DNA from: Agromyces sp. Root81
GTDB lineage: Bacteria; Actinomycetota; Actinomycetes; Actinomycetales; Microbacteriaceae
Reading direction: 5' to 3'
NCBI RefSeq assembly: GCF_001429165.1
Contig: NZ_LMIR01000002.1
Span: forward strand, 1,291,261 to 1,355,260
DNA: 64,000 nucleotides
The position numbers and the translations under genes are program-made. Below, in pieces: positions 1-64,000 of the stretch; positions within the stretch are counted from its first letter, which is position 1; the number at the start of each line of letters is the position of its first letter. The notes under the pieces were generated by a model. That model did no database searches and had not been told where the DNA came from. It worked only from the letters and a program-made list of their open reading frames with translations.

Positions 1-31
1 CCACGCAGTCCGTCTGATCCAAGACCTGCAG

Positions 32-68
32 CTGAGAGGGTCGGATGCTTCGCATCCGACCCTTTCAG
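32..68 (+). terminator. Strong hairpin terminator
   Basis: A 12-bp perfect stem (AGGGTCGGATGC with its complement, loop TTC) is extended by further pairing of CTGA with TCAG, and the right arm ends in TTT. It probably ends transcription of whatever lies left of the window, because the next gene begins about 90 bp further on. Confidence 0.7.
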
Positions 69-155
69 CGTCTCCGGATGCATCGACGCGACCTCTTCGT
101 CGATGGCGGCTCATCCGGACGAGAACTGTCCGGATCGATGCGTAGCGTCGTGGAC

Positions 156-1310
156 ATGACTGACGACAGCCCCCTGATCCGGCCGTTCCGCATCGATGTC
201 CCGCAAGCCGACCTCGACGAACTGAATCGTCGTCTCGCCGAGACGCGCTGGCCCGACGAGCTGCCGGGCGTCGGCTGGTCCTACGGCACCCCCAGCGGCT
301 ACCTGCGGCGGATCACCGACTACTGGCGGACCTCGTTCGACTGGCGCGCGCAGGAGGCGAAGCTCAACGCCTTCCCCCAGTTCACGACCACGATCGACGG
401 CCAGAACATCCATTTCCTGCACGTCCGCTCGCCCGAGCCGAACGCCCTGCCGCTGCTGCTCACGCACGGGTGGCCGGGATCCGTCGTCGAGTTCATGGAC
501 GTCATCGGCCCGCTCACCGACCCGGGCGCCCATGGCGGCGACCCCGCCGACGCCTTCCACGTCATCGCCCCGTCGATGCCCGGCTTCGGCTTCTCGGGCC
601 CGACCCACGAGACCGGTTGGGACATGGCGCGGATCGCTCGCGCATGGGCGGAGCTCATGAACCGGCTGGGATACGAGCGATACGGCGCGCAGGGCGGCGA
701 CACGGGTGCCGTGATCTCTCCGATGCTCGGCGGCATCGCCCCCGAGCACGTCGTCGGCGTGCACGTGAACGGCAGTCTCGGCTTCCCCTCAGGCGATCCG
801 GCCGAGTTCGCGAGCCTGACCGAAGCCGAACAGGCGAGGCTCGCCGCACTGCAACGACAGATGCAGGAGGGCACCGGCTACGCGGTCATCCAGTCGACCC
901 GACCCCAGACGATCGGCGTCGGCCTCGCGGACTCGCCAGCCGGCCAACTCGCCTGGATCATGGATCGGTTCGAGGAGTGGACCGACCCCGCCGCCCGACT
1001 TCCGGAGGACGCCGTCGACCTCGATCACCTGCTCGCCAACGTCAGCGTGTACTGGTTCACCGGCACGGCGACGTCATCCGCGAGGCTCTATCGCGAGGGT
1101 CGCGCGAACTGGGGCCGACCGACGAAGCCGAGCGAGGTGCCGTCGGGCGTCGCGGTGTTCCCCGGCGACTTCGGGATCCGGACGATCTCCGAGCGCGAGC
1201 ACAATGTCGTGCACTGGTCCGAGTTCGATCGCGGTGGCCACTTCCCGGCCATGGAGGTGCCCGACCTCCTCGTCGGCGACGTGCGCGACTTCTTCCGCGA
1301 ACTCCGCTGA
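156..1310 (+). CDS. Epoxide hydrolase family alpha/beta hydrolase
   Basis: This 384-residue protein has the layout of EHN-type epoxide hydrolases (microsomal/juvenile-hormone type). An N-terminal EHN domain covers about residues 8-80 ([20 protein letters not shown]). An alpha/beta-hydrolase core follows, with the oxyanion-hole motif HGWPGS at 104-109, the nucleophile elbow GGDTG with Asp182, and a C-terminal catalytic His at about 362 in RGGHFPAME. In this family the enzyme opens epoxides by forming an ester with the Asp. No signal peptide is seen, so it should be cytoplasmic. The start at 156 (MTDDSPL) matches where the family begins; an ATG at 138 is in frame and neither has a clear ribosome site. 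It converges on the membrane-protein gene that follows. The physiological substrate cannot be read from the sequence. Confidence 0.88.
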
Positions 1311-1322
1311 CGTCGGGTCAGA

Positions 1323-2510
1323 TCACGACTGGGCCGACGCGACCCGGGTCCCTTCCGCGACGCGTGCGGCCGCGGCATCCGTCGACGGCTGCGCGTGCAT
1401 CGCGCCCGAGTTGCGGAGGAAGACGATGATCCAGCTGAAGATCAGCACGGCCGCGACCAGCTCGACGGCCGTGAGGTTGTAGTACCCGGTCGCGAAGAAC
1501 ACGGCGAGCACGACGACCACGCCGACGTAGACGTAGCCGAGCATGATGAACACCTTCGGCATCGTCGGGATGAACCAGCGCAGGCCGATGACGAGCACCG
1601 TGTAAGCGACCGCCATGCCGGTGGCGACCGTGTTGTGCAGGACGAAGAACTGGTCGACCGGGAAGACGCCGACGCAGGCGAGGAAGATCCCGATGAGGAT
1701 CAGGCCGACGCGCACGACGTTGCGGCCGCGCAGCTCGGCGTGGGTCGTGGTCGGCACGGCCGCGGTCGCGTACCGGGCGATGGTCGTGACGATCACGCCC
1801 GCGATGATGAGGGTCAGGTTGAAGGCGAGCGCCGAGATGTCGTTCGTCATGCCGAGCGCGCTCAGGTTCATCTGCCACCAGAGCGGATCGCTCGAGCTCA
1901 GCATGCTCGCGAGCGCCCCCACCACGAGGAACAGTGCGAGCACGAACGAGAGCAGCATCGGCGTGAGGTGCACCGAGGAGAGGAACACCGCGTAGCCGGT
2001 GACCGCCATGCCCACGCCCGCGAGCACGGCCCCGGGGACCGTGAAGACGACCGCGCCCTGGAAGCTCTGCTCGAGCAGGTCGGCGAGGCCGATCCAGCCG
2101 AGCAGCGCGATGAAGGCGTGCGCCAGCGCGATCGCGGTGAGGTCGAACCAGTGGATGCGCGCACCGGAGGCGTCGAGCCCCGGCAGCGCGGCGTCGGCGA
2201 AGCCGGCTGCGCTGCGAGTGCGCAATGAGAGACGGCCGAGCAGGAACGCGATGAGCGTGACGATCGCCGCCCCGACTGCGACGAACTCGCCGAGCGACCC
2301 CGGCCCGGCGATCGGCAGGTCCTCGCCCATGAACACGAACCACGCGACGAGTCCGCCGACGACGAAGGTCGCCGCCCCGATGAGCAGTGCGATCGACTCG
2401 AGCGACTCGGCGTTGGCCGCCGGATGCCGCAGCACCCGCCCGATCGAGGTCGGGGCGATCGCGATCGACGCGGTCGGCGGCGATGCGATGGTCGCGGTGT
2501 TTCGGCTCAC
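1323..2510 (-). CDS. DUF998-like multi-pass membrane protein
   Basis: A 395-residue protein with about ten hydrophobic segments filling most of its length after a short polar N terminus. The segment GVFPVDQFFVLHNTVATGM near the C-terminal half resembles the G-x-F-P ... H-N-T-x-A signature of DUF998 membrane proteins. The function is unknown. The GTG at 2510 is chosen because it follows GAGGAG with a 5-base gap; the open frame continues further upstream with arginine-rich residues that look non-coding. It stands alone, transcribed leftward and converging on the epoxide hydrolase gene with a 12-bp gap. Confidence 0.7.
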   Translation of the reverse strand: MSRNTATIASPPTASIAIAPTSIGRVLRHPAANAESLESIALLIGAATFVVGGLVAWFVFMGEDLPIAGPGSLGEFVAVGAAIVTLIAFLLGRLSLRTRSAAGFADAALPGLDASGARIHWFDLTAIALAHAFIALLGWIGLADLLEQSFQGAVVFTVPGAVLAGVGMAVTGYAVFLSSVHLTPMLLSFVLALFLVVGALASMLSSSDPLWWQMNLSALGMTNDISALAFNLTLIIAGVIVTTIARYATAAVPTTTHAELRGRNVVRVGLILIGIFLACVGVFPVDQFFVLHNTVATGMAVAYTVLVIGLRWFIPTMPKVFIMLGYVYVGVVVVLAVFFATGYYNLTAVELVAAVLIFSWIIVFLRNSGAMHAQPSTDAAAARVAEGTRVASAQS

Positions 2511-2659
2511 TGGCGCTCCTCGAGGTGTGCACCCCGCCCCGGTCCCGGCGTGTGCCGGCGGCGACGGTGATTCGGCATCAGCATGCCAGCGCCTCGACCC
2601 CGTGTCCAAGCGGCGGGCCGCAGCGCACGAGCCTTCGTCGGTGCGAGCTCCCGGTGCGC

Positions 2660-3151
2660 TCAGCCCTTGATCGGGTCGAGCACCTCGAGCATCGACCCCT
2701 GCACGAACCCGGCCCACTCGTAAGCGGCGCGCAGGTAGTCGTCGCGCGTCTCGTCGGACTCCGCTTCGTCTTCGTCGACGATGCCCACCCGCTCGGCGAG
2801 GATGAGCCGAAGATCGGTGAGGAAGGTCAGCCACCCCCAGGCCTCGGCCTGGTCGAGTTCGATCTGCACCACTCCGCCGTGCTCGTCGACCGCGGTCGCA
2901 TCGCGTACGCGCTGGGCGGCCTGGCGCTTGCCGTCGACGAGGCTGTCACGGGTGTAGCGGGTGTAGTCGTGGGCGGCATCGTGGTCGTCGGGGTACGCGT
3001 TCGGCAGCAGCCGGCCGAGCGCCGGGTCGTCGGCCTCGCCGAGCAGCAGCACCGAGTCGACCTGGTCGGCGAGCTCCGAGAGCAGCATCGCCTCTTCGGT
3101 CTCGAGCACGATGCGCACGCCGTCGCCGCCGCCGAGCCCCGCGACGATCAC
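2660..3151 (-). CDS. DUF2017 family protein (clpS neighbour)
   Basis: This 163-residue acidic protein matches the DUF2017 family, which in actinobacteria is regularly encoded directly after clpS. It starts at a GTG at 3151 that overlaps the clpS stop codon (GTGA), so the two are translationally coupled. Its C-terminal half carries the family-like segment EAWGWLTFLTDLRLILAER and then an acidic stretch. No enzymatic motif, signal peptide or membrane segment is visible. The family function is not known; the constant pairing with clpS suggests a link to ClpAP/ClpCP proteolysis, which is inference. Confidence 0.82.
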   Translation of the reverse strand: MIVAGLGGGDGVRIVLETEEAMLLSELADQVDSVLLLGEADDPALGRLLPNAYPDDHDAAHDYTRYTRDSLVDGKRQAAQRVRDATAVDEHGGVVQIELDQAEAWGWLTFLTDLRLILAERVGIVDEDEAESDETRDDYLRAAYEWAGFVQGSMLEVLDPIKG

Positions 3152-3438
3152 GGCTCGACCCGCTCGACGGTGGCCTGGAGGCCGTAGCCGTGCATCGCCT
3201 GCGCGTGCCGCTCCATGGCCTCGCGGTTGCCGGTCGCCACGACGGCGCGGCCCTCGGTGTGCACGAGCAGCATGAGCCGCTCGGCCTCTGCGCGCGGGAT
3301 GCCGAAGTAGCTGCGGAAGACGTAGCTCACGTAGGTCATGAGATTCACCGGATCGTCCCACACGACCGTGCGCCACGGCAGCTCGACGGCGGCGCGCACG
3401 GCGGCGTCGGTGTCGAGTTGCTCGAGCGTCAGCGTCAT
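3148..3438 (-). CDS. clpS: ATP-dependent Clp protease adaptor ClpS
   Basis: A 96-residue protein of normal ClpS length. It has the core WRTVVWDDPVNLMTYVSYVF, where the D-D-P-V-N/M-T-Y surface binds N-degron substrates, and the C-terminal HTEGRA and ALATGN-like region that packs against the Clp ATPase. ClpS delivers proteins with bulky hydrophobic N termini to the Clp unfoldase. The start at 3438 gives the standard N terminus; GGGGA stands immediately upstream. It is coupled to the DUF2017 gene by a 4-bp overlap and diverges from the 2-keto-3-deoxygluconate operon. Confidence 0.93.
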   Translation of the reverse strand: MTLTLEQLDTDAAVRAAVELPWRTVVWDDPVNLMTYVSYVFRSYFGIPRAEAERLMLLVHTEGRAVVATGNREAMERHAQAMHGYGLQATVERVEP

Positions 3439-3546
3439 TCCCCAAGCCTGACACGATGTGTGCGCGCCCGCACCCCGGAGGTCGCAGCTCGTCCGCGGCA
3501 CGCGGGCCGCCATCTCCGGGCACGCAGTGGTAGCTTGTGAACGCTC

Positions 3547-3583
3547 CGCAATATGCGCACAGCCGTTGCAACATATGCAACGG
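3547..3583 (+). promoter_or_regulatory. Palindromic operator of the kdgK operon
   Basis: Two related palindromes lie just upstream of the kinase ribosome site. The downstream one (3563-3583) has perfect 8-bp arms CCGTTGCA / TGCAACGG around ACATA. The upstream one (3547-3557) is CGCA-ATA-TGCG. Both centre on GCA...TGC, as expected for a dimeric repressor binding twice. The IclR-family protein encoded inside the operon is the obvious candidate ligand; that is inference. Confidence 0.6.
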
Positions 3584-3597
3584 CATCGGAGGAGAAG

Positions 3598-4569
3598 ATG
3601 CGAGACGACATCGACGTGTTCTGCGTCGGCGAGACGATGGTGATGGTGACCGCTTCCGACGGCGGTCCGCTCTCCGCCGACGGCCGGTACCTCCTCCGCC
3701 CGGGCGGCGCGGAGTCCAACGTGGCGAGCGCCCTGGCGTCGCTCGGCCACGCCACCCGGTGGGCGAGTGCGCTCGGGGACGACCCGCTCGGCGACATCGT
3801 GCTGTCGGACCTCGCGCGGAACGGAGTGGACCTCGGTCTCGTCGTCCGCGACCCGCTCCATCGCACCGGAGTGTTCTTCAAGAACCCCTCCCCCGAGGGC
3901 ACGAAGGTGCACTACTACCGGGACGGGAGTGCCGCCTCGATGATGTCGGTCGAACTCCTGAAGCAGTGGTCGCCGGCGAGAGCCGGGATCGTGCACGTGA
4001 GCGGCATCACGGCGGCCCTCTCCGACGACTGCCGCGAACTGTTGCAGGCGATCGTCATCGACCGCGCGTTGGGGGACGCGGTCGTCAGCTTCGACGTGAA
4101 CTACCGCCCGGCGCTCTGGCCGACGACTCGGGCGGCGCCGGAGCTCCTTCGGCTCGCCCGCGCCAGCGACATCGTGTTCGTCGGTCGCGACGAGGCGGAG
4201 ACGCTGTGGGGCACCTCCACGGCGGCATCGGTCGACCGGCTCCTGCAGGGCCCCGCCCACCTGGTGGTCAAGGACGGCGCGCTCGACGCCACCGAGTTCC
4301 ACGATGGCGGGGCGACGGTGTGCGCCGCCCCGGTCGTCGAGGTCGTCGAACCCGTCGGCGCCGGTGACGCATTCGCCTCCGGATGGCTCGCGGGCCGCCT
4401 CCGCGCAGCCGACGCGGATGAGCGGCTCCGGTTCGGTCATCTCATGGCCTCGCGGGTGCTCCGCAGCTCGACCGATGCCGCCCCCGCCCCTTCGCAGGCC
4501 GAGATCGCGCACGCACTCGCGCATGACCCGCGAGACTGGCGGCGATCGACGACCCTCGTGGAGGGATGA
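3598..4569 (+). CDS. kdgK: PfkB-family sugar kinase, likely 2-keto-3-deoxygluconate kinase
   Basis: A 323-residue PfkB (ribokinase-like) kinase. The N-terminal substrate motif is GGAESNVASALASLG, and the C-terminal PfkB signature VGAGDAFASG contains the catalytic base Asp257. FDVNYRPALW, typical of KDG kinases, lies in the middle. The start at 3598 is preceded by GGAGGAG with a 3-base gap. The gene is followed by an IclR regulator and a KDPG-type aldolase, so phosphorylation of 2-keto-3-deoxygluconate (or the galactonate analogue) to the 6-phosphate is the likely reaction. The sugar could also be another 2-keto-3-deoxy acid; no dehydratase gene is present to settle it. Confidence 0.85.
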   Translation: MRDDIDVFCVGETMVMVTASDGGPLSADGRYLLRPGGAESNVASALASLGHATRWASALGDDPLGDIVLSDLARNGVDLGLVVRDPLHRTGVFFKNPSPEGTKVHYYRDGSAASMMSVELLKQWSPARAGIVHVSGITAALSDDCRELLQAIVIDRALGDAVVSFDVNYRPALWPTTRAAPELLRLARASDIVFVGRDEAETLWGTSTAASVDRLLQGPAHLVVKDGALDATEFHDGGATVCAAPVVEVVEPVGAGDAFASGWLAGRLRAADADERLRFGHLMASRVLRSSTDAAPAPSQAEIAHALAHDPRDWRRSTTLVEG

Positions 4570-4571
4570 CG

Positions 4572-5333
4572 ATGTCGCAGACCGTGTCACGCGCCATGGA
4601 GATCATTCGGTTCATCGGCCCCTCGCCGCGGAGCCTCGGCGAGATCGCCGAACACATCGGGGTGCACAAGAGCACGGCGCTGCGCCTGCTCCAGACGCTC
4701 GAGCAGGACGGCTTCGCCCGGCACCTGCCGGATGGCCGGCACACCGTCGGCTTCGCCATCATCCCCCTGGCCCAGTACGCGATCGATCAGATCGACATCC
4801 GGACGCTCGCGCACCCGTTCCTCCAGCGCCTCGCCGCCCAGCAGGGGCACACGGTCCATCTGGCACAACTGATGGACGACGACGTGATCTACGTCGACAA
4901 GGTCGACGGCTCGGGCACGGTCGCGATGGGGTCGCGGATCGGCCTTCCCGCCGAGGGCCACACCGCCGGGGTCGCGAAGGTCGTCCTCGCGCACCTCCCC
5001 GAGTCCGTGCGCGAGGAGGCGATCGAGCGCCTGGGCTTCCAGCGCCACACGCCGACGACCATCGTGACGCCGGGCGCCTTCCGGCGCGAACTCGACCTCG
5101 TCCGGCAGCGCGGCTGGGCCGAGGACGACGGCGAGAAGGAGGACTACATCAACTGCGTGGCCCTCCCCGTCTTCGACGCTTCGGGGCGCGTCACGATCGG
5201 GATGTCGGTGACCGCGCTCCGAGCAGTCGCCCCGCTCGCCGAACTGCGAGAACAGATGCCCGAGTACCGACGGGTCGCACAGGCGATCTCCCGGGAACTC
5301 GGCTGGAATGGAGACGAGCATGAACGCCGCTGA
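4572..5333 (+). CDS. IclR-family transcriptional regulator
   Basis: A 253-residue IclR-type protein. A winged helix-turn-helix sits at about residues 8-60 (SLGEIAEHIGVHKSTALRLL), followed by the IclR effector domain (GRHTVGFAI..., YVDKVDG, GHTAGVAKV, EDYINCVALPVFD). Two ATG codons compete: the one at 4566 overlaps the kinase stop, but GGAGGG touches it directly, while 4572 has a proper 7-base spacing and is preferred. Lying inside the kdgK-eda operon, it is probably the local repressor responding to a keto-deoxy sugar acid and binding the palindromes at 3547-3583. Confidence 0.88.
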   Translation: MSQTVSRAMEIIRFIGPSPRSLGEIAEHIGVHKSTALRLLQTLEQDGFARHLPDGRHTVGFAIIPLAQYAIDQIDIRTLAHPFLQRLAAQQGHTVHLAQLMDDDVIYVDKVDGSGTVAMGSRIGLPAEGHTAGVAKVVLAHLPESVREEAIERLGFQRHTPTTIVTPGAFRRELDLVRQRGWAEDDGEKEDYINCVALPVFDASGRVTIGMSVTALRAVAPLAELREQMPEYRRVAQAISRELGWNGDEHERR

Positions 5334-5937
5334 CTACTTCGCCGAGCACCTCACGGGAAACCCGGTGATGGCGATCTTCCGCGGGAGCGCGCCCGAGCGC
5401 ACGGTCGAGCTCTGCGAATCGGCATGGAACGCCGGGGTCGGGCTCGTCGAGGTTCCCGTGCAGAGCCCCGATGCGCTCGCGTCGTTCGCGGCGGCCGTCG
5501 CCGCCGGGCGGGACCGCGGCAAGCACGTCGGCGCCGGGACCGTCCTCTCCGTGGAGCAGCTCGAGCGCGTCGTCGCCATGGGAGCGACGTTCACCGTGGC
5601 GCCGGGCTTCGATGCGGACGTCGCGCAGCGAGCAGCCGAGCTCGGGGTGGCGCACCTCCCGGGGGTCGCCACCTCGTCCGAGATCGGCTGGGCCCTGCGC
5701 AGCGGATGCAGCTGGGTCAAGGCGTTCCCGGCCGCCGAACTCGGCACCTCATGGCTGCGCGCCCAGAAGGGGCCGTTCCCGAACGTCTCCTTCGTCGCCA
5801 CCGGAGGCATCACCGCGGCCAACGCCGCCGAGTACCTGGCGGCCGGTTTCAGCGCCGTCGCGGTCGGCGCCGCCTTCTCATCGCCCGAGTCCGTCGAGCT
5901 CCTCACCCGTTCCATCGCCGAGGTGGCACGCGCCTGA
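5320..5937 (+). CDS. eda: KDPG/KDPGal-type aldolase (class I)
   Basis: This 205-residue protein is of normal length for bacterial 2-keto-3-deoxy-6-phosphogluconate aldolase. Glu44 in VEVPVQSP matches the catalytic glutamate and Lys134 in WVKAFPA the Schiff-base lysine. GAGTVL, VAPGF and the phosphate-binding ATGGI are also present. It cleaves the kinase product to pyruvate and glyceraldehyde 3-phosphate. The start at 5320 follows GGAG with a 7-base gap and overlaps the IclR gene by 14 bp, so the three genes form one coupled unit. It ends directly against the convergent methyltransferase gene with no spacer. Confidence 0.9.
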   Translation: MNAADYFAEHLTGNPVMAIFRGSAPERTVELCESAWNAGVGLVEVPVQSPDALASFAAAVAAGRDRGKHVGAGTVLSVEQLERVVAMGATFTVAPGFDADVAQRAAELGVAHLPGVATSSEIGWALRSGCSWVKAFPAAELGTSWLRAQKGPFPNVSFVATGGITAANAAEYLAAGFSAVAVGAAFSSPESVELLTRSIAEVARA

Positions 5938-7071
5938 TCATCGAGCCCGGCTGGCGGTGACGGTGAACTTCGCGTTGCGGGCGATCTGCCGGGTCGGCCC
6001 CACGACGCGTTCGAGGAGCGGCCGGTAGCGCAGGTGCGAGTTCCACACGCACCAGAGCTCGCCACCAGGGCCGAGCACCCGGGCGGCGTCGGCGAAGAGG
6101 TGCGCGGCGATGCCGGTCGAGATCGCCGCATCGCTGTGGAACGGCGGATTCAGCACGATCAACGGTTCGCTCGCGTCGACGAGCCCTTCGAGACCGTCGG
6201 CGCGAGTGACGTGCACGCGATCGGCGACGCCGTTGGCCGCGGCCGTCAGGCGAGCGGATGCCGCGGCAGCCGCCGATCGATCGGTCGCCGTCACCCGCAA
6301 CCCGGGGCGCTCACGCGCGAGCCGGGCGGCCACGATGCCAGAGCCGCACGCGAGATCGACGGCGGTCGCGGCATCCGGAACCGCATCGCCCAGCTGCTCG
6401 AGCAGGAACCTGGTGCCGATGTCGACACCCGTGCCGGCGAAGACGCCGCCGTGGGCGACGACCTCGAGGCCGAGATCGTCGTGGCGGGCGCTGCGCGGCC
6501 AGTCGGCGGGGCTCGCGGCCGTCGTGGCCGGGCCGCCCGGCTCGCGCGCGATGAGCACACGGGACTTCTGCCGCGCGTGGCTCACGTCGACGCGGCCGAA
6601 CCGACGACGGAGCACGTCGTTCATCGCGAGCGACATGTGCTTGATGCGGCCGCCGCCGACGATGACCACCTCGGGACGCGCGTGCGCGGCGATGAGCCCG
6701 GCCACCTCGTCGAGCCGGTCGAGCGAGCGAGGCAGGCGCAGCAGCACGAGTCGCGCACCTCCGAAGAGCTCCGGCCCGAGCGGTCGCGCGTCCACCGTGT
6801 CCGACAGCTCGATTCGGGCCGCGTTCTCGGCGAGCGCGCGTTCACCCGTCACGAGGTCCTGGTGCACGCGGATGCCCCGAGCCCCCGCGTCCGCCGCGGC
6901 GAGCGCGAGCGCCCCGTAGGAGTCGTCGACGACGACGACCTCTCCCGGCCCGGCCTCTCGGATCAGCACCGCGGCCTCGTCGAGGATCAGCCGGTCCGCG
7001 GCATCCGATGCCTCGAGCCCCGGGCCTTCGACATCGGGGTGGCGCCGCAGAGAGCCGAAGTCGAAGGGCAT
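5938..7071 (-). CDS. Class I SAM-dependent methyltransferase, RsmC/RlmG-like
   Basis: A 377-residue protein with a degenerate N-terminal methyltransferase-like half and a C-terminal catalytic Rossmann domain. The SAM motif is AVDLACGSGIVAARLA at about residues 245-260, and the catalytic NPPFHSD is near residue 308, the signature of guanine N2 methyltransferases of the RsmC/RlmG group that modify ribosomal RNA. The ending RNAKFTVTAS is also typical of that group. No signal peptide is seen. Which rRNA base is modified cannot be told. It is transcribed leftward as a single gene, diverging from the P-type ATPase gene. Confidence 0.85.
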   Translation of the reverse strand: MPFDFGSLRRHPDVEGPGLEASDAADRLILDEAAVLIREAGPGEVVVVDDSYGALALAAADAGARGIRVHQDLVTGERALAENAARIELSDTVDARPLGPELFGGARLVLLRLPRSLDRLDEVAGLIAAHARPEVVIVGGGRIKHMSLAMNDVLRRRFGRVDVSHARQKSRVLIAREPGGPATTAASPADWPRSARHDDLGLEVVAHGGVFAGTGVDIGTRFLLEQLGDAVPDAATAVDLACGSGIVAARLARERPGLRVTATDRSAAAAASARLTAAANGVADRVHVTRADGLEGLVDASEPLIVLNPPFHSDAAISTGIAAHLFADAARVLGPGGELWCVWNSHLRYRPLLERVVGPTRQIARNAKFTVTASRAR

Positions 7072-7174
7072 CCCCCAAGGGTACGGCGCAAGAACCGATG
7101 TCGGCGCCCTCTCCCGCTCGCGGCATCCGTCGGGCTAGCCTGTCGAGTGTCGACACGACGTCCGGGGGTTCGCA

Positions 7175-9922
7175 ATGACCATCGAAACTCAGCACAGCGC
7201 ACCGCAGGAGCACGCCGTCGAATGGTGGGCGCTCGCCCCCGACGACGTGATCGCGCAGGCGAAGACCGATCCGTCACGCGGGCTCGCCGCTGCCGAGGCC
7301 GGGAAGCGCCTCGCCGAGGCCGGGCCCAACGCCCTGCAGAGCGCGCCGCCGCCGAGCGTCTGGCGCATCGCGCTCAGCCAGGTGCTCGAGCTCATGACGC
7401 TGATGCTCATCGCGGTGACGATCGTGTCGCTCCTCATCGGGCAGGTCTCGACGGCGATCATCGTGGCGATCCTCGTGCTCTTCAACGTGATCACGGGCAC
7501 CCAGCAGGAGGTGAAGGCCCGCCGCAGCGTCGACGCGCTCGCGAAGCTGCAGACGCCGAAGGCGCGGGTCATCCGCGATGGCGTCCTGCTCCAGATCGAC
7601 GCCACGGGACTCGTCCCTGGCGACATCGTCGAGCTGGAATCCGGCGATCTCGTGCCGGCCGACGGCCGCATCCTCCGGTCGGCGAACCTCGAGACGCAGG
7701 AGTCGTCGCTCACCGGCGAGTCGCTGCCCATCCCGAAGGGCCCGGCGGAGAACACCGCAGGCACCGCACTCGCCGACCGCACGTCGATGGTGTTCCAGAA
7801 CACCTCGGTCACCCGCGGCACGGCTCGCATCGTGGTGGTCGAGACCGGCATGCGCACGCAGATGGGCCGCATCGCGTCGCTGCTCACGCAGGTCGGCGAC
7901 AAGAAGTCCCCGCTGCAGCTCGAGCTCGACGGGCTCACGAAGGTGCTCGGCATCATCGCCTGGAGCGCCGTACTCGTCATCGTCATCATCGGCTTCGTGC
8001 GCGGTCAGAGCCTCGACGAGCTGCTGTTCCTCGCCACGGCCGTCGCGATCTCGGCGATCCCGACCGGCCTGCCGGTGTTCGTGCAGAGCCTGCTCGCCTG
8101 GGGCGCATCGCGGCTCGCGAAGGAGCGCGCGATCGTGACGTCGCTGAACGACGTCGAGACGCTCGGCGCCACGAGCGCGATCTGCTCAGACAAGACGGGC
8201 ACCCTCACCCTCAACAAGATGACCGTGCGCACGGCCTGGTTCGGCGGCAACACCTACCGGGTCACCGGTGAGGGCTACTCGTTCGACGGCACGGTGCTCG
8301 GCACCTCCGACGAACCGCTCGACGCTCCGACGCTCGGACTCGCGATCAGCCTGCCGAACGACGCGACGGTGTCCTCGGAGGGCGAGGTCGTCGGCGACCC
8401 GACGGAGGCCGCGCTCGTGGTGCTCGCCGCGAGGCTCGGCATCGACGCCGACCAGGCCCGGAAGGACTACCCGCGCCTCGCCGAGGTGCCGTTCGACTCG
8501 GACTACAAGTTCATGGCCACCCTGCAGCGCATCCCCGTGCGGGGCGAGCGGCGGCTCGTGCTCATCGTGAAGGGCGCACCCGACGTGGTGCTCGGCCGAT
8601 GCACGACGATGCTCAGCGACACGCGGGAGATCGTGCCCGTGGCCTCCGACTCGGCGACGGCCGAGCTCGAGCGCATGTCGTCCACCGGACTGCGCACGCT
8701 CGCCTTCGCGGCTCGCTTCCTCGACGACGCCGACGAGGGCAAGGTCGCGGCCGACCCGATGTCGTGGGTGTCCGACCTCGCACTCCTCGGCATCGTCGGC
8801 ATCGTCGACCCGCTGCGCGCCGAGGCGAAGGCGGCCGTCGAGGTGGCCCACCGCGCCGGCATCGAGGTGCGCATGATCACGGGCGACCACGCCGTCACCG
8901 CAGGGGCGATCGGCGCCGAGCTGGGGCTCGGCACGGGAGCCGTGAGCGGCGCCGACCTCAAGGAGATGAGCGACGAGGAGCTCCTGCGCCGCCTTCCCGA
9001 CCTGCACGTGTTCGGCCGGGTCACCCCCGACGACAAGCTGCGACTGGTCGGGCTCCTGCAGGCCGAGGGCGCCATCGTCGCGATGACCGGCGACGCCGTG
9101 AACGACGCCGCGGCCATCAAGCAGGCGAACATCGGCGTCGCGATGGGCTCGGGATCCGAGGTGACGAAGCAGGCCGCGAAGCTCGTGCTCACCGACGACA
9201 ACTTCGCGACCCTGGTGCACGCCGTCGAGCTCGGCCGCATCGTCTACTCGAAGATCACCGCGTACCTGCGATTCCAGATGACGCAGCTGCTCAGCCTGAT
9301 CATGCTGTTCCTCGCCGCGAGCGCGTTCTCGATCGCCGAGGGCGTCGCGCTGTTCCCCGCCCAGGTGCTGTTCATCAACTTCTTCGTGGCCCTGTTCGCG
9401 GTGATCGCGATCGCCGCGGATGCGAACCCGCCCGGCATCATGAACCATCCGCCGCGCGATCCGAAGATCGGCGTCGTGAACCCCGTCTCGCTCGTGGAGT
9501 GGCTCGTCTACGGCGCGGTCATCTTCCTCATCGCCCTGGTGCCGCTCGTGTGGGGACCCGACGTGCCGAGTCCGTCCGAGCCGACCGCGTCGATGACGAT
9601 GGCCTACGTGGTGCTCGGCCTCGCCACCGTGCTGAGCGCCCTGCTCATGCGTCGCACCCCCGAGTCGGGCCTCCTGCCGCCGATCGCGGCGGTCGCGAAG
9701 ATCCTGATCTGGCCGGTCGTGCTCATCGTCGCGTCGACCGAGCTGGGACTGTTCCAGCGGATGCTCGGCACCGTGTCGCTGACGGGCTGGCAGTGGCTCA
9801 CGTGCATCGGCCTGACGCTCATCCTGCTCGTGGTCGTCGAGGGCGACAAGTGGCTCAGGCGGCGCCGGCTCGCGCGCCGTCAGGCGGGCTCCCCCGTCGC
9901 CGCGACCACCGGCATCCGCTGA
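7175..9922 (+). CDS. P-type cation-transporting ATPase (P2 type)
   Basis: A 915-residue membrane ATPase with the full P-type plan: N-terminal cation ATPase domain, TGES in the actuator domain near 180, phosphorylation site DKTGTLT with Asp339, hinge motif TGDAVNDAA, and a C-terminal block of hydrophobic helices. Length and order fit the P2 group (Ca2+, Na+ or Mg2+ pumps). The M4 motif, normally PEGLP in Ca2+ and Na+ pumps, reads P296-T-G-L-P300, so the ion-liganding glutamate is absent; the hinge reads GDAVND instead of the common GDGVND. The ion is therefore uncertain. It is a single gene; GGGGG lies 7 bases before the ATG. Confidence 0.9.
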   Translation: MTIETQHSAPQEHAVEWWALAPDDVIAQAKTDPSRGLAAAEAGKRLAEAGPNALQSAPPPSVWRIALSQVLELMTLMLIAVTIVSLLIGQVSTAIIVAILVLFNVITGTQQEVKARRSVDALAKLQTPKARVIRDGVLLQIDATGLVPGDIVELESGDLVPADGRILRSANLETQESSLTGESLPIPKGPAENTAGTALADRTSMVFQNTSVTRGTARIVVVETGMRTQMGRIASLLTQVGDKKSPLQLELDGLTKVLGIIAWSAVLVIVIIGFVRGQSLDELLFLATAVAISAIPTGLPVFVQSLLAWGASRLAKERAIVTSLNDVETLGATSAICSDKTGTLTLNKMTVRTAWFGGNTYRVTGEGYSFDGTVLGTSDEPLDAPTLGLAISLPNDATVSSEGEVVGDPTEAALVVLAARLGIDADQARKDYPRLAEVPFDSDYKFMATLQRIPVRGERRLVLIVKGAPDVVLGRCTTMLSDTREIVPVASDSATAELERMSSTGLRTLAFAARFLDDADEGKVAADPMSWVSDLALLGIVGIVDPLRAEAKAAVEVAHRAGIEVRMITGDHAVTAGAIGAELGLGTGAVSGADLKEMSDEELLRRLPDLHVFGRVTPDDKLRLVGLLQAEGAIVAMTGDAVNDAAAIKQANIGVAMGSGSEVTKQAAKLVLTDDNFATLVHAVELGRIVYSKITAYLRFQMTQLLSLIMLFLAASAFSIAEGVALFPAQVLFINFFVALFAVIAIAADANPPGIMNHPPRDPKIGVVNPVSLVEWLVYGAVIFLIALVPLVWGPDVPSPSEPTASMTMAYVVLGLATVLSALLMRRTPESGLLPPIAAVAKILIWPVVLIVASTELGLFQRMLGTVSLTGWQWLTCIGLTLILLVVVEGDKWLRRRRLARRQAGSPVAATTGIR

Positions 9923-9939
9923 GTTCCGCGCCGCCGCGC

Positions 9940-10539
9940 TCAGTCGGCTGAGGGCACCTGCAGTGCTCGAGCCGCGATCTCGACCCAGCTCGACACGTAG
10001 GCCGAGGAGACGAGGTCTCCCGGCGTCCTCCGGATGAGCGCGTGGAGGATCGGCAGCTGGGTGAGGGCGCCCATGAGCACGGCGGCCGTCGCCTCCGGAT
10101 CGGACACCGTGACCAGGCCGCGGCTCGCTTGGGCGCTGATCCAGTCCGACATCTCCACGTACACGTTCGCCAGGACGCCGTCCCAGACGCGTTCGAGAAG
10201 CGCCGGGTGCTGGTCGAGGTCTCGCAGGAGCACCCGGAGGACTGCCTCGTCTGCCGTCATCGACGCGATGAGACCCTGGGCGATGGCCTGCAGCGCGTCT
10301 CGAGGCTGCTCGGGCAGGTCGCGCACGGTGGTCCTGCTGCGCTCCGCGAGTGATTCGAGGTATGCCGCCACTCCGGCTTCGAGGACGGCGTCCTTGCTGA
10401 CGAAGTGCTTGTAGAGGGCGCCCGATCCACCGGTCAGACCGGCGGCGATCTGGATGTCGGCAACCGACGTCGCGTGGAATCCACGCTCGGCGAAGAGGTC
10501 CATCGCGGCAGTCACTAGCGCGTCGCTTCTCATTCCCAT
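9940..10539 (-). CDS. TetR-family regulator
   Basis: A 199-residue protein with a TetR DNA-binding domain at residues 5-55 (LFAERGFHATSVADIQIAAGLTGG, then GALYKHFVSKDAV) and a helical ligand domain. It diverges from a DUF4345 membrane-protein gene with about 55 bp between them, and that gap holds a palindrome (10547-10562). This is the classic layout for a local repressor of the divergent gene and of itself. ATG codons at 10539 and 10533 are both possible and neither has a good ribosome site. The ligand is unknown. Confidence 0.88.
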   Translation of the reverse strand: MGMRSDALVTAAMDLFAERGFHATSVADIQIAAGLTGGSGALYKHFVSKDAVLEAGVAAYLESLAERSRTTVRDLPEQPRDALQAIAQGLIASMTADEAVLRVLLRDLDQHPALLERVWDGVLANVYVEMSDWISAQASRGLVTVSDPEATAAVLMGALTQLPILHALIRRTPGDLVSSAYVSSWVEIAARALQVPSAD

Positions 10540-10546
10540 ATGGTGA

Positions 10547-10562
10547 GAGAGTAATCACTCTC
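10547..10562. promoter_or_regulatory. Probable TetR operator
   Basis: Perfect 6-bp inverted arms GAGAGT / ACTCTC with a 4-base spacer lie in the short divergent gap between the TetR gene and the DUF4345 gene. Position and size fit a TetR dimer site covering both promoters. Confidence 0.6.
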
Positions 10563-10594
10563 AAGCCGATCGGCAACACGTGAGGACGATGCAC

Positions 10595-11011
10595 ATGCAG
10601 CAACGAGCACTCTCCGCCGTTCTGGTGGTACTCGGGTCGGTGGCAGTCGCTTCGGGGCTGTCCGGAATCATCCTCGGCCCCGCCTTCGTGCCAGGAGGAG
10701 CGCCGACGACCGCGAGTGTCGACAGCGAGTACCGATTCACCAACGTGTTCTGGCTCGCTGCGGGCTTGGCGCTCTGGTGGTCGGTGCTCCGGCTCCGCGC
10801 GAGGAGGACGGTGACGCGCATCGTCCTCGCCATCGCCTTCTTCGGCGGATTCGCCCGATTGGTGTCGGTCATCGCGGCGGGCTGGCCCCACCCGGTCTTC
10901 ATCGGCGCACTCGTGCTGGAGCTCGTCGTCGTTCCGCTCGTCATCTGGTGGCACGGTCACGTCATCGACGTCCCCGAGGCGAGCGAGCCGGAGCGGATGC
11001 CGCAGCGCTGA
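10595..11011 (+). CDS. DUF4345 membrane protein
   Basis: A 138-residue protein with four predicted membrane helices, and between helices 1 and 2 a short loop with DSEYRFTNVFWLAAGLAL, the conserved DUF4345 region. Its role is unknown. The start at 10595 (MQQRALS) has GAGG 9 bases upstream; 10589 is an in-frame alternative. It is likely under control of the divergent TetR protein. A small hairpin with arms ATCGCCC / GGGCGAT follows at 11019-11035. Confidence 0.78.
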   Translation: MQQRALSAVLVVLGSVAVASGLSGIILGPAFVPGGAPTTASVDSEYRFTNVFWLAAGLALWWSVLRLRARRTVTRIVLAIAFFGGFARLVSVIAAGWPHPVFIGALVLELVVVPLVIWWHGHVIDVPEASEPERMPQR

Positions 11012-11018
11012 CGGGTGC

Positions 11019-11035
11019 ATCGCCCGCAGGGCGAT
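11019..11035 (+). terminator. Short hairpin, possible terminator
   Basis: Perfect 7-bp stem ATCGCCC / GGGCGAT with a 3-base loop, 8 bp after the DUF4345 stop codon. No T-run follows, so termination is only inferred from position. Confidence 0.4.
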
Positions 11036-11093
11036 CGCGCCAGATCCTTCGCTGAGTGCGGCTCCCGGCGGGGTTTGCTACCCTCGGTGCCGC

Positions 11094-11822
11094 ATGCAGG
11101 ACGCACGAACCGGGGGACGGCGGGCGGCGCGACGGAAGGTCGCGACGCCCGTGACGCATCCCCGGCGCGAGACGCCCCCGAGGTCGCGCTCACCCCGCCG
11201 ATCGCTCGCCGCGGCCGCCGTGCTCTCGGTCCTCGGCCTCCTCGCCGGCCTCGCCGTCGCGCCGTTGCCGCAGCCCGGTGGCACGCTCCCCCTCGCCGCG
11301 GCGGATGCCCCGCACCACGGCGACGTGCAGGAGCTCGACGTCGCGTCGGATGTCGCGGCTCCGGTCGTCTCGCACGAGTCCTATGTCGCGACGACCGGCG
11401 AGCAGACCCTCGTCGCGGGCGGCACGAACGTCGACTGGGCCAAGCTCGTACTCGTCGAGGGCGACTGGCCGATCACCGAGGAGAACATCACCTTCATGAT
11501 GCGCTGGATGCGTCAGGAGAACGGTGCCGACAACTGGTGGAACCGCAACAACCCGCTGAACAACGGCCAGGGTTCGGGCGGCGGATCGGGCCTCGGCAGC
11601 TACCCGACGCTCGTCGAGGCGGCCTACTACGCGGCCGAGAACCTGCAGTCGGGCCGCTACCCGGAGGTCGACGCGGCGCTCGCGCGCGGCGATTCGGCCG
11701 ATGCCACCGCCCAAGCGATCTGGGCCTCGATGTGGGCGGCGAGCCACTACGGCTACGGCACCCACTGGAGCTCACGGCCCTACGAGGTCATCGAGGCGCC
11801 GCCCTCCGCCTGGGGTCGCTGA
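11094..11822 (+). CDS. Secreted or membrane-anchored protein, possibly lysozyme-like
   Basis: A 242-residue protein with an arginine-rich N terminus, one hydrophobic segment (about 38-58, AAAAVLSVLGLLAGLAVAPL) that could be a signal peptide or anchor, a linker, and a compact C-terminal domain (about 115-242). The domain contains WPITEENITFMMRWMRQENG, then WNRNNPLNNG, GSYPTLVEAAYYAAE and a final Trp/His-rich stretch. The E-N-G followed by N-P-L-N-N is reminiscent of small lysozyme-fold or glucosaminidase domains that act on peptidoglycan, but I cannot confirm a family. The long N terminus before the hydrophobic segment may mean a later start is used. It converges on hspR. Confidence 0.6.
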   Translation: MQDARTGGRRAARRKVATPVTHPRRETPPRSRSPRRSLAAAAVLSVLGLLAGLAVAPLPQPGGTLPLAAADAPHHGDVQELDVASDVAAPVVSHESYVATTGEQTLVAGGTNVDWAKLVLVEGDWPITEENITFMMRWMRQENGADNWWNRNNPLNNGQGSGGGSGLGSYPTLVEAAYYAAENLQSGRYPEVDAALARGDSADATAQAIWASMWAASHYGYGTHWSSRPYEVIEAPPSAWGR

Positions 11823-11835
11823 ACGCCGGAGTCGA

Positions 11836-12252
11836 TCACTCCCGCTCCAGGGGTCGCCAGACGACGACCGCGTTCTCACGTCGCACGCGGGTGCCTGCCT
11901 TGAGCGAGATGACCTCCCCAGCCGACCCCGCCGCGAAGACGCGCCGGCCCGGTCGGTTCAGCATCTCGTCCGCGAGCGCGCCCTCGAGTTCGCGCACCCG
12001 CGCGCGCAGGGTCGCCACCTCGTCTTCGAGACCGAGCACCCGGCGGATGCCCTCGAGGCTCACGCCTTCGCTCGAGAGCTGGGCGATCTCGCGCAGCTGC
12101 ACGACGTCGTGCATCGAGTAGCGACGCGACTTGCCCGCGGTGCGAGTCGGCGAGACGAGCCCGAGTCGGTCGTACTGGCGCAGCGTCTGCGGGTGCATGC
12201 CCGCGAGCTCGGCGGCGACGGAGATGACGAAGAGCGGGCTCCTCTCGTTCAT
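11836..12252 (-). CDS. hspR: Heat-shock repressor HspR (MerR family)
   Basis: A 138-residue MerR-type regulator with the HspR N-terminal helix-turn-helix (PLFVISVAAELAGMHPQTLR, YDRLGLVSPTRT, RRYS) and a coiled-coil segment. HspR, usually with DnaK as co-repressor, binds HAIR sites to shut off the dnaK operon; two HAIR sites lie upstream of dnaK here. It is the last gene of dnaK-grpE-dnaJ-hspR. The ATG at 12252 has GGTGG 5 bases upstream; GTG codons at 12258 and 12261 are in-frame alternatives. A terminal basic stretch replaces a longer tail seen in some relatives. Confidence 0.92.
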   Translation of the reverse strand: MNERSPLFVISVAAELAGMHPQTLRQYDRLGLVSPTRTAGKSRRYSMHDVVQLREIAQLSSEGVSLEGIRRVLGLEDEVATLRARVRELEGALADEMLNRPGRRVFAAGSAGEVISLKAGTRVRRENAVVVWRPLERE

Positions 12253-12261
12253 CTCCACCAC

Positions 12262-13257
12262 CTAGCCCTTCGCCTTCGCGAGCAGGTCGTCTCGGGGGTT
12301 CTCGTCGGGCAGCAAGGCGGCGAACTCCTCGAGCTTCGCCTCCGCCTCCTTCGAGAGATGCGACGGCACGGCGACCTGCACGACCGCGAGCAGGTCTCCG
12401 GTGCCTTTCGACGTCTCGACGCCGCGACCCTTCACACGCAGCACTCGGCCGCTCGGCGTGCCGGGGGCGACGCGCAGCTTCACCGGGTCGCCGCCGAGGG
12501 TCGGCACCTGGATGGTCGCACCGAGCGCGGCCTCGGTGAACGTGACGGGCACGGTGACCCGGAGGTTCAGGCCGTCACGCTCGAACACCGGGTGCTTGCG
12601 CACGGTCACCGTCAGGACGATGTCGCCCGGTTCGCCGCCGTCGGGCGAGGGCTGGCCCTTACCGCGTAGGCGGATCTTCTGCCCGTCGGCCACACCCGCA
12701 GGGATGCGCACCGTGATCGGCTTGCCCTCGGCGGTCTGCAGCGTGATCTGGTCGCCCTTGGTGGCCGTGACGAAGTCGAGCGTCGTCGATGCCGTGACAT
12801 CCCGGCCCTTCGTCGGGCCGCCGGGGCCTCGATACCCGCCGGTCGGCTGGCCGAAGCGGCCGCCGCCGAAGAGGCCGCCGAGCAGGTCGTCGTAGTCGCC
12901 GCCCTGCTGGAACGTGTAGGACTGGCTGCGGCCTCCGCCGCCCTGGCCGAACATGCCGCCGAAGACGTCTTCGAAGCCGCCGGCGCCGCCGGCGCTGCCG
13001 GGCGCGGTGAAGCGGGCGCCGGAGCCCATGGCTCGCACGGCGTCGTACTCCTTGCGCTGCTCGGGATCGGCGAGCACGGAATGCGCCTCGCTGATCTCCT
13101 TGAACTTCGCCTCGGCGGCAGCGTCACCGGGGTTGGAGTCGGGGTGGTACTTGCGGGCGAGCTTGCGGTACGTCTTCTTGAGGTCCGCGTCGCTCACGTC
13201 TTTGGAGACGCCGAGCACCTTGTAGAAGTCCTTGTCGAACCAATCCTGACTGGCCAC
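12262..13257 (-). CDS. dnaJ: DnaJ-type co-chaperone lacking a zinc finger
   Basis: A 331-residue J protein. The J domain (about 6-75) has the HPD motif at 38-40. A Gly/Phe-rich region follows (about 85-160), then two C-terminal substrate-binding domains. No cysteine-rich CxxCxGxG repeats exist, so it belongs to the type II (CbpA-like) architecture even though it sits in the dnaK operon. It stimulates the DnaK ATPase and hands over clients. The GTG at 13257 follows AGGAGG with a 5-base gap; the longer upstream frame runs through a tandem repeat and is not coding. hspR follows closely. Confidence 0.93.
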   Translation of the reverse strand: MASQDWFDKDFYKVLGVSKDVSDADLKKTYRKLARKYHPDSNPGDAAAEAKFKEISEAHSVLADPEQRKEYDAVRAMGSGARFTAPGSAGGAGGFEDVFGGMFGQGGGGRSQSYTFQQGGDYDDLLGGLFGGGRFGQPTGGYRGPGGPTKGRDVTASTTLDFVTATKGDQITLQTAEGKPITVRIPAGVADGQKIRLRGKGQPSPDGGEPGDIVLTVTVRKHPVFERDGLNLRVTVPVTFTEAALGATIQVPTLGGDPVKLRVAPGTPSGRVLRVKGRGVETSKGTGDLLAVVQVAVPSHLSKEAEAKLEEFAALLPDENPRDDLLAKAKG

Positions 13258-13275
13258 CGGCACCTCCTCTCTCGT

Positions 13276-13319
13276 ATCTGTCTGAAGTCTGTCTCGAGTC
13301 TGTCTCGAGTCTGTCTGAA
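13276..13319 (-). repeat. Four 11-bp tandem repeats in the dnaJ leader
   Basis: Four head-to-tail 11-bp units lie between grpE and dnaJ; the inner two are identical (GTCTGTCTCGA on the plus strand) and the outer two differ by one or two bases. They are followed on the minus strand by the dnaJ ribosome site. A role in mRNA structure or just slippage is possible. Confidence 0.85.
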
Positions 13320-13326
13320 AACCGTG

Positions 13327-13372
13327 TCGGCCGGCCGGCGACATCCGCGAACGGATGCCGCGGGCCGGCCGA
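13327..13372 (-). other. Long hairpin between grpE and dnaJ
   Basis: A near-perfect 21-bp stem (one mismatch, one G-U pair) closed by a CGAA tetraloop begins 6 bp after the grpE stop codon. It could stabilise the upstream dnaK-grpE mRNA, act as a processing site, or partly terminate transcription before dnaJ-hspR. No T-run follows. Confidence 0.75.
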
Positions 13373-13378
13373 GTCGGG

Positions 13379-13960
13379 TTACTGCGGGGTCTTCACGACG
13401 ACCTTCGCTGCGCGGAGCAGCGTGCCGCCGAGGGTGTACCCGGTCTCGACGACGTCGGCGACCGTGTCGATCTCGACGTCGGCCGAGGGCTGCTGGAAGA
13501 TCGCCTCGTGCCGCTGCGGGTCGAACGGCTCGCCGACCTCGCCGAATGCGGTGAGGCCGAGCTTCCCGACCGAGCCGCGCAGCTTCGCCGCGATGGTCGC
13601 GAACGGCGCGTCGCCCTCGAGGTCGCCGTGCTTCTCGGCACGGTCGAGGTCGTCGAGCACTGGCAGCAGCACGGCCACGGCCGCGCCGACGGCGCGCTCG
13701 CGCTCGACCTCGCGGTTCGCCTCGGTGCGCTTGCGGTAGTTGGCGTACTCCGCGGTGATGCGCTTGAGGTCGGCGAGATGCTCGGCGCTCGGGTCCTGCA
13801 CCTCGGCGTTCGCCGCGTTCAGGATGTCGTCGACCGTGAGCACCTCGTCGTCTTCGATCTCGACGTCGATTTCCTCAGGGGTGACGGATGCCGCGGCATC
13901 CGTCACCTCATCGGTGGAGTCGGGATCGGGGACCTCGGGGGTCTCCTTCTCGTCTGCCAT
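13379..13960 (-). CDS. grpE: Nucleotide exchange factor GrpE
   Basis: A 193-residue protein with an acidic N terminus, a long helical segment (ADLKRITAEYANYRKRTEANREV) forming the dimer coiled coil, and the C-terminal beta-domain motif FDPQRHEAI followed by VVETGYTLGGTLLRAAKVVV, the GrpE signature. It releases ADP from DnaK. Its start at 13960 lies 2 bp after the dnaK stop, showing translational coupling. The middle part has several adjoining Ala/Val residues, normal for actinobacterial GrpE. Confidence 0.95.
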   Translation of the reverse strand: MADEKETPEVPDPDSTDEVTDAAASVTPEEIDVEIEDDEVLTVDDILNAANAEVQDPSAEHLADLKRITAEYANYRKRTEANREVERERAVGAAVAVLLPVLDDLDRAEKHGDLEGDAPFATIAAKLRGSVGKLGLTAFGEVGEPFDPQRHEAIFQQPSADVEIDTVADVVETGYTLGGTLLRAAKVVVKTPQ

Positions 13961-13962
13961 GC

Positions 13963-15840
13963 TCAGGCCTTCTTCTCTTCCTCGTCGTCGATGACCTCGG
14001 CGTCGACCACGTCTTCGTCGGAGGACTGGTCGCCCTCGGCGCCCGACGCGTTCGCGTCTTCGCCGGCCGCGGCTGAAGCATCGGCCTGCTGGCTCTGGGC
14101 GTAGATCGCCTCGCCGAGCTTGCCCTGCGATGCGTTGAGCTTCTCGAAGGCCGACTTCACGGCCTCGTCGTCGTCGCCCGCGAGCGCGCTCTTCAGCCCG
14201 TCGACGTCGCCCTGCACCTCGGACTTGACGTCAGCGGGGAGCTTGTCGTCGTTCTCCTTGATGAGCTTCTCGATCGAGTAGACGAGCTGCTCGGCCTGGT
14301 TGCGGGTCTCGGCCGACTCGCGACGCGCCTTGTCTTCGGCGGCGTGCTCCTCGGCCTCGCGCACCATGCGCTCGATGTCGTCCTTCGGGAGGCTCGAGCC
14401 GCCCGAGATCGTCATGCGCTGCTCCTTGCCGGTGCCCTTGTCCTTCGCGGACACGTGCACGATGCCGTTGGCGTCGATGTCGAACGTGACCTCGATCTGC
14501 GGGATGCCCCGCGGCGCCGGCGCGATGCCGGTGAGCTCGAAGGTGCCGAGCGGCTTGTTGTCGCGGGTGAACTCGCGCTCGCCCTGGAAGACCTGGATCG
14601 CGACCGACGGCTGGTTGTCGTCGGCGGTCGTGAAGGTCTCGCTGCGCTTGGTCGGGATGGCCGTGTTGCGCTCGATGAGCTTCGTCATGATGCCGCCCTT
14701 GGTCTCGATGCCGAGGCTGAGGGGAGTGACGTCGATGAGGAGCACATCCTTGCGCTCGCCCTTCAGGACGCCCGCCTGGAGGGCGGCGCCGACGGCGACG
14801 ACCTCATCGGGGTTGACGCCCTTGTTGGGCTCCTGGCCGGTCTCCTTCTTCACGAGCTCGCTGACCGCGGGCATGCGCGTCGATCCGCCGACGAGCACGA
14901 CGTGCGCGATGTCGGAGAGCTTGACGCCCGCCTCGCGGATGACGTCTTCGAACGGCTTCTTGGTGCGGTCGAGCAGGTCGCTCGTCATGTTCTCGAACTC
15001 GGCGCGCGTGAGCGTCTCGTCGAGGTTCGCGGGGCCGTTCTCGGTGAGCGAGAGGTAGGGCAGCTGGATGGACGCCTTCAGGTTCGAGGACAGTTCCTTC
15101 TTGGCCTGCTCCGCGGCCTCCTTCAGGCGCTGCTTGGCGATCTTGTCGTTCGAGACGTCGACGCCGGTCGACTCCTTGAACTTCTTGATGAGCCAGTCGA
15201 CGACGCGCTGGTCCCAGTCGTCGCCGCCGAGGCGGTTGTCGCCGGCGGTGGCGCGCACCTGGATGGTCGAGAAGTCGTCGTCCTTGCCCACCTCGAGGAG
15301 GGACACGTCGAACGTGCCGCCACCGAGGTCGAAGACCAGGATGAGCTCGTCTTCCTTGCCCTTGTCGAGGCCGTACGCGAGTGCGGCCGCGGTGGGCTCG
15401 TTGATGATGCGCAGCACGTTGAGGCCCGCGATCTCGCCGGCCTCCTTCGTGGCCTGGCGCTCTGCGTCGTTGAAGTACGCGGGAACCGTGATGACGGCGT
15501 CCGTGACGGTGTCGCCCAGGTACTGCTCCGCGTCTCGCTTCAGCTTCTGCAGGATGCGCGCCGAGATCTCCTGCGGCGTGTACTGCTTGCCATCGATCTC
15601 GTCCGTCTTCCAGTCGGTGCCGACGTGGCGCTTGACCGACGCGATGGTGCGGTCGACGTTGGTGACGGCCTGGCGCTTCGCGGTCTCGCCGACGAGCACC
15701 TCGCCGTCCTTGGTGAACGCGACGACCGACGGCGTGGTGCGCAGACCCTCCGCGTTCGCGATGACCGTGGGCTCGCCGCCCTCGAGGACCGAGACGACCG
15801 AGTTGGTGGTGCCGAGGTCGATTCCTACTGCTCGTGACAT
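13963..15840 (-). CDS. dnaK: Molecular chaperone DnaK (Hsp70)
   Basis: A 625-residue Hsp70 of normal length. The N-terminal ATPase has [29 protein letters not shown] and [10 protein letters not shown]; the substrate domain has [14 protein letters not shown]; the helical lid ends in an acidic tail (EEEKKA). The start at 15840 follows AAGGAG with an 8-base gap. It is the first gene of the dnaK-grpE-dnaJ-hspR operon and has a 5' leader of at least 120 bases before the first HAIR operator. Expression should rise on heat or protein stress when HspR is released. Confidence 0.98.
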
Positions 15841-15963
15841 GTGTGTTTCTCCTTCTCCCCGCCCGTGGCCCCGGCCGCACGGATGCACCGCGCGGCTCGT
15901 GGGCGACGGGCCGGATACCGGTTCGACCCTTCCTGGCCCGCAACCGAAGTACCTGAGGCAAGA

Positions 15964-15984
15964 CTTGAGCCTTACCGACTCAAG
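15964..15984 (-). promoter_or_regulatory. HAIR operator 1 (HspR site)
   Basis: CTTGAGC-N7-ACTCAAG matches the HAIR consensus CTTGAGT-N7-ACTCAAG at 13 of 14 positions. It lies about 125 bp upstream of the dnaK start codon. A TTGACA hexamer occurs on the dnaK-coding strand at 16006-16011, just upstream of this site. Confidence 0.92.
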
Positions 15985-16026
15985 CTTCTCAACACCCCGT
16001 GAACGTGTCAAGTCGAGGTGGGGAAA

Positions 16027-16047
16027 CTTGAGTGTACTCGACTCAAC
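16027..16047. promoter_or_regulatory. HAIR operator 2 (HspR site)
   Basis: CTTGAGT-N7-ACTCAAC matches the HAIR consensus with one mismatch in the last base. It lies 43 bp from operator 1 and about 115 bp upstream of the divergent M1 peptidase gene, so it could touch both transcription directions. Confidence 0.88.
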
Positions 16048-16114
16048 TCACAGCCGGTGCCCAGTATTCCCATGGGGGCTACCGGCGGCGTCCGGCCGCC
16101 CCTAGAGTTTCGCC

Positions 16115-16142
16115 CAACGCGTGAGGTGCAACGCGTGAGGCG
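16115..16142 (+). repeat. 14-bp tandem duplication upstream of the M1 peptidase
   Basis: Two adjacent 14-bp copies (CAACGCGTGAGGTG and CAACGCGTGAGGCG), followed by a partial third, lie directly before the peptidase ribosome site. They probably arose by slippage; each contains GTGAGG, weakly like a ribosome site. Confidence 0.75.
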
Positions 16143-16162
16143 CAACGATGAGGGGAGCAGTC

Positions 16163-17692
16163 GTGAACGGGAGACGCATGAAGCTGGTGGGCGGCCTCGC
16201 GGTCGCACTCGCGGTGGTCGGAGGGCTCGGGGCGACCGGAGCGGCCGCCGCACCAGGATCGCCGAACGGACCGCGGTACACGGCGGGCTCGCCAGGGGCC
16301 GGCGACACGTACTTCCCGAACGCCGGCAACGGCGGCTACGACGTGCAGCACTACGACCTCGACCTCACCTACGCGCCGCCCGAGGCCGACCCCGCGCCGC
16401 TCGTGGGGCAGCTCGACGGCACGGCCACGATCGACCTCGTCGCCACTCAAGACCTCGACCGGTTCAACCTCGACCTCCGCGGCATGGAGGTCGGTTCCCT
16501 GACCGTGAACGGCAAGCCCGCCACCGCCGTCGCGCCGCCGGCACCCGGGGCCGAGGTCGACGGGGCCGCGTACTGGCACGTGCAGAACGACGCCGACCGG
16601 ATCTGGGAGCTCACCGTGCAGCCGCGTCCGAAGCTCAAGGCCGGCGAGAGCGTGCAGCTCGTCATCGAGTACGGCGGCCAGACCGCGCGGCCGCTCGACA
16701 TCGAGGAGGCGCTCTACGGCTGGGTGACCACGCGCGACGGCGCCATGGTGGTCAGTGAGCCGGATGGCTCGATGACCTGGTATCCCGTCAGCGACCACCA
16801 GACCGACAAGGCGAGCTACAGCTTCGCGATCACCGTGCCCGAGGGCAAGGTCGCCGTGGCGAACGGCATGCAGCCGAAGCCCGAGGAGACGGCAGGCGGC
16901 TGGACCACCTGGTACTGGGATGCCCCCGACCAGCAGGCGAGCTACCTCACGACCGCGTCGGTCGGCGACTTCGACCTGCGCGACACGTACTACTCGGCGA
17001 GCGGCGTGCCGATCATCGACGCGGTCGACGCTGATGTGACTCCGGCGCGGCTTCTGGTGACGAACGCCAGCCTGGCGCGCCAGGTCGAGATGATCGACTT
17101 CTACGAGCAGTACTTCGGGGGATACCCGTTCGTCGCGTACGGCTCGATCGTCGACGACGACACGGTCTTCTACGCACTCGAGACGCAGACCCGCCCGGTC
17201 TACTCGCGACAGGCGAGCGAGGGCACCGTGGCGCACGAGCTCGCCCACCAGTGGTTCGGCGACGCGGTCAGCCCCGAACGCTGGCAGGACATCTGGCTCA
17301 ACGAGGGCTGGGCATCGTACGCGTCCTGGATGTGGGACGAACACGACGGCGGCGCGACGGTCCAGGAGTCGTACAACGAGTGGTACGCCTCCGAGGAGCC
17401 CGACAGCGAGTACTGGGACCTCCAGATCGGCGACCCGGGTCCGCTCGGACTGTTCCAGGACCCGGTCTACGACCGCGGCGCCGGCGCGCTCCACGCCCTC
17501 CGCCTCGAGCTCGGCGACGAGACGTTCTTCGCCGGCACTCAGCTCTGGCTCGAGCGGTACAACGACTCGGCCGGCACGGCCGAGGACTTCCAGGCGGTGT
17601 TCGAGGAGGTATCGGGCGAAGACCTCGACGGCTTCTTCCAGACCTGGCTGTACGAGCAGGCGAAGCCGCCGGCCACCTGGACCACGCCGTAG
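16163..17692 (+). CDS. Secreted M1-family metallopeptidase (aminopeptidase N-like)
   Basis: A 509-residue zinc peptidase. A signal peptide (about 6-32, LVGGLAVALAVVGGLGATGAAAA) is followed by the M1 N-terminal beta domain and the gluzincin catalytic domain, with HELAHQW (His358, Glu359, His362) and the third zinc ligand in NEGWA (Glu381). The first part of the catalytic domain has YALETQTRP where many M1 enzymes have GAMEN. No long C-terminal helical domain exists, so it is a short secreted M1 form. The GTG at 16163 follows GGGGAG with 5 bases; ATGs at 16148 and 16178 are alternatives. It diverges from dnaK across the HAIR sites. Confidence 0.88.
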   Translation: MNGRRMKLVGGLAVALAVVGGLGATGAAAAPGSPNGPRYTAGSPGAGDTYFPNAGNGGYDVQHYDLDLTYAPPEADPAPLVGQLDGTATIDLVATQDLDRFNLDLRGMEVGSLTVNGKPATAVAPPAPGAEVDGAAYWHVQNDADRIWELTVQPRPKLKAGESVQLVIEYGGQTARPLDIEEALYGWVTTRDGAMVVSEPDGSMTWYPVSDHQTDKASYSFAITVPEGKVAVANGMQPKPEETAGGWTTWYWDAPDQQASYLTTASVGDFDLRDTYYSASGVPIIDAVDADVTPARLLVTNASLARQVEMIDFYEQYFGGYPFVAYGSIVDDDTVFYALETQTRPVYSRQASEGTVAHELAHQWFGDAVSPERWQDIWLNEGWASYASWMWDEHDGGATVQESYNEWYASEEPDSEYWDLQIGDPGPLGLFQDPVYDRGAGALHALRLELGDETFFAGTQLWLERYNDSAGTAEDFQAVFEEVSGEDLDGFFQTWLYEQAKPPATWTTP

Positions 17693-17786
17693 GCGACCAC
17701 CTCGATGACCCGCTCGTCGGAGGTCGGCGGAAGCGCGCAGGTGTTCAGCTGCGAGACGAGGAGATGCGTTCGAGTAGATTCGCATC

Positions 17787-18464
17787 GTGACCCGCCGCTC
17801 CCCGACGATCTTCGCCTACACGGTCGCAATGCCATGCGTCCTCACCCTCACTATCGCCCTCAGCGGATGCAGTCAGCCCGACGCTCAACCGAACGAGATC
17901 GATGCAGCACGCCTCGTCGCGCTCGAGGCGAACGAACCGTTCGATGTCGGCGCGTACGGCGCCGAGTGGATATCCCGACCCGCGCGAGCAGCACCGGCAT
18001 CCGTCAATGCCCTCGCCTCGCGTGGCCGGATCGGCATGGAGTTCGAGCTGGACGATATCCAGCCCGCGGCCGAAATGGATGAGCCGTGGGCACGCACCTT
18101 TCCCCTCGGCCGCGCACTTTTCGCCGAAGTTCGTGCGAATGGATGGGAGCCCATCGCCGTCTCCTGCACGGCACCCGACCACCCCGGAGCCCGTGGCGAA
18201 CTCGGCACCATCGAGATCTCGGCCACCAAACGCATCGATGACCACGACGCGATTTCAACCATCTGGGTCGGCGCCGGCGACCACGCCGGTGAGATCGTCG
18301 CGGCCCGCGGCGAGGCCGCAGTGCCGTTCCACACCGAGAGTCCCGACCCCTGGGGGGCAGTCCCTCTCGATGGGCCAACCTGCCTCGACACCGATGCACC
18401 ACCTGCGAAGACCGTGAGTTCCGGAGCAGCGCCGCAGGACCTGTCCACTGTGCGCGCCGACTGA
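17787..18464 (+). CDS. Lipoprotein of unknown function
   Basis: A 225-residue protein with a lipoprotein signal peptide ending in the lipobox LSGC (Cys31), so it should be anchored outside the membrane. The mature part has no recognised domain; it contains three further cysteines and a region ISATKRIDDHDAISTIWVGAGD that looks like a beta-hairpin. It starts with GTG at 17787. It ends 1 bp before the stop of the convergent peptidase-domain gene; the small hairpin GACTG-AAT-CAGTC covers the junction. The tail-to-tail position next to that cassette is suggestive but proves no link. Confidence 0.75.
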   Translation: MTRRSPTIFAYTVAMPCVLTLTIALSGCSQPDAQPNEIDAARLVALEANEPFDVGAYGAEWISRPARAAPASVNALASRGRIGMEFELDDIQPAAEMDEPWARTFPLGRALFAEVRANGWEPIAVSCTAPDHPGARGELGTIEISATKRIDDHDAISTIWVGAGDHAGEIVAARGEAAVPFHTESPDPWGAVPLDGPTCLDTDAPPAKTVSSGAAPQDLSTVRAD

Positions 18465-18465
18465 A

Positions 18466-20100
18466 TCAGTCCGCCGGCACCGCCGCTCCGTAGATCGACT
18501 TCCACCACCCGTACGCACCCTGCGGAGCACCGCTCGCGGCCTCGTCGATCGGTACCGTCCGTACCTCGCCCTCCCACGGCTCGTAGAACTGTAGTTCGTC
18601 GCCGTTGTGGCCGACGAGCAGCACGTAGTGCCGCGGAACACCGGTGTCATCGCCCACCAGGAACGGCACCGGCGTTCCCGAGTCGACCGCCGTGATCGCC
18701 CGGCCGATGAGGGCCTGCGCGTCACTGTCCGGACCGATCAGGCTGTACTCCAAATCGACATCGGCATCGAGGATCCTGGAAACCTCATCCCCGTATCCCC
18801 ACGGTGCCGAGCCGAGCCAGGTCCCGGGCCAAAGGGTGAACTTGTTCGTCTGGATCCGGATCTCCTCCTGCAAGAACCGAAGCCGCTCGGCCGAGGTCAG
18901 TCCCGCCTCGGGAAGCCGATCGATCAGTGTGACGTCCGACACATAGTCAGGAACGTACCCATCAACGAACTCGCCCTCGGCGATGAGCAGGGCGAGGAAT
19001 GGGTCGCGCTGGGCGGCGAGCATCAGGAGCGACGACGACCCGCACGTCGTGTTCGTCATCTGCGTGACGACCGTGCCGTCAGGCGTCGTCAGCGAGCTCC
19101 ACTCGGCGGCGTCCTCGTTCGTGATCTCGGGAAGCCCGAGCCCCGCGACTGCCTGGATCTGCTTCTGCGTCATGGTCCGCAGCTTCAGCGCCAGCGCAAG
19201 TGTGAGCGCGAGCCCCGCGCCGGTCGCGAGCGCGGCGATGATGATCTGACGCTCATCGGGCGCCTCTGCCGTGTCGAGCGCAGCATCCAGGCGCTTCCGC
19301 TCCGCCTCGCTCAGCTCGTCTCGAGCGGCGAGGTAGGCCACCCACTCGTCGTGGGAGACGACGGCTCGATCGGGGTCGCCGATGCCATCGGCCAAGGCGA
19401 GTATTCCGTCGACGATGTTCACCGTGCGCGAGGTGGGAAGCCCACACAGCCTCGCATACCCGGACGCATCCGTGAATGCGAAGCGGAGCCGCCGCTCGGC
19501 CTCGATTACCGTGCCGAGTGCATCTCGGCACGCGATCAGCGCCGCCCTCGCTTCGTCGTAGACGTTGTGAAGCGCGATCATCGTGGCGGCGCAGTGCGAA
19601 TCGTCCCAGTCGGCTGGCGGCGCTGACACCGTGAACGCGTCACCGCGCGCCGACCTCATTCCCGCCGCGTGGCGATCGAAACGCGACTGACCGTCGTCGA
19701 GCTCGTCCGCGTAGGCTTTGAGCGCGTCGGCGATGACGCGGATGCCGCGGGCCTCAAGCCCGGCAAGACCGATGAACGCGCGCACGCGTGTGGCAGCAGT
19801 GCGGCCGGCCGCGGCGTCCAGCCCCGCTTCGACGTCGCTGGCACGCCCCTCGAGCGCGGTCGCCTGCGCATCGAGCTCTTCGGCGACGTCCTCGTAGGAT
19901 TCGGCGCTCCGCTGCACGCTATCCGGTGAACCGCCTGGCCGCAGTAGGTGGTCGCCGGTCCACGTGCGCGCCAGGTCTTCGAGCGTGCCCAGGGCGGTCA
20001 GCACGCCGACCGCCGACGGAGATCTTGGCAGCAGACTCAAGACGTTGTCGATCGCTGCGACGCGATCGGTGCACTCGTCATATCGATCCTGCAGGTTCAT
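18466..20100 (-). CDS. Helical, membrane-anchored protein with a C39-like cysteine peptidase domain
   Basis: A 544-residue protein. Residues 1-285 are mostly helical, like the secretion-targeting heads of type VII-associated proteins (two long helices around 62-140 and 165-210). A hydrophobic segment at 286-306 (IIIAALATGAGLALTLALAL) is a probable membrane anchor. The C-terminal part (about 340-544) has a cysteine-peptidase pattern: TTCGSSSLLML with Cys353, RHYVLLVGHNG with His491, and FYEPWEG at the place where peptidase C39-like folds have N/D-P-W. This suggests a papain-fold peptidase, perhaps with Glu507 as third residue. The start at 20100 overlaps the upstream small gene (ATGA). No close named family is recognised. 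Confidence 0.72.
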   Translation of the reverse strand: MNLQDRYDECTDRVAAIDNVLSLLPRSPSAVGVLTALGTLEDLARTWTGDHLLRPGGSPDSVQRSAESYEDVAEELDAQATALEGRASDVEAGLDAAAGRTAATRVRAFIGLAGLEARGIRVIADALKAYADELDDGQSRFDRHAAGMRSARGDAFTVSAPPADWDDSHCAATMIALHNVYDEARAALIACRDALGTVIEAERRLRFAFTDASGYARLCGLPTSRTVNIVDGILALADGIGDPDRAVVSHDEWVAYLAARDELSEAERKRLDAALDTAEAPDERQIIIAALATGAGLALTLALALKLRTMTQKQIQAVAGLGLPEITNEDAAEWSSLTTPDGTVVTQMTNTTCGSSSLLMLAAQRDPFLALLIAEGEFVDGYVPDYVSDVTLIDRLPEAGLTSAERLRFLQEEIRIQTNKFTLWPGTWLGSAPWGYGDEVSRILDADVDLEYSLIGPDSDAQALIGRAITAVDSGTPVPFLVGDDTGVPRHYVLLVGHNGDELQFYEPWEGEVRTVPIDEAASGAPQGAYGWWKSIYGAAVPAD

Positions 20101-20390
20101 GCCGCGCCTTCGGACCCCGCAGGGACGCTGATCTGTCGGAGGGTGCTGGCCACCCGCTGCAGGACTGCGGCGGGGTCCGCAACGGTGCCGAGCTCGCTGA
20201 GTACTCGGCGCACGGCCTCCCGCCCGTCGTCGGGCCCCTCGACGGCCGCGGAACCAAGGTCGATCACGGCAACGAGCCCCGCGAGTCGAACGCCGACACC
20301 GAGGCGATGTACGGTCGGCCAGGCAACCCCAGCACGCGCGAATTCCACGGCCCACCGGGCAATGTCCGCCGGTGCCGCCGGCGTCGCCAT
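20097..20390 (-). CDS. Small hypothetical protein, middle gene of the peptidase cassette
   Basis: A 97-residue, mostly helical protein without cysteine, signal peptide or membrane segment. Its start shares one base with the upstream stop (TGATG) and its stop overlaps the downstream start (ATGA), so it is coupled on both sides. A chaperone-like or partner role for the neighbouring WXG100-like and peptidase proteins would fit that layout, but nothing in the sequence proves it. It is too short to assign to a family by eye. Confidence 0.68.
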   Translation of the reverse strand: MATPAAPADIARWAVEFARAGVAWPTVHRLGVGVRLAGLVAVIDLGSAAVEGPDDGREAVRRVLSELGTVADPAAVLQRVASTLRQISVPAGSEGAA

Positions 20391-20695
20391 CACAAGACCG
20401 CCGCCCGACGCCCGCCGCCGGGTTCGCGGCCCGAGGACGCGAGGTCGATGTCGAGGTTCTGGAACGCCGTGAGGTCGTCCTCGATCTCCTGCGCCATCTG
20501 CATGAGGCCGTCTCCGACTGTGCGGAACTCCTCGACCCAGACGGCGGTCGCCGCCGTCGCCTCGTCCTTCAGTTCGGGACCGAGTCCGCCGATAGCGAGC
20601 ACTGTTCCGTGCAACGCCCACGCCGATGCGGTGAGGCGGAGTTGTTCCACGGCGACGTCGACCTGCGACTCGTCGATCCTCACCGAATCCGTCAT
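20390..20695 (-). CDS. EspC/WXG100-like small helical protein
   Basis: A 101-residue protein built as a helical hairpin: DESQVDVAVEQLRLTASAWA, a glycine-containing turn (AIGGLGPE), then ATAVWVEEFRTVGDGLMQMA and a polar tail. Length and the opening VRID-x-x-x-VDVA-x-x-LR resemble EspC/DUF2580 and WXG100-type partners of type VII secretion, though the strict W-x-G is missing. The start at 20695 follows GGAGG with a 5-base gap. It heads the three-gene cassette. No ESX secretion genes lie in the window, so any secretion machinery must be elsewhere. Confidence 0.66.
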   Translation of the reverse strand: MTDSVRIDESQVDVAVEQLRLTASAWALHGTVLAIGGLGPELKDEATAATAVWVEEFRTVGDGLMQMAQEIEDDLTAFQNLDIDLASSGREPGGGRRAAVL

Positions 20696-20826
20696 TTCGC
20701 CCTCCACTCGGCACGGTCAGTGCACACCCTCTCACATCGGACCACGCCACGACATGGGGACCGCTGCCCGTCCGACGAGCGGACATGGTGGGGCGGGTGA
20801 CAGCTGCCCGATGTGCCGCAGCGCCC

Positions 20827-22410
20827 TCAGCCGAGCATCGTCCCCTCGGCGGACGCCGAGGACTTCGGATCGGGCAGCCGGCGCATCCTGAACGCATTCG
20901 CGATGCCGAGGAGACCCGCGAGGATCGGCACGAGCAGGGCCACCTGCAGCGCGATGAATCGCGAGTCGGTGTTGATGCGCAGGATCTCCTCCTGCACGGC
21001 GGGCGTCTGATCGACGAGCAGCTCCTCGAGCCCGGTGTTGGTCATGATCTCGGCGTCCTCCTCGAGCACGGTGGAGACCTGCTGCTGCTCGTCGGGGCTG
21101 AGCACCGCGCTCGCCTCCGCACTCGCGGTGAACGTGAAGGCGAGCGTCGCAAGCATGATCGCACCGGCGAAGGCGAGACCGAACGAGAGGCCGAACGAGC
21201 CGGCAGCGGAGTTCACGCCGGCCGCCTCGCTGACCCGTTCGTCGGAGATCGGCGAGAGCGTGTAGTTGTTCAGCTGCGAGACGAGCAGGCCGAGCCCGCA
21301 ACCCGCGATGATGAGCGGGATCGTGAGATACCAGCCCGAGTCGGCGATCGGCACGATCGGCACGAGGATCGCGATGCCGATCACGACGAGGGCGAATCCC
21401 CACAGGATGATGCTCGCCGGGCGCCGCTTGAGGCCGCGACCGGCCAGCAGCGCGACGACGAACATGCTGAGCGACAGCGGCGCGATCGAGAGTCCCGCCT
21501 GCAGCGCGTTGTACTCGAACACCATCTGCAGGTAGATCGGAAGCACGATCATCGTGCCGCCGAGCGCGATCTGCTGCAGCAGCTGCCCACTCGCGCCGGA
21601 TCTGAACATCTTCGACTCGAAGAGCGTCGGATCGAGCAGCGTCGGCTTGCCGCGACGCTTGCGGCTGCGCAGCCAGAACACGAGGAGCCCGAGCCCGAGC
21701 ACCCCGATGCCGATGATCAGGCCGACGTAGCCGCCGCCCTCCTGCCAGACCAGGATGCCGGTGACGACGCCGCCCATGCCGACGATCGAGAGCAGTGCGC
21801 CGACGAGGTCGATCGATCGATCGCCGTGGTACGGCACGTCCTTCACGAGGCCGATGCCGGCGAGCACCACCGCGATGATCACCGCCTCGAGCGCGAACCC
21901 GACCCGCCAGGAGAGGAAGGTCGTGATGAACCCTCCGAGGAGCGGTCCGACGGCGGCGGCGATGGCGGCGGATGCCCCGACCAGCGCGTAGACCCGCTTC
22001 TGCTGGGCTCCCTCGAAGTTGCCGTGGATGAGCGACTGCATGGCGGGCAGCAGCAGCGAGGCGCCGATGCCGCCGATGATCGCCCAGAAGATGATGATCG
22101 CCGGGAGATCCTGCGCGAAGACCATCGCGATCGCCCCGACCGCGTAGCCGAGCAGGCCGAGGATGTAGGCGAGCTTGCGTCCGATGAGGTCGCCGGTCTT
22201 GCCGCCGATGAGGATGAATGCGGCGGAGACGAGCGCCTCCAGGGCGATCGCCCCCTGCACGCCGCTCACCGTGGTGTCGAGATCGCGCACCACCGCCGAG
22301 ATCGACACGTTCATGAGCGAGGTGTCGACGACCAGCACGAACATGGCCATCGCGAGCAGGAAGGCGAGTCGTCCGTTGAACCGCCCCCCGGCGGCCGAAG
22401 TCGGGTCCAT
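20827..22410 (-). CDS. DHA2-type MFS drug:H+ antiporter
   Basis: A 527-residue transporter with about 14 hydrophobic segments, as in the DHA2 (EmrB/QacA) group. Motif C-like sequences are VDTSLMNVSISAVVRDL in helix 1 and GPLLGGFITTFLSWR in helix 5; motif A is GGKTGDLIGRK. A large polar loop before the last helix (about 445-490) is glutamate and glutamine rich (LSPDEQQQVSTVLEEDAE). The substrate is unknown. No regulator is adjacent. A second transporter of the same group lies at 61060-62682. Confidence 0.88.
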   Translation of the reverse strand: MDPTSAAGGRFNGRLAFLLAMAMFVLVVDTSLMNVSISAVVRDLDTTVSGVQGAIALEALVSAAFILIGGKTGDLIGRKLAYILGLLGYAVGAIAMVFAQDLPAIIIFWAIIGGIGASLLLPAMQSLIHGNFEGAQQKRVYALVGASAAIAAAVGPLLGGFITTFLSWRVGFALEAVIIAVVLAGIGLVKDVPYHGDRSIDLVGALLSIVGMGGVVTGILVWQEGGGYVGLIIGIGVLGLGLLVFWLRSRKRRGKPTLLDPTLFESKMFRSGASGQLLQQIALGGTMIVLPIYLQMVFEYNALQAGLSIAPLSLSMFVVALLAGRGLKRRPASIILWGFALVVIGIAILVPIVPIADSGWYLTIPLIIAGCGLGLLVSQLNNYTLSPISDERVSEAAGVNSAAGSFGLSFGLAFAGAIMLATLAFTFTASAEASAVLSPDEQQQVSTVLEEDAEIMTNTGLEELLVDQTPAVQEEILRINTDSRFIALQVALLVPILAGLLGIANAFRMRRLPDPKSSASAEGTMLG

Positions 22411-22490
22411 GGCTCACTGAATCACATCGCGGCCCCCACCGGAAGAGCCTGTTCACGAGCCGTTCTCCTGCAGCAGCTACCGTGCGGGCC

Positions 22491-23117
22491 ATGTTGAAGC
22501 CGCCCTCCGACGACACCTCCGGCCGCGTCGTGCACCTGCTCGAGCGTTTCGACGCCTCCGAGAGTGCGCCGGAGTCGCTCCTGCTCCCGGTGCGGCTGGG
22601 TCCGGTCGGTCGGTCGCTGTTCGTCGTCGCGAACGTGGTCGCGACCATCGGCGCCGTCGCGGCCCTCGTGCTGCTCTGGTCCGGCCCGACGCCGGGATGG
22701 TGGTACGACGCGATCTTCACCGTCCTGGTCGGCTTCATCCCCGTCGTCCTCTGGGCGCTCCTGATCGGATCGGTCGCCGAGACGAGGAAGGACCGGGCGA
22801 TGCAGGAGACCTGGTCGGAACTCCGCGACCGGGCACGTGCAGAGCACGGCGATGTGCTCGCCCGGGACATCCGCCTCGCAGAGGACGGCTCGGTCTCGTC
22901 GTTCGAACTCACGGTGTCGGGGGCTGAATCGTCGACGTTCCGCGCTCAGTGGCGACCGCGCTCGGCGACGGGCCGCGGCCTGCTGCAGCCGCAGGTGCCG
23001 GGGATCGGCGCCCCGGTTCGGATCTGGCGCGCACCGGGGAATACGGGCGGTGTCGACCTGCCGGTCGTCGTCGAGGCGGCCGACCAGAGCGTCGTCACTT
23101 CGTCGGGCCACTCCTAG
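22491..23117 (+). CDS. Small membrane protein, paralogue A
   Basis: A 208-residue protein with two membrane helices (about 40-63 and 72-95) joined by a short loop with TPGWWYDAIF, then a soluble C-terminal domain of about 110 residues (DGSVSSFELTV, QPQVPGIGAPVRIWR). It is clearly homologous to the protein at 29202-29828 over its whole length. The start at 22491 is chosen because it aligns with the paralogue; an upstream GTG at 22482 is in frame. It lies immediately upstream of the peptide ABC operon. The function is unknown. Confidence 0.75.
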   Translation: MLKPPSDDTSGRVVHLLERFDASESAPESLLLPVRLGPVGRSLFVVANVVATIGAVAALVLLWSGPTPGWWYDAIFTVLVGFIPVVLWALLIGSVAETRKDRAMQETWSELRDRARAEHGDVLARDIRLAEDGSVSSFELTVSGAESSTFRAQWRPRSATGRGLLQPQVPGIGAPVRIWRAPGNTGGVDLPVVVEAADQSVVTSSGHS

Positions 23118-23274
23118 CGAATCGCGAATATTAGCAGCCTCCTGAATCAAGAGACGACACCCGAACAGGGGTGAGAATCACTCATTCTTTCATTTCGGAG
23201 GCTCAAGTCGCATTTTCTTCCGATATGTGATGTGATCTCGAAGCTGGCTCATTGCTGAGGGGAAGACGCGGACC
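23118..23274 (+). promoter_or_regulatory. AT-richer leader of the peptide ABC operon
   Basis: This 157-bp stretch is noticeably richer in A and T than its surroundings and must contain the promoter of the permease-ATPase-binding protein operon. It holds GCATTTTCTTCC at 23210-23221, repeated exactly before the binding-protein gene (27341-27352). Exact promoter hexamers are not clear. Confidence 0.5.
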
Positions 23275-24258
23275 TTGATCAAATACTTGGTGCGCCGCGC
23301 CATCGGCTGGGTGATGATGATCTTCGTCGCCACGAACCTCGCGTACTTCCTCTCGTGGGCGTACCTCGATCCGAAGAGCAACTACGTCGGCCGCCGCCCC
23401 CCGCTGTCGAACGATCAGATCGAGGCGATGCTCGAGCCGCGCAACCTCAGCGACTCGGTTCCGCTCATCGAGCGGTGGTGGACCTGGCTGACCGACATCC
23501 TGCTCCACTGGAACTGGGGCGTGAGTCCCGTCGGCGACCCCGTGAACGACCAGATCGCCTACCGGATGTGGGTGAGCGCCGAACTCGTGCTCGGCGCGAC
23601 GATCATCACGACCCTGCTCGGCATCGCCCTCGGCGTCTACACCGCCTCGCGGCAGTACAAGCTCGCCGACCGCATCGCCACCGGAACCTCGATCATCACA
23701 CTGAACATCCCGATCGTCGTCGCGGCCCTCGGAATCGTGCTGCTCGCCATCCAGTTCAACGACGCCGTCGGCACCCGCGTCTTCTACGTCACGGGGTCAT
23801 CGAGTCCGGGCGTGACCGGCTTCTTCCCGACACTCGTCGACGTCGCGCAGCACCTGATCCTGCCGACCTTCGCCCTCGTGCTCGTCGGGTACGCGGGCAT
23901 CCACTTCCTGCAGCGCTCGCTCCTGCTCGACAACATCAACGCCGACTACGTGCGCACCGCCCGTGCGAAGGGCCTCACGAAGTCGCAGGCGATCCGCCGC
24001 CACGCGCTGCGGACCTCGCTCATCCCCGTGACGACGCAGGTGGCGTTCTCGATTCCCGCGATCTTCACCGGCGCGATCCTGACCGAGACGATCTTCGGCT
24101 GGAACGGCATGGGCCGTTACTTCTCCGAGACGATCAGCACCAACGACATCCACGGCGCGGTGGCCATCGCCGCGTTCGGTGCCTTGATGACCGCGATCGG
24201 CGCGATGCTGGCCGACGTCGCGGTCGTCATCCTCGATCCTCGAGTGCGGGTGAGCTGA
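23275..24258 (+). CDS. Oligopeptide ABC transporter permease (DppB/OppB type)
   Basis: A 327-residue permease with six membrane helices. It opens with the typical IKYLVRRAIGWVMMIFVATN and has the ATPase-contact (EAA) loop ADYVRTARAKGLTKSQAIRRHALR, followed by TEIIFGWNGMGRY-like sequence (TETIFGWNGMGRY). Translation apparently begins with TTG at 23275, since that gives the conserved N terminus and GAGGGG lies about 11 bases upstream. A GTG at 23290 is a weaker alternative. It is the first gene of a four-gene peptide/nickel-type uptake operon. Confidence 0.93.
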   Translation: MIKYLVRRAIGWVMMIFVATNLAYFLSWAYLDPKSNYVGRRPPLSNDQIEAMLEPRNLSDSVPLIERWWTWLTDILLHWNWGVSPVGDPVNDQIAYRMWVSAELVLGATIITTLLGIALGVYTASRQYKLADRIATGTSIITLNIPIVVAALGIVLLAIQFNDAVGTRVFYVTGSSSPGVTGFFPTLVDVAQHLILPTFALVLVGYAGIHFLQRSLLLDNINADYVRTARAKGLTKSQAIRRHALRTSLIPVTTQVAFSIPAIFTGAILTETIFGWNGMGRYFSETISTNDIHGAVAIAAFGALMTAIGAMLADVAVVILDPRVRVS

Positions 24259-24259
24259 C

Positions 24260-25246
24260 ATGACCACTGACATGACCTCCGACCAGATCGCCGAACAGAT
24301 CGCCGACCCTGAGCTGGTCGACCCGATGCTGCACGACGACGAGGACTTCCGAGCGCCCGTCGGGCCGACCCCGAAGCGCACCCCGCGCAAGCGGATGTCG
24401 AAGTTCGAGTTGTACGGCCGCCGCTTCATGCGCAACAAGCCCGCCGTCGGCGGTGCGGTCATCTTCGTGTTGATCGTGCTCTTCGCGATCTGCGGAGGGT
24501 GGTTCGCCCAGTACGACTACCAGGAACTCGACTTCCTGGCGATCTCCGATCCGCCGTCGGCCGCCCACTGGTTCGGCACCAACGACGCCGGCAACGACAA
24601 CTACGCCCAGGTCGTGCACGGCCTGCAGCGCTCGCTGCTCATCGCGCTGGTCGTGTCGATCGGCACGACGGTCATCTCGGCCGTCATCGGGGCATCCGCT
24701 GCCTACTTCGGCGGTCTCTACGAGCGCATCGCACTGCTCGTCATCCACTTCCTGATGGTCGTCCCGACCTTCCTCCTGCTCGCCATGGTCTCGAGCGACG
24801 CCGGTGGCGACTGGATCGTGATCGCGATCGTGCTGATCGCCGTCAACTGGTTCTTCCCGGCGCGCACCATCTGGACGCTCTCGCTCTCGCTGCGCGAGCG
24901 CGACTACATCGCGGCTGCTCGCTACATCGGGATCTCCGGCCCGAAGATCGTGCTGCGACACATGCTGCCGAACATCGGCTCGCTCCTGATCATCCAGTTC
25001 ACGCTCGGCGTCGTCGGCGCGGTGCAGATGGAGACGGGCCTGTCGTTCCTCGGCTTCGGCGTCAAGGCTCCGGATGTCTCGCTCGGTTCGCTCATCGGCA
25101 CGGGCGCGAGCTCGATCACGAGCTCGCCCTGGCTGTTCTTCTTCCCGGCGGCCGCCCTGACCCTGCTCACCGTCTCGATGGCACTCATCGCCGACGGCCT
25201 GCGCGATGCGCTCGATCCCACCTCTGCCGCGGGAGGACGCGCATGA
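24260..25246 (+). CDS. Oligopeptide ABC transporter permease (DppC/OppC type)
   Basis: A 328-residue permease. A polar N-terminal extension of about 55 residues precedes the first helix ([21 protein letters not shown]); five more helices and the EAA loop [25 protein letters not shown] follow. [11 protein letters not shown] is the usual DppC periplasmic-side motif. The start is 1 bp after the DppB stop, and the end overlaps the ATPase gene by ATGA, so the operon is tightly coupled. Confidence 0.93.
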
Positions 25247-27315
25247 ACCACCCGGTGCTCTCCGTTCGCGACCTCCGGGTCAGCTTCCCCTCCGAGGCGG
25301 GCCGCGTCGATGCCGTGCGCGGTGTCTCGTTCGACCTCGAGGCGGGCCGCACGCTCGGCATCGTCGGCGAATCGGGATCCGGCAAGTCGGTCACGTCGCT
25401 CGCCATCATGGGGCTGCTCGCCGACTCGGCCAAGGTCTCCGGATCGATCAAGTTCGACGGACAGGAACTCCTCGGGCTGTCGGATGCGCAGCTCTCGACG
25501 TTCCGCGGCAACGGCATCTCGATGATCTTCCAGGACCCGCTCACGTCGCTGACCCCGGTGTACTCGGTGGGCGACCAGCTCGTCGAGGCGCTCACGACCC
25601 ACAACCGCATGTCGAAGCGGGCCGCATGGGATCGCGCGGTCGAACTGCTCCGGCTCGTCGGGATCCCCAACGCCGAACGCCGCGTGAAGTCGTTCCCCCA
25701 CGAGTTCTCGGGCGGCATGCGGCAACGAGTCGTGATCGCGATCGCGATGGCGAACAAGCCGAAGCTCATCATCGCCGACGAGCCGACGACCGCCCTCGAC
25801 GTCACGATCCAGGCGCAGATCCTCGACCTCATCGGCACGGCGAAGGCCGAGACCGGTGCCGCCGTCGTCATGATCACCCACGACATGGGCGTGGTGGCGA
25901 GCACGGCCGACGACGTGCTCGTGATGTACGCGGGCAAGCCCGTCGAGCAGGCACCCGTCGACGAGCTCTTCGCCAGCACCCGCATGCCGTACTCGATCGG
26001 GCTCCTCGCCGCGATCCCGCGTGTCGACCAGGCGGGCGAGCAGCCGCTCGTGCCGATCACGGGCAACCCGCCGATCCTCATCGATCTGCCGAAGGGATGC
26101 CCCTTCGCCCCGCGCTGCCCGATCGCGATCGACGCCTGCCGCACTGAGGAGCCGCAGCTGCTGCCGGTGCCGGCGCTCCGCGATGGCGCACCGGACGCAG
26201 ATGCGCACCTGGCGGCCTGCATCCGCGTGCCCGAGATCCGCGACGGCATGATCGACGGGCGCCCGGTCTACCCCACGCCGAAGCGGCCCGAGAACGCCCT
26301 GACGCGCCTCCCCAGGGAGGAGCGCCCGGTCACCCTCGACGTCCGCAATCTCCGCAAGGAGTTCCCGCTGCTGAAGGGCGCGTTCCTCAAGCGCCGCATC
26401 GGCACGGTGCACGCGGTCAACGGACTCACCTTCGACATCCGCCAGGGCGAGACGATGGCGATCGTCGGCGAGTCCGGCTGCGGCAAGACGACCACGCTCC
26501 TCCAGATCATGGATCTCGCCAAGCAGGAGGACGGCGACATCGTGGTCGGCGGCGTCAGCGTCGCGACGCTGTCGGGCCGCGCCGCCGAGCGGGCCGTTCG
26601 CCGCGACCTGCAGATCGTCTTCCAGGACCCGATGGGCGCGCTCGACCCGCGCATGACCGTCGCCGACGTCATCTCCGAGCCGCTCGAGGCGATCGGCATG
26701 CCGAGGGCCGAACGCGACGAGCGGGTCGACGAGCTGATGGAGCTCGTGGGGCTCGACCCCGCGCACAGCGACCGGTTCCCCGCCGCCTTCTCGGGCGGAC
26801 AGCGGCAGCGCATCGGCATCGCAAGGGCGCTGTCGACGAACCCCAAGATCGTGGTGCTCGACGAGCCGGTCTCCGCGCTCGACGTGTCGATCCAGGCCGG
26901 CGTGATCAACCTGCTCGACGAGCTGAAGGTCAAGCTCGGCCTCTCGTACCTCTTCGTCGCCCACGACCTCTCGGTCGTCCGCCACATCGCCGATCGCGTC
27001 GCCGTGATGTACCTCGGTTCGTTCGTCGAGCACGGCGACGTCGATGCGGTGTTCGACGACCCGCAGCATCCGTACACGCAGGCGCTCCTGTCGGCGATCC
27101 CGGTGCCCGACCCGGTCGCGGAGCGGACCCGTGAGCGCATCGTGCTGAGCGGCGACCTCCCCAGCCCCACCGAGGCGACGAGCGGATGCAGCTTCGTGAG
27201 CCGTTGCCCGCTGTACCAGACGCTCGGCGCCGCCGAGCAGGCACGCTGCGAGGGCGAGAAGCCCGCACTGACCGGCGCCGAAGGGGTGCACACCAATGCG
27301 TGCCACCACCGGTGA
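25243..27315 (+). CDS. Fused DppD-DppF peptide ABC transporter ATPase
   Basis: A 690-residue protein carrying two full ABC ATPase domains that are separate proteins (DppD and DppF) in many bacteria. Domain 1 has Walker A GESGSGKS at 42-49, FSGGMRQR and ADEPTTALD; domain 2 has Walker A GESGCGKT near 410, FSGGQRQR and LDEPVSALD. Each ends with the oligopeptide-type tail with a cysteine cluster (GCPFAPRCP and GCSFVSRCP). GGAGG lies 6 bases before the ATG. Such a fusion is common in actinobacteria and fixes the two ATPases at a 1:1 ratio. Confidence 0.94.
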
Positions 27316-27340
27316 GCCGGGCCGACGCTCCGAACCTCCG

Positions 27341-27406
27341 GCATTTTCTTCCTGACCCTTGCAACAGACCGAACCGCCCTCGAAAAGGGCGTCTGAAAGG
27401 AGCACC
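27341..27406 (+). promoter_or_regulatory. Leader hairpin before the peptide-binding protein gene
   Basis: The 91-bp gap after the ATPase gene contains GCATTTTCTTCC (27341-27352), also found upstream of the operon, and a hairpin at 27365-27395 with arms GCCCT/AGGGC and CAGAC/GTCTG. The ribosome site AAAGGAG follows it. Such stems often raise the level of the binding-protein mRNA relative to the membrane genes. Confidence 0.5.
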
Positions 27407-29101
27407 ATGAAGTTCAAGTTCACCGGCGCGCTCGCGGCGGGCGCGATCGCCGCGCTCGCCCTGAGCGCCTGCACGGCCGGCGGCGGGGATTCGGCATCGC
27501 CCGAGCCCAGTGCCGAGATCAAGGTGGCCGACTACAACCCGCAGCCCCGCGAGAACCTCAAGGACGGCGGCACCGCCACCTTCCGGATCAACGAGATCAC
27601 GCCGCAGCTGAACCCGTTCAACGGCGACGCCTCGGCGGACACGACGACGCTCTGGACCTGGTCGAACCCGCAGATCATGCTCATGAGCCCCGACGGTGTC
27701 GCGGCGAAGAACGACGCCTACCTCACCGATTGGACCACCGAGGTGAAGGACGGCAAGACCGTCGTCACCTTCACGATCAACCCCGAGGCCCACTTCAACG
27801 ACGGCACGCCGTTGACGTGGAAGTCGTGGGAGACCACGTGGGTCGCCAACAACGGCACCAACGAGGAGTACGCGGCGAGCTCGACCGACGGGTACAGCCT
27901 CATCGAGTCGGTCACCCAGGGCGTCGACGAGCGCCAGGCGGTCGTCACGTTCTCGCAGGAGTACGCGTGGAGCGACGGCCTGTTCTGGAACGTGCTGCAC
28001 CCCGCTGTCGACTCCGCCCAGGTGTACAACGAGGCGTACATGAACAACCCGCACCCCGAGTGGGGCGCAGGGCCGTTCGCGATCAAGGACTTCGACACGA
28101 ACGGCGGCACCGTCACGTACGAGCGCAACCCCGAGTGGTGGGGCGAGACGGCGAAGCTCGAGACCGTGACCTTCCGCCAGCTCGATGACACGGCTTCGAT
28201 CAACGCCTTCAAGAACGGCGAGATCGACATGGCCGAGACGCGCACGAAGGACACGCTCGCCCAGGTCGCCGACATGGAGGGCGTCGTCACCTACCGCGCC
28301 CAGCGTGCCGCGAACAACCTGTTCCAGCTCGACTCGGAGAAGCCGCAGCTGTCGGACCCGAAGGTGCGCCAGGCCATCATGATGGGCATCAACCGCGAGG
28401 CCATCACGAACGTGGTCTGGGACGGACTCGGCTACACGGAGGAGCCCGTCGGCTCGTTCACGCTGTTCCCGTTCCAGGACGGCTACGAGGACGCGCTCGG
28501 CGAGGCCGGCTGGAAGTACGACCCCGAGGCGGCCGGCAAGCTGCTCGACGAGGCCGGCTGGGCCGTCGGCGAAGACGGCATCCGTGAGAAGGACGGCGAG
28601 AAGCTCTCGCTCACCCTTCCGCTCTTCGGCGACGACCCGGTCACCGAGGCGCGCGGAAAGGTCATCAACGCGCTGATGAAGGACATCGGCGTCGAGATGA
28701 AGATCGACGTGCGCCCGTCGTCGGACTTCTCCAGCGACTACACGTCGAAGAACTGGGACGCCGTGATGCTCGCCTTCACGTCGTCCGACCCGTTCGGCTT
28801 CGCGTACTTCTGCCAGCTGTACTGCTCGGACAGCTCGCTGAACCTGTCGGCCACGGGCACGCCCGAGATCGACGAGCAGATCCACGAGCTCGAGAAGATC
28901 TCGAACCCCGACGAGCAGATCGAGGCGGGCATGAAGCTCGAATCCGAGATCCTCGGCGAGACCTGGGGCGTGTTCCCGCTGTACGCCGGACCGTGGATCG
29001 TCACGGCCAAGGAGGGGCTCGCGAACCTGACCCCCGAGACGTACACGGGCCTCGACCTCTTCGGTGTGCACCCCGTCGAGAACGTCGGCTGGGAGAAGTA
29101 A
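27407..29101 (+). CDS. Family 5 peptide-binding lipoprotein (SBP_bac_5)
   Basis: A 564-residue solute-binding protein. The lipoprotein signal ends in the lipobox LSAC (Cys22), and a Ser/Pro/Glu linker follows. The body has the family 5 layout: INEITPQLNPFNGD, then DGLFWNVLHPA, NPEWWG, RQAIMMGINREAI and GMKLESEILGE. It captures oligopeptides or a similar ligand outside the membrane for the permease pair encoded just upstream. AAAGGAG lies 4 bases before the ATG. A strong hairpin follows the stop. Confidence 0.93.
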   Translation: MKFKFTGALAAGAIAALALSACTAGGGDSASPEPSAEIKVADYNPQPRENLKDGGTATFRINEITPQLNPFNGDASADTTTLWTWSNPQIMLMSPDGVAAKNDAYLTDWTTEVKDGKTVVTFTINPEAHFNDGTPLTWKSWETTWVANNGTNEEYAASSTDGYSLIESVTQGVDERQAVVTFSQEYAWSDGLFWNVLHPAVDSAQVYNEAYMNNPHPEWGAGPFAIKDFDTNGGTVTYERNPEWWGETAKLETVTFRQLDDTASINAFKNGEIDMAETRTKDTLAQVADMEGVVTYRAQRAANNLFQLDSEKPQLSDPKVRQAIMMGINREAITNVVWDGLGYTEEPVGSFTLFPFQDGYEDALGEAGWKYDPEAAGKLLDEAGWAVGEDGIREKDGEKLSLTLPLFGDDPVTEARGKVINALMKDIGVEMKIDVRPSSDFSSDYTSKNWDAVMLAFTSSDPFGFAYFCQLYCSDSSLNLSATGTPEIDEQIHELEKISNPDEQIEAGMKLESEILGETWGVFPLYAGPWIVTAKEGLANLTPETYTGLDLFGVHPVENVGWEK

Positions 29102-29128
29102 CCCGATCGCAAAGTGATCGAACGGCTC

Positions 29129-29156
29129 GGGGCCGGCGGATTCTTCCGCCGGCCCC
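29129..29156 (+). terminator. Hairpin terminator of the peptide ABC operon
   Basis: Perfect 11-bp stem GGGGCCGGCGG / CCGCCGGCCCC with a 6-base loop, 28 bp after the binding-protein stop. It is very stable; only GTTG follows rather than a T-run, as is usual in high-GC actinobacteria. Confidence 0.85.
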
Positions 29157-29201
29157 GTTGCCGTTCACGAACGGTTCCACCGCAGCCGCTACCATGCGGC
29201 C

Positions 29202-29828
29202 ATGTCGAAGCCGTCTTCCGAGGTCACCGTGGGCCATGTCGTGCACCTGATCGAGCGATTCGATGCGGCAGACCGCGCGCCGGAGTCACTCCTCCTTCCG
29301 AAGCGAATGCGCACACTCGGCCGGGTGATGTTCGCACTTGCCGGTCTGGTCGCGACCGCCGGCGCCGTCGCCGCCCTCGTGATGCTCTGGACCGATGAGA
29401 CGCCGGGCTGGTGGTTCAACGTGATCTTCACCGTCATGATCGGCGGCATCCCCGTCGTCCTGTGGGCGATCCTGATCGGCTCGATCCAGGACGCCGGCGC
29501 CGAGCGTGCGATGCAGGAGGTCTGGCAGGAGCACCGGCACCACGCCCGAGCCGAACGCGGCAGCGTGGCTGATCGCCGCATCGCACTCTCCGACGACGGC
29601 TCCGTCTCCTCCTTCGACCTCGTCGTGACCCTCGGCACCGGGGGCACGCTGGAGGGGAGCTGGCGGCCGCGCACCTCCTCGAGTCGCCCGTTGCTGCAGA
29701 CGCAGGTGCCGGGTGTCGGCACGGCAGTGCGAGTCTGGCGCATCGCCGATGCCGGCGTCGATCCGAGTGCGAGCCCGGTCGTCATCGAGGTGACCGACCC
29801 GACGGTCGTCGTCCAGCAGCGAGGCTGA
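29202..29828 (+). CDS. Small membrane protein, paralogue B
   Basis: A 208-residue homologue of the protein at 22491-23117. It shares HVVHLIERFDAADRAPESLLLP at the N terminus, two helices around the ETPGWWFNVIF loop, and the soluble C-terminal domain (DDGSVSSFDLVV, QTQVPGVGTAVRVWR). Even the 40 bp before the start codon resemble those of the paralogue. The last 15 codons lie in a 52-bp unit that is repeated directly downstream, and the end overlaps the antisense TOPRIM fragment by 47 bp. Confidence 0.75.
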   Translation: MSKPSSEVTVGHVVHLIERFDAADRAPESLLLPKRMRTLGRVMFALAGLVATAGAVAALVMLWTDETPGWWFNVIFTVMIGGIPVVLWAILIGSIQDAGAERAMQEVWQEHRHHARAERGSVADRRIALSDDGSVSSFDLVVTLGTGGTLEGSWRPRTSSSRPLLQTQVPGVGTAVRVWRIADAGVDPSASPVVIEVTDPTVVVQQRG

Positions 29829-30297
29829 CTCCCGCAGCATCGAGGTGACCGACCCGACGGTCGTCGTCCAGCAGCGAGGCTGACTCCCGGTCGACCGCGG
29901 TCCCGACGAGCTCCCGCATCGCCGCGGGGATGCGGGACTCCTCGAGGGCGTCGACCATGAGCGGCGCGAACTGCGCCTTGCGCCCGCTGTGCGTGCCGAG
30001 GAACCGGCGGAGCTGCGCATCCGTCGGCCGTTCCCGCTGTACCGGCTGGTGCTGGAACCTGCGGAACCGGGCGAGCTCGCCGTGCTCGGCGAGCAGCTCC
30101 TGCATGCGGTCGACGCCGAGGGCCCGGATCAGCTCGCCCTCGAGGTCGGGCCGGCAGGCGAAGAAGCCGAGCCGGGCGAGTCCGGCGATCGTGTCGGCCG
30201 AGCCGTATCCGCCGTCCTCCACCGCACGACGCACAGCAGGGTGACGGATGCCTCGTGCCCGGGGTCGCCTCGCATGGGCCGACCCTACTCCGCTCAC
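29782..30297 (-). pseudogene. C-terminal remnant of an OLD-type TOPRIM domain protein
   Basis: The readable frame carries the C-terminal part of the TOPRIM nucleotidyl transferase/hydrolase-like proteins related to OLD nucleases: LARLGFFACRPDLEGELIRALG, then ELARFRRFQHQPVQRERP, QLRRFLGTHSGRKAQFAPLM and RIPAAMRELV. The N-terminal half with the catalytic Glu and the ATP- or metal-binding parts is absent. Upstream residues (SGVGSAHARRPRARG) do not look like the family. The last about 34 residues are read from the duplicated 52-bp unit and are therefore not original. It may be expressed from the GTG at 30297 but is more likely a decaying fragment. Confidence 0.65.
29783..29889. repeat. Direct duplication of 52 bp (period 55)
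   Basis: Copies at 29783-29834 and 29838-29889 are identical and separated by CAG. The first copy contains the end and stop codon of paralogue B; the second lies in the 3' end of the opposite-strand TOPRIM fragment. A recent local tandem duplication explains it. Confidence 0.95.
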
Positions 30298-30415
30298 GCA
30301 CGCGTCGAGCAGGCCCGGGGGTCTAGACGCGATCGTCGAAACGCCCTAAGCTGCCTGAGCTGCGTCATTCGCGCGGCATCAGGCCCGGTGCATCCGGTGA
30401 GGAGAGGAGTCGATC

Positions 30416-30475
30416 ATGGCTGTCGTTGTCGTGAACCTCCACGTTCCCTTCACTTGCGAGGCCTCCTTCCGCTAG
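30416..30475 (+). CDS. 19-codon upstream frame (candidate leader peptide)
   Basis: A small frame beginning with ATG at 30416 has an excellent ribosome site (AGGAG, 6 bases before the ATG) and ends with TAG at 30473-30475. It encodes a valine-rich peptide beginning MAVVVVNLHV and ending ASFR. It stands 49 bp before the RIO kinase start. Between the two, GCAGC-ACT-GCTGC (30475-30487) and GAGGCC/GGCCTC (30458-30463 with 30498-30503) can form a stem-loop. A leader peptide controlling the kinase is inference. Confidence 0.5.
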   Translation: MAVVVVNLHVPFTCEASFR

Positions 30476-30524
30476 CAGCACTGCTGCACGGCCCGGTGGC
30501 CTCCGCGATCCTCGGAGATCCACC

Positions 30525-31430
30525 TTGCACATCACCTCGTCTCTCGACGAATCCGCCGTCGTGCGTGCGCACGCGGCATCCCACGCGTTCACGACCCCGC
30601 GCTTCGACGCGGGCGACCTCGCCTTCCAGACCACGGAACCGGGCGAGGGCCAACGCTGGTCGACCTGGCCGGCCACCACACCGCTCGAACGCGGCCCGCA
30701 GCCGCGGCCCGATTGGCTCGTCACGGATGCCGCGGCGATCGACACCGAACTCGGCGTCGTGAAGACCGGCAAGGAGGCCGACCTGTGCCTCATCGAACGC
30801 GCCGTGCCCGATGCCGAGCCCGGCACCCCCGGCAAGCACGTGCTGCTCGCAGCCAAGCGGTACCGCGGCAGCGAGCACAGCGACTTCCACCGCTCCACGG
30901 TCTACACCGAGGGGCGCGGCACCCGGCGCAGTCGCGACGCCCGCGCCCTGGCGAAGGGCACGACGTTCGGCCGCGAGGTCGCGCGCGTGCAATGGGCCTA
31001 CGCCGAGTTCGAGGCGCTGAAGCGGCTCACCGAGCTCGGGGCATCCGTGCCGTACCCGGTGCAGGTGGGCGGCACCGAAGTGCTCATGGAGTTCATCGGC
31101 GACGGCCGTGTGGCGGCGCCTCGCCTCGCGCAGGTGCGCGCGACGCCCGACGAGCTGCGCGAGCTGTTCCACCAGATCGTCGAGTTCATGCGAACGCTCG
31201 CGCACTCGGGTCTCGCCCACGGCGACCTCTCGCCGTACAACCTGCTCGTGCACGACGGCCGAATGGTCGCGATCGACCTGCCGCAGGTCGTCGATGTCGT
31301 GTCGAACCCGCAGGGCTTCGACCTGCTGCACCGCGACTGCAGGAACGTCTGCGACTGGTTCACCCGTCAGCGCCTCGAGTGCGACGCCGAGCAGCTGTTC
31401 GGCGAGCTGATCGCCGAGGTCTACAGTTGA
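30525..31430 (+). CDS. RIO-type (RIO1-like) serine protein kinase
   Basis: A 301-residue protein with the RIO kinase fold. The N-terminal part includes the P-loop replacement GVVKTGKEADLCLIER; the ATP-binding lysine is in LAAKRYRG; the catalytic loop is LAHGDLSPYNLLV, with Asp in HGDLSxxN; the metal-binding loop is AIDLPQVVD in place of DFG. RIO kinases act in ribosome maturation in archaea and eukaryotes; bacterial ones are poorly known. Translation starts with TTG at 30525 after GGAGAT with a 5-base gap. Upstream lies a short translated-looking leader. Confidence 0.87.
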   Translation: MHITSSLDESAVVRAHAASHAFTTPRFDAGDLAFQTTEPGEGQRWSTWPATTPLERGPQPRPDWLVTDAAAIDTELGVVKTGKEADLCLIERAVPDAEPGTPGKHVLLAAKRYRGSEHSDFHRSTVYTEGRGTRRSRDARALAKGTTFGREVARVQWAYAEFEALKRLTELGASVPYPVQVGGTEVLMEFIGDGRVAAPRLAQVRATPDELRELFHQIVEFMRTLAHSGLAHGDLSPYNLLVHDGRMVAIDLPQVVDVVSNPQGFDLLHRDCRNVCDWFTRQRLECDAEQLFGELIAEVYS

Positions 31431-31509
31431 GCGGCCGGGGTCTCGACGGGCCGGGACACTCAGGGCTACCCCTGAACGCGGGTCACGTTTCGCGAACATC
31501 CATTGCGAA

Positions 31510-31527
31510 TAGGAAGATATCTTCCTA
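31510..31527. promoter_or_regulatory. Perfect 18-bp palindrome in the lipoprotein promoter
   Basis: TAGGAAGAT / ATCTTCCTA form an uninterrupted 18-bp palindrome ending 10 bp before the ATG of the lipoprotein gene. It fits between a TTGCGA (31503-31508) and a TACTCT-like hexamer (31526-31531), as expected of a repressor site inside a promoter. The cognate regulator is not identified. Confidence 0.65.
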
Positions 31528-31537
31528 CTCTCGATCC

Positions 31538-32098
31538 ATGGCATTTCGAACCCAGTCCCTCGCGGCGATCGCCGCCGGTGCCCTGGTCCTCATCCTGAGC
31601 GGATGCGGCGCCGGCGCACTCGACCCGTCCGCCTCCGATTCAGTGACCAGCGCCCCGACGCCCGTCGAGACGACGGCCGGCTCGACCGACGCACCCGTCG
31701 ATCCCGCGGCGGCCCCGGCGAGCTGCGACACCGTGCTCACCGAGGCGGAGAACCAGCGACTCGCCGCAGAAGGCCACGCTCTCGAAGACGACCCGTTCCT
31801 GCTCGGCCCGGTCATGGAGCGCATGGCCGCCGAGGGTGCGCTCGTCTGCGTCTGGAGCAAGCCGAACAGCGACGTCTCGGTCTGGTACGCCCGACTCGAC
31901 GTGGGCGACCAGGGTGAGACCTGGCTCGCCGAGCTCCAGGCCGACGGATGGCTCGAAGACACCCACCAGGGTGACGGCAGCTACCAGGCACCGGCGGACT
32001 ACGACGCGAACTACCAGCCCTCCGTGATGCTCGACTCCGGCGTGCTGCACTTCGCGAGCTACAACGCGCTGTTGCGGGAGGTGGCCGAACTGCAGTAG
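31538..32098 (+). CDS. Lipoprotein of unknown function
   Basis: A 186-residue protein with a lipoprotein signal ending in LSGC (Cys23), a Ser/Thr/Pro-rich linker (about 30-60), and a small domain with a cysteine pair (SCDTVLTEAE and VCVWSKPNSD). The pattern of Trp-rich strands (VWSKPNSDVSVWYARLD) suggests a small beta protein. It starts with ATG at 31538 and has almost no leader, with a palindrome in the promoter. It lies 107 bp after the RIO kinase gene and is probably a separate unit. Confidence 0.75.
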   Translation: MAFRTQSLAAIAAGALVLILSGCGAGALDPSASDSVTSAPTPVETTAGSTDAPVDPAAAPASCDTVLTEAENQRLAAEGHALEDDPFLLGPVMERMAAEGALVCVWSKPNSDVSVWYARLDVGDQGETWLAELQADGWLEDTHQGDGSYQAPADYDANYQPSVMLDSGVLHFASYNALLREVAELQ

Positions 32099-32275
32099 GC
32101 GACCCGGCTCGCGGCCGCGCAGGCCGCGAGCCGCGAGCGGTCGAGTGCACAGCAGCGGGTTTCGAACGGGGCAAGACGCGCCCGGCGCGATACAGTGCAC
32201 GAGATCGCCGCGGATCGGCCATGGCCGGGCGGCGGCGTCACTCACCGTTCACCCGAAACCGGAAGACTCCCGCAC

Positions 32276-33700
32276 ATGACCGTTCCCCCCGGCCCGCCCA
32301 CTGAGGCCTCCAGCTCCGGCACGCCCATTCCCCCTGCCGCTGCGAACAGCGGCGCGATCGGCGCAATGGGGCTCGACCTGCAGGAGGGGCGAGTCATCCC
32401 GCGCCGCCAGGTGATCTCGTGGGCGCTGTGGGACTGGGCGACGCAGCCGTTCAACTCGGTCATCCTCACGTTCGTCTTCACGGCCCTCTACCTCACGAGC
32501 GACACCTTCCTCGACCCCGCGGTCGCCGCGCTCGGCAAAGACGACCCCGCGTACGAACACGCCATCGCCCAGCTGGCAAGCGGGCTCGGCTGGGCGATCA
32601 CCATCGCCGGCATCCTCATCGCCCTCCTCGCCCCCGTCCTCGGTCAGCGAGCGGATGTCGCGGGCCGCCGCAAGGTCTGGCTGGGTGGCGCGACCGCGGC
32701 GCTCGTGCTCTGCATGCTCGCGCTCTTCTTCGTGCAGGGCTCGCCGGCCTACTTCGTGCTCGGCGTGTCGCTCATCGCCGCCGGCACGGTGTTCAGCGAG
32801 ATCGCCGGGGTGAACTACAACGCGATGCTCGTGCAGGTCTCGACCCGGCGCACGGTCGGAAAGGTCTCGGGTCTCGGGTGGGGTCTCGGCTACATCGGCG
32901 GCATCGTCGCACTCGTGCTCGTCGTGGTCGCTACCTCGTTCGACTGGTGGGGCATGCCGACCGACAACGGGCTCGCCTTCCGGGTGATCGCGGTCGGATG
33001 CGCGATCTGGACGCTGATCTTCGCCTGGCCGGTGCTCGTGTACGTGCCGGAGGCACCGCCGGCTCCCGGCCGCGAACGGGTCTCGTTCTGGCGGAGCTAC
33101 GTCGTGCTCTACCAGGACATCGTCGCCTTGTGGCGCAACACCCGGCCGACGTTCTGGTTCCTGCTCGCGAGCGCCGTCTTCCGCGACGGGCTCGCCGGGG
33201 TGTTCGCATTCGGTGCGGTGATCGCGGCCGTCGCCTTCCACTTCAGCTCGAACGACGTCATGATCTTCGGCATCGCCGCGAACCTGCTCGCGGGCGTCTC
33301 GACCATCGTCGCCGGGAGGTTCGATGATCGCTTCGGCCCGCGCGCGGTGATTCTCACCGCGCTCGGGGGCCTGGTCGCTGCCGGCCTCCTGGTCTTCTTC
33401 CTCCACGACTCCGGCAAGCTCGTGTTCTGGGTGTTCGGCCTCGTGCTCACCCTCTTCGTCGGCCCCGCGCAGGCGGCCTCGCGGTCGTTCCTGGCCCGCG
33501 TCACCCCCGCCGGTCGGGAGAGCGAGATCTTCGGCCTCTATGCGACCACCGGGCGCGCCGCGAGCTTCCTCTCGCCGATGCTGTGGTCGGCGTTCATCCT
33601 GGTGTTCGGCGCTACGTACTGGGGCATCCTCGGCATCGTGATCGTCGTCGCCGCGGGGCTTGTGCTCATGCTGTTCGTGAAGGAGCCGGCAAGACAATGA
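32276..33700 (+). CDS. UMF1/Atg22-like MFS transporter
   Basis: A 474-residue MFS protein with about 12 helices. The opening RRQVISWALWDWATQPFNSVILTF matches the UMF1/Atg22-like family, and GQRADVAGRRKVWL is the MFS motif A. GPAQAASRSFLARVTPAGRESEIFGLYATTGR in the last third is the diagnostic family stretch. In fungi such proteins export amino acids from the vacuole; the bacterial substrate is unknown. The ATG at 32276 is preferred over upstream in-frame starts because it begins the family homology. A long hairpin follows. Confidence 0.88.
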   Translation: MTVPPGPPTEASSSGTPIPPAAANSGAIGAMGLDLQEGRVIPRRQVISWALWDWATQPFNSVILTFVFTALYLTSDTFLDPAVAALGKDDPAYEHAIAQLASGLGWAITIAGILIALLAPVLGQRADVAGRRKVWLGGATAALVLCMLALFFVQGSPAYFVLGVSLIAAGTVFSEIAGVNYNAMLVQVSTRRTVGKVSGLGWGLGYIGGIVALVLVVVATSFDWWGMPTDNGLAFRVIAVGCAIWTLIFAWPVLVYVPEAPPAPGRERVSFWRSYVVLYQDIVALWRNTRPTFWFLLASAVFRDGLAGVFAFGAVIAAVAFHFSSNDVMIFGIAANLLAGVSTIVAGRFDDRFGPRAVILTALGGLVAAGLLVFFLHDSGKLVFWVFGLVLTLFVGPAQAASRSFLARVTPAGRESEIFGLYATTGRAASFLSPMLWSAFILVFGATYWGILGIVIVVAAGLVLMLFVKEPARQ

Positions 33701-33721
33701 TGGCGGCCGCGGCCGGGCGCC

Positions 33722-33789
33722 GAGTCGCAGGATGATTCGGCGACACGCGGCACGACACGCCCTGCCAGGGCCGGATCGTCCTGCGACTC
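33722..33789. terminator. Bidirectional terminator-like inverted repeat
   Basis: Perfect 11-bp arms GAGTCGCAGGA / TCCTGCGACTC extend inward with further pairing (one bulge and G-U pairs) to about 20 bp, with a loop of about 28 bases. It lies between the UMF1 gene and the convergent MarR gene and serves both. Confidence 0.7.
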
Positions 33790-33840
33790 AGCGGACGTGT
33801 CGCTTCGAGATCGCGGCTTCTCGTCCGGATGTCCTCGTCG

Positions 33841-34539
33841 TCAGTCGCGAGGCCAGTCGGCGATGAAGCGGGAGAGCAGGCGGGCGAACTCGGCGGTCTC
33901 CTCGGGTGTGAATGCGGCGAGCGCCGTCTCGACGGCGCCGCGGCGCGTGTCGCGGGCGCTCTCGAGCAGCTTGCGGCCGGACGCAGTGAGCACCAGCGCG
34001 CTGCGCCGGGCATCCGAGGGATCCGCCTCGCGGCGGACGTGGCCCGCCTCGACGGCGGCCTGCACGAGCCGGCTCGCGCGCGGCTGATCGACGCCGATCG
34101 CGTCGGCGAGCTCACTGACCGAGGGCGGACGCTCGGCGCCCTCGAGGGCATCGAGCAACCGGAACCGCGCCGCGTGGGCGAGGGCGTGGCGCCCCGGACC
34201 GCCGCCCTGGCCTCGCCCGCGGCCGCGACCTCCCCAACCCTCGGGGCCGCCGCGCCCACGCCGATGATCACCGTGATCGTCGTGGTCATCATGCTCGGGA
34301 TGGTCTCCGGGGACGTGCCCGCCATGGCCGTGCCCGTGCGCACGCGAGTGGCCGCCGCCGTGCCCGTCGTGGCCCTCCTCGCCGAAGTGCTCGGCCCGGC
34401 GTTGCAGCCGCCGCCGCTCCTGGTCGCGCCGCATCGTGACGAGGGCCTGCTCGATGAGCGTGATCGGGTCGTTCGAAGCGTGAGCCGCGGCATCCGACCC
34501 TGAGTGTTCTCCGGGAGGCACTTGACTCGATGCGTTCAT
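33841..34539 (-). CDS. MarR-type regulator with a His-rich insert
   Basis: A 232-residue protein. The N terminus has a helix (about 27-50), then a segment of about 65 residues dense in His, Gly and Asp (GHDGHGGGHSRAHGHGHGGH, then HPEHDDHDDHGDHRR) and Arg/Gly. A MarR winged helix follows (about 120-232: ALAHAARFRLLDALEGAE, SVSELADAIGVDQPRASRLV, DARRSALVLTASGRKLL). The His-rich part suggests metal binding, such as Zn, Ni or Cu. ATG codons at 34539 and 34548 are possible; neither has a ribosome site, and the palindrome at 34537-34562 overlaps the start, so self-repression is likely. Confidence 0.82.
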   Translation of the reverse strand: MNASSQVPPGEHSGSDAAAHASNDPITLIEQALVTMRRDQERRRLQRRAEHFGEEGHDGHGGGHSRAHGHGHGGHVPGDHPEHDDHDDHGDHRRGRGGPEGWGGRGRGRGQGGGPGRHALAHAARFRLLDALEGAERPPSVSELADAIGVDQPRASRLVQAAVEAGHVRREADPSDARRSALVLTASGRKLLESARDTRRGAVETALAAFTPEETAEFARLLSRFIADWPRD

Positions 34540-34562
34540 GTATGTCATTGTACATATACATG
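34537..34562. promoter_or_regulatory. Palindromic operator between the His-rich MarR-type genes
   Basis: Perfect 7-bp arms CATGTAT / ATACATG, 12 bases apart, cover the start of the leftward MarR gene in an unusually AT-rich stretch (34536-34582) containing TATACA and GCATGC. A MarR dimer binding here would block both divergent promoters. Confidence 0.6.
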
Positions 34563-34711
34563 CTACAGTGCATGCAATTGATCGGGTGCCCCACCCGGGT
34601 TCGAGCGAACGCCGACTGAGCGAACGCCGCCCGAGCGCACCCGCCCTCAGCGGGCGAGCCTCCAGCGCCGCCCGCGACACCGACGCGCACCGCGTCACGA
34701 AAGGAACACCC

Positions 34712-35428
34712 ATGACCACCCACGACAACCACACCAACGACGACCGCGACACGACGAGCCCGCGACCCTTCGGCTTCTGGCTCCGGGTCATCGACCGCCG
34801 TCTCGACGAGGCGATGCGCGAACTCTTCGCCGAAGAGGGCATCACCCGCCGCGACTGGCGCCGACTCAACCTCGTCGCCGGCACCGTCACCGACCCCCGC
34901 ATGAGCGAGAAGCTCGCAGCTCGCCCCGAGCGCGTCGAGCCCCTCGTCGAGCGCGGCTGGGTCGAAGGCGAGCCCGGCGCTTGGCGCCTGACCGAGGCCG
35001 GCAAGGCCGCGCGTGCATCACTGCACGAGCGCGTCGCAACGCTCCGCGCCACGGTCGCCGGGGCCGTCAGCCCCGAGGACTTCGCGACGACCCTGGCCTC
35101 GCTCGAGGCGATCGCCCGCGAGCTCGGCTGGGTCGAAGGCGAGCGGATGCCGCGTCGCCACGGCCGCGGCTTCGGCCGCCGTCACGGCGCGGGCTTCGGC
35201 CACCGTCATGACGGCGAGGGCGGCTTCGGCCACCGTCACGGCGGAGGCTTCGCACACGGCGACGGTCACGGCCGCGGCGGCCCGGGCCTCACCGACGTGC
35301 ACGTCCACGTGCACGTGCACGGCGACGCCGGCCAGCACGGCCACCCGCATGACCACGGCGCCCACGGCCGCGGCAGCGACTGCGGCGAGCGCGGCCACCA
35401 CGGCGAGCGCCACCCCGACGCTTCCTGA
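34712..35428 (+). CDS. Winged-helix (MarR-like) protein with a long His/Gly-rich tail
   Basis: A 238-residue protein. Residues 20-135 form a MarR/winged-helix-like domain (FGFWLRVIDRRLDEAMRELF, GITRRDWRRLNLVAG, GWVEGEPGAWRLTEAGKAA). The last 90 residues are His/Gly/Arg-rich with GFGHRH-type repeats (three copies), HVHVHVHGDAG and a closing CGERGHHGERH. AAAGGAA stands 6 bases before the ATG at 34712. It diverges from the other His-rich MarR gene, with the palindrome nearer the latter. Both probably sense metal; this one could be a regulator, or a metal store fused to a DNA-binding fold. Confidence 0.75.
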   Translation: MTTHDNHTNDDRDTTSPRPFGFWLRVIDRRLDEAMRELFAEEGITRRDWRRLNLVAGTVTDPRMSEKLAARPERVEPLVERGWVEGEPGAWRLTEAGKAARASLHERVATLRATVAGAVSPEDFATTLASLEAIARELGWVEGERMPRRHGRGFGRRHGAGFGHRHDGEGGFGHRHGGGFAHGDGHGRGGPGLTDVHVHVHVHGDAGQHGHPHDHGAHGRGSDCGERGHHGERHPDAS

Positions 35429-35433
35429 CCGCA

Positions 35434-35473
35434 CCGAGCAGAGGGGCCCGCACACGCAGATCCCTCTGCTCGG
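35434..35473. terminator. Bidirectional hairpin terminator
   Basis: Perfect 12-bp stem CCGAGCAGAGGG / CCCTCTGCTCGG with a 16-base loop fills the 46-bp gap between two convergent genes, starting 6 bp after the stop of the His-rich protein gene. Confidence 0.85.
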
Positions 35474-35474
35474 C

Positions 35475-36641
35475 TCACCGCTTGTTCGGGCAGTCGAACG
35501 AGCCGGGCTGCTCGCCCTTCACACACCCCTGATCGTCGTGGCGCCCGTTCGGCGTGCCGCCCTCGGGCGCCGCGTCGACGACGCTCGTCGTCACGGCCGT
35601 CCACGATGTGGTGGTGCCTGCTGGGAAGCCGAATCCGTCGTCGCGCGTCTGCACGCGCCGCTCGCCGATCAACTGCCCGGTGGCCGGGTCGATGATCAGG
35701 TCCTGGCGGGCGCCGTCGGCCTCCTCGAGCCGGCCGATCGCGATGCCGACGCGGCCGTCGAGGTTCGCCTGCTCCTCGGTCACCGTGACCCCGGGAATCA
35801 TCGCCGCCGCCTCGTACATCGCCGCGCGCAGGTCGGCGGGCACCGCGCCCGTTCGCAGTGTGTCGGCGATCCACACGAGCGCCTCGCCGTCAGGCGACTG
35901 CCCGGCACCGGCCGTCTCCGTGTAGATCTGGTTGAGCAGTCGATGCGGATCGCGCGGGAGCGAGTCGAGTCGCGCCGGGTCGTGCAGAGCCGGGCTGCCG
36001 TAGAACTCGCCGCGCGGCGCGCGCAGGCGCTCGACGTAGTCCGCGCCCATCCCGGCGGTGACCGCTTCCATGCTCAGGCGCGCCGCCTCCTCCGACTCCG
36101 GTCCGAAGGTCTCGTACACGCTCGACAGGGGCCTGATCCAGACCCACTCGTCGTCGCGGTCGGCCGGGATGTAGAGCTCCTCCTCCACGATCGTGAGGAA
36201 GCTCGCCGACGCCCCGCCCGCGCTGCCGCCGACGGTCGTCCCGTAGACCGCGCTCGAGTCGATGCGCAGGTACTGGCCCGGGCCGACCACGGGGTCGGAG
36301 TTCGCGATCGCGGCGACGGATGCCTCGTGCAGCACCGCCGCCGCCGCGGCATCCGCCCCGCCCCGCCACCCGGCGAACCCGAGCACGTTGGTCGCAACGA
36401 GCGCGACGATGACCCCGCCCGCCGCCACGGTGCCGAGTCCGGCGAAGCCGACGCGGCGACGCCACGGGTGTTCGCGGGGCGGACGGCCGGCCGCGGACCG
36501 ACCGGCGGTCGGCGCCCCTGCGCCGACGACCGACTCGGCCTCGATCCGCTCGATGAGCGCCGCCTTCGCCGCAGCCATCGCCGCATCGCTGGGCGGCTCG
36601 ATCTCGTCATGCGCGTTGCGCAGCAGCGTCAACTCGTCCAT
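35475..36641 (-). CDS. CU044_5270 family membrane protein
   Basis: A 388-residue protein with a cytoplasmic head (about 1-60), one membrane helix (VGFAGLGTVAAGGVIVALVA, about 65-85), and an extracellular domain of about 290 residues. The arrangement (head, helix, then GPGQYLRIDSS ... DPHRLLNQIY ... ALVWIADTLR ... GRVGIAI ... LIIDPATGQLIGER) matches the CU044_5270 family, which sits beside ECF sigma genes in actinobacteria and is thought to act like an anti-sigma or surface partner. It overlaps the sigma gene by 35 bp. Three cysteine-containing residues occur only at the end (GCVKGE..FDCPNK). Confidence 0.8.
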   Translation of the reverse strand: MDELTLLRNAHDEIEPPSDAAMAAAKAALIERIEAESVVGAGAPTAGRSAAGRPPREHPWRRRVGFAGLGTVAAGGVIVALVATNVLGFAGWRGGADAAAAAVLHEASVAAIANSDPVVGPGQYLRIDSSAVYGTTVGGSAGGASASFLTIVEEELYIPADRDDEWVWIRPLSSVYETFGPESEEAARLSMEAVTAGMGADYVERLRAPRGEFYGSPALHDPARLDSLPRDPHRLLNQIYTETAGAGQSPDGEALVWIADTLRTGAVPADLRAAMYEAAAMIPGVTVTEEQANLDGRVGIAIGRLEEADGARQDLIIDPATGQLIGERRVQTRDDGFGFPAGTTTSWTAVTTSVVDAAPEGGTPNGRHDDQGCVKGEQPGSFDCPNKR

Positions 36642-37203
36642 GGTCTCTCTCCAAGTCGCTGGTCGGGTCTGCGCCGACGGCGCCGCGCAGGCGACGTCGG
36701 GCGCGATTGAGTCGTGAGCGCACGGTGCCGACGGGGATGCCGAGCGCCGCGGCGACCCCCTCGTAATCGAGATCGCCCCAGGCGTAGAGCAGCAGGGCGT
36801 CACGGTCTCGTGCGTGCAGCGCCCGCAGTGCCGAGGCGAGTCGCCGCGACATCCGCTCGGCGTCGATCTGCTCGTCTGAACGCTCGAGCGCGTCGGGGGT
36901 GATCTCGGCGGCGAGCGCCGCGACCATGCCCTTCCACGCCTTCGCCTCCAGCCGCGCGCGTTGCTTCATGAGCGTCGTCGCGATGCCGAAGAGCCACGGC
37001 CGCGCGTCGGCGACGCCGACGTCGAACGCCGCCCTCCGCTCGAACGCCACGAGGAAGGTCTCGGCCATGACGTCGTCGGCGGCCTGTTGCCCGAGTCGTC
37101 GCGCGGCGTAGCGATGGATGCTCGTCGCGTGACGGTCGAACAACACTCCGAAGACGGCCGGCTCGTCCGCCGACCGCCTGATCACCTCGTTGTCGTCGCT
37201 CAC
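36607..37203 (-). CDS. ECF-family RNA polymerase sigma factor
   Basis: A 198-residue sigma-70-family factor with region 2 (VLFDRHATSIHRYAARRLG, DVMAETFLVAFERR, WLFGIATTLMKQ) and region 4 (DRDALLLYAWGDLDYEGVAA, PVGTVRSRLNRARRRLRG). The GTG at 37203 is the likely start; the upstream frame is arginine-rich and unlikely to be coding. It overlaps the membrane protein gene that follows, a pairing seen in ECF groups with a membrane partner. The inducing signal is unknown. Confidence 0.9.
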   Translation of the reverse strand: MSDDNEVIRRSADEPAVFGVLFDRHATSIHRYAARRLGQQAADDVMAETFLVAFERRAAFDVGVADARPWLFGIATTLMKQRARLEAKAWKGMVAALAAEITPDALERSDEQIDAERMSRRLASALRALHARDRDALLLYAWGDLDYEGVAAALGIPVGTVRSRLNRARRRLRGAVGADPTSDLERDHGRVDAAAQRA

Positions 37204-37255
37204 ACCTGGTATTGCACCATCGGGGGCATCGAGTTCACGTTTGCCGCCGATGGCG

Positions 37256-37915
37256 TCAGGCGACGAGGTCGTCGACCTCGGCCAGCCGGGCGAGCAGCGC
37301 GTCGTCCGCCCCCGCTGAGCGCAGGCGCGTGACGAGCGCGCGACGCGCGAAGACATACGGCTGGTTCGAGCCGTCGAGCAACGAGCGCGTGTTCGCGGCG
37401 TCGAGCAGCGCGGTCGCCTCGAAGGCGAACTGCGCCGGGTCCTCATCGGGGCCGACCTCGCCCTGCGCGATGGCGAAGCCGAACGAGGCGGCGATGTAGC
37501 CGTTCCACTCGGCGAGGGCTACGGCGAGCGCGTCACGCACCGGCCCCGGCTTCGTGTCGAACTCGGAGGTGACTCCGGCGAAGAAGCATCCGCCGGCGAA
37601 GACGCGGTCTCTCGAGTACGCGATCCAACCGTCGAGCAGGGCGACGATCCGAACGATGCCTCGTGGCTCGACCCGCGCCGGCTCGATGACGCTCGCGACG
37701 AAGCGCAGGCGGGCCGCTTCGACGGCGGCGAGCTGCAGGCGCTCCTTCGTGCCGAAGAGGGTCGCGACGCCGCTCTTGCTGACGTGCGCGGCCTCGGCGA
37801 GGCGCCCGATCGACAGGCCGTCGAGCCCTTCGACGGAGGCGAGGTCGACGGCGTGGTCGAGCACGTGGCGCCGCGACGCGTCGCCCTTCAGTCGTCGCCC
37901 GTCGGTCTCGATCAT
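37256..37915 (-). CDS. TetR-family regulator
   Basis: A 219-residue TetR protein. The N-terminal DNA-binding domain is AVDLASVEGLDGLSIGRLAEAAHVSKSGVA-type sequence, then TLFGTKERLQLAAVE. The C-terminal domain contains FAGGCFFAGVTSEFD and GPVRDAL, close to the TetR_C group with a Gly-Cys-Phe ligand pocket. It diverges from an alpha/beta-hydrolase gene across an 80-bp gap with two direct repeats (37931-37967), which are probable operators. The cysteine in the pocket could make it redox- or electrophile-sensitive; that is inference. Confidence 0.88.
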   Translation of the reverse strand: MIETDGRRLKGDASRRHVLDHAVDLASVEGLDGLSIGRLAEAAHVSKSGVATLFGTKERLQLAAVEAARLRFVASVIEPARVEPRGIVRIVALLDGWIAYSRDRVFAGGCFFAGVTSEFDTKPGPVRDALAVALAEWNGYIAASFGFAIAQGEVGPDEDPAQFAFEATALLDAANTRSLLDGSNQPYVFARRALVTRLRSAGADDALLARLAEVDDLVA

Positions 37916-37930
37916 GTCTTGATTGTACGC

Positions 37931-37967
37931 ACGATCGTTCGTATAGTATGCGTACGACCGTTCGTAT
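37931..37967. promoter_or_regulatory. Repeated TetR operator in a divergent promoter
   Basis: Two 14-bp direct repeats, ACGATCGTTCGTAT (37931-37944) and ACGACCGTTCGTAT (37954-37967), differ at one base and are 23 bp apart, about two helical turns. TATAGTATG lies between them. This fits cooperative binding by the adjacent TetR protein. Confidence 0.65.
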
Positions 37968-37995
37968 TGTCAGGTGACACGTTCAAGGAGTACCG

Positions 37996-38934
37996 ATGTC
38001 AGCAGCATCCGCCATCGCCACCGGGGTACGCGCCGCTGCGCGTCTCTCCCCCGAGGCCGGCGCCGCCCTCGCCCTGCCGCTCTTCATGCGCGTCGGCCGC
38101 CGCACTCCGGTCGCCGCAAGCGATCTGGCGACGCACCGCTCGGCCCGCCGGGGCAGCGTGCGGATTCCGGGCATCGGCGGCACGGGCGTCGACATCGTCA
38201 CCTACGAGTGGGGCGCCGGTGAGCGCACGGTGCTGCTCGCGCACGGGTGGCAATCGCGCGCGAGCGTGTTCGGCCCGCTCATCCGCGAGCTTCGCAGCGA
38301 GGGATTCCGCGTGCTCGCCTTCGATGCGCCCGCCAACGGCGACTCCCCCGGGCGCGGCACCTACCTCGTCGACCACCTCGACGTCATCGCCGAGCTCACC
38401 CGACGCGAGGGGCCGTGGCACGCGCTCGTCGGCCACTCGTTCGGATCGCTCGCCGCGCTCGTGTCGGTGCACGACGGCACCCCGACGACCCGGGTCGTCG
38501 GCATCGCCGGCGCGGCCGATCCCCGGGTCTTCGTCGAGGGGTTCGGCGAAATGCTCGGCCTCGACGGGGGCACCCGCGACGCCCTCGCGGCACGGTTCGC
38601 CGGCCGCGTCTTCACCGGAGAGCCCGACCCGTTCGAGCGCTACTCGGCGGTGCGGCATCCGCTGCCCGGCGGCACGCCGCTGCTGCTCGTGCACGACCGC
38701 GGCGACCGGCGGGTGCCGTTCACCGAGTCCGAGCGACTGCTCGAGGCGAACGGCGACCGGGCTCAGCTGCTCGCGACCGAGGGGCTCGGGCACAACCGCG
38801 TGCTTCGCGCCGACGTCACGCTCGACGCCGTGATGGCATTCCTGGTCGCCCCCGAGGCGACGCTCGTCGAGCCCGAGGCGACACGCCCGGGCCGCACGAC
38901 ACTCGACGAGCACTCCCCGGCGGCCTCCCGTTGA
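37996..38934 (+). CDS. Alpha/beta-hydrolase
   Basis: A 312-residue alpha/beta-hydrolase. The oxyanion-hole sequence is LLAHGWQSRASVFGPL, the nucleophile elbow is VGHSFGSLAALV (Ser in G-H-S-F-G), the acidic residue lies in LLLVHDRGDRRVPF, and the catalytic His in LGHNRVLR near residue 270. AAGGAG lies 5 bases before the ATG. The substrate is unknown; the divergent TetR gene and the shared operator imply control by a ligand. The tail after 285 is probably disordered. Confidence 0.85.
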   Translation: MSAASAIATGVRAAARLSPEAGAALALPLFMRVGRRTPVAASDLATHRSARRGSVRIPGIGGTGVDIVTYEWGAGERTVLLAHGWQSRASVFGPLIRELRSEGFRVLAFDAPANGDSPGRGTYLVDHLDVIAELTRREGPWHALVGHSFGSLAALVSVHDGTPTTRVVGIAGAADPRVFVEGFGEMLGLDGGTRDALAARFAGRVFTGEPDPFERYSAVRHPLPGGTPLLLVHDRGDRRVPFTESERLLEANGDRAQLLATEGLGHNRVLRADVTLDAVMAFLVAPEATLVEPEATRPGRTTLDEHSPAASR

Positions 38935-38954
38935 CGGGTGCCCGCTGAGGCGAG

Positions 38955-39518
38955 TCAGCTCGCGATGAGGGCGAGCAGCACCGCCAGGCGGTCCTCGCCA
39001 TCGCCCGGAACCCGGCGGGAGCGCTGCAGCAGCGTCAGGCCATGGAGGCTCGCCCACAGCACCTCGGCGAGCGTGTCGGGATGCTCGGTGAACGGCTGCA
39101 CCACCGCGCGGATCTCGGAGAACCCCGCGACCAGTTGCGGCAGAGTGCGCGCTTCGGCGAAGGCGAGCCCCGTGCCGCGCACGAACATCGCGTCGTACAT
39201 GGCGGGATGCGCCGCGGCGTAGCCCAGGTAGGCGCGACTGAGCGCCTCGAGCGCCTGCTCGGGGTCGGACGCGCTCGCGCGAGCCTGCGCGAGGGCATCG
39301 GCGATCTCACCGAAGCCCTCGACGGCGACCGCATCGATCACCGCATCCATCGACTCGAAGTGCGAGTAGATGACCGGCTGCGTGTAGTCGATCGCATCGG
39401 CCAGTCGTCGCGAGGTGACGGCCGGCCAGCCCTCGGCCTCGGCGAACTCGCGGGCGGCCGCGAGGATCGCGCCCCGCCGCTGCTCACGTCGCCGCGCCAT
39501 GCGTTCGCTCGTTGCCAC
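38955..39518 (-). CDS. TetR-family regulator
   Basis: A 187-residue TetR protein with the helix-turn-helix FAEAEGWPAVTSRRLADAIDYTQPVIYSHF and a ligand domain of the WHG-like type (AYLGYAAAHPAMYDAMF, EVLWASLHGLTLLQR). It diverges from a DUF4267 gene 69 bp away, with a palindrome and a TATAAA box in between, and converges on the hydrolase gene. It very likely represses the DUF4267 gene. Confidence 0.87.
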   Translation of the reverse strand: MATSERMARRREQRRGAILAAAREFAEAEGWPAVTSRRLADAIDYTQPVIYSHFESMDAVIDAVAVEGFGEIADALAQARASASDPEQALEALSRAYLGYAAAHPAMYDAMFVRGTGLAFAEARTLPQLVAGFSEIRAVVQPFTEHPDTLAEVLWASLHGLTLLQRSRRVPGDGEDRLAVLLALIAS

Positions 39519-39567
39519 GAACCGAGACTATCGCTCGAACGAAAGGGATGCTAGCGTCACTATAAAT

Positions 39568-39580
39568 CTTTCAGCGAAAG
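39568..39580. promoter_or_regulatory. Small palindrome near the DUF4267 start
   Basis: CTTTC-AGC-GAAAG lies 8 bp before the DUF4267 start codon and just after a TATAAA box (39561-39566). A second GAAAGG is at 39541-39546. It is a candidate operator for the divergent TetR gene and overlaps the ribosome site. Confidence 0.45.
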
Positions 39581-39587
39581 GAATCAC

Positions 39588-39980
39588 ATGGACCTCGCAC
39601 AGTTCACCCCGGCGACCTGGATCGGCGCCTCGCTCGCGCTCGTGCTCGCCCTGGGCATCATCTTCGTCGGCGTCTCGTACCTCGTCGCGCCGACCTCCAC
39701 AGGGCGGGGCTTCGGCTTCACCAGCGCGATCACGCCCGAAGTGACCCCGTGGCAGCACATCAAGGGTCCGCGCGACATCGTCTCGGGGCTCGTCGTCATC
39801 GCGATGCTCGTCTTCTTCGGGCCGGCGGCAGCCGCGGTCATCCTGCTCGTCGAAGCGCTCACGCCGATCGGCGACGCGCTCATGATCGTCCGCAATCACG
39901 GCCGGCTGGCGGTCGCGGTCGGCGTCCACGCCTCGACGGCGGCGGTGATGATCGTCGCTGCGGTGCTGCTCTTTCTCTGA
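39588..39980 (+). CDS. DUF4267 membrane protein
   Basis: A 130-residue protein with four predicted helices. The conserved DUF4267 region TSTGRGFGFTSAITPEVTPWQHIKGPRDIVSGLV lies after the first helix, followed by VEALTPIGDALMIVRNHG. Its function is unknown. AAAGGA lies 7 bases before the ATG. It is likely controlled by the divergent TetR gene, in the same plan as the DUF4345/TetR pair at 10 kb. Confidence 0.8.
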   Translation: MDLAQFTPATWIGASLALVLALGIIFVGVSYLVAPTSTGRGFGFTSAITPEVTPWQHIKGPRDIVSGLVVIAMLVFFGPAAAAVILLVEALTPIGDALMIVRNHGRLAVAVGVHASTAAVMIVAAVLLFL

Positions 39981-39995
39981 GAGCCCGACGAGGGG

Positions 39996-40601
39996 TCAGT
40001 CGCCCCGCGAGCCGGCGTCGGTGACACCGACATCCGTGCGGTGGAACTGGTGGAACGAGCGCGAGGCCGTCGGCCCACGCTGGCCCTGGTAGCGGTTCGC
40101 GTACTCGGCGGAGCCGTAGGGCCGCTCGCTCGGCGACGACAGGCGGAAGAAGCACATCTGGCCGATCTTCATGCCCGGCCAGAGCTTGATCGGCAGCGTC
40201 GCGACGTTCGAGAGCTCGAGCGTGACGTGCCCGGTGAAGCCCGGGTCGATGAAGCCCGCGGTCGAGTGCGTCAGCAGACCCAGCCGGCCGAGCGAGCTCT
40301 TGCCCTCGAGTCGGGCGGCGACGTCGTCGGGCAGGGTCACGGCCTCGTAGGTCGAGGCGAGCACGAACTCGCCCGGGTGCAGGATGAACGCCTCATCGGG
40401 CCGCACCTCGATGAGGTGGGTCAGCTCGGGCTGGTCTTCGGCCGGGTCGATGAACGGGTACTTGTGGTTGTCGAAGAGACGGAAGTACCGGTCGAGGCGC
40501 ACGTCGATCGACGAGGGCTGGATCATGCCCGGCTCGTACGGGTCGAGCCCGATGCGGTTCGCGTCGAGTTCGGCCCGGATGTCACGATCTGAGAGCAGCA
40601 C
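39996..40601 (-). CDS. dcd: dCTP deaminase (mycobacterial bifunctional dCTP deaminase/dUTPase type)
   Basis: A 201-residue Dcd. [20 protein letters not shown], then [12 protein letters not shown] with the catalytic Glu129, follow the Dcd pattern. KYQGQRGPT-type sequence ([13 protein letters not shown]) near the C terminus covers the nucleotide. The Lys in GKSSLGR and the overall sequence are closest to the mycobacterial type, which converts dCTP to dUMP directly, so this form is probably bifunctional. The start at 40601 is a GTG giving the usual MLLSDRDI. It keeps dUTP low and supplies dTMP. Confidence 0.9.
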
Positions 40602-40662
40602 GCTGCCAGCGTAGCAACGCGGTCCGACGCCGGTGGTCGGGCAGCGAAGCATCGCGAGCACC

Positions 40663-41511
40663 TCAGTGCGGCGAGGCGAACGCCTCGTCCGGCATCAGGG
40701 CCGTCTCGGCGGTGCATCCGAGCTCGCCGGGCTGCAGCAGGATGTCCGGAACGTACAGGCGCTCGGCGACCCCGTTCGCGCTGCGCACCAGCAGGCAGTC
40801 GTGGGCGTCCCGCATCGCGAGACCGACGCGGTCGCCGTCGCGCGTCACCTGCACCTCGGCGATCGGCGGGCCGTCGGCCGCCTGCGGCAGTTGGGCCGCG
40901 ATGGCCGCGGCGATCTCATCGGCCGGCGCGTCGGCGGATGCCGCGAGCACGGCGATCGCGACCGACTCCGCCTGCTCGGGGATCACCGCGCGGGCGTCCG
41001 CAGGCGGGGCGACCGCGACGAGCGGTCCCGGGCAGTCGACGGTGGTCGCGCCGCCGTCGACGAACCCCCAGCGATCGAACTCGAGGCGGACGCAGTAGTC
41101 GCGCTGGGGTGCACCCTCGACGGATGCCTCGGTGAGGCGGCTGCCCAACACGAGCGCCCCCACCGGCTCCTGCCAGGACGAATCGTCGTACGGTTCGATG
41201 CCCACGAGCACGAAGGGATCGGCGTGGTCGGGCGAGCCCGGCATCCACCCGGAGCCCTGCTCAGGCTCCACGCCAGTGCCCGAGAGGTGGGATCCGATGC
41301 GGCGCGCGTACTCGGCGATGCCGTCGGCTGGCGCCTCGAGGCCAGTGGACTGCGAGATGAACCCCGCATCGCCGGCCGCGGAGACGGCCTGCTCGTCGAG
41401 TTGTTGTTCGAGGCGGCCGCGCTCCGCGGGCGGCGACGAGCACGCCGCGAACGCGACGACGGCCGCGATCGCGCCGGCCACGACGATGAGACGACTCCGA
41501 TGCTCCCTCAT
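40663..41511 (-). CDS. Lipoprotein of unknown function
   Basis: A 282-residue protein with a lipoprotein signal ending in FAAC (Cys24) and then SSPPAERGR. The mature part has no recognised domain; cysteines in [23 protein letters not shown] and LGCTAE could form two disulfides. The start at 41511 (MREHRS) fits the signal peptide. It is leftward, 61 bp before the dcd start, and may be co-transcribed with dcd. Confidence 0.75.
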
Positions 41512-41639
41512 GGGGTCGAGCCTGCCGCATGGATGATGCCGCTCACGGCACATGATCTGGGCGATTCCGACGGCCGGGTAGCGGAGTGCATCACGTCCAT
41601 TGATACGATGGGGATCGCTGCACCCACGGGATGCCGCAT

Positions 41640-41713
41640 GCGGATGTAGTTCAATGGTAGAACTTCAGCTTCCCAAGCTGATAGCGCGGGTTCGATTCCC
41701 GTCATCCGCTCCA
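41640..41713 (+). tRNA. tRNA-Gly (anticodon CCC)
   Basis: A full cloverleaf is readable: acceptor GCGGATG paired with CATCCGC, D-arm GTTCAATGGTAGAAC, anticodon stem TCAGC/GCTGA around loop TTCCCAA (anticodon CCC), T-arm GGGTTCGATTCCC. CCA is encoded at 41711-41713. The 3' end abuts a tyrosine-recombinase remnant, as usual for integration into tRNA genes. Confidence 0.97.
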
Positions 41714-41919
41714 CAGCTGGAAACCACGCCTCCCGGGCCCTCGACCATTCGAGCGACTCGAGGGGCGTTTCGCTCTTTCCTCGCTGTTTTCAGCACCGAA
41801 CTGCTCCAGAACGGCCGACTGATCAGCCCGGTCGATGCGCGCAGCAAGGTAGTGCTTCCGGGTCACCGCCGCTGATCCATGGCCGAGCTGTTCCTTCACC
41901 GCGGGGCGCTTTCGTCGTT
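41714..41919 (-). pseudogene. C-terminal remnant of a tyrosine recombinase (integrase)
   Basis: Leftward translation gives KEQLGHGSAAVTRKHYLAAR, the final box of phage-type integrases (LGH...T..HY), with the nucleophile tyrosine codon at 41849-41851, and then an unremarkable tail running to the tRNA 3' end. Everything upstream of this box, including both catalytic arginines, is gone: a lipoprotein gene ends just before it. Its position touching tRNA-Gly is that of an integrative element whose integrase faced the att site. The element has been lost. Confidence 0.8.
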
Positions 41920-42537
41920 CTACGGCTGCGGCTCGCCGAAATAGATGATGTCGCCGGATACCTCGTTCTGCACCGCGAACTGACCCCCAGCGAGGGCAAC
42001 GGTCGGTACCTGAATCGCGAATCGACCAGTCGACTTCACTCCGGGCTTCATGGCCACCGTAGGGGTTCCGATCCAATCCTCCGTGAGGACTGCGGGGCTG
42101 TTGTCGTCATTCCAGATGTCGTAGATCTGCCCGTCGGAGCCGACGAAGACGGGCTGCACAGACGTGGGCATCCCAGCCCGTCCTTCATCGGCATCGGTGA
42201 TGTTCTCGTTCATCTCGGTGTTCATCCGGCCCATCACGTACTGCCACCCGTCTTTGACCGGGTTGTATGAGTTCTCGGCGATCACGGTTTCGGTGGCGTC
42301 AGCCTGAGGTTCTGTGATGGTGGCATCCCAGTAACTTTCGGGGGTGGTCCGCGCGTAGGTGCCGAAGGCGTAGGGTCTGCTCGCTGTCCCATCGGGCGCC
42401 CTGTCTTCGACAATCTCGGGCGTGGGCGTGGGCTCCGCCGTGACTGCCGGTGTCTGCGCTTGCGGTTCAGGGCTGGCTTGGCAGCCTGTGAGTGCGAGGG
42501 CAAGTACAAGCGGCAGAAGGAGGAGACGACGGTTCAT
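41920..42537 (-). CDS. Lipoprotein of unknown function
   Basis: A 205-residue protein with signal MNRRLLLLPLVLALALTGC (lipobox LTGC, Cys19), a Pro/Thr/Glu linker to about 45, and a domain with SRPYAFGTYARTTPESYWDA, WQYVMGRMNTEMNEN, PVFVGSDGQIYDIWNDDN and a beta-strand rich end. This is the layout of small DUF4352-like extracellular beta domains, but I cannot confirm a family. It lies between the integrase remnant and the carbohydrate locus, so it may be cargo left by the lost element. Confidence 0.75.
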   Translation of the reverse strand: MNRRLLLLPLVLALALTGCQASPEPQAQTPAVTAEPTPTPEIVEDRAPDGTASRPYAFGTYARTTPESYWDATITEPQADATETVIAENSYNPVKDGWQYVMGRMNTEMNENITDADEGRAGMPTSVQPVFVGSDGQIYDIWNDDNSPAVLTEDWIGTPTVAMKPGVKSTGRFAIQVPTVALAGGQFAVQNEVSGDIIYFGEPQP

Positions 42538-42623
42538 GCTGGGGAGCATATCGGCGACGCGCCGGGGCGACGGGCGGTCCGTCGGGCCGATCCCGCGCGC
42601 GACTACGCCGACGATCTCGCTGA

Positions 42624-42756
42624 TCAGTTATCCTCGTCGGCCGCCGAGGCCGCGGGGACGGTGACGGTGACGGTGACGGCCATCATCCCGAGGCACATGC
42701 TTGCAGCGATCGTTGCAGCACCGATGCGGCGCCGAACGCTCGCTCGTGTTTCTCAT
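42624..42756 (-). pseudogene. Frameshifted remnant of a small secreted protein
   Basis: On the minus strand CGGAGG stands 6 bases before an ATG at 42756. Starting in this frame gives only 42 odd, Arg/His-rich codons. In the next frame the same DNA reads as a fine signal peptide (GAATIAASMCLGMMAVTVTV then PAASAADEDN and a stop at 42624). One base gained or lost near 42740 would join the two. A (GACGGT)-type repeat of 24 bp at 42657-42680 lies in the signal-peptide part. The mature protein is missing. Confidence 0.5.
42657..42680. repeat. Four-unit 6-bp tandem repeat
   Basis: GACGGT repeated three times plus GACGGC. It encodes the alternating Val-Thr stretch of the frameshifted signal peptide on the minus strand. 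Probably a slippage product. Confidence 0.85.
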
Positions 42757-42831
42757 TCGAATCCTCCGTGATTCGTAGCGGCGGGTTCACTGCGGCGAGA
42801 AATTCGTCCCGGCGCTCTGGACTCCTTCTAC

Positions 42832-45453
42832 TCACTGCCGAGGCGCGAGCAGCTTCGCCTCAAGGTCGAATCCAACGGCTCGCACGTTGCGCAGCGTCCC
42901 GAACTCGTTCTCGGTCTCTCCGCTGCCCGACTCGGCGAAACCGGCACGGATGCCGAAGAGCCCGGCGAGCACCGACTCGGTCACTGCCGAGGCGGCGTTG
43001 CTGTCCCGATTCGAGACTCCGCGTTCCGCCACCCAGAATGCACCGCCGCCGCGCGCCTCGACTGCCTGGCCCCACAGCGCACCCGATCGAGCTCTGTGCA
43101 CGCGGCTGAGGAACTCCGCTGCGAGATCAGGTCGACCGAGACATGCCAGCGCGTAGGAGGTCGCGCCGGGCCAAGCGGCGAATGCCCCAGCGGCGCCGTG
43201 GTCCGGTCGATCCGAGAACGGAGCGACCGGATCGCTCGGTGCGAGTGCTCGCATCCAGTCGCCGTCGATCAGCTCGCGCTCGACGAACGCCACGAGGCCG
43301 GCCCGCTGGGCTTCACTGAGTCGGTCGGCGAGATGCGCAGCCACGAGCTCGGTGTCGAGGCAGTGAGCGATGCTGTCAGAGCCGTCAGGGTGTTCGATGG
43401 ACCAGCGCCCATCTCCGAGGTACTGCCCGATCACCGCGTCCGCCAGCTCCTCGGCCACCGCTGCCGCGGCCTCCGCCTCGGCGTCCAGGCCGAGCCTATG
43501 CAACAGCGCCGCGATCGATCGCGACATGCCCGCGTATCCGGCATTGAAGGAGACCACCACGTCGCGGTAGTTCGGCACACACTCGAGCAGCTCCCACGCG
43601 TCGCTGCCGAGGTCGACCAGGCGACCATCGCCGTATGCGGCACGTCCCGTGACCGCGCGGCCGGCCATCTCCCTGAGATGGTCGAGCACGCTGCGTCCAG
43701 CGGCCTCCTCGAAGAGAACGCTCTCATCACCGGTGGTCCCGACATAATGCTCGACGATGGTGAAGAGCGCGTGGTCGTTCGCAGCGTAGTGGTTGCCCAC
43801 CGGTTGCAGGCCTCGCGTGTCGAACGAGTGCGAGCGGTCGTACGGTTGCGCGAGAGCGGCGACGATCCAAGCGCGGATGCCGGCGGGTTCGAGCATCGCA
43901 CCCGCCCTCGCCCACTCCGACTGGTCCCAGTAGAACGTGGTGGTCGCCCCGAGTCGTGGCCCACCGGTCAGGAACACTGGTCCGATCGGGCTGACGATCG
44001 TGTTGCGCATGTAGAGCATGAGCAGCGCACCCAGGTAGTACGTCTTCGCCAGCCCGGGCGAGGTGGATTCGAACGCCGGCAGGTGGCCGGAATGCGTCGT
44101 GTTGCCCGGCGTGAACGCATGCCGCCACAACGTGCGCCAGGCTTCGGCCACCGCGGCGAACTGCTCGTCGAAGCTTCGGGCGGTCATCACCGCACGCTCC
44201 TCGACCTCATCGCCGTTTTCACCGATGGCGAGCGCGACCCCGAGCTCGACAGTCTCGCCGGGCGCGAGGTCGAGACGCCACGACGCCAGCGCACGCTGCC
44301 CTTCGACGCGCAGCTCGTGGGGGGCGACGCTGAACGCAACGGCGCTGCGAGCAGTCGACGAGGCATCCGTGACGACGACGGTCGCTTCACGACCCTCGGC
44401 ACTCCAGCGCTGTCCGCCCCACCATGGGGCGGTGCGACCGACCTCGATACCGTCGAGGTTGAAAACGAGGTGGTCCTCGCCGAACGAAGCTTCGAGTTCG
44501 TAGGCGCTCAGCAGTTCGACGGACTGATCCGCCACGATGCGCTCGCCGGCGATGCGGCACACGAACCGCCCGCCCTCCACGGCGAACTGGAGCGAGTCGG
44601 GGTGGTTGCCGTGCGTGAGCAGCACACCGTCGTCGAGCGAGTCGACGACAACGCGCATCGACACCGACGTGAGCGGTTCGAACGCGACGACCGCGTCGAG
44701 GACGACTTCGTCATCCGGCTGCCGGAGTTCCCACGGCCCCGCGATCCACTCGCCCGATACCCGCACGGCTTGGACGGTCCCGCGCGCGGCAGGGGGTCGA
44801 GTGCGCGAGGGCGAGTCGGGTGTGATGTGCGCCGGCAGTGCCGTGTCGAGCAGCATGGGGGCTGCGTCCTCGTCGCGCTGGATTCCTGGAATCCGTGGTC
44901 GCCCGAGGCGGATCTGGCGCGCGCCCTCCGCAACGAGGTGCGGCTGGCCCGGTCGGTCGGACAGCACGTCGGCGCGAACGCGCTCGGTCGCATAGAAGTC
45001 GTGGTGATGCCCGGCGCTCCAGGGTGTGCCGTACAACCATCCCCAGTCCACATCCGAGTAGGCGATCGGCGCGAGCACCTCCTGCTCGAGGTCGACCCGC
45101 CGGTCCATATCGGAGGTATTGGTCACCAGGATCCGCCACAGCACCTGGGCGCCCTCGTACTCGAGGCGCGTCTCAGTCTCAACATCGACGCCATCCATGG
45201 CACTCGACCTTGCGACGCCCCACGGTGCCCAGCGGAATCGGTCCGAAGCCCGTACCCGTCCGTCCACCTTGAGGATCCCGGTTCGGTAGCCACCGCTGAA
45301 CGGCGGCAGGGCCAGCCAAGAGAGTGAGGTGAGGTCGGCGTTCACATGCGCCTGACCCCATTGATTGCGCAGGGAAGGCAAGTGCGGGAGTTCCTCCGCC
45401 TCCACCCAATCGCCTGCCAACTCATCGAGTACCGGAACACCCGGTGCGAGCAT
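42832..45453 (-). CDS. Large putative glycoside hydrolase with an (alpha/alpha)6-like domain
   Basis: An 873-residue protein without signal peptide. Residues 1-450 are mainly beta (DLTSLSWLALPPFSGGYRTG, WRILVTNTSDMDRRVDLEQEVLAP, then a jelly-roll-like part VSMRVVVDSLDDGVLL). Residues 460-870 look like a helical toroid (SPGLAKTYYLGALLMLYM, TTTFYWDQSEWARAGAMLEP near 512, NHYAANDHALFTIVEHY near 560, GDGRWSIEHPDGSDSIAH). This two-part plan is shared by GH65, GH78, GH95 and GH127-like enzymes, but I do not recognise the family. ATG 45453 has GAAGGG 6 bases upstream; ATG 45459 overlaps the permease stop. It is last in the sugar ABC operon, so it probably acts on the imported sugar. Confidence 0.72.
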   Translation of the reverse strand: MLAPGVPVLDELAGDWVEAEELPHLPSLRNQWGQAHVNADLTSLSWLALPPFSGGYRTGILKVDGRVRASDRFRWAPWGVARSSAMDGVDVETETRLEYEGAQVLWRILVTNTSDMDRRVDLEQEVLAPIAYSDVDWGWLYGTPWSAGHHHDFYATERVRADVLSDRPGQPHLVAEGARQIRLGRPRIPGIQRDEDAAPMLLDTALPAHITPDSPSRTRPPAARGTVQAVRVSGEWIAGPWELRQPDDEVVLDAVVAFEPLTSVSMRVVVDSLDDGVLLTHGNHPDSLQFAVEGGRFVCRIAGERIVADQSVELLSAYELEASFGEDHLVFNLDGIEVGRTAPWWGGQRWSAEGREATVVVTDASSTARSAVAFSVAPHELRVEGQRALASWRLDLAPGETVELGVALAIGENGDEVEERAVMTARSFDEQFAAVAEAWRTLWRHAFTPGNTTHSGHLPAFESTSPGLAKTYYLGALLMLYMRNTIVSPIGPVFLTGGPRLGATTTFYWDQSEWARAGAMLEPAGIRAWIVAALAQPYDRSHSFDTRGLQPVGNHYAANDHALFTIVEHYVGTTGDESVLFEEAAGRSVLDHLREMAGRAVTGRAAYGDGRLVDLGSDAWELLECVPNYRDVVVSFNAGYAGMSRSIAALLHRLGLDAEAEAAAAVAEELADAVIGQYLGDGRWSIEHPDGSDSIAHCLDTELVAAHLADRLSEAQRAGLVAFVERELIDGDWMRALAPSDPVAPFSDRPDHGAAGAFAAWPGATSYALACLGRPDLAAEFLSRVHRARSGALWGQAVEARGGGAFWVAERGVSNRDSNAASAVTESVLAGLFGIRAGFAESGSGETENEFGTLRNVRAVGFDLEAKLLAPRQ

Positions 45454-45455
45454 TG

Positions 45456-46376
45456 TCATCCCTTCGAAGCTCCCGACATCAGACCGTGAATGAATTCGCG
45501 TTGCGTGACCAAGTACCCGACCACCGGGATGATCGCCGCGAGGAACATGACCCCGAACAATTGCGCGTAGTCGGTGGAGATCGTGCCCACCGACTGGTAG
45601 ATGCCGGTGGTGATCGTCTGCCCTTGCAACGGGCCCAGGATGATGAGCGGATTCAGGAAGTCGTTCCAGACCCAGAGGCCGAGGAAGATCCCCACGGTCG
45701 CTGTCGCCGGACGCACGAGCGGCATGACGATCGTCCACCAGATCCGAAGCTCGCCGGCCCCGTCGACGCGTGCGGCCTCGACGACCTCTCTCGGCACTGT
45801 CCTCAGGAAGCCGACGTAGAGGAAGACGGCGAAGGACAGGTACCCGCCGCCGACATTCGACAGGATCAGGCCCGGGTAGCTGTTGGCGAGTCCGATCGAC
45901 TGCAGCAGCGACACGATGGGCTGGAGCACGACCTGCGGGGGCACCATGAGCCCGAGCGCGAACGCAGCCAGGAGGACGCCACGGATGACCGGTCGCTGCT
46001 CCGAGATCCAGAAACTCGTCGCCGAGGCGAGCGGGATGATCAGCACGAGCGTTGCCACGGTCACCAGGATCGAGTTCAGCAGGCCGCTCTGGATGAGGTG
46101 ATCCGGCCGCTGGAGTGCACCCACGATGTTGTCGAGCGTGAACGGCGAGGGCAGGGCGAGCGGCTCTGTGAGGATCTGCTCCTGCGTCTTGAACGCGCCG
46201 GAGACCGCGAGATAGATCGGGATGACGAAGATGAGCGTGACCACCCAGGCCGCGATGAGATGCGCCGAACGGCGGGCAATGCCTGCCCGAGCACGAGATC
46301 TGCGCGCAGCGGAGCGATTCGGGTCATCCACGGGATGAGCCCGGACGGCCTTTTCGGGTTGTGTGATGGTGCTCAC
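45456..46376 (-). CDS. Carbohydrate ABC permease (MalG-like)
   Basis: A 306-residue permease of the sugar CUT1 family, second subunit. It has six helices after a basic N terminus of about 35 residues and the EAA loop EVVEAARVDGAGELRIWWTIVMPLVRPA. It starts with GTG at 46376, with GGAGG 7 bases upstream, and overlaps the stop of the first permease (GTGA). Its stop overlaps ATG 45459 of the hydrolase frame. It works with the MalF-like partner and the binding lipoprotein upstream; the ATPase is not in the window and is probably a shared MsmK-type one. Confidence 0.93.
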   Translation of the reverse strand: MSTITQPEKAVRAHPVDDPNRSAARRSRARAGIARRSAHLIAAWVVTLIFVIPIYLAVSGAFKTQEQILTEPLALPSPFTLDNIVGALQRPDHLIQSGLLNSILVTVATLVLIIPLASATSFWISEQRPVIRGVLLAAFALGLMVPPQVVLQPIVSLLQSIGLANSYPGLILSNVGGGYLSFAVFLYVGFLRTVPREVVEAARVDGAGELRIWWTIVMPLVRPATATVGIFLGLWVWNDFLNPLIILGPLQGQTITTGIYQSVGTISTDYAQLFGVMFLAAIIPVVGYLVTQREFIHGLMSGASKG

Positions 46377-47254
46377 AGGTGAGCCTCCCGTCGACGAAGC
46401 AGTCCTGTCGAGGAGTACGCGACCACCGCGGTCAACAGGAGCAGGAACATGGCGATCGCGGACGAGTATCCGAATCGGTTCTCGGTGAATGCGACCTCCA
46501 CCAGGAAGAACGCGAGCGACTGGGTGGAATTCGCCGGGCCACCACCCGTAAGCACGGCGATGATGTCGTAGAGCTTCAACGTCGTGATGAGGCACAGCGT
46601 GACGCTGATCGTGACGCCCGGCGCGATCATCGGGAAGGTGACGTTGCGGAATCGGGACAGCGCCCCGGCGCCGTCGACGCGTGCCGCCTCGTAGAGCTCG
46701 CTCGGTACCGACTGCAGCGACGCGGTGTAGACGACCGTCGAGAAGGCGATCGTCATCCAGCTCACGACAACGCAGATCGAGAAGGTCGCGAGTTCCGGGG
46801 TCCCCAGCCAGGAGACGGCCTCATCGGTGAGGCCCATGCTCTGGAGTGTGGAGTTGAGGAGTCCGTTCTGGTTGAGCACCGATCGCCAGATGAAGGCGAC
46901 GATGACCCCCGAGAGCACCTGCGGGATGAACACCAGTGTGCGCATGACGCGGTAATTCCTGCTCGGACTGTTCAGCAGCAGCGCGAACAGCAGGCCCAGT
47001 GCATTTGAGACCACGGTGACGAAGACGACGACGACGAGCGTGAAGCCCAGCGTGCGGTAGAGGCGCGGGTCCTGGAACAGCTCGACGTAGTTGTCAGCAC
47101 CGACGAACGAACTCGTCGCCTTCAGCGGGCTGCTGTTCGTGAAGCTCGTGACGAAGCTGGAGACCAGCGGCCAGAGGAGGAACGCCGCGTAGAGGATGAT
47201 CGCGATGCCCGCGATGGGAGCGAGTCCCCACCGTGATCTTTGACGGGTGGACAT
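46373..47254 (-). CDS. Carbohydrate ABC permease (MalF-like)
   Basis: A 293-residue permease with six helices. The first is preceded by RSRWGLAPIAGIAIILYAAF, and the EAA loop is SELYEAARVDGAGALSRFRNVTFPMI. GGGPANSTQSLAFFLVEVAF is typical of CUT1 sugar permeases. GAAAGG lies 6 bases before the ATG at 47254. It lies 68 bp after the binding-protein gene. Confidence 0.93.
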   Translation of the reverse strand: MSTRQRSRWGLAPIAGIAIILYAAFLLWPLVSSFVTSFTNSSPLKATSSFVGADNYVELFQDPRLYRTLGFTLVVVVFVTVVSNALGLLFALLLNSPSRNYRVMRTLVFIPQVLSGVIVAFIWRSVLNQNGLLNSTLQSMGLTDEAVSWLGTPELATFSICVVVSWMTIAFSTVVYTASLQSVPSELYEAARVDGAGALSRFRNVTFPMIAPGVTISVTLCLITTLKLYDIIAVLTGGGPANSTQSLAFFLVEVAFTENRFGYSSAIAMFLLLLTAVVAYSSTGLLRRREAHL

Positions 47255-47322
47255 GGGGTGCCTTTCCGGGTGGATGTCGAGCGTGGTCGAGGCCGGGCGG
47301 CGACACCGCCCGGCCTCAGCGG

Positions 47323-48609
47323 CTACTTGCCGACGGCCGCGTCCCACTCCTTGTCGAGCTGGGCGGCCTGCGCTGCAACGTCACCGTCGGAGAAGAGAGC
47401 CTGCGACAGGGCGTAGAGCGCGTCGTTCATACCCGGCGCGAGACTGTCGTTGTTGTTCACCCAACCGAACGACGAGACCTTCGAGTTCTCATCGGTGACG
47501 TACGCGTACGTGTCGAGGTAGAGTCCGGAGACCGAGACGTCGAAGTCCTCGATCGAGCGGTCCTTGAACATCGGGTACGCCCCGTCGGTCTCGATCAGCA
47601 CCGTCAGGTTCGCGGGATCGAGTGACCACGCCTTCGCGAATGACGTTGCTTCGTCCACGTGCTCCGACTGCGAACTCACCGCAGTGGTGCCCCCCACATT
47701 GAAGGGGACGACGATGGAGCCGTCGTCGGTGGGCCACGGGAACGCGCCGATGTTCTCTGCCTGCTCGGGGGTGATGTAGCTCGACCCCGTGAACCAGCTG
47801 CCCATCGGGTACATTGCGCTCTTGCCGTCGAGGAAGTTCCGGTTCGCCGTCGCGTAGTCGACGCTCAGCGCTGCCGGGTCGTAGGCCTCCATCTCGACGA
47901 GGTCGCGCGCCTTCTCGAGAGCGCCGACGTAGAGCGGGTCGGAGAAGGACACCTCACCGGCGTAGCGCTTCTGGATCCACTCCGGGTCCTGCCCGAGCAC
48001 GTCCGCGCTGCTCAGGCCGACGAGGGGCATGCTCGCCGCCCACGGCTCGGATCCGGCGAGCTCGAGCGGGGTCACGTCTGCCGCGCGGAACTTCTCGATC
48101 GCCGCGACGAACTCGGCCCACGTCTCCGGAACCTCGACGCCGTGCTCGGCGAACAGGGCCTTGTTGTAGAACACCAGGGGGAGCACCTGCGAGTTCGTCG
48201 GCGGGATGTACGTGCCCCCGTCGATGTCGTTGGCCTCGGGAAGGATGAAGTTCTCGTCCAGCCAGTCCTGGTCGAAGGGCTCGAGAAGCCCTGCCTCCAG
48301 GAAGTCGCGCGGCGTGATCGACGCGAGAACGTCGGGGAACTGATCGCTCGCCTGCAGCTGCTTGGCGTATGCCGTCCGGTCCCCACCAGGGCTGACGATC
48401 TTGTTGACCGTGACGTCCGGCAGATCGGTCAGGGCGTTCTCGATCGACTGATCCCAGAACTCCGGTCCGAGTGCGGGCGTCTCGAAAACCATGAACGTCA
48501 GATCGGCATCGCCCGATCCGGTCGACGCTGTCGTCGAACATCCTGCCAGTGCGGCCGTCATGCCGAGAGCGGCGAGTGCCAGGCCAACAGTGCGGCGTGT
48601 TCGCGTCAT
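47323..48609 (-). CDS. Sugar-binding lipoprotein of a CUT1 ABC importer
   Basis: A 428-residue family 1 solute-binding protein. The lipoprotein signal ends in LAGC (Cys24). Typical features are PDVLASITPRDFLEAGLLEP, LPLVFYNKALFAEHGVEVPETW, GKSAMYPMGSWF and the C-terminal ALSQALFSDGD. It captures the oligosaccharide that the permeases import. AAGGAGG lies 5 bases before the ATG at 48609. A 31-bp inverted repeat about 60 bp upstream is the likely operator of the operon that runs through the two permeases to the large hydrolase. Confidence 0.93.
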   Translation of the reverse strand: MTRTRRTVGLALAALGMTAALAGCSTTASTGSGDADLTFMVFETPALGPEFWDQSIENALTDLPDVTVNKIVSPGGDRTAYAKQLQASDQFPDVLASITPRDFLEAGLLEPFDQDWLDENFILPEANDIDGGTYIPPTNSQVLPLVFYNKALFAEHGVEVPETWAEFVAAIEKFRAADVTPLELAGSEPWAASMPLVGLSSADVLGQDPEWIQKRYAGEVSFSDPLYVGALEKARDLVEMEAYDPAALSVDYATANRNFLDGKSAMYPMGSWFTGSSYITPEQAENIGAFPWPTDDGSIVVPFNVGGTTAVSSQSEHVDEATSFAKAWSLDPANLTVLIETDGAYPMFKDRSIEDFDVSVSGLYLDTYAYVTDENSKVSSFGWVNNNDSLAPGMNDALYALSQALFSDGDVAAQAAQLDKEWDAAVGK

Positions 48610-48668
48610 CTCATCCTCCTTGATGATGGATCTGATGATCCAGGTGCGTTGCGGGTTGATTGCTGGGA

Positions 48669-48699
48669 GCGAATAAGCCAAACGTTTTGCCCTATTCGC
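48669..48699. promoter_or_regulatory. 31-bp inverted repeat, probable sugar-operon operator
   Basis: Outer arms GCGAATA / TATTCGC are perfect, and 12 of 15 pairs match overall around an inner CAAACGTTTTGC box. It lies 60-90 bp upstream of the binding-protein start, in the promoter. The box recurs as CAAACCTTTTGC before the GH95-like gene. Size and symmetry fit a LacI- or ROK-type dimer; the ROK protein just upstream is the likely ligand. Confidence 0.72.
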
Positions 48700-48859
48700 G
48701 GCCGATGTTACGCGGGCAAAGGTCGGATGTCAAGAACGGTAGAGCCGTCTCCGGATCCGTCCGGGATCGCCGAACTGGCCACCATCACGGGCAGCACCAA
48801 TGAGCATTCGTCGTCGAATTCCGACTGCGGCGATCAGGCCGGGATACCGACGATCGAGT

Positions 48860-50077
48860 TCAGGATTCGGCGATCATGAGCGCAGAGGGGCGCGGGGAGA
48901 GCACCGAATCCAGCACGAGCGCTGCCGCCCCGATCGCCACGACATCGTCACCGAGGCTCGAGGTCTCGACCCTGATTCGTAGGTGCGTCATCCGGTGCGG
49001 CGAGGTGTTGAGGCGCTCGCCGATCTCCTCGAGCGCCAACGGTGCGAAGCTCGTCCAGAACGGCCCGCCGAAGACGAACACGTCGAGATCGAGGAGGTTG
49101 ATGACGACGACGAGCGCCTCCGCGATGTTCTCTGCGGCGCGGGCGATGATGCGCGTGGCCCCCTCGTCACGTGCAGTAGCGAGAGCCACGAGCTCGTCGA
49201 ACGACGCGTCGATGTCCGCCTCCGCGCCAGCGGCGAGGACGCCCTCTTCGACCGCCTGGGTGACCAGGAACGCAGGACTGGCGATGTGACCGAGCATGTC
49301 GCTGCGACTCCGGTTCGGAATGCCCGCGGCAGGCACAACGACCGCCCCGGCATTGCCGGCGTTGCCCGAGGAGCCGCTGCGCACCTCACCGTCGATCGCC
49401 AGCCCCAGGCCGAGACCCGAGCCGTAGTAGAAGAACCCGAAGTTGTTCCTCGCCGCCCCGCCGGCCGCCCAGATCTCCGCCACGGCGGCGACGTTGACGT
49501 CCTTCTCCAACAACACGGGCAGCTTCGTGAGCGTGGCGAGCTCGTCGCGGAGCGCGACATCCCGCCACCCCTCCAGCAGGGGCGGATCGAGGATGATCCC
49601 CCGCTCCCGGTCGACGGGACCCGGCGCAGCGATGCCGATGCCGACGAGTCGCGATCGGTCGAGCCCGGATGCGTCGACGAGTGCGCGAACCTCGTCGGCC
49701 ATGGCCGCCACGACCGTCGAAGGATCCATCACCGACGGTGTGCGGGTGCGACGGTGCTCGACGACGTCGCCGGCGATGTTGAGCAGCACGTAGGTGACAT
49801 ACGCCGGGTCCAGATGGACGCCGACGGCGAAGCGGCTGTCCGGAATCAGCTTCATGATCACGGGGGGCTTGCCCCTGCCGTTGATATGCGTGCCCGCCTC
49901 TTCGATGAGGCCATCGTCGAGCAGGCGACGCGCGACATTCGACGCCGTCTGACCCGACAAGCCCACTCGCTGTGCCAGCTCCGCCCGGCTGATCCCGTTC
50001 GGGGATCTGCGGATGAGATCGAGAATCACGGTCTGGTTGAACTGGCTCACGGCCGGCATGTTCGTTCCGCGACGCAT
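48860..50077 (-). CDS. ROK-family transcriptional regulator
   Basis: A 405-residue ROK protein of the repressor (XylR/NagC-like) class. The N-terminal winged helix is QTVILDLIRRSPNGISRAEL then QRVGLSGQTASNVARRLLDDGLI. The ROK domain has VGIGIAAPGPVDRERGIILDPP, VLLEKDVNVAAVAEIWAAGG and FGFFYYGSGLGLGLAIDGEV. The usual zinc-site CxxCG and H are not visible, so it is not a plain sugar kinase. ATG 50077 has GGAGAGG 6 bases upstream; ATG 50083 is in frame. Lying between the GH2 and transporter genes, it probably controls the locus in response to a sugar. Confidence 0.9.
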   Translation of the reverse strand: MRRGTNMPAVSQFNQTVILDLIRRSPNGISRAELAQRVGLSGQTASNVARRLLDDGLIEEAGTHINGRGKPPVIMKLIPDSRFAVGVHLDPAYVTYVLLNIAGDVVEHRRTRTPSVMDPSTVVAAMADEVRALVDASGLDRSRLVGIGIAAPGPVDRERGIILDPPLLEGWRDVALRDELATLTKLPVLLEKDVNVAAVAEIWAAGGAARNNFGFFYYGSGLGLGLAIDGEVRSGSSGNAGNAGAVVVPAAGIPNRSRSDMLGHIASPAFLVTQAVEEGVLAAGAEADIDASFDELVALATARDEGATRIIARAAENIAEALVVVINLLDLDVFVFGGPFWTSFAPLALEEIGERLNTSPHRMTHLRIRVETSSLGDDVVAIGAAALVLDSVLSPRPSALMIAES

Positions 50078-50184
50078 CCTCATCCTCTCCGCAGCCCGGA
50101 ATTAGCATCCACGGACATACCCATCATGACTCATCCGGCCATCTGTATCGCGGATTCTGGAGGACATATCAGCAGGGCTGCTAG

Positions 50185-53247
<3,063 letters not shown>

Positions 53248-53295
53248 CGCCGAACCCGACTCGGCGTCCAACCGCCGAACACCAGTGCGGCGCGA

Positions 53296-53341
53296 ACGAG
53301 CGGGTACGTTCATCCTGATCAGGATGAACGTACCCGCTCGT
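53296..53341. terminator. Perfect 46-bp palindrome, bidirectional terminator
   Basis: A flawless palindrome, with 23-bp arms beginning ACGAGCGGG and ending CCCGCTCGT, lies between the convergent GH2 and GH95-like genes, 49 bp after the former's stop and 22 bp before the latter's. It lacks a loop and must open to fold; as RNA it would be an extremely stable hairpin in either direction. Confidence 0.85.
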
Positions 53342-53362
53342 CGTGTCAGACCGGCATCGCGA

Positions 53363-56300
53363 TCACTTCGGCAGGTTCAGGCGATGCTCCTCGCTGGAAT
53401 TCCCGACACTGTCGACGGCGCGATAGGCGACCACCCGCGCAGGACCCCGCAGCTTCACGGGACCGTCGTAGACCTTCCAGTTGCCTCCGTTGACGGAGTA
53501 CTCGATGTGATCGACCCCCGATCCGTCGTCGGAGGCCGAGATGGTGAGCTTGCGCCCCGGGGCGAGCTTCGCCGACACCGCGGGGGCAGTGAGGTCGACA
53601 CGCACCGACTCCGTGTGCTCTGCCAGCCCGCCGTCAGAGGAAGCGCGGACCTTCACCTCATGCTCGCCTTCGCCCAGCACCAGCGGCTCGGTGTAGTCCG
53701 CCCACTCGGCATCCTCCACCGCCGTCTGGATGAAGGAGACAGTGCTCTCATCGTCTGCGGCTGTCACCGTGACCGTGGCTTCAGCCCCGACCCACCCGTC
53801 TTCGTTCTCGGTCGGTGCGACCTGCACGTCGATGACGGGCGCCGTGTCATCCGTGACGATGCGGACCTCGTAGTAGGAGCCTGCCTCGGTGGGCACGGTG
53901 AGTACGTCGCCCAACGAATTCTGCGCAATGGTGGCTTTCATCTCCTTGCCGTCCTCGAAGATCGCAGCCTTCTGCCCCGGCCAGGGATTCAGGATCGAGA
54001 GTTCCTCGCCCTGCTCGCTCAGCACGCCGACGAAGGTGGCCGTGCCCGTGGCGTCCTGCGTGGCGTCCACGAGGAAGGCGCCGTTGGCGCGGAGGCGGCT
54101 GAAGCTCGCCTCCTGGTCGTCGTACCAGTTCGCGAAGACGTTCAGGAAGCCTTCGTTGCTCTGCAGGAGCGAGTCCTGCACGACACCGAGCAGATTGGCC
54201 GCACCGATGTCGCCGATCGTGTTGTTGCCGCGCATGCCGGTCCAGTCGCTGGGCGCGGGATCGATCGACCCGATCTTGAGTTGATCCATGATCTCGTGGA
54301 TGTCGTATCCGAGTCGCGTCGCACTGGTGAGGCGTCGAGCGTTGCCGATGGCGTTCTTCACGTCGAGGTAGTTGAGATATTTCTCCTTCATCTCGGGCGA
54401 AGCGCTCATGCCGACGGCGTCGTAGTAGTACACGCTCTGGATCGTCACCGGATTGCCGTCGAACGTCGGGCCCGGGTCGCCCTGGGTGCGCCCCTCGACA
54501 TCACTGATCGTGGTCTTGCCGTTGTAGAGGAACGTCGGTTGGGGACTCATGTTGTCGAGGATGTGCTGCCATGCGGCGACTCGATCGGCGTCCACGCCGA
54601 GCTCGTTCGCCGCCTCGATGGCGTTGCGGAGGATGTAGTTCGCAGCGTCGATGTCGAAGATCGGATTCCGACCGGTGACGCCCTCGTGCGTGGCTCCGTA
54701 GACGACGTACTTGCCGTTCTCCAGGGTCACATAGCCCTCCCAGAACACGGCGACCGAGCGCAGCATCGGGTAGAGGTGCTCCTGCAGGAACTCATCGTCG
54801 CGGTTGTACTGCCAGAGCTTCACGAGCGGCATCAGCACCGAGCTCGCATCAGCGGGAGAGTTCCAGTAGTCCTTCCAGCCGTTGTACTGCTCGGTCGAGG
54901 CGCCCCATGGCCCGATGTGGGTCGGGAACAGCGCTCCGCCTTCGATCCCAGCAGTGAAGGGCGCCGGACGGCCAGTGCCCTGGATCACCCAGTTGAGGTC
55001 CTGCACCGATTCCGCACGCCGCTCCGCCTCAGGCCAGTAGTCCTCGAGCACATCGACGTAGTTCTGGATGCCGTCGAGCCGGTTCGCCGTGACCAGCGGG
55101 TGCACCTGCCGCTGCATGTCGGTGTTGGTCGTGTAGTCGCCCTGCCAGGCGGAATTGTCGTTCGCCGTCCATGGGAACAGGCCGGCGGACAATCCGGCGT
55201 TGTGTTCGCTGGAGACCGACGTCGCGCACCCGAGCTGGTACAGCAGGCCGTAGTACATCCGCTCCACCTTCTGGTCCTGGATGTCGATGAACGACTTCAG
55301 CCAGTACTGCTTCCAGTACTCGCGATGCGCCTGCTTCGACTCGGCGATGGCGTCGGCATCCGTCCGTGAAACCGCCTTCTCGACCGCCTCGTCCTTCGCC
55401 TGCGCCAGGCTATTGGCACTCCCGCTCTCCTTGCCGCCCTCGACGGCGGAGACGACCGTGACCGACTGGCCCGCGTCGAGGGAGAAGCTGGTCCTGTTGG
55501 TGCGAGCGTCGACGTTCGTGACGACCGTCTCGACGTCGCCGACCACGGTCGACGCCATCGCGACGTTCACGGTCCAGCCGGGCCAGGTACCGTCGGCACT
55601 CACCCGTGACGACGGCTTGCTGACGCCGGTCTTGCTCGCGACCATCACATCGTCGCGCACCTCGGCGGACGTGGTGTCGTTCGCGGTCCAATTCGAAACG
55701 TCGATCGAGAGCGGGGCGGTGGTCGTGTTCTCGATGCGCGTGACGACGAGGTTCTCCCTGGCTGAGAGCCAAGTGGAGGTGGCGAAACCGCGTTCGGATT
55801 GCGCGAACACCTCAGCGTTCTTCATGTCCTGCTCGTACCGGAACTCCGACGGCGCCGGTGCCGGGTCTGCGTAGAGCTCGAGGCCGTAGATCCGCGCGAC
55901 CGACCCGGTACCCTGCTCGGCCTTGGTGATCAACAGCCGTAGGTACCGTGCGGTGAGCGGAGTCGTCAGGTTCCGGTCGGTGACATTGGCCGTGTTGCTG
56001 GCCACCGTGTCCGCATCGGTCCAATCGGCGTCCACTCCGCCTTGCGGCGCCTCAACGGTCGAGTACTGAAGGCGGAAGTCGCGGGTGATCCGGTCCGCCC
56101 CTTCCGATCCACCATGCTTCACGACCCAGCGCGAGATGTCCTGTTCCTCGCCCAGATCGATGACAGCCCAGAAGGTCGTCGATCCGCCGTTGGTCGCCAC
56201 GGTGGAACACCACTTGGTGTTGTCCTTCCCGTCGACGAGATTGGCCGGCCCCTCGTTCGGAGCGCAGGAGCCGGCGACGCTGACGGGCTTCCCCCTGGCG

Positions 56301-56695
56301 AGGTCGACGCCCTTGGAAGTGCCGATGGTCAGCCCGCCGAAGGCCGTATGCTGCTGGCCGTCGTTGCTCGCACGGTCGCGCCACATGTCGCTCCGCGAGA
56401 GGTAGATGTTCTGGGTCTGGCGATCTCCGGCCATGAAGGCGTAGACGGTGCCGTTACCCATGAGCGGGCCATCGGGGCTGAACTTCGTGTTCCAGGGCGT
56501 GCCGAGCGGCGTGTCCTTCGTATAGACGCCCTTGTAGGCGTCGAGGAGGCCGGAGACCCGTTCCCACGCGGCATCCGTGGCCGATGCGTCGGCGGCTTCC
56601 GCGTGGGTCGGAGCGATCGCTCCTCCGAGCACGGCCACCGATAGGGCGCACACACCCGCGACGAGCCGCGCTGTCGCCCTTCTTGTGCTCATCAT
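53363..56695 (-). CDS. Secreted GH95-like glycosidase with an inserted F5/8 type C domain
   Basis: A 1110-residue secreted protein. Signal peptide 1-34; start of the N-terminal beta domain (GPLMGNGTVYAFMAG at about 77-90, FGGLTIG at 119-125); then an F5/8 type C (CBM32-like) domain spliced in at about 128-276 (ARGKPVSVAGSC, NLVDGKDNTKWCS, ARYLRLLITKAEQGTGSVARI); then the beta domain resumes; then a helical catalytic region (GDYTTNTDMQRQVHP, IGPWGASTEQYN, ILRNAIEAANEL) resembling GH95 alpha-L-fucosidase-type enzymes; two Ig/OmpL47-like repeats end it (about 950-1110). Start 56695 has GAGG about 13 bases upstream, which is loose. Substrate and exact CAZy family are uncertain. Confidence 0.78.
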   Translation of the reverse strand: MMSTRRATARLVAGVCALSVAVLGGAIAPTHAEAADASATDAAWERVSGLLDAYKGVYTKDTPLGTPWNTKFSPDGPLMGNGTVYAFMAGDRQTQNIYLSRSDMWRDRASNDGQQHTAFGGLTIGTSKGVDLARGKPVSVAGSCAPNEGPANLVDGKDNTKWCSTVATNGGSTTFWAVIDLGEEQDISRWVVKHGGSEGADRITRDFRLQYSTVEAPQGGVDADWTDADTVASNTANVTDRNLTTPLTARYLRLLITKAEQGTGSVARIYGLELYADPAPAPSEFRYEQDMKNAEVFAQSERGFATSTWLSARENLVVTRIENTTTAPLSIDVSNWTANDTTSAEVRDDVMVASKTGVSKPSSRVSADGTWPGWTVNVAMASTVVGDVETVVTNVDARTNRTSFSLDAGQSVTVVSAVEGGKESGSANSLAQAKDEAVEKAVSRTDADAIAESKQAHREYWKQYWLKSFIDIQDQKVERMYYGLLYQLGCATSVSSEHNAGLSAGLFPWTANDNSAWQGDYTTNTDMQRQVHPLVTANRLDGIQNYVDVLEDYWPEAERRAESVQDLNWVIQGTGRPAPFTAGIEGGALFPTHIGPWGASTEQYNGWKDYWNSPADASSVLMPLVKLWQYNRDDEFLQEHLYPMLRSVAVFWEGYVTLENGKYVVYGATHEGVTGRNPIFDIDAANYILRNAIEAANELGVDADRVAAWQHILDNMSPQPTFLYNGKTTISDVEGRTQGDPGPTFDGNPVTIQSVYYYDAVGMSASPEMKEKYLNYLDVKNAIGNARRLTSATRLGYDIHEIMDQLKIGSIDPAPSDWTGMRGNNTIGDIGAANLLGVVQDSLLQSNEGFLNVFANWYDDQEASFSRLRANGAFLVDATQDATGTATFVGVLSEQGEELSILNPWPGQKAAIFEDGKEMKATIAQNSLGDVLTVPTEAGSYYEVRIVTDDTAPVIDVQVAPTENEDGWVGAEATVTVTAADDESTVSFIQTAVEDAEWADYTEPLVLGEGEHEVKVRASSDGGLAEHTESVRVDLTAPAVSAKLAPGRKLTISASDDGSGVDHIEYSVNGGNWKVYDGPVKLRGPARVVAYRAVDSVGNSSEEHRLNLPK

Positions 56696-56736
56696 CGTTC
56701 GTTCGTTCCTCTCTGAATGAACCGGACGCAATATCA

Positions 56737-56748
56737 CAAACCTTTTGC
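56737..56748 (-). promoter_or_regulatory. CAAACNTTTTGC box before the GH95-like gene
   Basis: CAAACCTTTTGC lies 42-53 bp upstream of the GH95-like start. It differs by one base from the inner box of the sugar-operon operator at 48679-48690 and is partly palindromic outward (ACGCAA / TTGCGT). It is a candidate second site for the same regulator. Confidence 0.6.
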
Positions 56749-57322
56749 GTTAACGTCGGAGGGTATCGCCACGAACAATCCGATGTCAATGCGGAGACCT
56801 GCGTCAGGATTCGTCAATTCCGGCGGCATAACCGCCCGGCAGCGGCCGACCGGTGTGATGAATTCCGCGAGCGGCGTGGCGCTACGACTTTCACCCCCGC
56901 GCGTCTCCCCCCTAATGGGGGTGGTCTTAGTGGTAGCCTCGAGCCACCACCACGAGCGGCGGCGACTGCGATTCGGGTTCGCAGCCTCCTCACTACCGAT
57001 CGTGATGGCCGGACGAAGAGCAGGAGGGGGCCAACCGCTCTTCGCCCCTGAGTGACGCGCTCGCTCAATGCGTGCGCCATTGATGGAACCGCGACCCTAC
57101 CCGCGTAGGTCATCGATGGCCGGGCTGGTGAGACCCCTTCACCGGCCCGGCGGCCCCACCTCGTCCCGCCCGGATCACTCCGTCGTGCCCTGAACTGGGG
57201 CGTGACGAACGCGCATCGCCGCGAGGACAATCGATCGTGGTGGCGCGCTGCGAACCCGACACGCCGATCCTCGATGCACTGGCCCTGTCCGATGACCCGG
57301 CAGGCAGCCCCACCCGGATCGC
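56749..57322. other. Stretch with no convincing gene, several hairpins
   Basis: No open frame in this stretch has normal actinobacterial codon use and a ribosome site. Visible structures are CCCCC-TAAT-GGGGG near 56910-56925, and a 12-bp stem with one G-U pair (CCGGGCTGGTGA with TCACCGGCCCGG) near 57120-57150. An untranslated RNA or a decayed gene are possible; nothing more can be said. Confidence 0.4.
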
Positions 57323-57361
57323 GCCCTCCCTCGGCCGGCCAGAGGCCCGCCGAGGGAGGGC
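57323..57361 (+). terminator. Hairpin upstream of the SRAP gene
   Basis: Perfect 13-bp stem GCCCTCCCTCGGC / GCCGAGGGAGGGC with a 13-base loop, 43 bp before the SRAP start codon. It could end a transcript from the gene-free stretch or structure the SRAP leader. Confidence 0.65.
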
Positions 57362-57404
57362 CATTCCCTGGCGTCGTGTCGGCGGCCGGGTGCAGACTGG
57401 GCGC

Positions 57405-58109
57405 ATGTGCGGACGATTCGCGAACGACGCCAAGATCGACGAGCTGATCCAGGAGTTCGTCGCCGAGGGCGGCGACTACCGCGACTGGCGACCCCAGTTC
57501 TCCATCGCGCCGACCGAGGTCGTGCCGATCGTGCGGGAGCGCAAGAACAGCGAGACCGGCGAGGTCAGGCGTTCGGTCGACCCGGCGGTGTGGAACTTCC
57601 GGCCTTCGTTCATGAAGGAGTCGAAGCGCCCGCAGTTCAACACGCGCATCGAGACGGTCGCCACCAACGGGCTGTGGAAGGGCGCCTTCGCGTCATCCCG
57701 ATGCCTCGTGCCGATGCGCGGCTACTACGAGTGGACCGGCGAGCCCGGCAGCAAGCAGGCCTGGTTCCTGCACAGCGATCAGCCGCTCCTCGCCGCCGCC
57801 GGCATCTACACGGCGCGCAAGGTCGGCGAGGAGTGGGAGGTCTCGACCTCGATCATCACGCGCGAGGCTCGGGATGCCTCGGGCGAGGTGCACGACCGCA
57901 TGCCCGTCTTCCTCGACCGCGCCGCTTGGAACGACTATCTCGCGCCGGTGAAGCTCGACGACCCCGGCAAGGCCGAGATGATCGCCCTCATGACCGCCGA
58001 GTCCGAGCGCGTTGCCGCGTCGATCTCGAACTACGAGGTCGACCGGCGGGTCAACAACTCGCGCGCCGTCGACCCGGCCGATCCGACGCTGATCGACCCG
58101 CTCGGCTGA
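57405..58109 (+). CDS. SRAP-domain protein (YedK/HMCES family)
   Basis: A 234-residue SRAP protein. It starts MCGRFAND with the catalytic Cys2, which after Met removal attacks abasic sites; Asn79 is in QFNTRIET, Glu109 in RGYYEWTG and His163 in HDRMP, giving the complete YedK/HMCES active site. It protects abasic sites in single-stranded DNA by a DNA-protein cross-link. The start at 57405 is fixed by the need for Cys2. It is a single gene; the small membrane-protein gene behind it converges on it. Confidence 0.95.
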   Translation: MCGRFANDAKIDELIQEFVAEGGDYRDWRPQFSIAPTEVVPIVRERKNSETGEVRRSVDPAVWNFRPSFMKESKRPQFNTRIETVATNGLWKGAFASSRCLVPMRGYYEWTGEPGSKQAWFLHSDQPLLAAAGIYTARKVGEEWEVSTSIITREARDASGEVHDRMPVFLDRAAWNDYLAPVKLDDPGKAEMIALMTAESERVAASISNYEVDRRVNNSRAVDPADPTLIDPLG

Positions 58110-58127
58110 CGCCGGCGACCCTCCGGG

Positions 58128-58523
58128 TCAGAACTTGCCGCCGAGTGCCTTGTTCTTCAACGCCTCGAACTCGCCGTCGCTGATGATGCCCTGATCGCGC
58201 AGCGACTGCGCCTTCGTGATCTCCTCCGCCGGGCTCGCGAACGACGTCGCCCGGATCTCGTCCTCGGAGTACTCCTGATACTCGACCTGCTTGCGGGAGG
58301 AGCGCTCGGCCATGCCGTTGCCGCGGGCGATCAGGTAGACCAGGGCCGTGATGAACGGCACGAAGACGAGGAAGACGACCCAGACGGCCTTCAGCCACCC
58401 GTTGAGCGAGTGGTCTCGGAAGATGTCGATCAGGATGTAGACGAGGGCGAACAGGTACGCCACGTAGGCGAAGATCCAGAAGCAGAACCAGAACCAGTCC
58501 CAGACGGAGTTGAGGAAGTACAT
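58128..58523 (-). CDS. PLDc_N/SHOCT-domain small membrane protein
   Basis: A 131-residue protein. Two membrane helices (about 1-35 and 43-68) with WLKAVWVVFLVFVPFITALVYLIARG match the PLDc_N (phospholipase D nuclease N-terminal) family, followed by a polar linker and a C-terminal SHOCT motif (EEITKAQSLRDQGIISDGEFEALKNKAL). Its role is unknown; such proteins are common in actinobacteria. AAAGG lies about 9 bases before the ATG. Confidence 0.85.
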   Translation of the reverse strand: MYFLNSVWDWFWFCFWIFAYVAYLFALVYILIDIFRDHSLNGWLKAVWVVFLVFVPFITALVYLIARGNGMAERSSRKQVEYQEYSEDEIRATSFASPAEEITKAQSLRDQGIISDGEFEALKNKALGGKF

Positions 58524-58654
58524 GGCGAACGCCTTTCGACCGAGCCGGGATCACCGGCGAGCGACATCGGCGCCCTGGCAGCGCCGTGGGTCTTGCTGAC
58601 GTCAACCTAGCGCAGGCCCGGTCTCATGGTGCAGAGGCACGCGAGGCCTGCGGA

Positions 58655-59440
58655 TCACACCGTCGAGACGGGCTGGCGCGACGACATCGGCAGCGCGTAC
58701 GACGGAAGCCCGCAGCGACGGATCAACCACTCCGCGACGATCAGGTTCGGGATCCAGCAGAGGAACGGCACCGCCGCATAGGCGTTCTCGAACGCGGCCC
58801 CGAAGTCGAAGTCGCCGCCGGGCATCGCCTGGACTCCGAGGAGCACGCCGATCCAGAGTCGCAGCGTGACCGCCGCGTAGGTCAGGGCGAAGTTGCGCAT
58901 CATCCAGGCACGGTGGCTCGCGACATCCCCCGCCCTGATGGAGCGGTAGGCGCGCAGGCCGGTCACGATCCACAGCACGGCGAGCGCGCCGAACCCGAAG
59001 AATCCCACGAGGCCGGCCGAGTTGAACGGGGCCATCACGAGCCCGGCGACACCGGCGATCAGGACTGCGGAGAGGTACCCGCGGCCGGTCCAGCGATGCA
59101 CCCGCGGATGCCTCGTGCGAAGCCCGCGCCAGAACTGCAGTGGTCCGGCGACGAGGGCGATGCCGCCGGCGACGATGTGCACGTAGAACGCGAGCTGCAC
59201 GAACCAGGGCCGACCGTCGTAGTTCGGGGCGAGTCCCACGCCGTCTTCGGAGAGCGCGGCGAGCGACGCGGTGAGATAGGGCACGACGGCGTAGACGGCG
59301 ATCGCCAACGACGACAGCAGCACCCACGTCCACCCGGCTCGCGTTGCGATCGAGCCGCCGGCGCCGGGGGACATCCCTCCTCCCTTCGCTCGCGACGAGT
59401 CGGGAACGGATGCTGCTGGGGTCCTGGTTCCGGTGCTCAT
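58655..59440 (-). CDS. DUF2306 membrane protein
   Basis: A 261-residue protein with seven predicted helices. The DUF2306 region is HIVAGGIALVAGPLQFWRGLRTRHPRVHRWTGRGYL, with helix His/Arg residues often linked to haem or quinone proteins, then DVASHRAWMMRNFALTYAAV. The function is unknown. ATG codons at 59440 and 59452 are possible and neither has a clear ribosome site. It lies 106 bp downstream of the DUF2252 gene in the same direction. Confidence 0.8.
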   Translation of the reverse strand: MSTGTRTPAASVPDSSRAKGGGMSPGAGGSIATRAGWTWVLLSSLAIAVYAVVPYLTASLAALSEDGVGLAPNYDGRPWFVQLAFYVHIVAGGIALVAGPLQFWRGLRTRHPRVHRWTGRGYLSAVLIAGVAGLVMAPFNSAGLVGFFGFGALAVLWIVTGLRAYRSIRAGDVASHRAWMMRNFALTYAAVTLRLWIGVLLGVQAMPGGDFDFGAAFENAYAAVPFLCWIPNLIVAEWLIRRCGLPSYALPMSSRQPVSTV

Positions 59441-59546
59441 GCGGCTCAGCATGGCGAACAGCGAGACGTGCCGGCATTGGGCCCTCCCCCGGATCCGGAG
59501 GGGTGCAAACCCCCGGGTGCGGCGCCGGAGGGATGACGCGCGGCAC

Positions 59547-61025
59547 TCAGCCCTCGGGCGCCGCCTCGAGCCGACCCGACTCCACCGCCGCGACGAACGC
59601 CCGGTAGTCGCGTTCGTTCTGGTCGGCGTACGCCGCCGCGAAGTCGGCGATGGCCTCGTCGAACCGGTCGCTCTCGCCGAGGTAGCCGGCGATCGCGATC
59701 CGGTCGCCCGAGCGGGCGTGAGCACGAGCGAGCGTCTCGCCGCAGACCTGCGCGTACAGCCGGGCGCCGGCCGGCACCATGACCTCGGCGTCGAGGGCGC
59801 CCTTCCAGTCGTGCAGCTGGCGCAGGTAGAAGTCCCGCGCGATCCCGTCGTGCCCGATCACGCGCTGCCAGCCGAGGAAGATGTCGCTGGCCGCCTGCAT
59901 CATCCGTTGGCCGCGCACGACGCGCTCGCCGTGCTCCTCGTACACGCTCGGCGCGAGGGAGCGCGCGAGCACCGACGCCTGCGCCTCCTTCGCCTGCAGC
60001 AGCAGCGGGTCCTCGCTGTCGCGGCCCCCGAGCAGCACGATCCACGCCCTGGTGCCGACGCTGCCGACGCCCACGACCTTGCGCGCCATGTGCAGGTAGG
60101 TGAACTCCTGCAGTGGATGCCGCGCGATCGGCAGCGTGGTCTGGTACGTGTGGAGCAGGTGACGCATCTCCTGCTCGTCCTCCTCGCGCGTGCGCCCGAG
60201 GGGCCTGAGGTCCTCGATCGGCACGATCAACGGCGGATCGGCGGTGATGCGCAGTTCGCCGTCGACGAGCCGCACGAGCTTCGAGAACGCGCGCATGCTG
60301 TCACGGGTCTTCGCCTTCGCGAACGTCGACTCGGCCCGCTCGACCTGCTGCTTGCCGGCATGCCCGGCGCGTCGCTCCGAGCGCACCCATTCCGCGATCT
60401 CGTCGGCGTCGAGCCGGTCGTACCAGGCTTCGAGCACACGGGAATCGGCGGCCCGCTTCATCCGCTCCCGGTAGCCGCGCACCGCCGCGACCGTGACCGC
60501 GCGCCGCTCCGAGGCATCGAAGCCCCGGTGCCTGCACGCGACCTCGAAGCTCGCCGCGAGCCGCTTGAGGTCCCACTCCCACGGTCCAGGCAGCGTCTCG
60601 TCGAAGTCGTTGATGTCGAAGACGAGCTTGCGCTCTGGGGTGCCGAAGACGCCGAAGTTCGAGAGGTGCGCGTCACCGCATATCTGCGCCGTGATACCCG
60701 AGTCGGCCGTGTGCGCGAGGTCCGCGGCCATGATCAGTGCCGCCCCGCGGTAGAACGTGAAGGGCGACACCATCATGCGCGCGTGGCGGATCGGGATGAG
60801 CTCGGAGACCCGGTTCGCCGCCTGCTCCTCGAGCAGCGCCACCGGATCGGGCCGGTCGGCGGCCGGAGCCCAGTCGGCGTGGTCGGCGCGCGGCGAGCGC
60901 CGGCGCGCGGCGCGCCCCCACTCGGCGCGGGCGGCGAAGTCGGTGGGATCGGGGAGCGGTTCGGGCGGCGCGGCGGCCCTCCGGCCCGATCCGGCGGCAT
61001 CGGATGCCTCGTGGTGCGCGTTCAT
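59547..61025 (-). CDS. DUF2252 family protein
   Basis: A 492-residue protein of the DUF2252 family, distantly kinase-like. Characteristic sequences are MMVSPFTFYRGAALIMAADLA, QICGDAHLSNFGVFGTPERKLVFDINDFDETLPGP-type catalytic region (CGDAHLSNFG and DINDFDET), WDLKRLAASFEVA and RVVRGQRMMQAASDIFLGW. H-x-x-N and D-F-D resemble the catalytic loop and metal motif of aminoglycoside phosphotransferase-like kinases, so small-molecule phosphorylation is possible. The start is ATG 61025. A transporter gene lies 34 bp upstream. Confidence 0.87.
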   Translation of the reverse strand: MNAHHEASDAAGSGRRAAAPPEPLPDPTDFAARAEWGRAARRRSPRADHADWAPAADRPDPVALLEEQAANRVSELIPIRHARMMVSPFTFYRGAALIMAADLAHTADSGITAQICGDAHLSNFGVFGTPERKLVFDINDFDETLPGPWEWDLKRLAASFEVACRHRGFDASERRAVTVAAVRGYRERMKRAADSRVLEAWYDRLDADEIAEWVRSERRAGHAGKQQVERAESTFAKAKTRDSMRAFSKLVRLVDGELRITADPPLIVPIEDLRPLGRTREEDEQEMRHLLHTYQTTLPIARHPLQEFTYLHMARKVVGVGSVGTRAWIVLLGGRDSEDPLLLQAKEAQASVLARSLAPSVYEEHGERVVRGQRMMQAASDIFLGWQRVIGHDGIARDFYLRQLHDWKGALDAEVMVPAGARLYAQVCGETLARAHARSGDRIAIAGYLGESDRFDEAIADFAAAYADQNERDYRAFVAAVESGRLEAAPEG

Positions 61026-61059
61026 GGTGCTCCCCCGTTCCTCGTCGTCCCCGCCGGGC

Positions 61060-62682
61060 TCACGTCACCGGCGGGGCATCCGCTTTCTCTGGCTTGCGGC
61101 CCATGACCTCGGTCGGGATGCCCCGCGAGAAGAAGAGCGCGAAGAACGCGATCACGATGAGCGCGAAGAACGCGGTGTGCAGCGACGAGATCTGCGAATC
61201 GGTGTAGATGCGCGTGAGCTCGGCGCTCTCGGCCTCGTCGAGGCCGGCCTCCTGCGCGATGCCGGCGACATCTGCGGCCGGGAGGATCGCGACCCCGGAC
61301 TCGGTCTGCTCGCTCACGAGCGCCTTCGTCTCGGCCGAGAGCTCGCTCGACGCGACGCCGAGCGCGAAGGTCGAGGCGAGCGCGCCGATCAGCACCGAGC
61401 CGATGAGGGCGGTGCCGAGCGAGGAGCCGAGGTTCTGGAAGACGCCCTGCAGGCCGCCGACCTCGCTCGTCTGCGACTCGGAGACGCTCGACATGTTGAC
61501 GTTGCCGAGCTGCGAGGCGAGGAGGCCGAGCGCTGCGCCCGCGACGAACATGCCGAAGCCGAAGGCGAAGTTCTGCAGTTCGAGGTCGACCGAGGCGAGC
61601 AGCAGGATCGAGCTCAGCACGAGGGCGATCTGGCCGATGCGCACGATGCGGCGCGGCGACCAGAGCCGCGACAGTCGAGTGCCGACGATCGAGAAGAGGA
61701 TGAGCGAGATCGAGAGGGGGAAGATCTTGAGGCCCGTCTCGAGCGCATCGAGGCCGAGCGTCATCTGCAGGTAGACCGGCACCATGAAGAACAGGCCCGC
61801 CGTGATCGCGTACTGCGCGCCGAGCACCGAGAGGCCGCTGCGGAGCCGCGCGATCCCGAACAGCGCGACGTCGACGAGCGGCTGCCGCCCGGCGGCGGAG
61901 AGATGGCGTTGGCGCCGCACGAACAGTGCCAGGAGCCCGGCGCCCGCGACGATCAGCCACGCGCACAGCGAGATGCCGAGCGGCGCGATCTCGACGCCGC
62001 CGATCTCGGGCGAGTGCAGCGGCGTGATCCAGCCCCACGTCTTGCTCTGCAGCATGCCGAGCACCACGAAGACGAGCCCGACGGCCGAGAGCAGCACGCT
62101 CCAGACGTCGATGTGCGCGGCCTGCCGCGCGGTGCGGTCGCTGATCACCCGGGTGAACAGCACGACGAAGAACATGATGACGACCTCGCCGACGAACACG
62201 TAGCGCCAGCTCGCGTAGGTCGTGAGGAAGCCGCCGATGAGCGGCCCGGCCGCGACCGCGGCGCCCGAGACCGCGCCGATGACCGCGAACGCGGTGATGC
62301 GGTCGGTGCCCTCGTAGTTGTCGGCGATGAGCGCGGCGACCGCGGGGATCACGAGCACCGCGCCGATGCCCTCGATGATCGACCAGCCGAGGAAGAGCAC
62401 CTGCACGTTCGGGCTGAGCGCGGTCATGAGCGAGCCCAGCGCGTAGATGCAGGAACCGATGACGAACGCACGGCGCCGCCCCCAGACGTCGCCGAGCTTG
62501 GCACCGAGCAGCATGAGCGCCGCCATCGTGAGCGTGTAGAACGTGATCGCCGCCTGCATCGCGGTGACCGTGGTGTCGAGGTCCTCGACGACGGTCGAGA
62601 TCGACACGTTCATGACGGTTCCGTCGAGCACCATCACGAACTGCGCGGCCCCGAGGATCGCGACCACCGACCACTTCTTCAT
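61060..62682 (-). CDS. DHA2-type MFS drug:H+ antiporter
   Basis: A 540-residue transporter with 14 hydrophobic segments. VLDGTVMNVSISTVVEDLDT (helix 1), GAKLGDVWGRR (motif A), GPLIGGFLTTYASWRYVF (motif C) and a polar loop before the last helix fit the EmrB/QacA group. It is a homologue of the protein at 20827-22410. It is followed in the same direction by the DUF2252 gene, so both may form one unit. Substrate unknown. Confidence 0.88.
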   Translation of the reverse strand: MKKWSVVAILGAAQFVMVLDGTVMNVSISTVVEDLDTTVTAMQAAITFYTLTMAALMLLGAKLGDVWGRRRAFVIGSCIYALGSLMTALSPNVQVLFLGWSIIEGIGAVLVIPAVAALIADNYEGTDRITAFAVIGAVSGAAVAAGPLIGGFLTTYASWRYVFVGEVVIMFFVVLFTRVISDRTARQAAHIDVWSVLLSAVGLVFVVLGMLQSKTWGWITPLHSPEIGGVEIAPLGISLCAWLIVAGAGLLALFVRRQRHLSAAGRQPLVDVALFGIARLRSGLSVLGAQYAITAGLFFMVPVYLQMTLGLDALETGLKIFPLSISLILFSIVGTRLSRLWSPRRIVRIGQIALVLSSILLLASVDLELQNFAFGFGMFVAGAALGLLASQLGNVNMSSVSESQTSEVGGLQGVFQNLGSSLGTALIGSVLIGALASTFALGVASSELSAETKALVSEQTESGVAILPAADVAGIAQEAGLDEAESAELTRIYTDSQISSLHTAFFALIVIAFFALFFSRGIPTEVMGRKPEKADAPPVT

Positions 62683-62851
62683 CTGATCCCCGCTTCCGAC
62701 GACGTGCCGTGGAACGTGCGGTCGGGCGGGCCTCGCGACCCGGCGACCTCCGGCAAGGTGCAGCCGAGGTCAGTATGGCACCGGATGCCCCGGCGCGGGC
62801 GTGTTTGCTGCTGCACGCGACGGTGCGTCGTGGTCGCCCGCCGGTCGCCCC

Positions 62852-63439
62852 TCAGTCGCGCGGTGTCCACTCCCCGATCGAGACCGCATCGAGGCCGGCG
62901 AGCGCCTCGCGGACCGCGGGCTTCGTCTTCATGCAGCCGTCGACGGGCGAGCGCACTGAGACGACGCTCCCGTCCGCGCCCTCGAGCCAGAGCGGTGGCA
63001 CGATCTCCATCGACAGTGCGCACGCCATGTCGGGCGGCGCCACCTCATCCGGGGCGCCGAGCGCGGCGAGCAGTGGGCCGAAGTCGCCCTCGTAGCGGGT
63101 CACGAGCGCGACGACATGGAGGGCGCCGTCGCGGCTTCCGGTCTCGCGCACCTCGACGCCGCAGGCGTGGGCCGCGACGACGACGAACCCCTCGGGCACG
63201 GCGCCGGGCGGCGGGATCGGCTCGGCACCCGCCGTCGGCGAGAGCGGGCCCGAGGGTGAGCGGCAGTCGAGGGCGTCGGCCACGGCGGCCGGGGTGTCCG
63301 GCTGCGGCTCGACGACCGGGGCCGGCGAAGCCGGATCTGTGCGCAACGGGCCGGTGCGAAGATCGGGGGTGCACCCAGACATCAGCGCCACAGCGGCGAT
63401 CATCGCCAGCCCGGCCGAGCCGGCCCGCAGACGAGTCAT
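62852..63439 (-). CDS. Lipoprotein of unknown function
   Basis: A 195-residue protein with a lipoprotein signal ending in MSGC (Cys23), a Pro-rich linker to about 75, and a small domain with conserved-looking Cys residues (ALDCRSPSG, AHACGVEV, DMACALSM, DGCMKTKP). VPEGFVVVAAHACGVE is like other actinobacterial lipoproteins of unknown role. It starts with ATG 63439. Confidence 0.75.
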   Translation of the reverse strand: MTRLRAGSAGLAMIAAVALMSGCTPDLRTGPLRTDPASPAPVVEPQPDTPAAVADALDCRSPSGPLSPTAGAEPIPPPGAVPEGFVVVAAHACGVEVRETGSRDGALHVVALVTRYEGDFGPLLAALGAPDEVAPPDMACALSMEIVPPLWLEGADGSVVSVRSPVDGCMKTKPAVREALAGLDAVSIGEWTPRD

Positions 63440-63520
63440 CCGTGCCTCCCGAGCACGAGCGTAGCCGGAGGGTCGGGCGCGAGCGGGACCGGTGGGGTCG
63501 AGCGTGACCGCGGCCGGTGG

Positions 63521-64000
63521 TCAGGCCGGCACGGCACTCGCCATGAACGGTTCGTAGTGGTACCCCTCGGCGCCGAGGATCGCGACCGTCGACTCCGGCA
63601 CCTCGAGGAAGGCGCCGGGCAGGTCGTTGAGCGGCTCGGAGACCACCACGCGCGCGTTCTGGCCGAAGAGCTTCAGGCGCGGGACATCCGGGTACATCTC
63701 CTGCAGCGTCGGGATGTCGACGGAGTGGAAGAGCGTGCGCGACCGCCCCGCCGACGAATACCGGAAGGCCCAGATCGAGGCGCCGTCGGCGAGGGCGATG
63801 GTGCCCTGCATCGGGAAGTCGATGCCGTACTTGCGACCGGTCTCCTCGACGAACTGCACGGCCTTCGTCATGCCGGCGACCGGGTCGTCCTGGAGGCCGA
63901 AGGTGAGGGCGAGATGGAACAGCACCTCGGAGTCGGTCGTGCCCATGATGTGCGGATACAGCGCCGGGTCGACCGCGAAGGTGAGGTCGCGCTTCATCTC
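63521..64000 (-). CDS. Class II glutamine amidotransferase, C-terminal part (cut by window edge)
   Basis: The frame runs off the right edge and shows only the last about 160 residues. KRDLTFAVDPALYPHIMGTTDSEVLFHLALTFGLQDD is the central part of the YafJ-like (class II, N-terminal nucleophile) amidotransferase family, and the end holds GQNARVVVSEPLND. The N-terminal cysteine and its GRN-type motifs lie beyond position 64000. It is related to glutamine-hydrolysing EgtC/YafJ proteins; the partner substrate is unknown. Confidence 0.85.
   Translation of the reverse strand, partial: EMKRDLTFAVDPALYPHIMGTTDSEVLFHLALTFGLQDDPVAGMTKAVQFVEETGRKYGIDFPMQGTIALADGASIWAFRYSSAGRSRTLFHSVDIPTLQEMYPDVPRLKLFGQNARVVVSEPLNDLPGAFLEVPESTVAILGAEGYHYEPFMASAVPA

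Follow-up and report, generated by a model that had tools for sequence, protein, structure and literature searches.

In Bacillota, antibacterial effectors of type VII systems are well documented; in Actinomycetota, where such systems are best known from mycobacteria, an antagonistic role is not known to be firmly established. Judging by its description, the closest described system to the locus analyzed here is the four-gene TslA/TilA/TlaA1/TlaA2 cassette of S. aureus, built around a lipase toxin of a type VIIb secretion system (T7SSb). The available part of the source describes an effector composed of a helical export part and an enzyme part, two small helical partners, and, at the enzyme end, the gene for an immunity lipoprotein, TilA, which binds the enzyme and protects the cell (PMC10730906). 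LXG effectors provide a second comparison, with two small genes (Lap1 and Lap2) upstream of a headed effector and an FxxxD motif in Lap1 (PMC9600955, available part). Papain-like toxins with WXG heads and type VII export have been predicted in actinobacteria as the Tox-PL1 group, which has the signature NC-H-DxQ (PMC3482391, in the portion available). Finally, the Cpe1/Cpi1 and CdiA-CT systems pair cysteine-protease toxins with cognate inhibitors, with type VI or CDI delivery in Gram-negatives (PMC12136450, available part).

We analyzed a 64,000-nucleotide stretch of DNA from Agromyces sp. Root81 (the window), for which an original prediction had proposed a coupled three-gene cassette encoding a WXG100-like protein, a small protein and a membrane-anchored C39-like cysteine peptidase. 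The features of the locus are as follows:

Gene A, 20390..20695, minus strand: 101-aa WXG/EspC-like partner with W53-x24-F78-x3-D82, whose profile matches proteins of T7SS loci (an alternative GTG start at 20707 is possible)
Gene B, 20097..20390, minus strand: 97-aa accessory protein without a Pfam match above cut-off
Gene C, 18466..20100, minus strand: 544-aa effector candidate with a helical head and a putative papain/C39-like domain
C head (residues 1-218), 19447..20100, minus strand: predicted helical bundle, WXG100-like (sub-threshold PF25547, PF06013 in relatives, AF2 helices)
C residues 286-307, 19180..19245, minus strand: stretch first read as a membrane helix; a soluble pair of helices is more likely
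C catalytic domain (residues 336-544), 18466..19095, minus strand: delimited by conservation, PDB profile matches and VIA-align
C catalytic codons, minus strand: Q347, 19060-19062; C353, 19042-19044; H491, 18628-18630; E507, 18580-18582
Gene D, 17787..18464, plus strand: 225-aa lipoprotein with a GTG start and a lipobox LSGC at Cys28 (by eye); proposed immunity protein or inhibitor

The locus resembles the TslA cassette in its described organization, with the window's B as at most a putative counterpart of a helical hairpin partner and with C and D tied by genetic linkage, where the TslA type has lipoprotein immunity. TslA is, moreover, a phospholipase with the reversed domain order from Bacillota, whereas C comes from Actinomycetota and has a C-terminal papain/C39-like domain (PMC10730906, available part). 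A shares the FxxxD of Lap1 (F78xxxD82), and more generally its motif resembles the Yxxx[D/E] and Lap1 FxxxD signals (PMC9600955, available part). However, the window belongs to a different phylum from the LXG/Lap systems, Pfam scans of A, B and C (E up to 1) bring up neither LXG, DUF3130 nor DUF3958, and B differs from the Lap partners in not being WXG100-like by profile and in lying behind C in 27 of the best 30 of 47 loci of a second family (f21, described below). The catalytic signature of C, Q..TC-H-Y[E/D/N]P, likewise departs from that of Tox-PL1 (PMC3482391, available part), and the profile match between the C domain and the Cpe1/CdiA-CT toxins is weak.

Literature searches covered open-access papers, with subscription papers outside their scope. 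Within this literature, "chagasin" was not found together with "type VII secretion", nor "Microbacteriaceae" with both "type VII secretion" and "WXG100", and "chagasin" occurred with "immunity protein" only in an unrelated context. Judging by titles and the starts of abstracts, none of the open-access papers found that combine type VII secretion, papain-like cysteine proteases, toxins and immunity is about the cassette. As far as the accessible parts of these sources go, this kind of antagonism system is known, and WXG-headed papain-like toxins with another signature have been predicted (PMC3482391), while the cassette itself appears new.

A four-gene accessory cassette

The gene overlaps claimed by the original prediction are borne out on the minus strand at 20695-20390, 20390-20097 and 20100-18466, with A and B sharing one base (TGATG) and B and C four (ATGA). 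The set is real and larger than first described, and D belongs to it as a fourth gene. D is convergent with C, and its end adjoins the C stop codon; this lipoprotein gene had been missed in the first reading. All four proteins stay below the curated Pfam cut-offs, with no family assigned to D (17787-18464) and none covering B, and a search of A, B and C against NCBIfam produced no meaningful match. Membership of the window proteins in the curated C39, LXG and Tox-PL1 families was considered and rejected, as these models do not match them. G+C content is 67.4-72.8%, with 68.8% for the window. Genes throughout were called with a custom caller, which can miss genes, and the names rpoC, dnaK, deoA, add, clpX and valS were assigned by sequence reading.

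We compared loci in which the C homolog carries the head. Outside f21, the order A, B, C is conserved down to 28% identity of C to the window: in L036 (same genus, 62%), L002 (Xylanimicrobium pachnodae, 54%), L037/L038 (30-31%) and L040/L041 (28%). D accompanies A, B and headed C at each of these places in varying orientation: it converges on C in L036 and L002, lies upstream of A and points away from it in L037/L038, and follows C in the same direction in L040/L041. Across 10 headed non-f21 loci, which include the near-twins L038 (of L037) and L041 (of L040), A is recognizable by profile in seven and by position in three, B is present in eight and D in nine. The survey of the trio's neighborhood thus agrees with the first reading, with partners mostly present wherever the large gene is headed, and by these alignments the conserved A-B-C order is more than chance. 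L130 and L132 are the same places as L114 and L115 and were counted once, giving 10 non-f21 and 30 f21 loci; L051 and L071 have long N-terminal parts and are possibly headed, and they were not counted as such.

The remaining headed loci depart from this arrangement in different ways. L055 and L057 have a small gene lacking the W (ending ..YTTTD.. and ..YATTD.., respectively) next to C, no B, and a longer lipoprotein after C, which resembles D weakly (E 0.056 for L057) and seems to contain the GW..C core in duplicate. At L116, C is accompanied by a B-like gene and a weakly A-like one (E 0.048), and no lipoprotein was seen. An automatic lipobox scan found D in eight of 12 headed loci, and D of the window, L037 and L038 was added by homology and eye. 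A D profile built from five proteins gave at least three matches in 392 genomes of the order: the window, G563, where the match lies directly behind the C gene, and a weak match in G436, which does not lie beside that genome's C-domain gene and was treated as chance. With a B profile built without f21, the first outside matches among 7088 ORFs were L115 (0.0031) and L114 (0.0045).

C is sparsely distributed, by counts that are lower bounds. It was found in at least two of 60 genomes of the genus and at least four of 299 of the window's family, one of the latter being spurious by our reading; in a profile search of 150 genomes of the family, the window's own C was the only one among the matches listed. 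Across the phylum, the headed profile matched at least nine of 396 genomes, two of them in f21. A match in G147 (L005/L039) was dropped, as it reads as a histidine-kinase-like frame, and searches of viral contigs and plasmids for relatives found none.

The cassette occupies 17693-20826, between an M1-aminopeptidase gene and an MFS gene. All six relatives fetched are cassette-free, and in three the two flanking genes are neighbors, spaced by 9 (L125), 137 (L126) and 516 bases (L124); a single further gene separates them in L127, and the arrangement in L128 and L129 is more divergent. The cassette of L036 is found to the dnaK side of the M1 gene. Since the four-gene unit is missing between the same flanks in relatives, the cassette, D included, is accessory DNA, and few genomes of the window's own family carry it.

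Head, catalytic domain and export-type signals

The best Pfam match of the cassette falls in the head of C, where residues 55-135 score 21.7 bits against WXG100_2 (PF25547), below the cut-off of 27. The C relatives L115 and L114, found with the headed profile (E 7.3e-35 and 3.4e-39), align with the window C along the head, and their heads match WXG100 (PF06013) at 30.5 and 28.7 bits, above the cut-off of 27.3. In a low-confidence AF2 model, the head is helical.

For the C-terminal domain, Gln347, Cys353, His491 and an Asp, Glu or Asn at position 507 are kept in all 38 distinct headed proteins compared (L038 and L041 left out). Gln, Cys and His are also invariant in an alignment of 37 of 43 non-redundant domains (L020, L029, L040, L047, L068 and L074 left out). 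The Gln-Cys-His-Asp/Asn(Glu) set of papain-like (clan CA) enzymes is thus present in the right order, with Glu as the third residue in the window C. The Cys353...His491...EPW pattern noted in the first reading holds in its positions and is supported by conservation, except for the tryptophan: "EP" is kept in relatives as Y[E/D/N]P, and the W after it is absent in L002 and L037.

Fold evidence for this domain is weak and convergent, and it points to a papain/C39-like fold. Run against the PDB, the C-domain profile matches five entries, all papain/C39-like in our reading, which agrees with the C39-like peptidase originally proposed. The closest two are weak: 9l5u (E 0.017), which is perhaps the Cpe1/Cpi1 pair, and 8ssm (E 0.04), which has Ala at the position aligned with the catalytic Cys. 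The peptidase C39 families PF03412 and PF13529 do not match the window C domain; among the 37 domain members, PF13529 matches two (best 0.0019) and PF03412 one (0.0026). PF15644, which we take to be the Tox-PL1 family, leaves the window C unmatched and matches one of 19 relatives weakly (0.0036). AlphaFold gave low-confidence models both for full-length C and, using a two-row alignment, for the C domain; with them, Foldseek gave no match at E < 0.001, and full-length C retrieved generic helical bundles, including PPE41 at E 0.86-1.1. The absence of a papain-like core was not what these checks found, as the existing fold evidence leans towards one.

A few genes from rpoC, the window's own genome encodes a T7SS-like locus with an EssC-like ATPase (1498 aa; FHA and two FtsK/SpoIIIE stretches), an RDD/FHA protein, a WXG100 protein (PF06013, 3.6e-13, with an unread base in the stretch) and a second small protein whose gene overlaps a 462-aa gene. 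The ATPase model matched a long frame (at least 1,333 aa) in all nine cassette holders searched, above cut-off in two of them, and also matches nine of 14 control genomes. YukD was found in two of the nine holders.

Outside its own loci, the first four matches of the A profile are small proteins encoded in type VII-like loci, including the second small protein of the window's own genome (E 7e-5 to 8e-4 for the four, among 6275 ORFs). Of 158 small called genes, 14 (at 10 distinct places) encode the motif W-x24-[FY]-x3-[DE], and each of these is A-type or belongs to a T7SS locus. A follows the pattern strictly in the window, L036, L040 and L041 (four of 10 non-f21 loci); in L002, L037 and L038 the F/Y position is L or M, and the motif is absent from L055/L057 and from the WXG100 proteins of L090, L093 and L095. 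The A counterpart of L115 matches EspC (PF10824) at 26.6 bits (cut-off 23.5), with that of L114 below at 18.3, and when their profiles are compared directly, A and WXG100 match weakly (probability 11.5%). A WXG100-like assignment of B was rejected, with hhalign against WXG100 giving nothing. The EspC match in L115 and the WXG100 matches of the L115 and L114 heads together support the original idea of a type VII partner.

The D slot in a large-genome family

Relatives of the cassette also occur in f21, a family of large genomes (6-11 Mb) that is probably Streptomycetaceae, where C occurs in at least 37 of 200 genomes. We sampled the best 30 of 47 matched places, one per genome. Among these best 30 of 47, the A motif lies upstream of C in 29, and B is found in all 30, before C in the three where it does not follow it, by a profile that included L114-L116 as seeds.

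Chagasin-type (I42) proteins inhibit papain-family cysteine proteases. In 29 of the same best 30 of 47 f21 loci, the D position holds an I42-like protein, always on the strand of C; its I42 domain starts 47-586 bases behind the C stop and is preceded by a hydrophobic N-terminal stretch (a lipobox or membrane segment). The I42 profile used was built from 16 seeds in counted loci (L114, L115 and 14 in L130-L159). When 10 f21 D proteins were scanned with Pfam I42 (PF09394), nine scored above its cut-off and one just below (27.0 against 27.2 bits), and the D proteins of L114 and L115 are I42 lipoproteins at 31.1 and 51.7 bits (cut-off 27.2). In L153, the I42 gene is absent and the catalytic residues are kept. 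Near the cassette of L115 lie a subtilase and a T7SS_signal protein (PF21725), both above cut-off.

Outside these f21 loci, the other loci compared contain no I42-like protein at E up to 0.01, and none of six non-f21 D proteins scanned, including that of the window, is I42 (PF09394). By these profile comparisons, the D slot in the window's lineage is filled by a lipoprotein unrelated to I42. That the slot holds a chagasin-type inhibitor in another family had escaped the first reading.

An effector-immunity reading and its alternatives

We consider it probable, from gene content and conservation, that the cassette is an accessory effector-immunity unit of a type VII-like secretion system. The case for an effector-immunity pair lies in the combination of catalytic residues of protease type, a head and a partner of export type, and an adjacent, outward-facing predicted inhibitor that differs in kind between lineages. 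An export complex would be formed by the helical head of C and by A, which carries the W..FxxxD signal, B would serve as a dedicated accessory protein, perhaps a chaperone, and C would be exported, its papain/C39-like C-terminal domain cutting a protein outside or in a neighboring cell. D, on the outer face of the membrane, would bind and inhibit C and so protect the producer and its kin. We infer secretion, proteolysis, inhibition by the window's D and an antibacterial role.

The original prediction instead anchored C in the membrane through one helix (286-306), making it a surface peptidase. This stretch is indeed the most hydrophobic in C, with a Kyte-Doolittle value of 2.26 over 19 residues and 1.86-2.31 in the headed relatives L036, L002, L037 and L040 (L002 2.31). 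However, the values are 0.87-1.43 in the stand-alone relatives L042, L044, L045 and L070 (the four members of alignment A1 in which the stretch aligns), A290, A292 and G294 are retained in 10 of 10 headed proteins, the low-confidence model of C splits the stretch into helices 281-292 and 297-307, and no signal peptide was seen in C. We therefore reject the anchor on alignment, hydrophobicity and model, regard a membrane-anchored C as very improbable and consider residues 286-307 more likely to be a soluble helix pair. The stand-alone relatives raise a different alternative, namely that C is an intracellular enzyme like them and unlinked to secretion. At least 79 of 396 genomes of the order match the C domain, and the fetched loci mostly have a 200-360-aa gene without a head, which in several families adjoins deoA (thymidine phosphorylase) and add (adenosine deaminase) or deoC, and in another lies near clpX and/or valS. 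Next to the stand-alone genes fetched up to then, D and B profiles found nothing and the A profile nothing convincing, and a lipobox ORF lies near two of 33 stand-alone loci (L051 and L071 included), in both cases antisense over other genes by our reading. G563 and G660 have both headed and stand-alone forms. The headed, escorted form thus represents a separate use of the domain. As A also bears a type VII-type motif, we judge an intracellular role of C to be distinctly unlikely.

A reading that retains export has C as a self-used cell-wall or protein-processing enzyme, for example in envelope remodeling for secretion, with D as a regulator and not an immunity protein. Papain-like folds include cell-wall amidases, and the window cassette lies far from its own genome's secretion locus. 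A T7SSb-dedicated cell wall hydrolase, EssH, has also been reported (PMC13059805, in the part available). Self-use fits less well with the patchy occurrence of C in the genus (the two or more holders noted above) and with the several C genes of some f21 genomes, three of them in G1257. It also sits uneasily with the f21 neighbor being from a protease-inhibitor family with a membrane or export N-terminus, and with the change of D family between lineages. We regard self-use as unlikely, albeit the stronger of the alternatives.

Returning to the effector-immunity reading, a broader proposal is that Actinomycetota use type VII secretion for antagonism through secreted papain-like proteases, with membrane-anchored inhibitors, of the chagasin type in some lineages and an unrelated lipoprotein in the window's, as immunity proteins. 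We put this forward tentatively, as a possibility that we rate a little short of even. The cassette would offer a defined protease/inhibitor pair in a family, probably Streptomyces-like, that is experimentally accessible, and would make it possible to study how a protease inhibitor may come to act as an immunity protein and which function the unrelated lipoprotein has at the same position. If the proposal is true, a family of cysteine-protease inhibitors would have become a toxin immunity protein, and the toxin would share its catalytic domain with an old stand-alone actinobacterial gene family.

Stand-alone relatives of the catalytic domain

Many actinobacteria carry a stand-alone gene family, lacking the N-terminal helical part, that is related to the papain/C39-like catalytic domain of the effector candidate (C); the members scanned showed no substantial match to any curated family. 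Two genomic settings recur around these relatives: a nucleoside-catabolism neighbourhood with deoA, add and deoC (loci L042-L050, L052-L054, L067, L070 and L075) and a clpX/valS neighbourhood (L056, L058-L064, L074 and L117). At another locus, L119 of G799, which is probably a mycobacterial relative, a stand-alone gene (6614-7162) has WXG-like and EccD-like genes a few kb away.

Two further C-domain genes near valS have long N-terminal parts, and stretches resembling the WXG/EspC-like partner (A) occur with them:

L051:5336-7285, C-domain gene with a long N-terminal part
L071:6881-9649, C-domain gene with a long N-terminal part

These are perhaps additional headed members, and both were left out of the headed-member counts.

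Irregular and multiple cassette genes

In the other Agromyces genome with the cassette, gene A (L036:9648-9980, minus strand) seems to be shifted between two frames, which may reflect assembly error or decay. Behind C at two headed loci, the lipoprotein shows an apparent tandem duplication inside a single protein (L055:7248-8402 and L057:5384-6532). Several C genes per genome are present in G1257 (three), G1245 (one copy split into two matched pieces) and other genomes of the large-genome family f21.

Other loci in the Agromyces genome

The genome has its own type VII-like locus near rpoC, outside the window (L090, G000:C2:546001-566000), with repeated WXG100-like genes; because some frames contain unread bases, the assembly may have collapsed some of the copies. 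A separate Peptidase_C39_2 protein (L098, G000:C2:1243520-1243975; 87 bits, above the cut-off) is encoded approximately 48 kb from the window start and is not part of the cassette.
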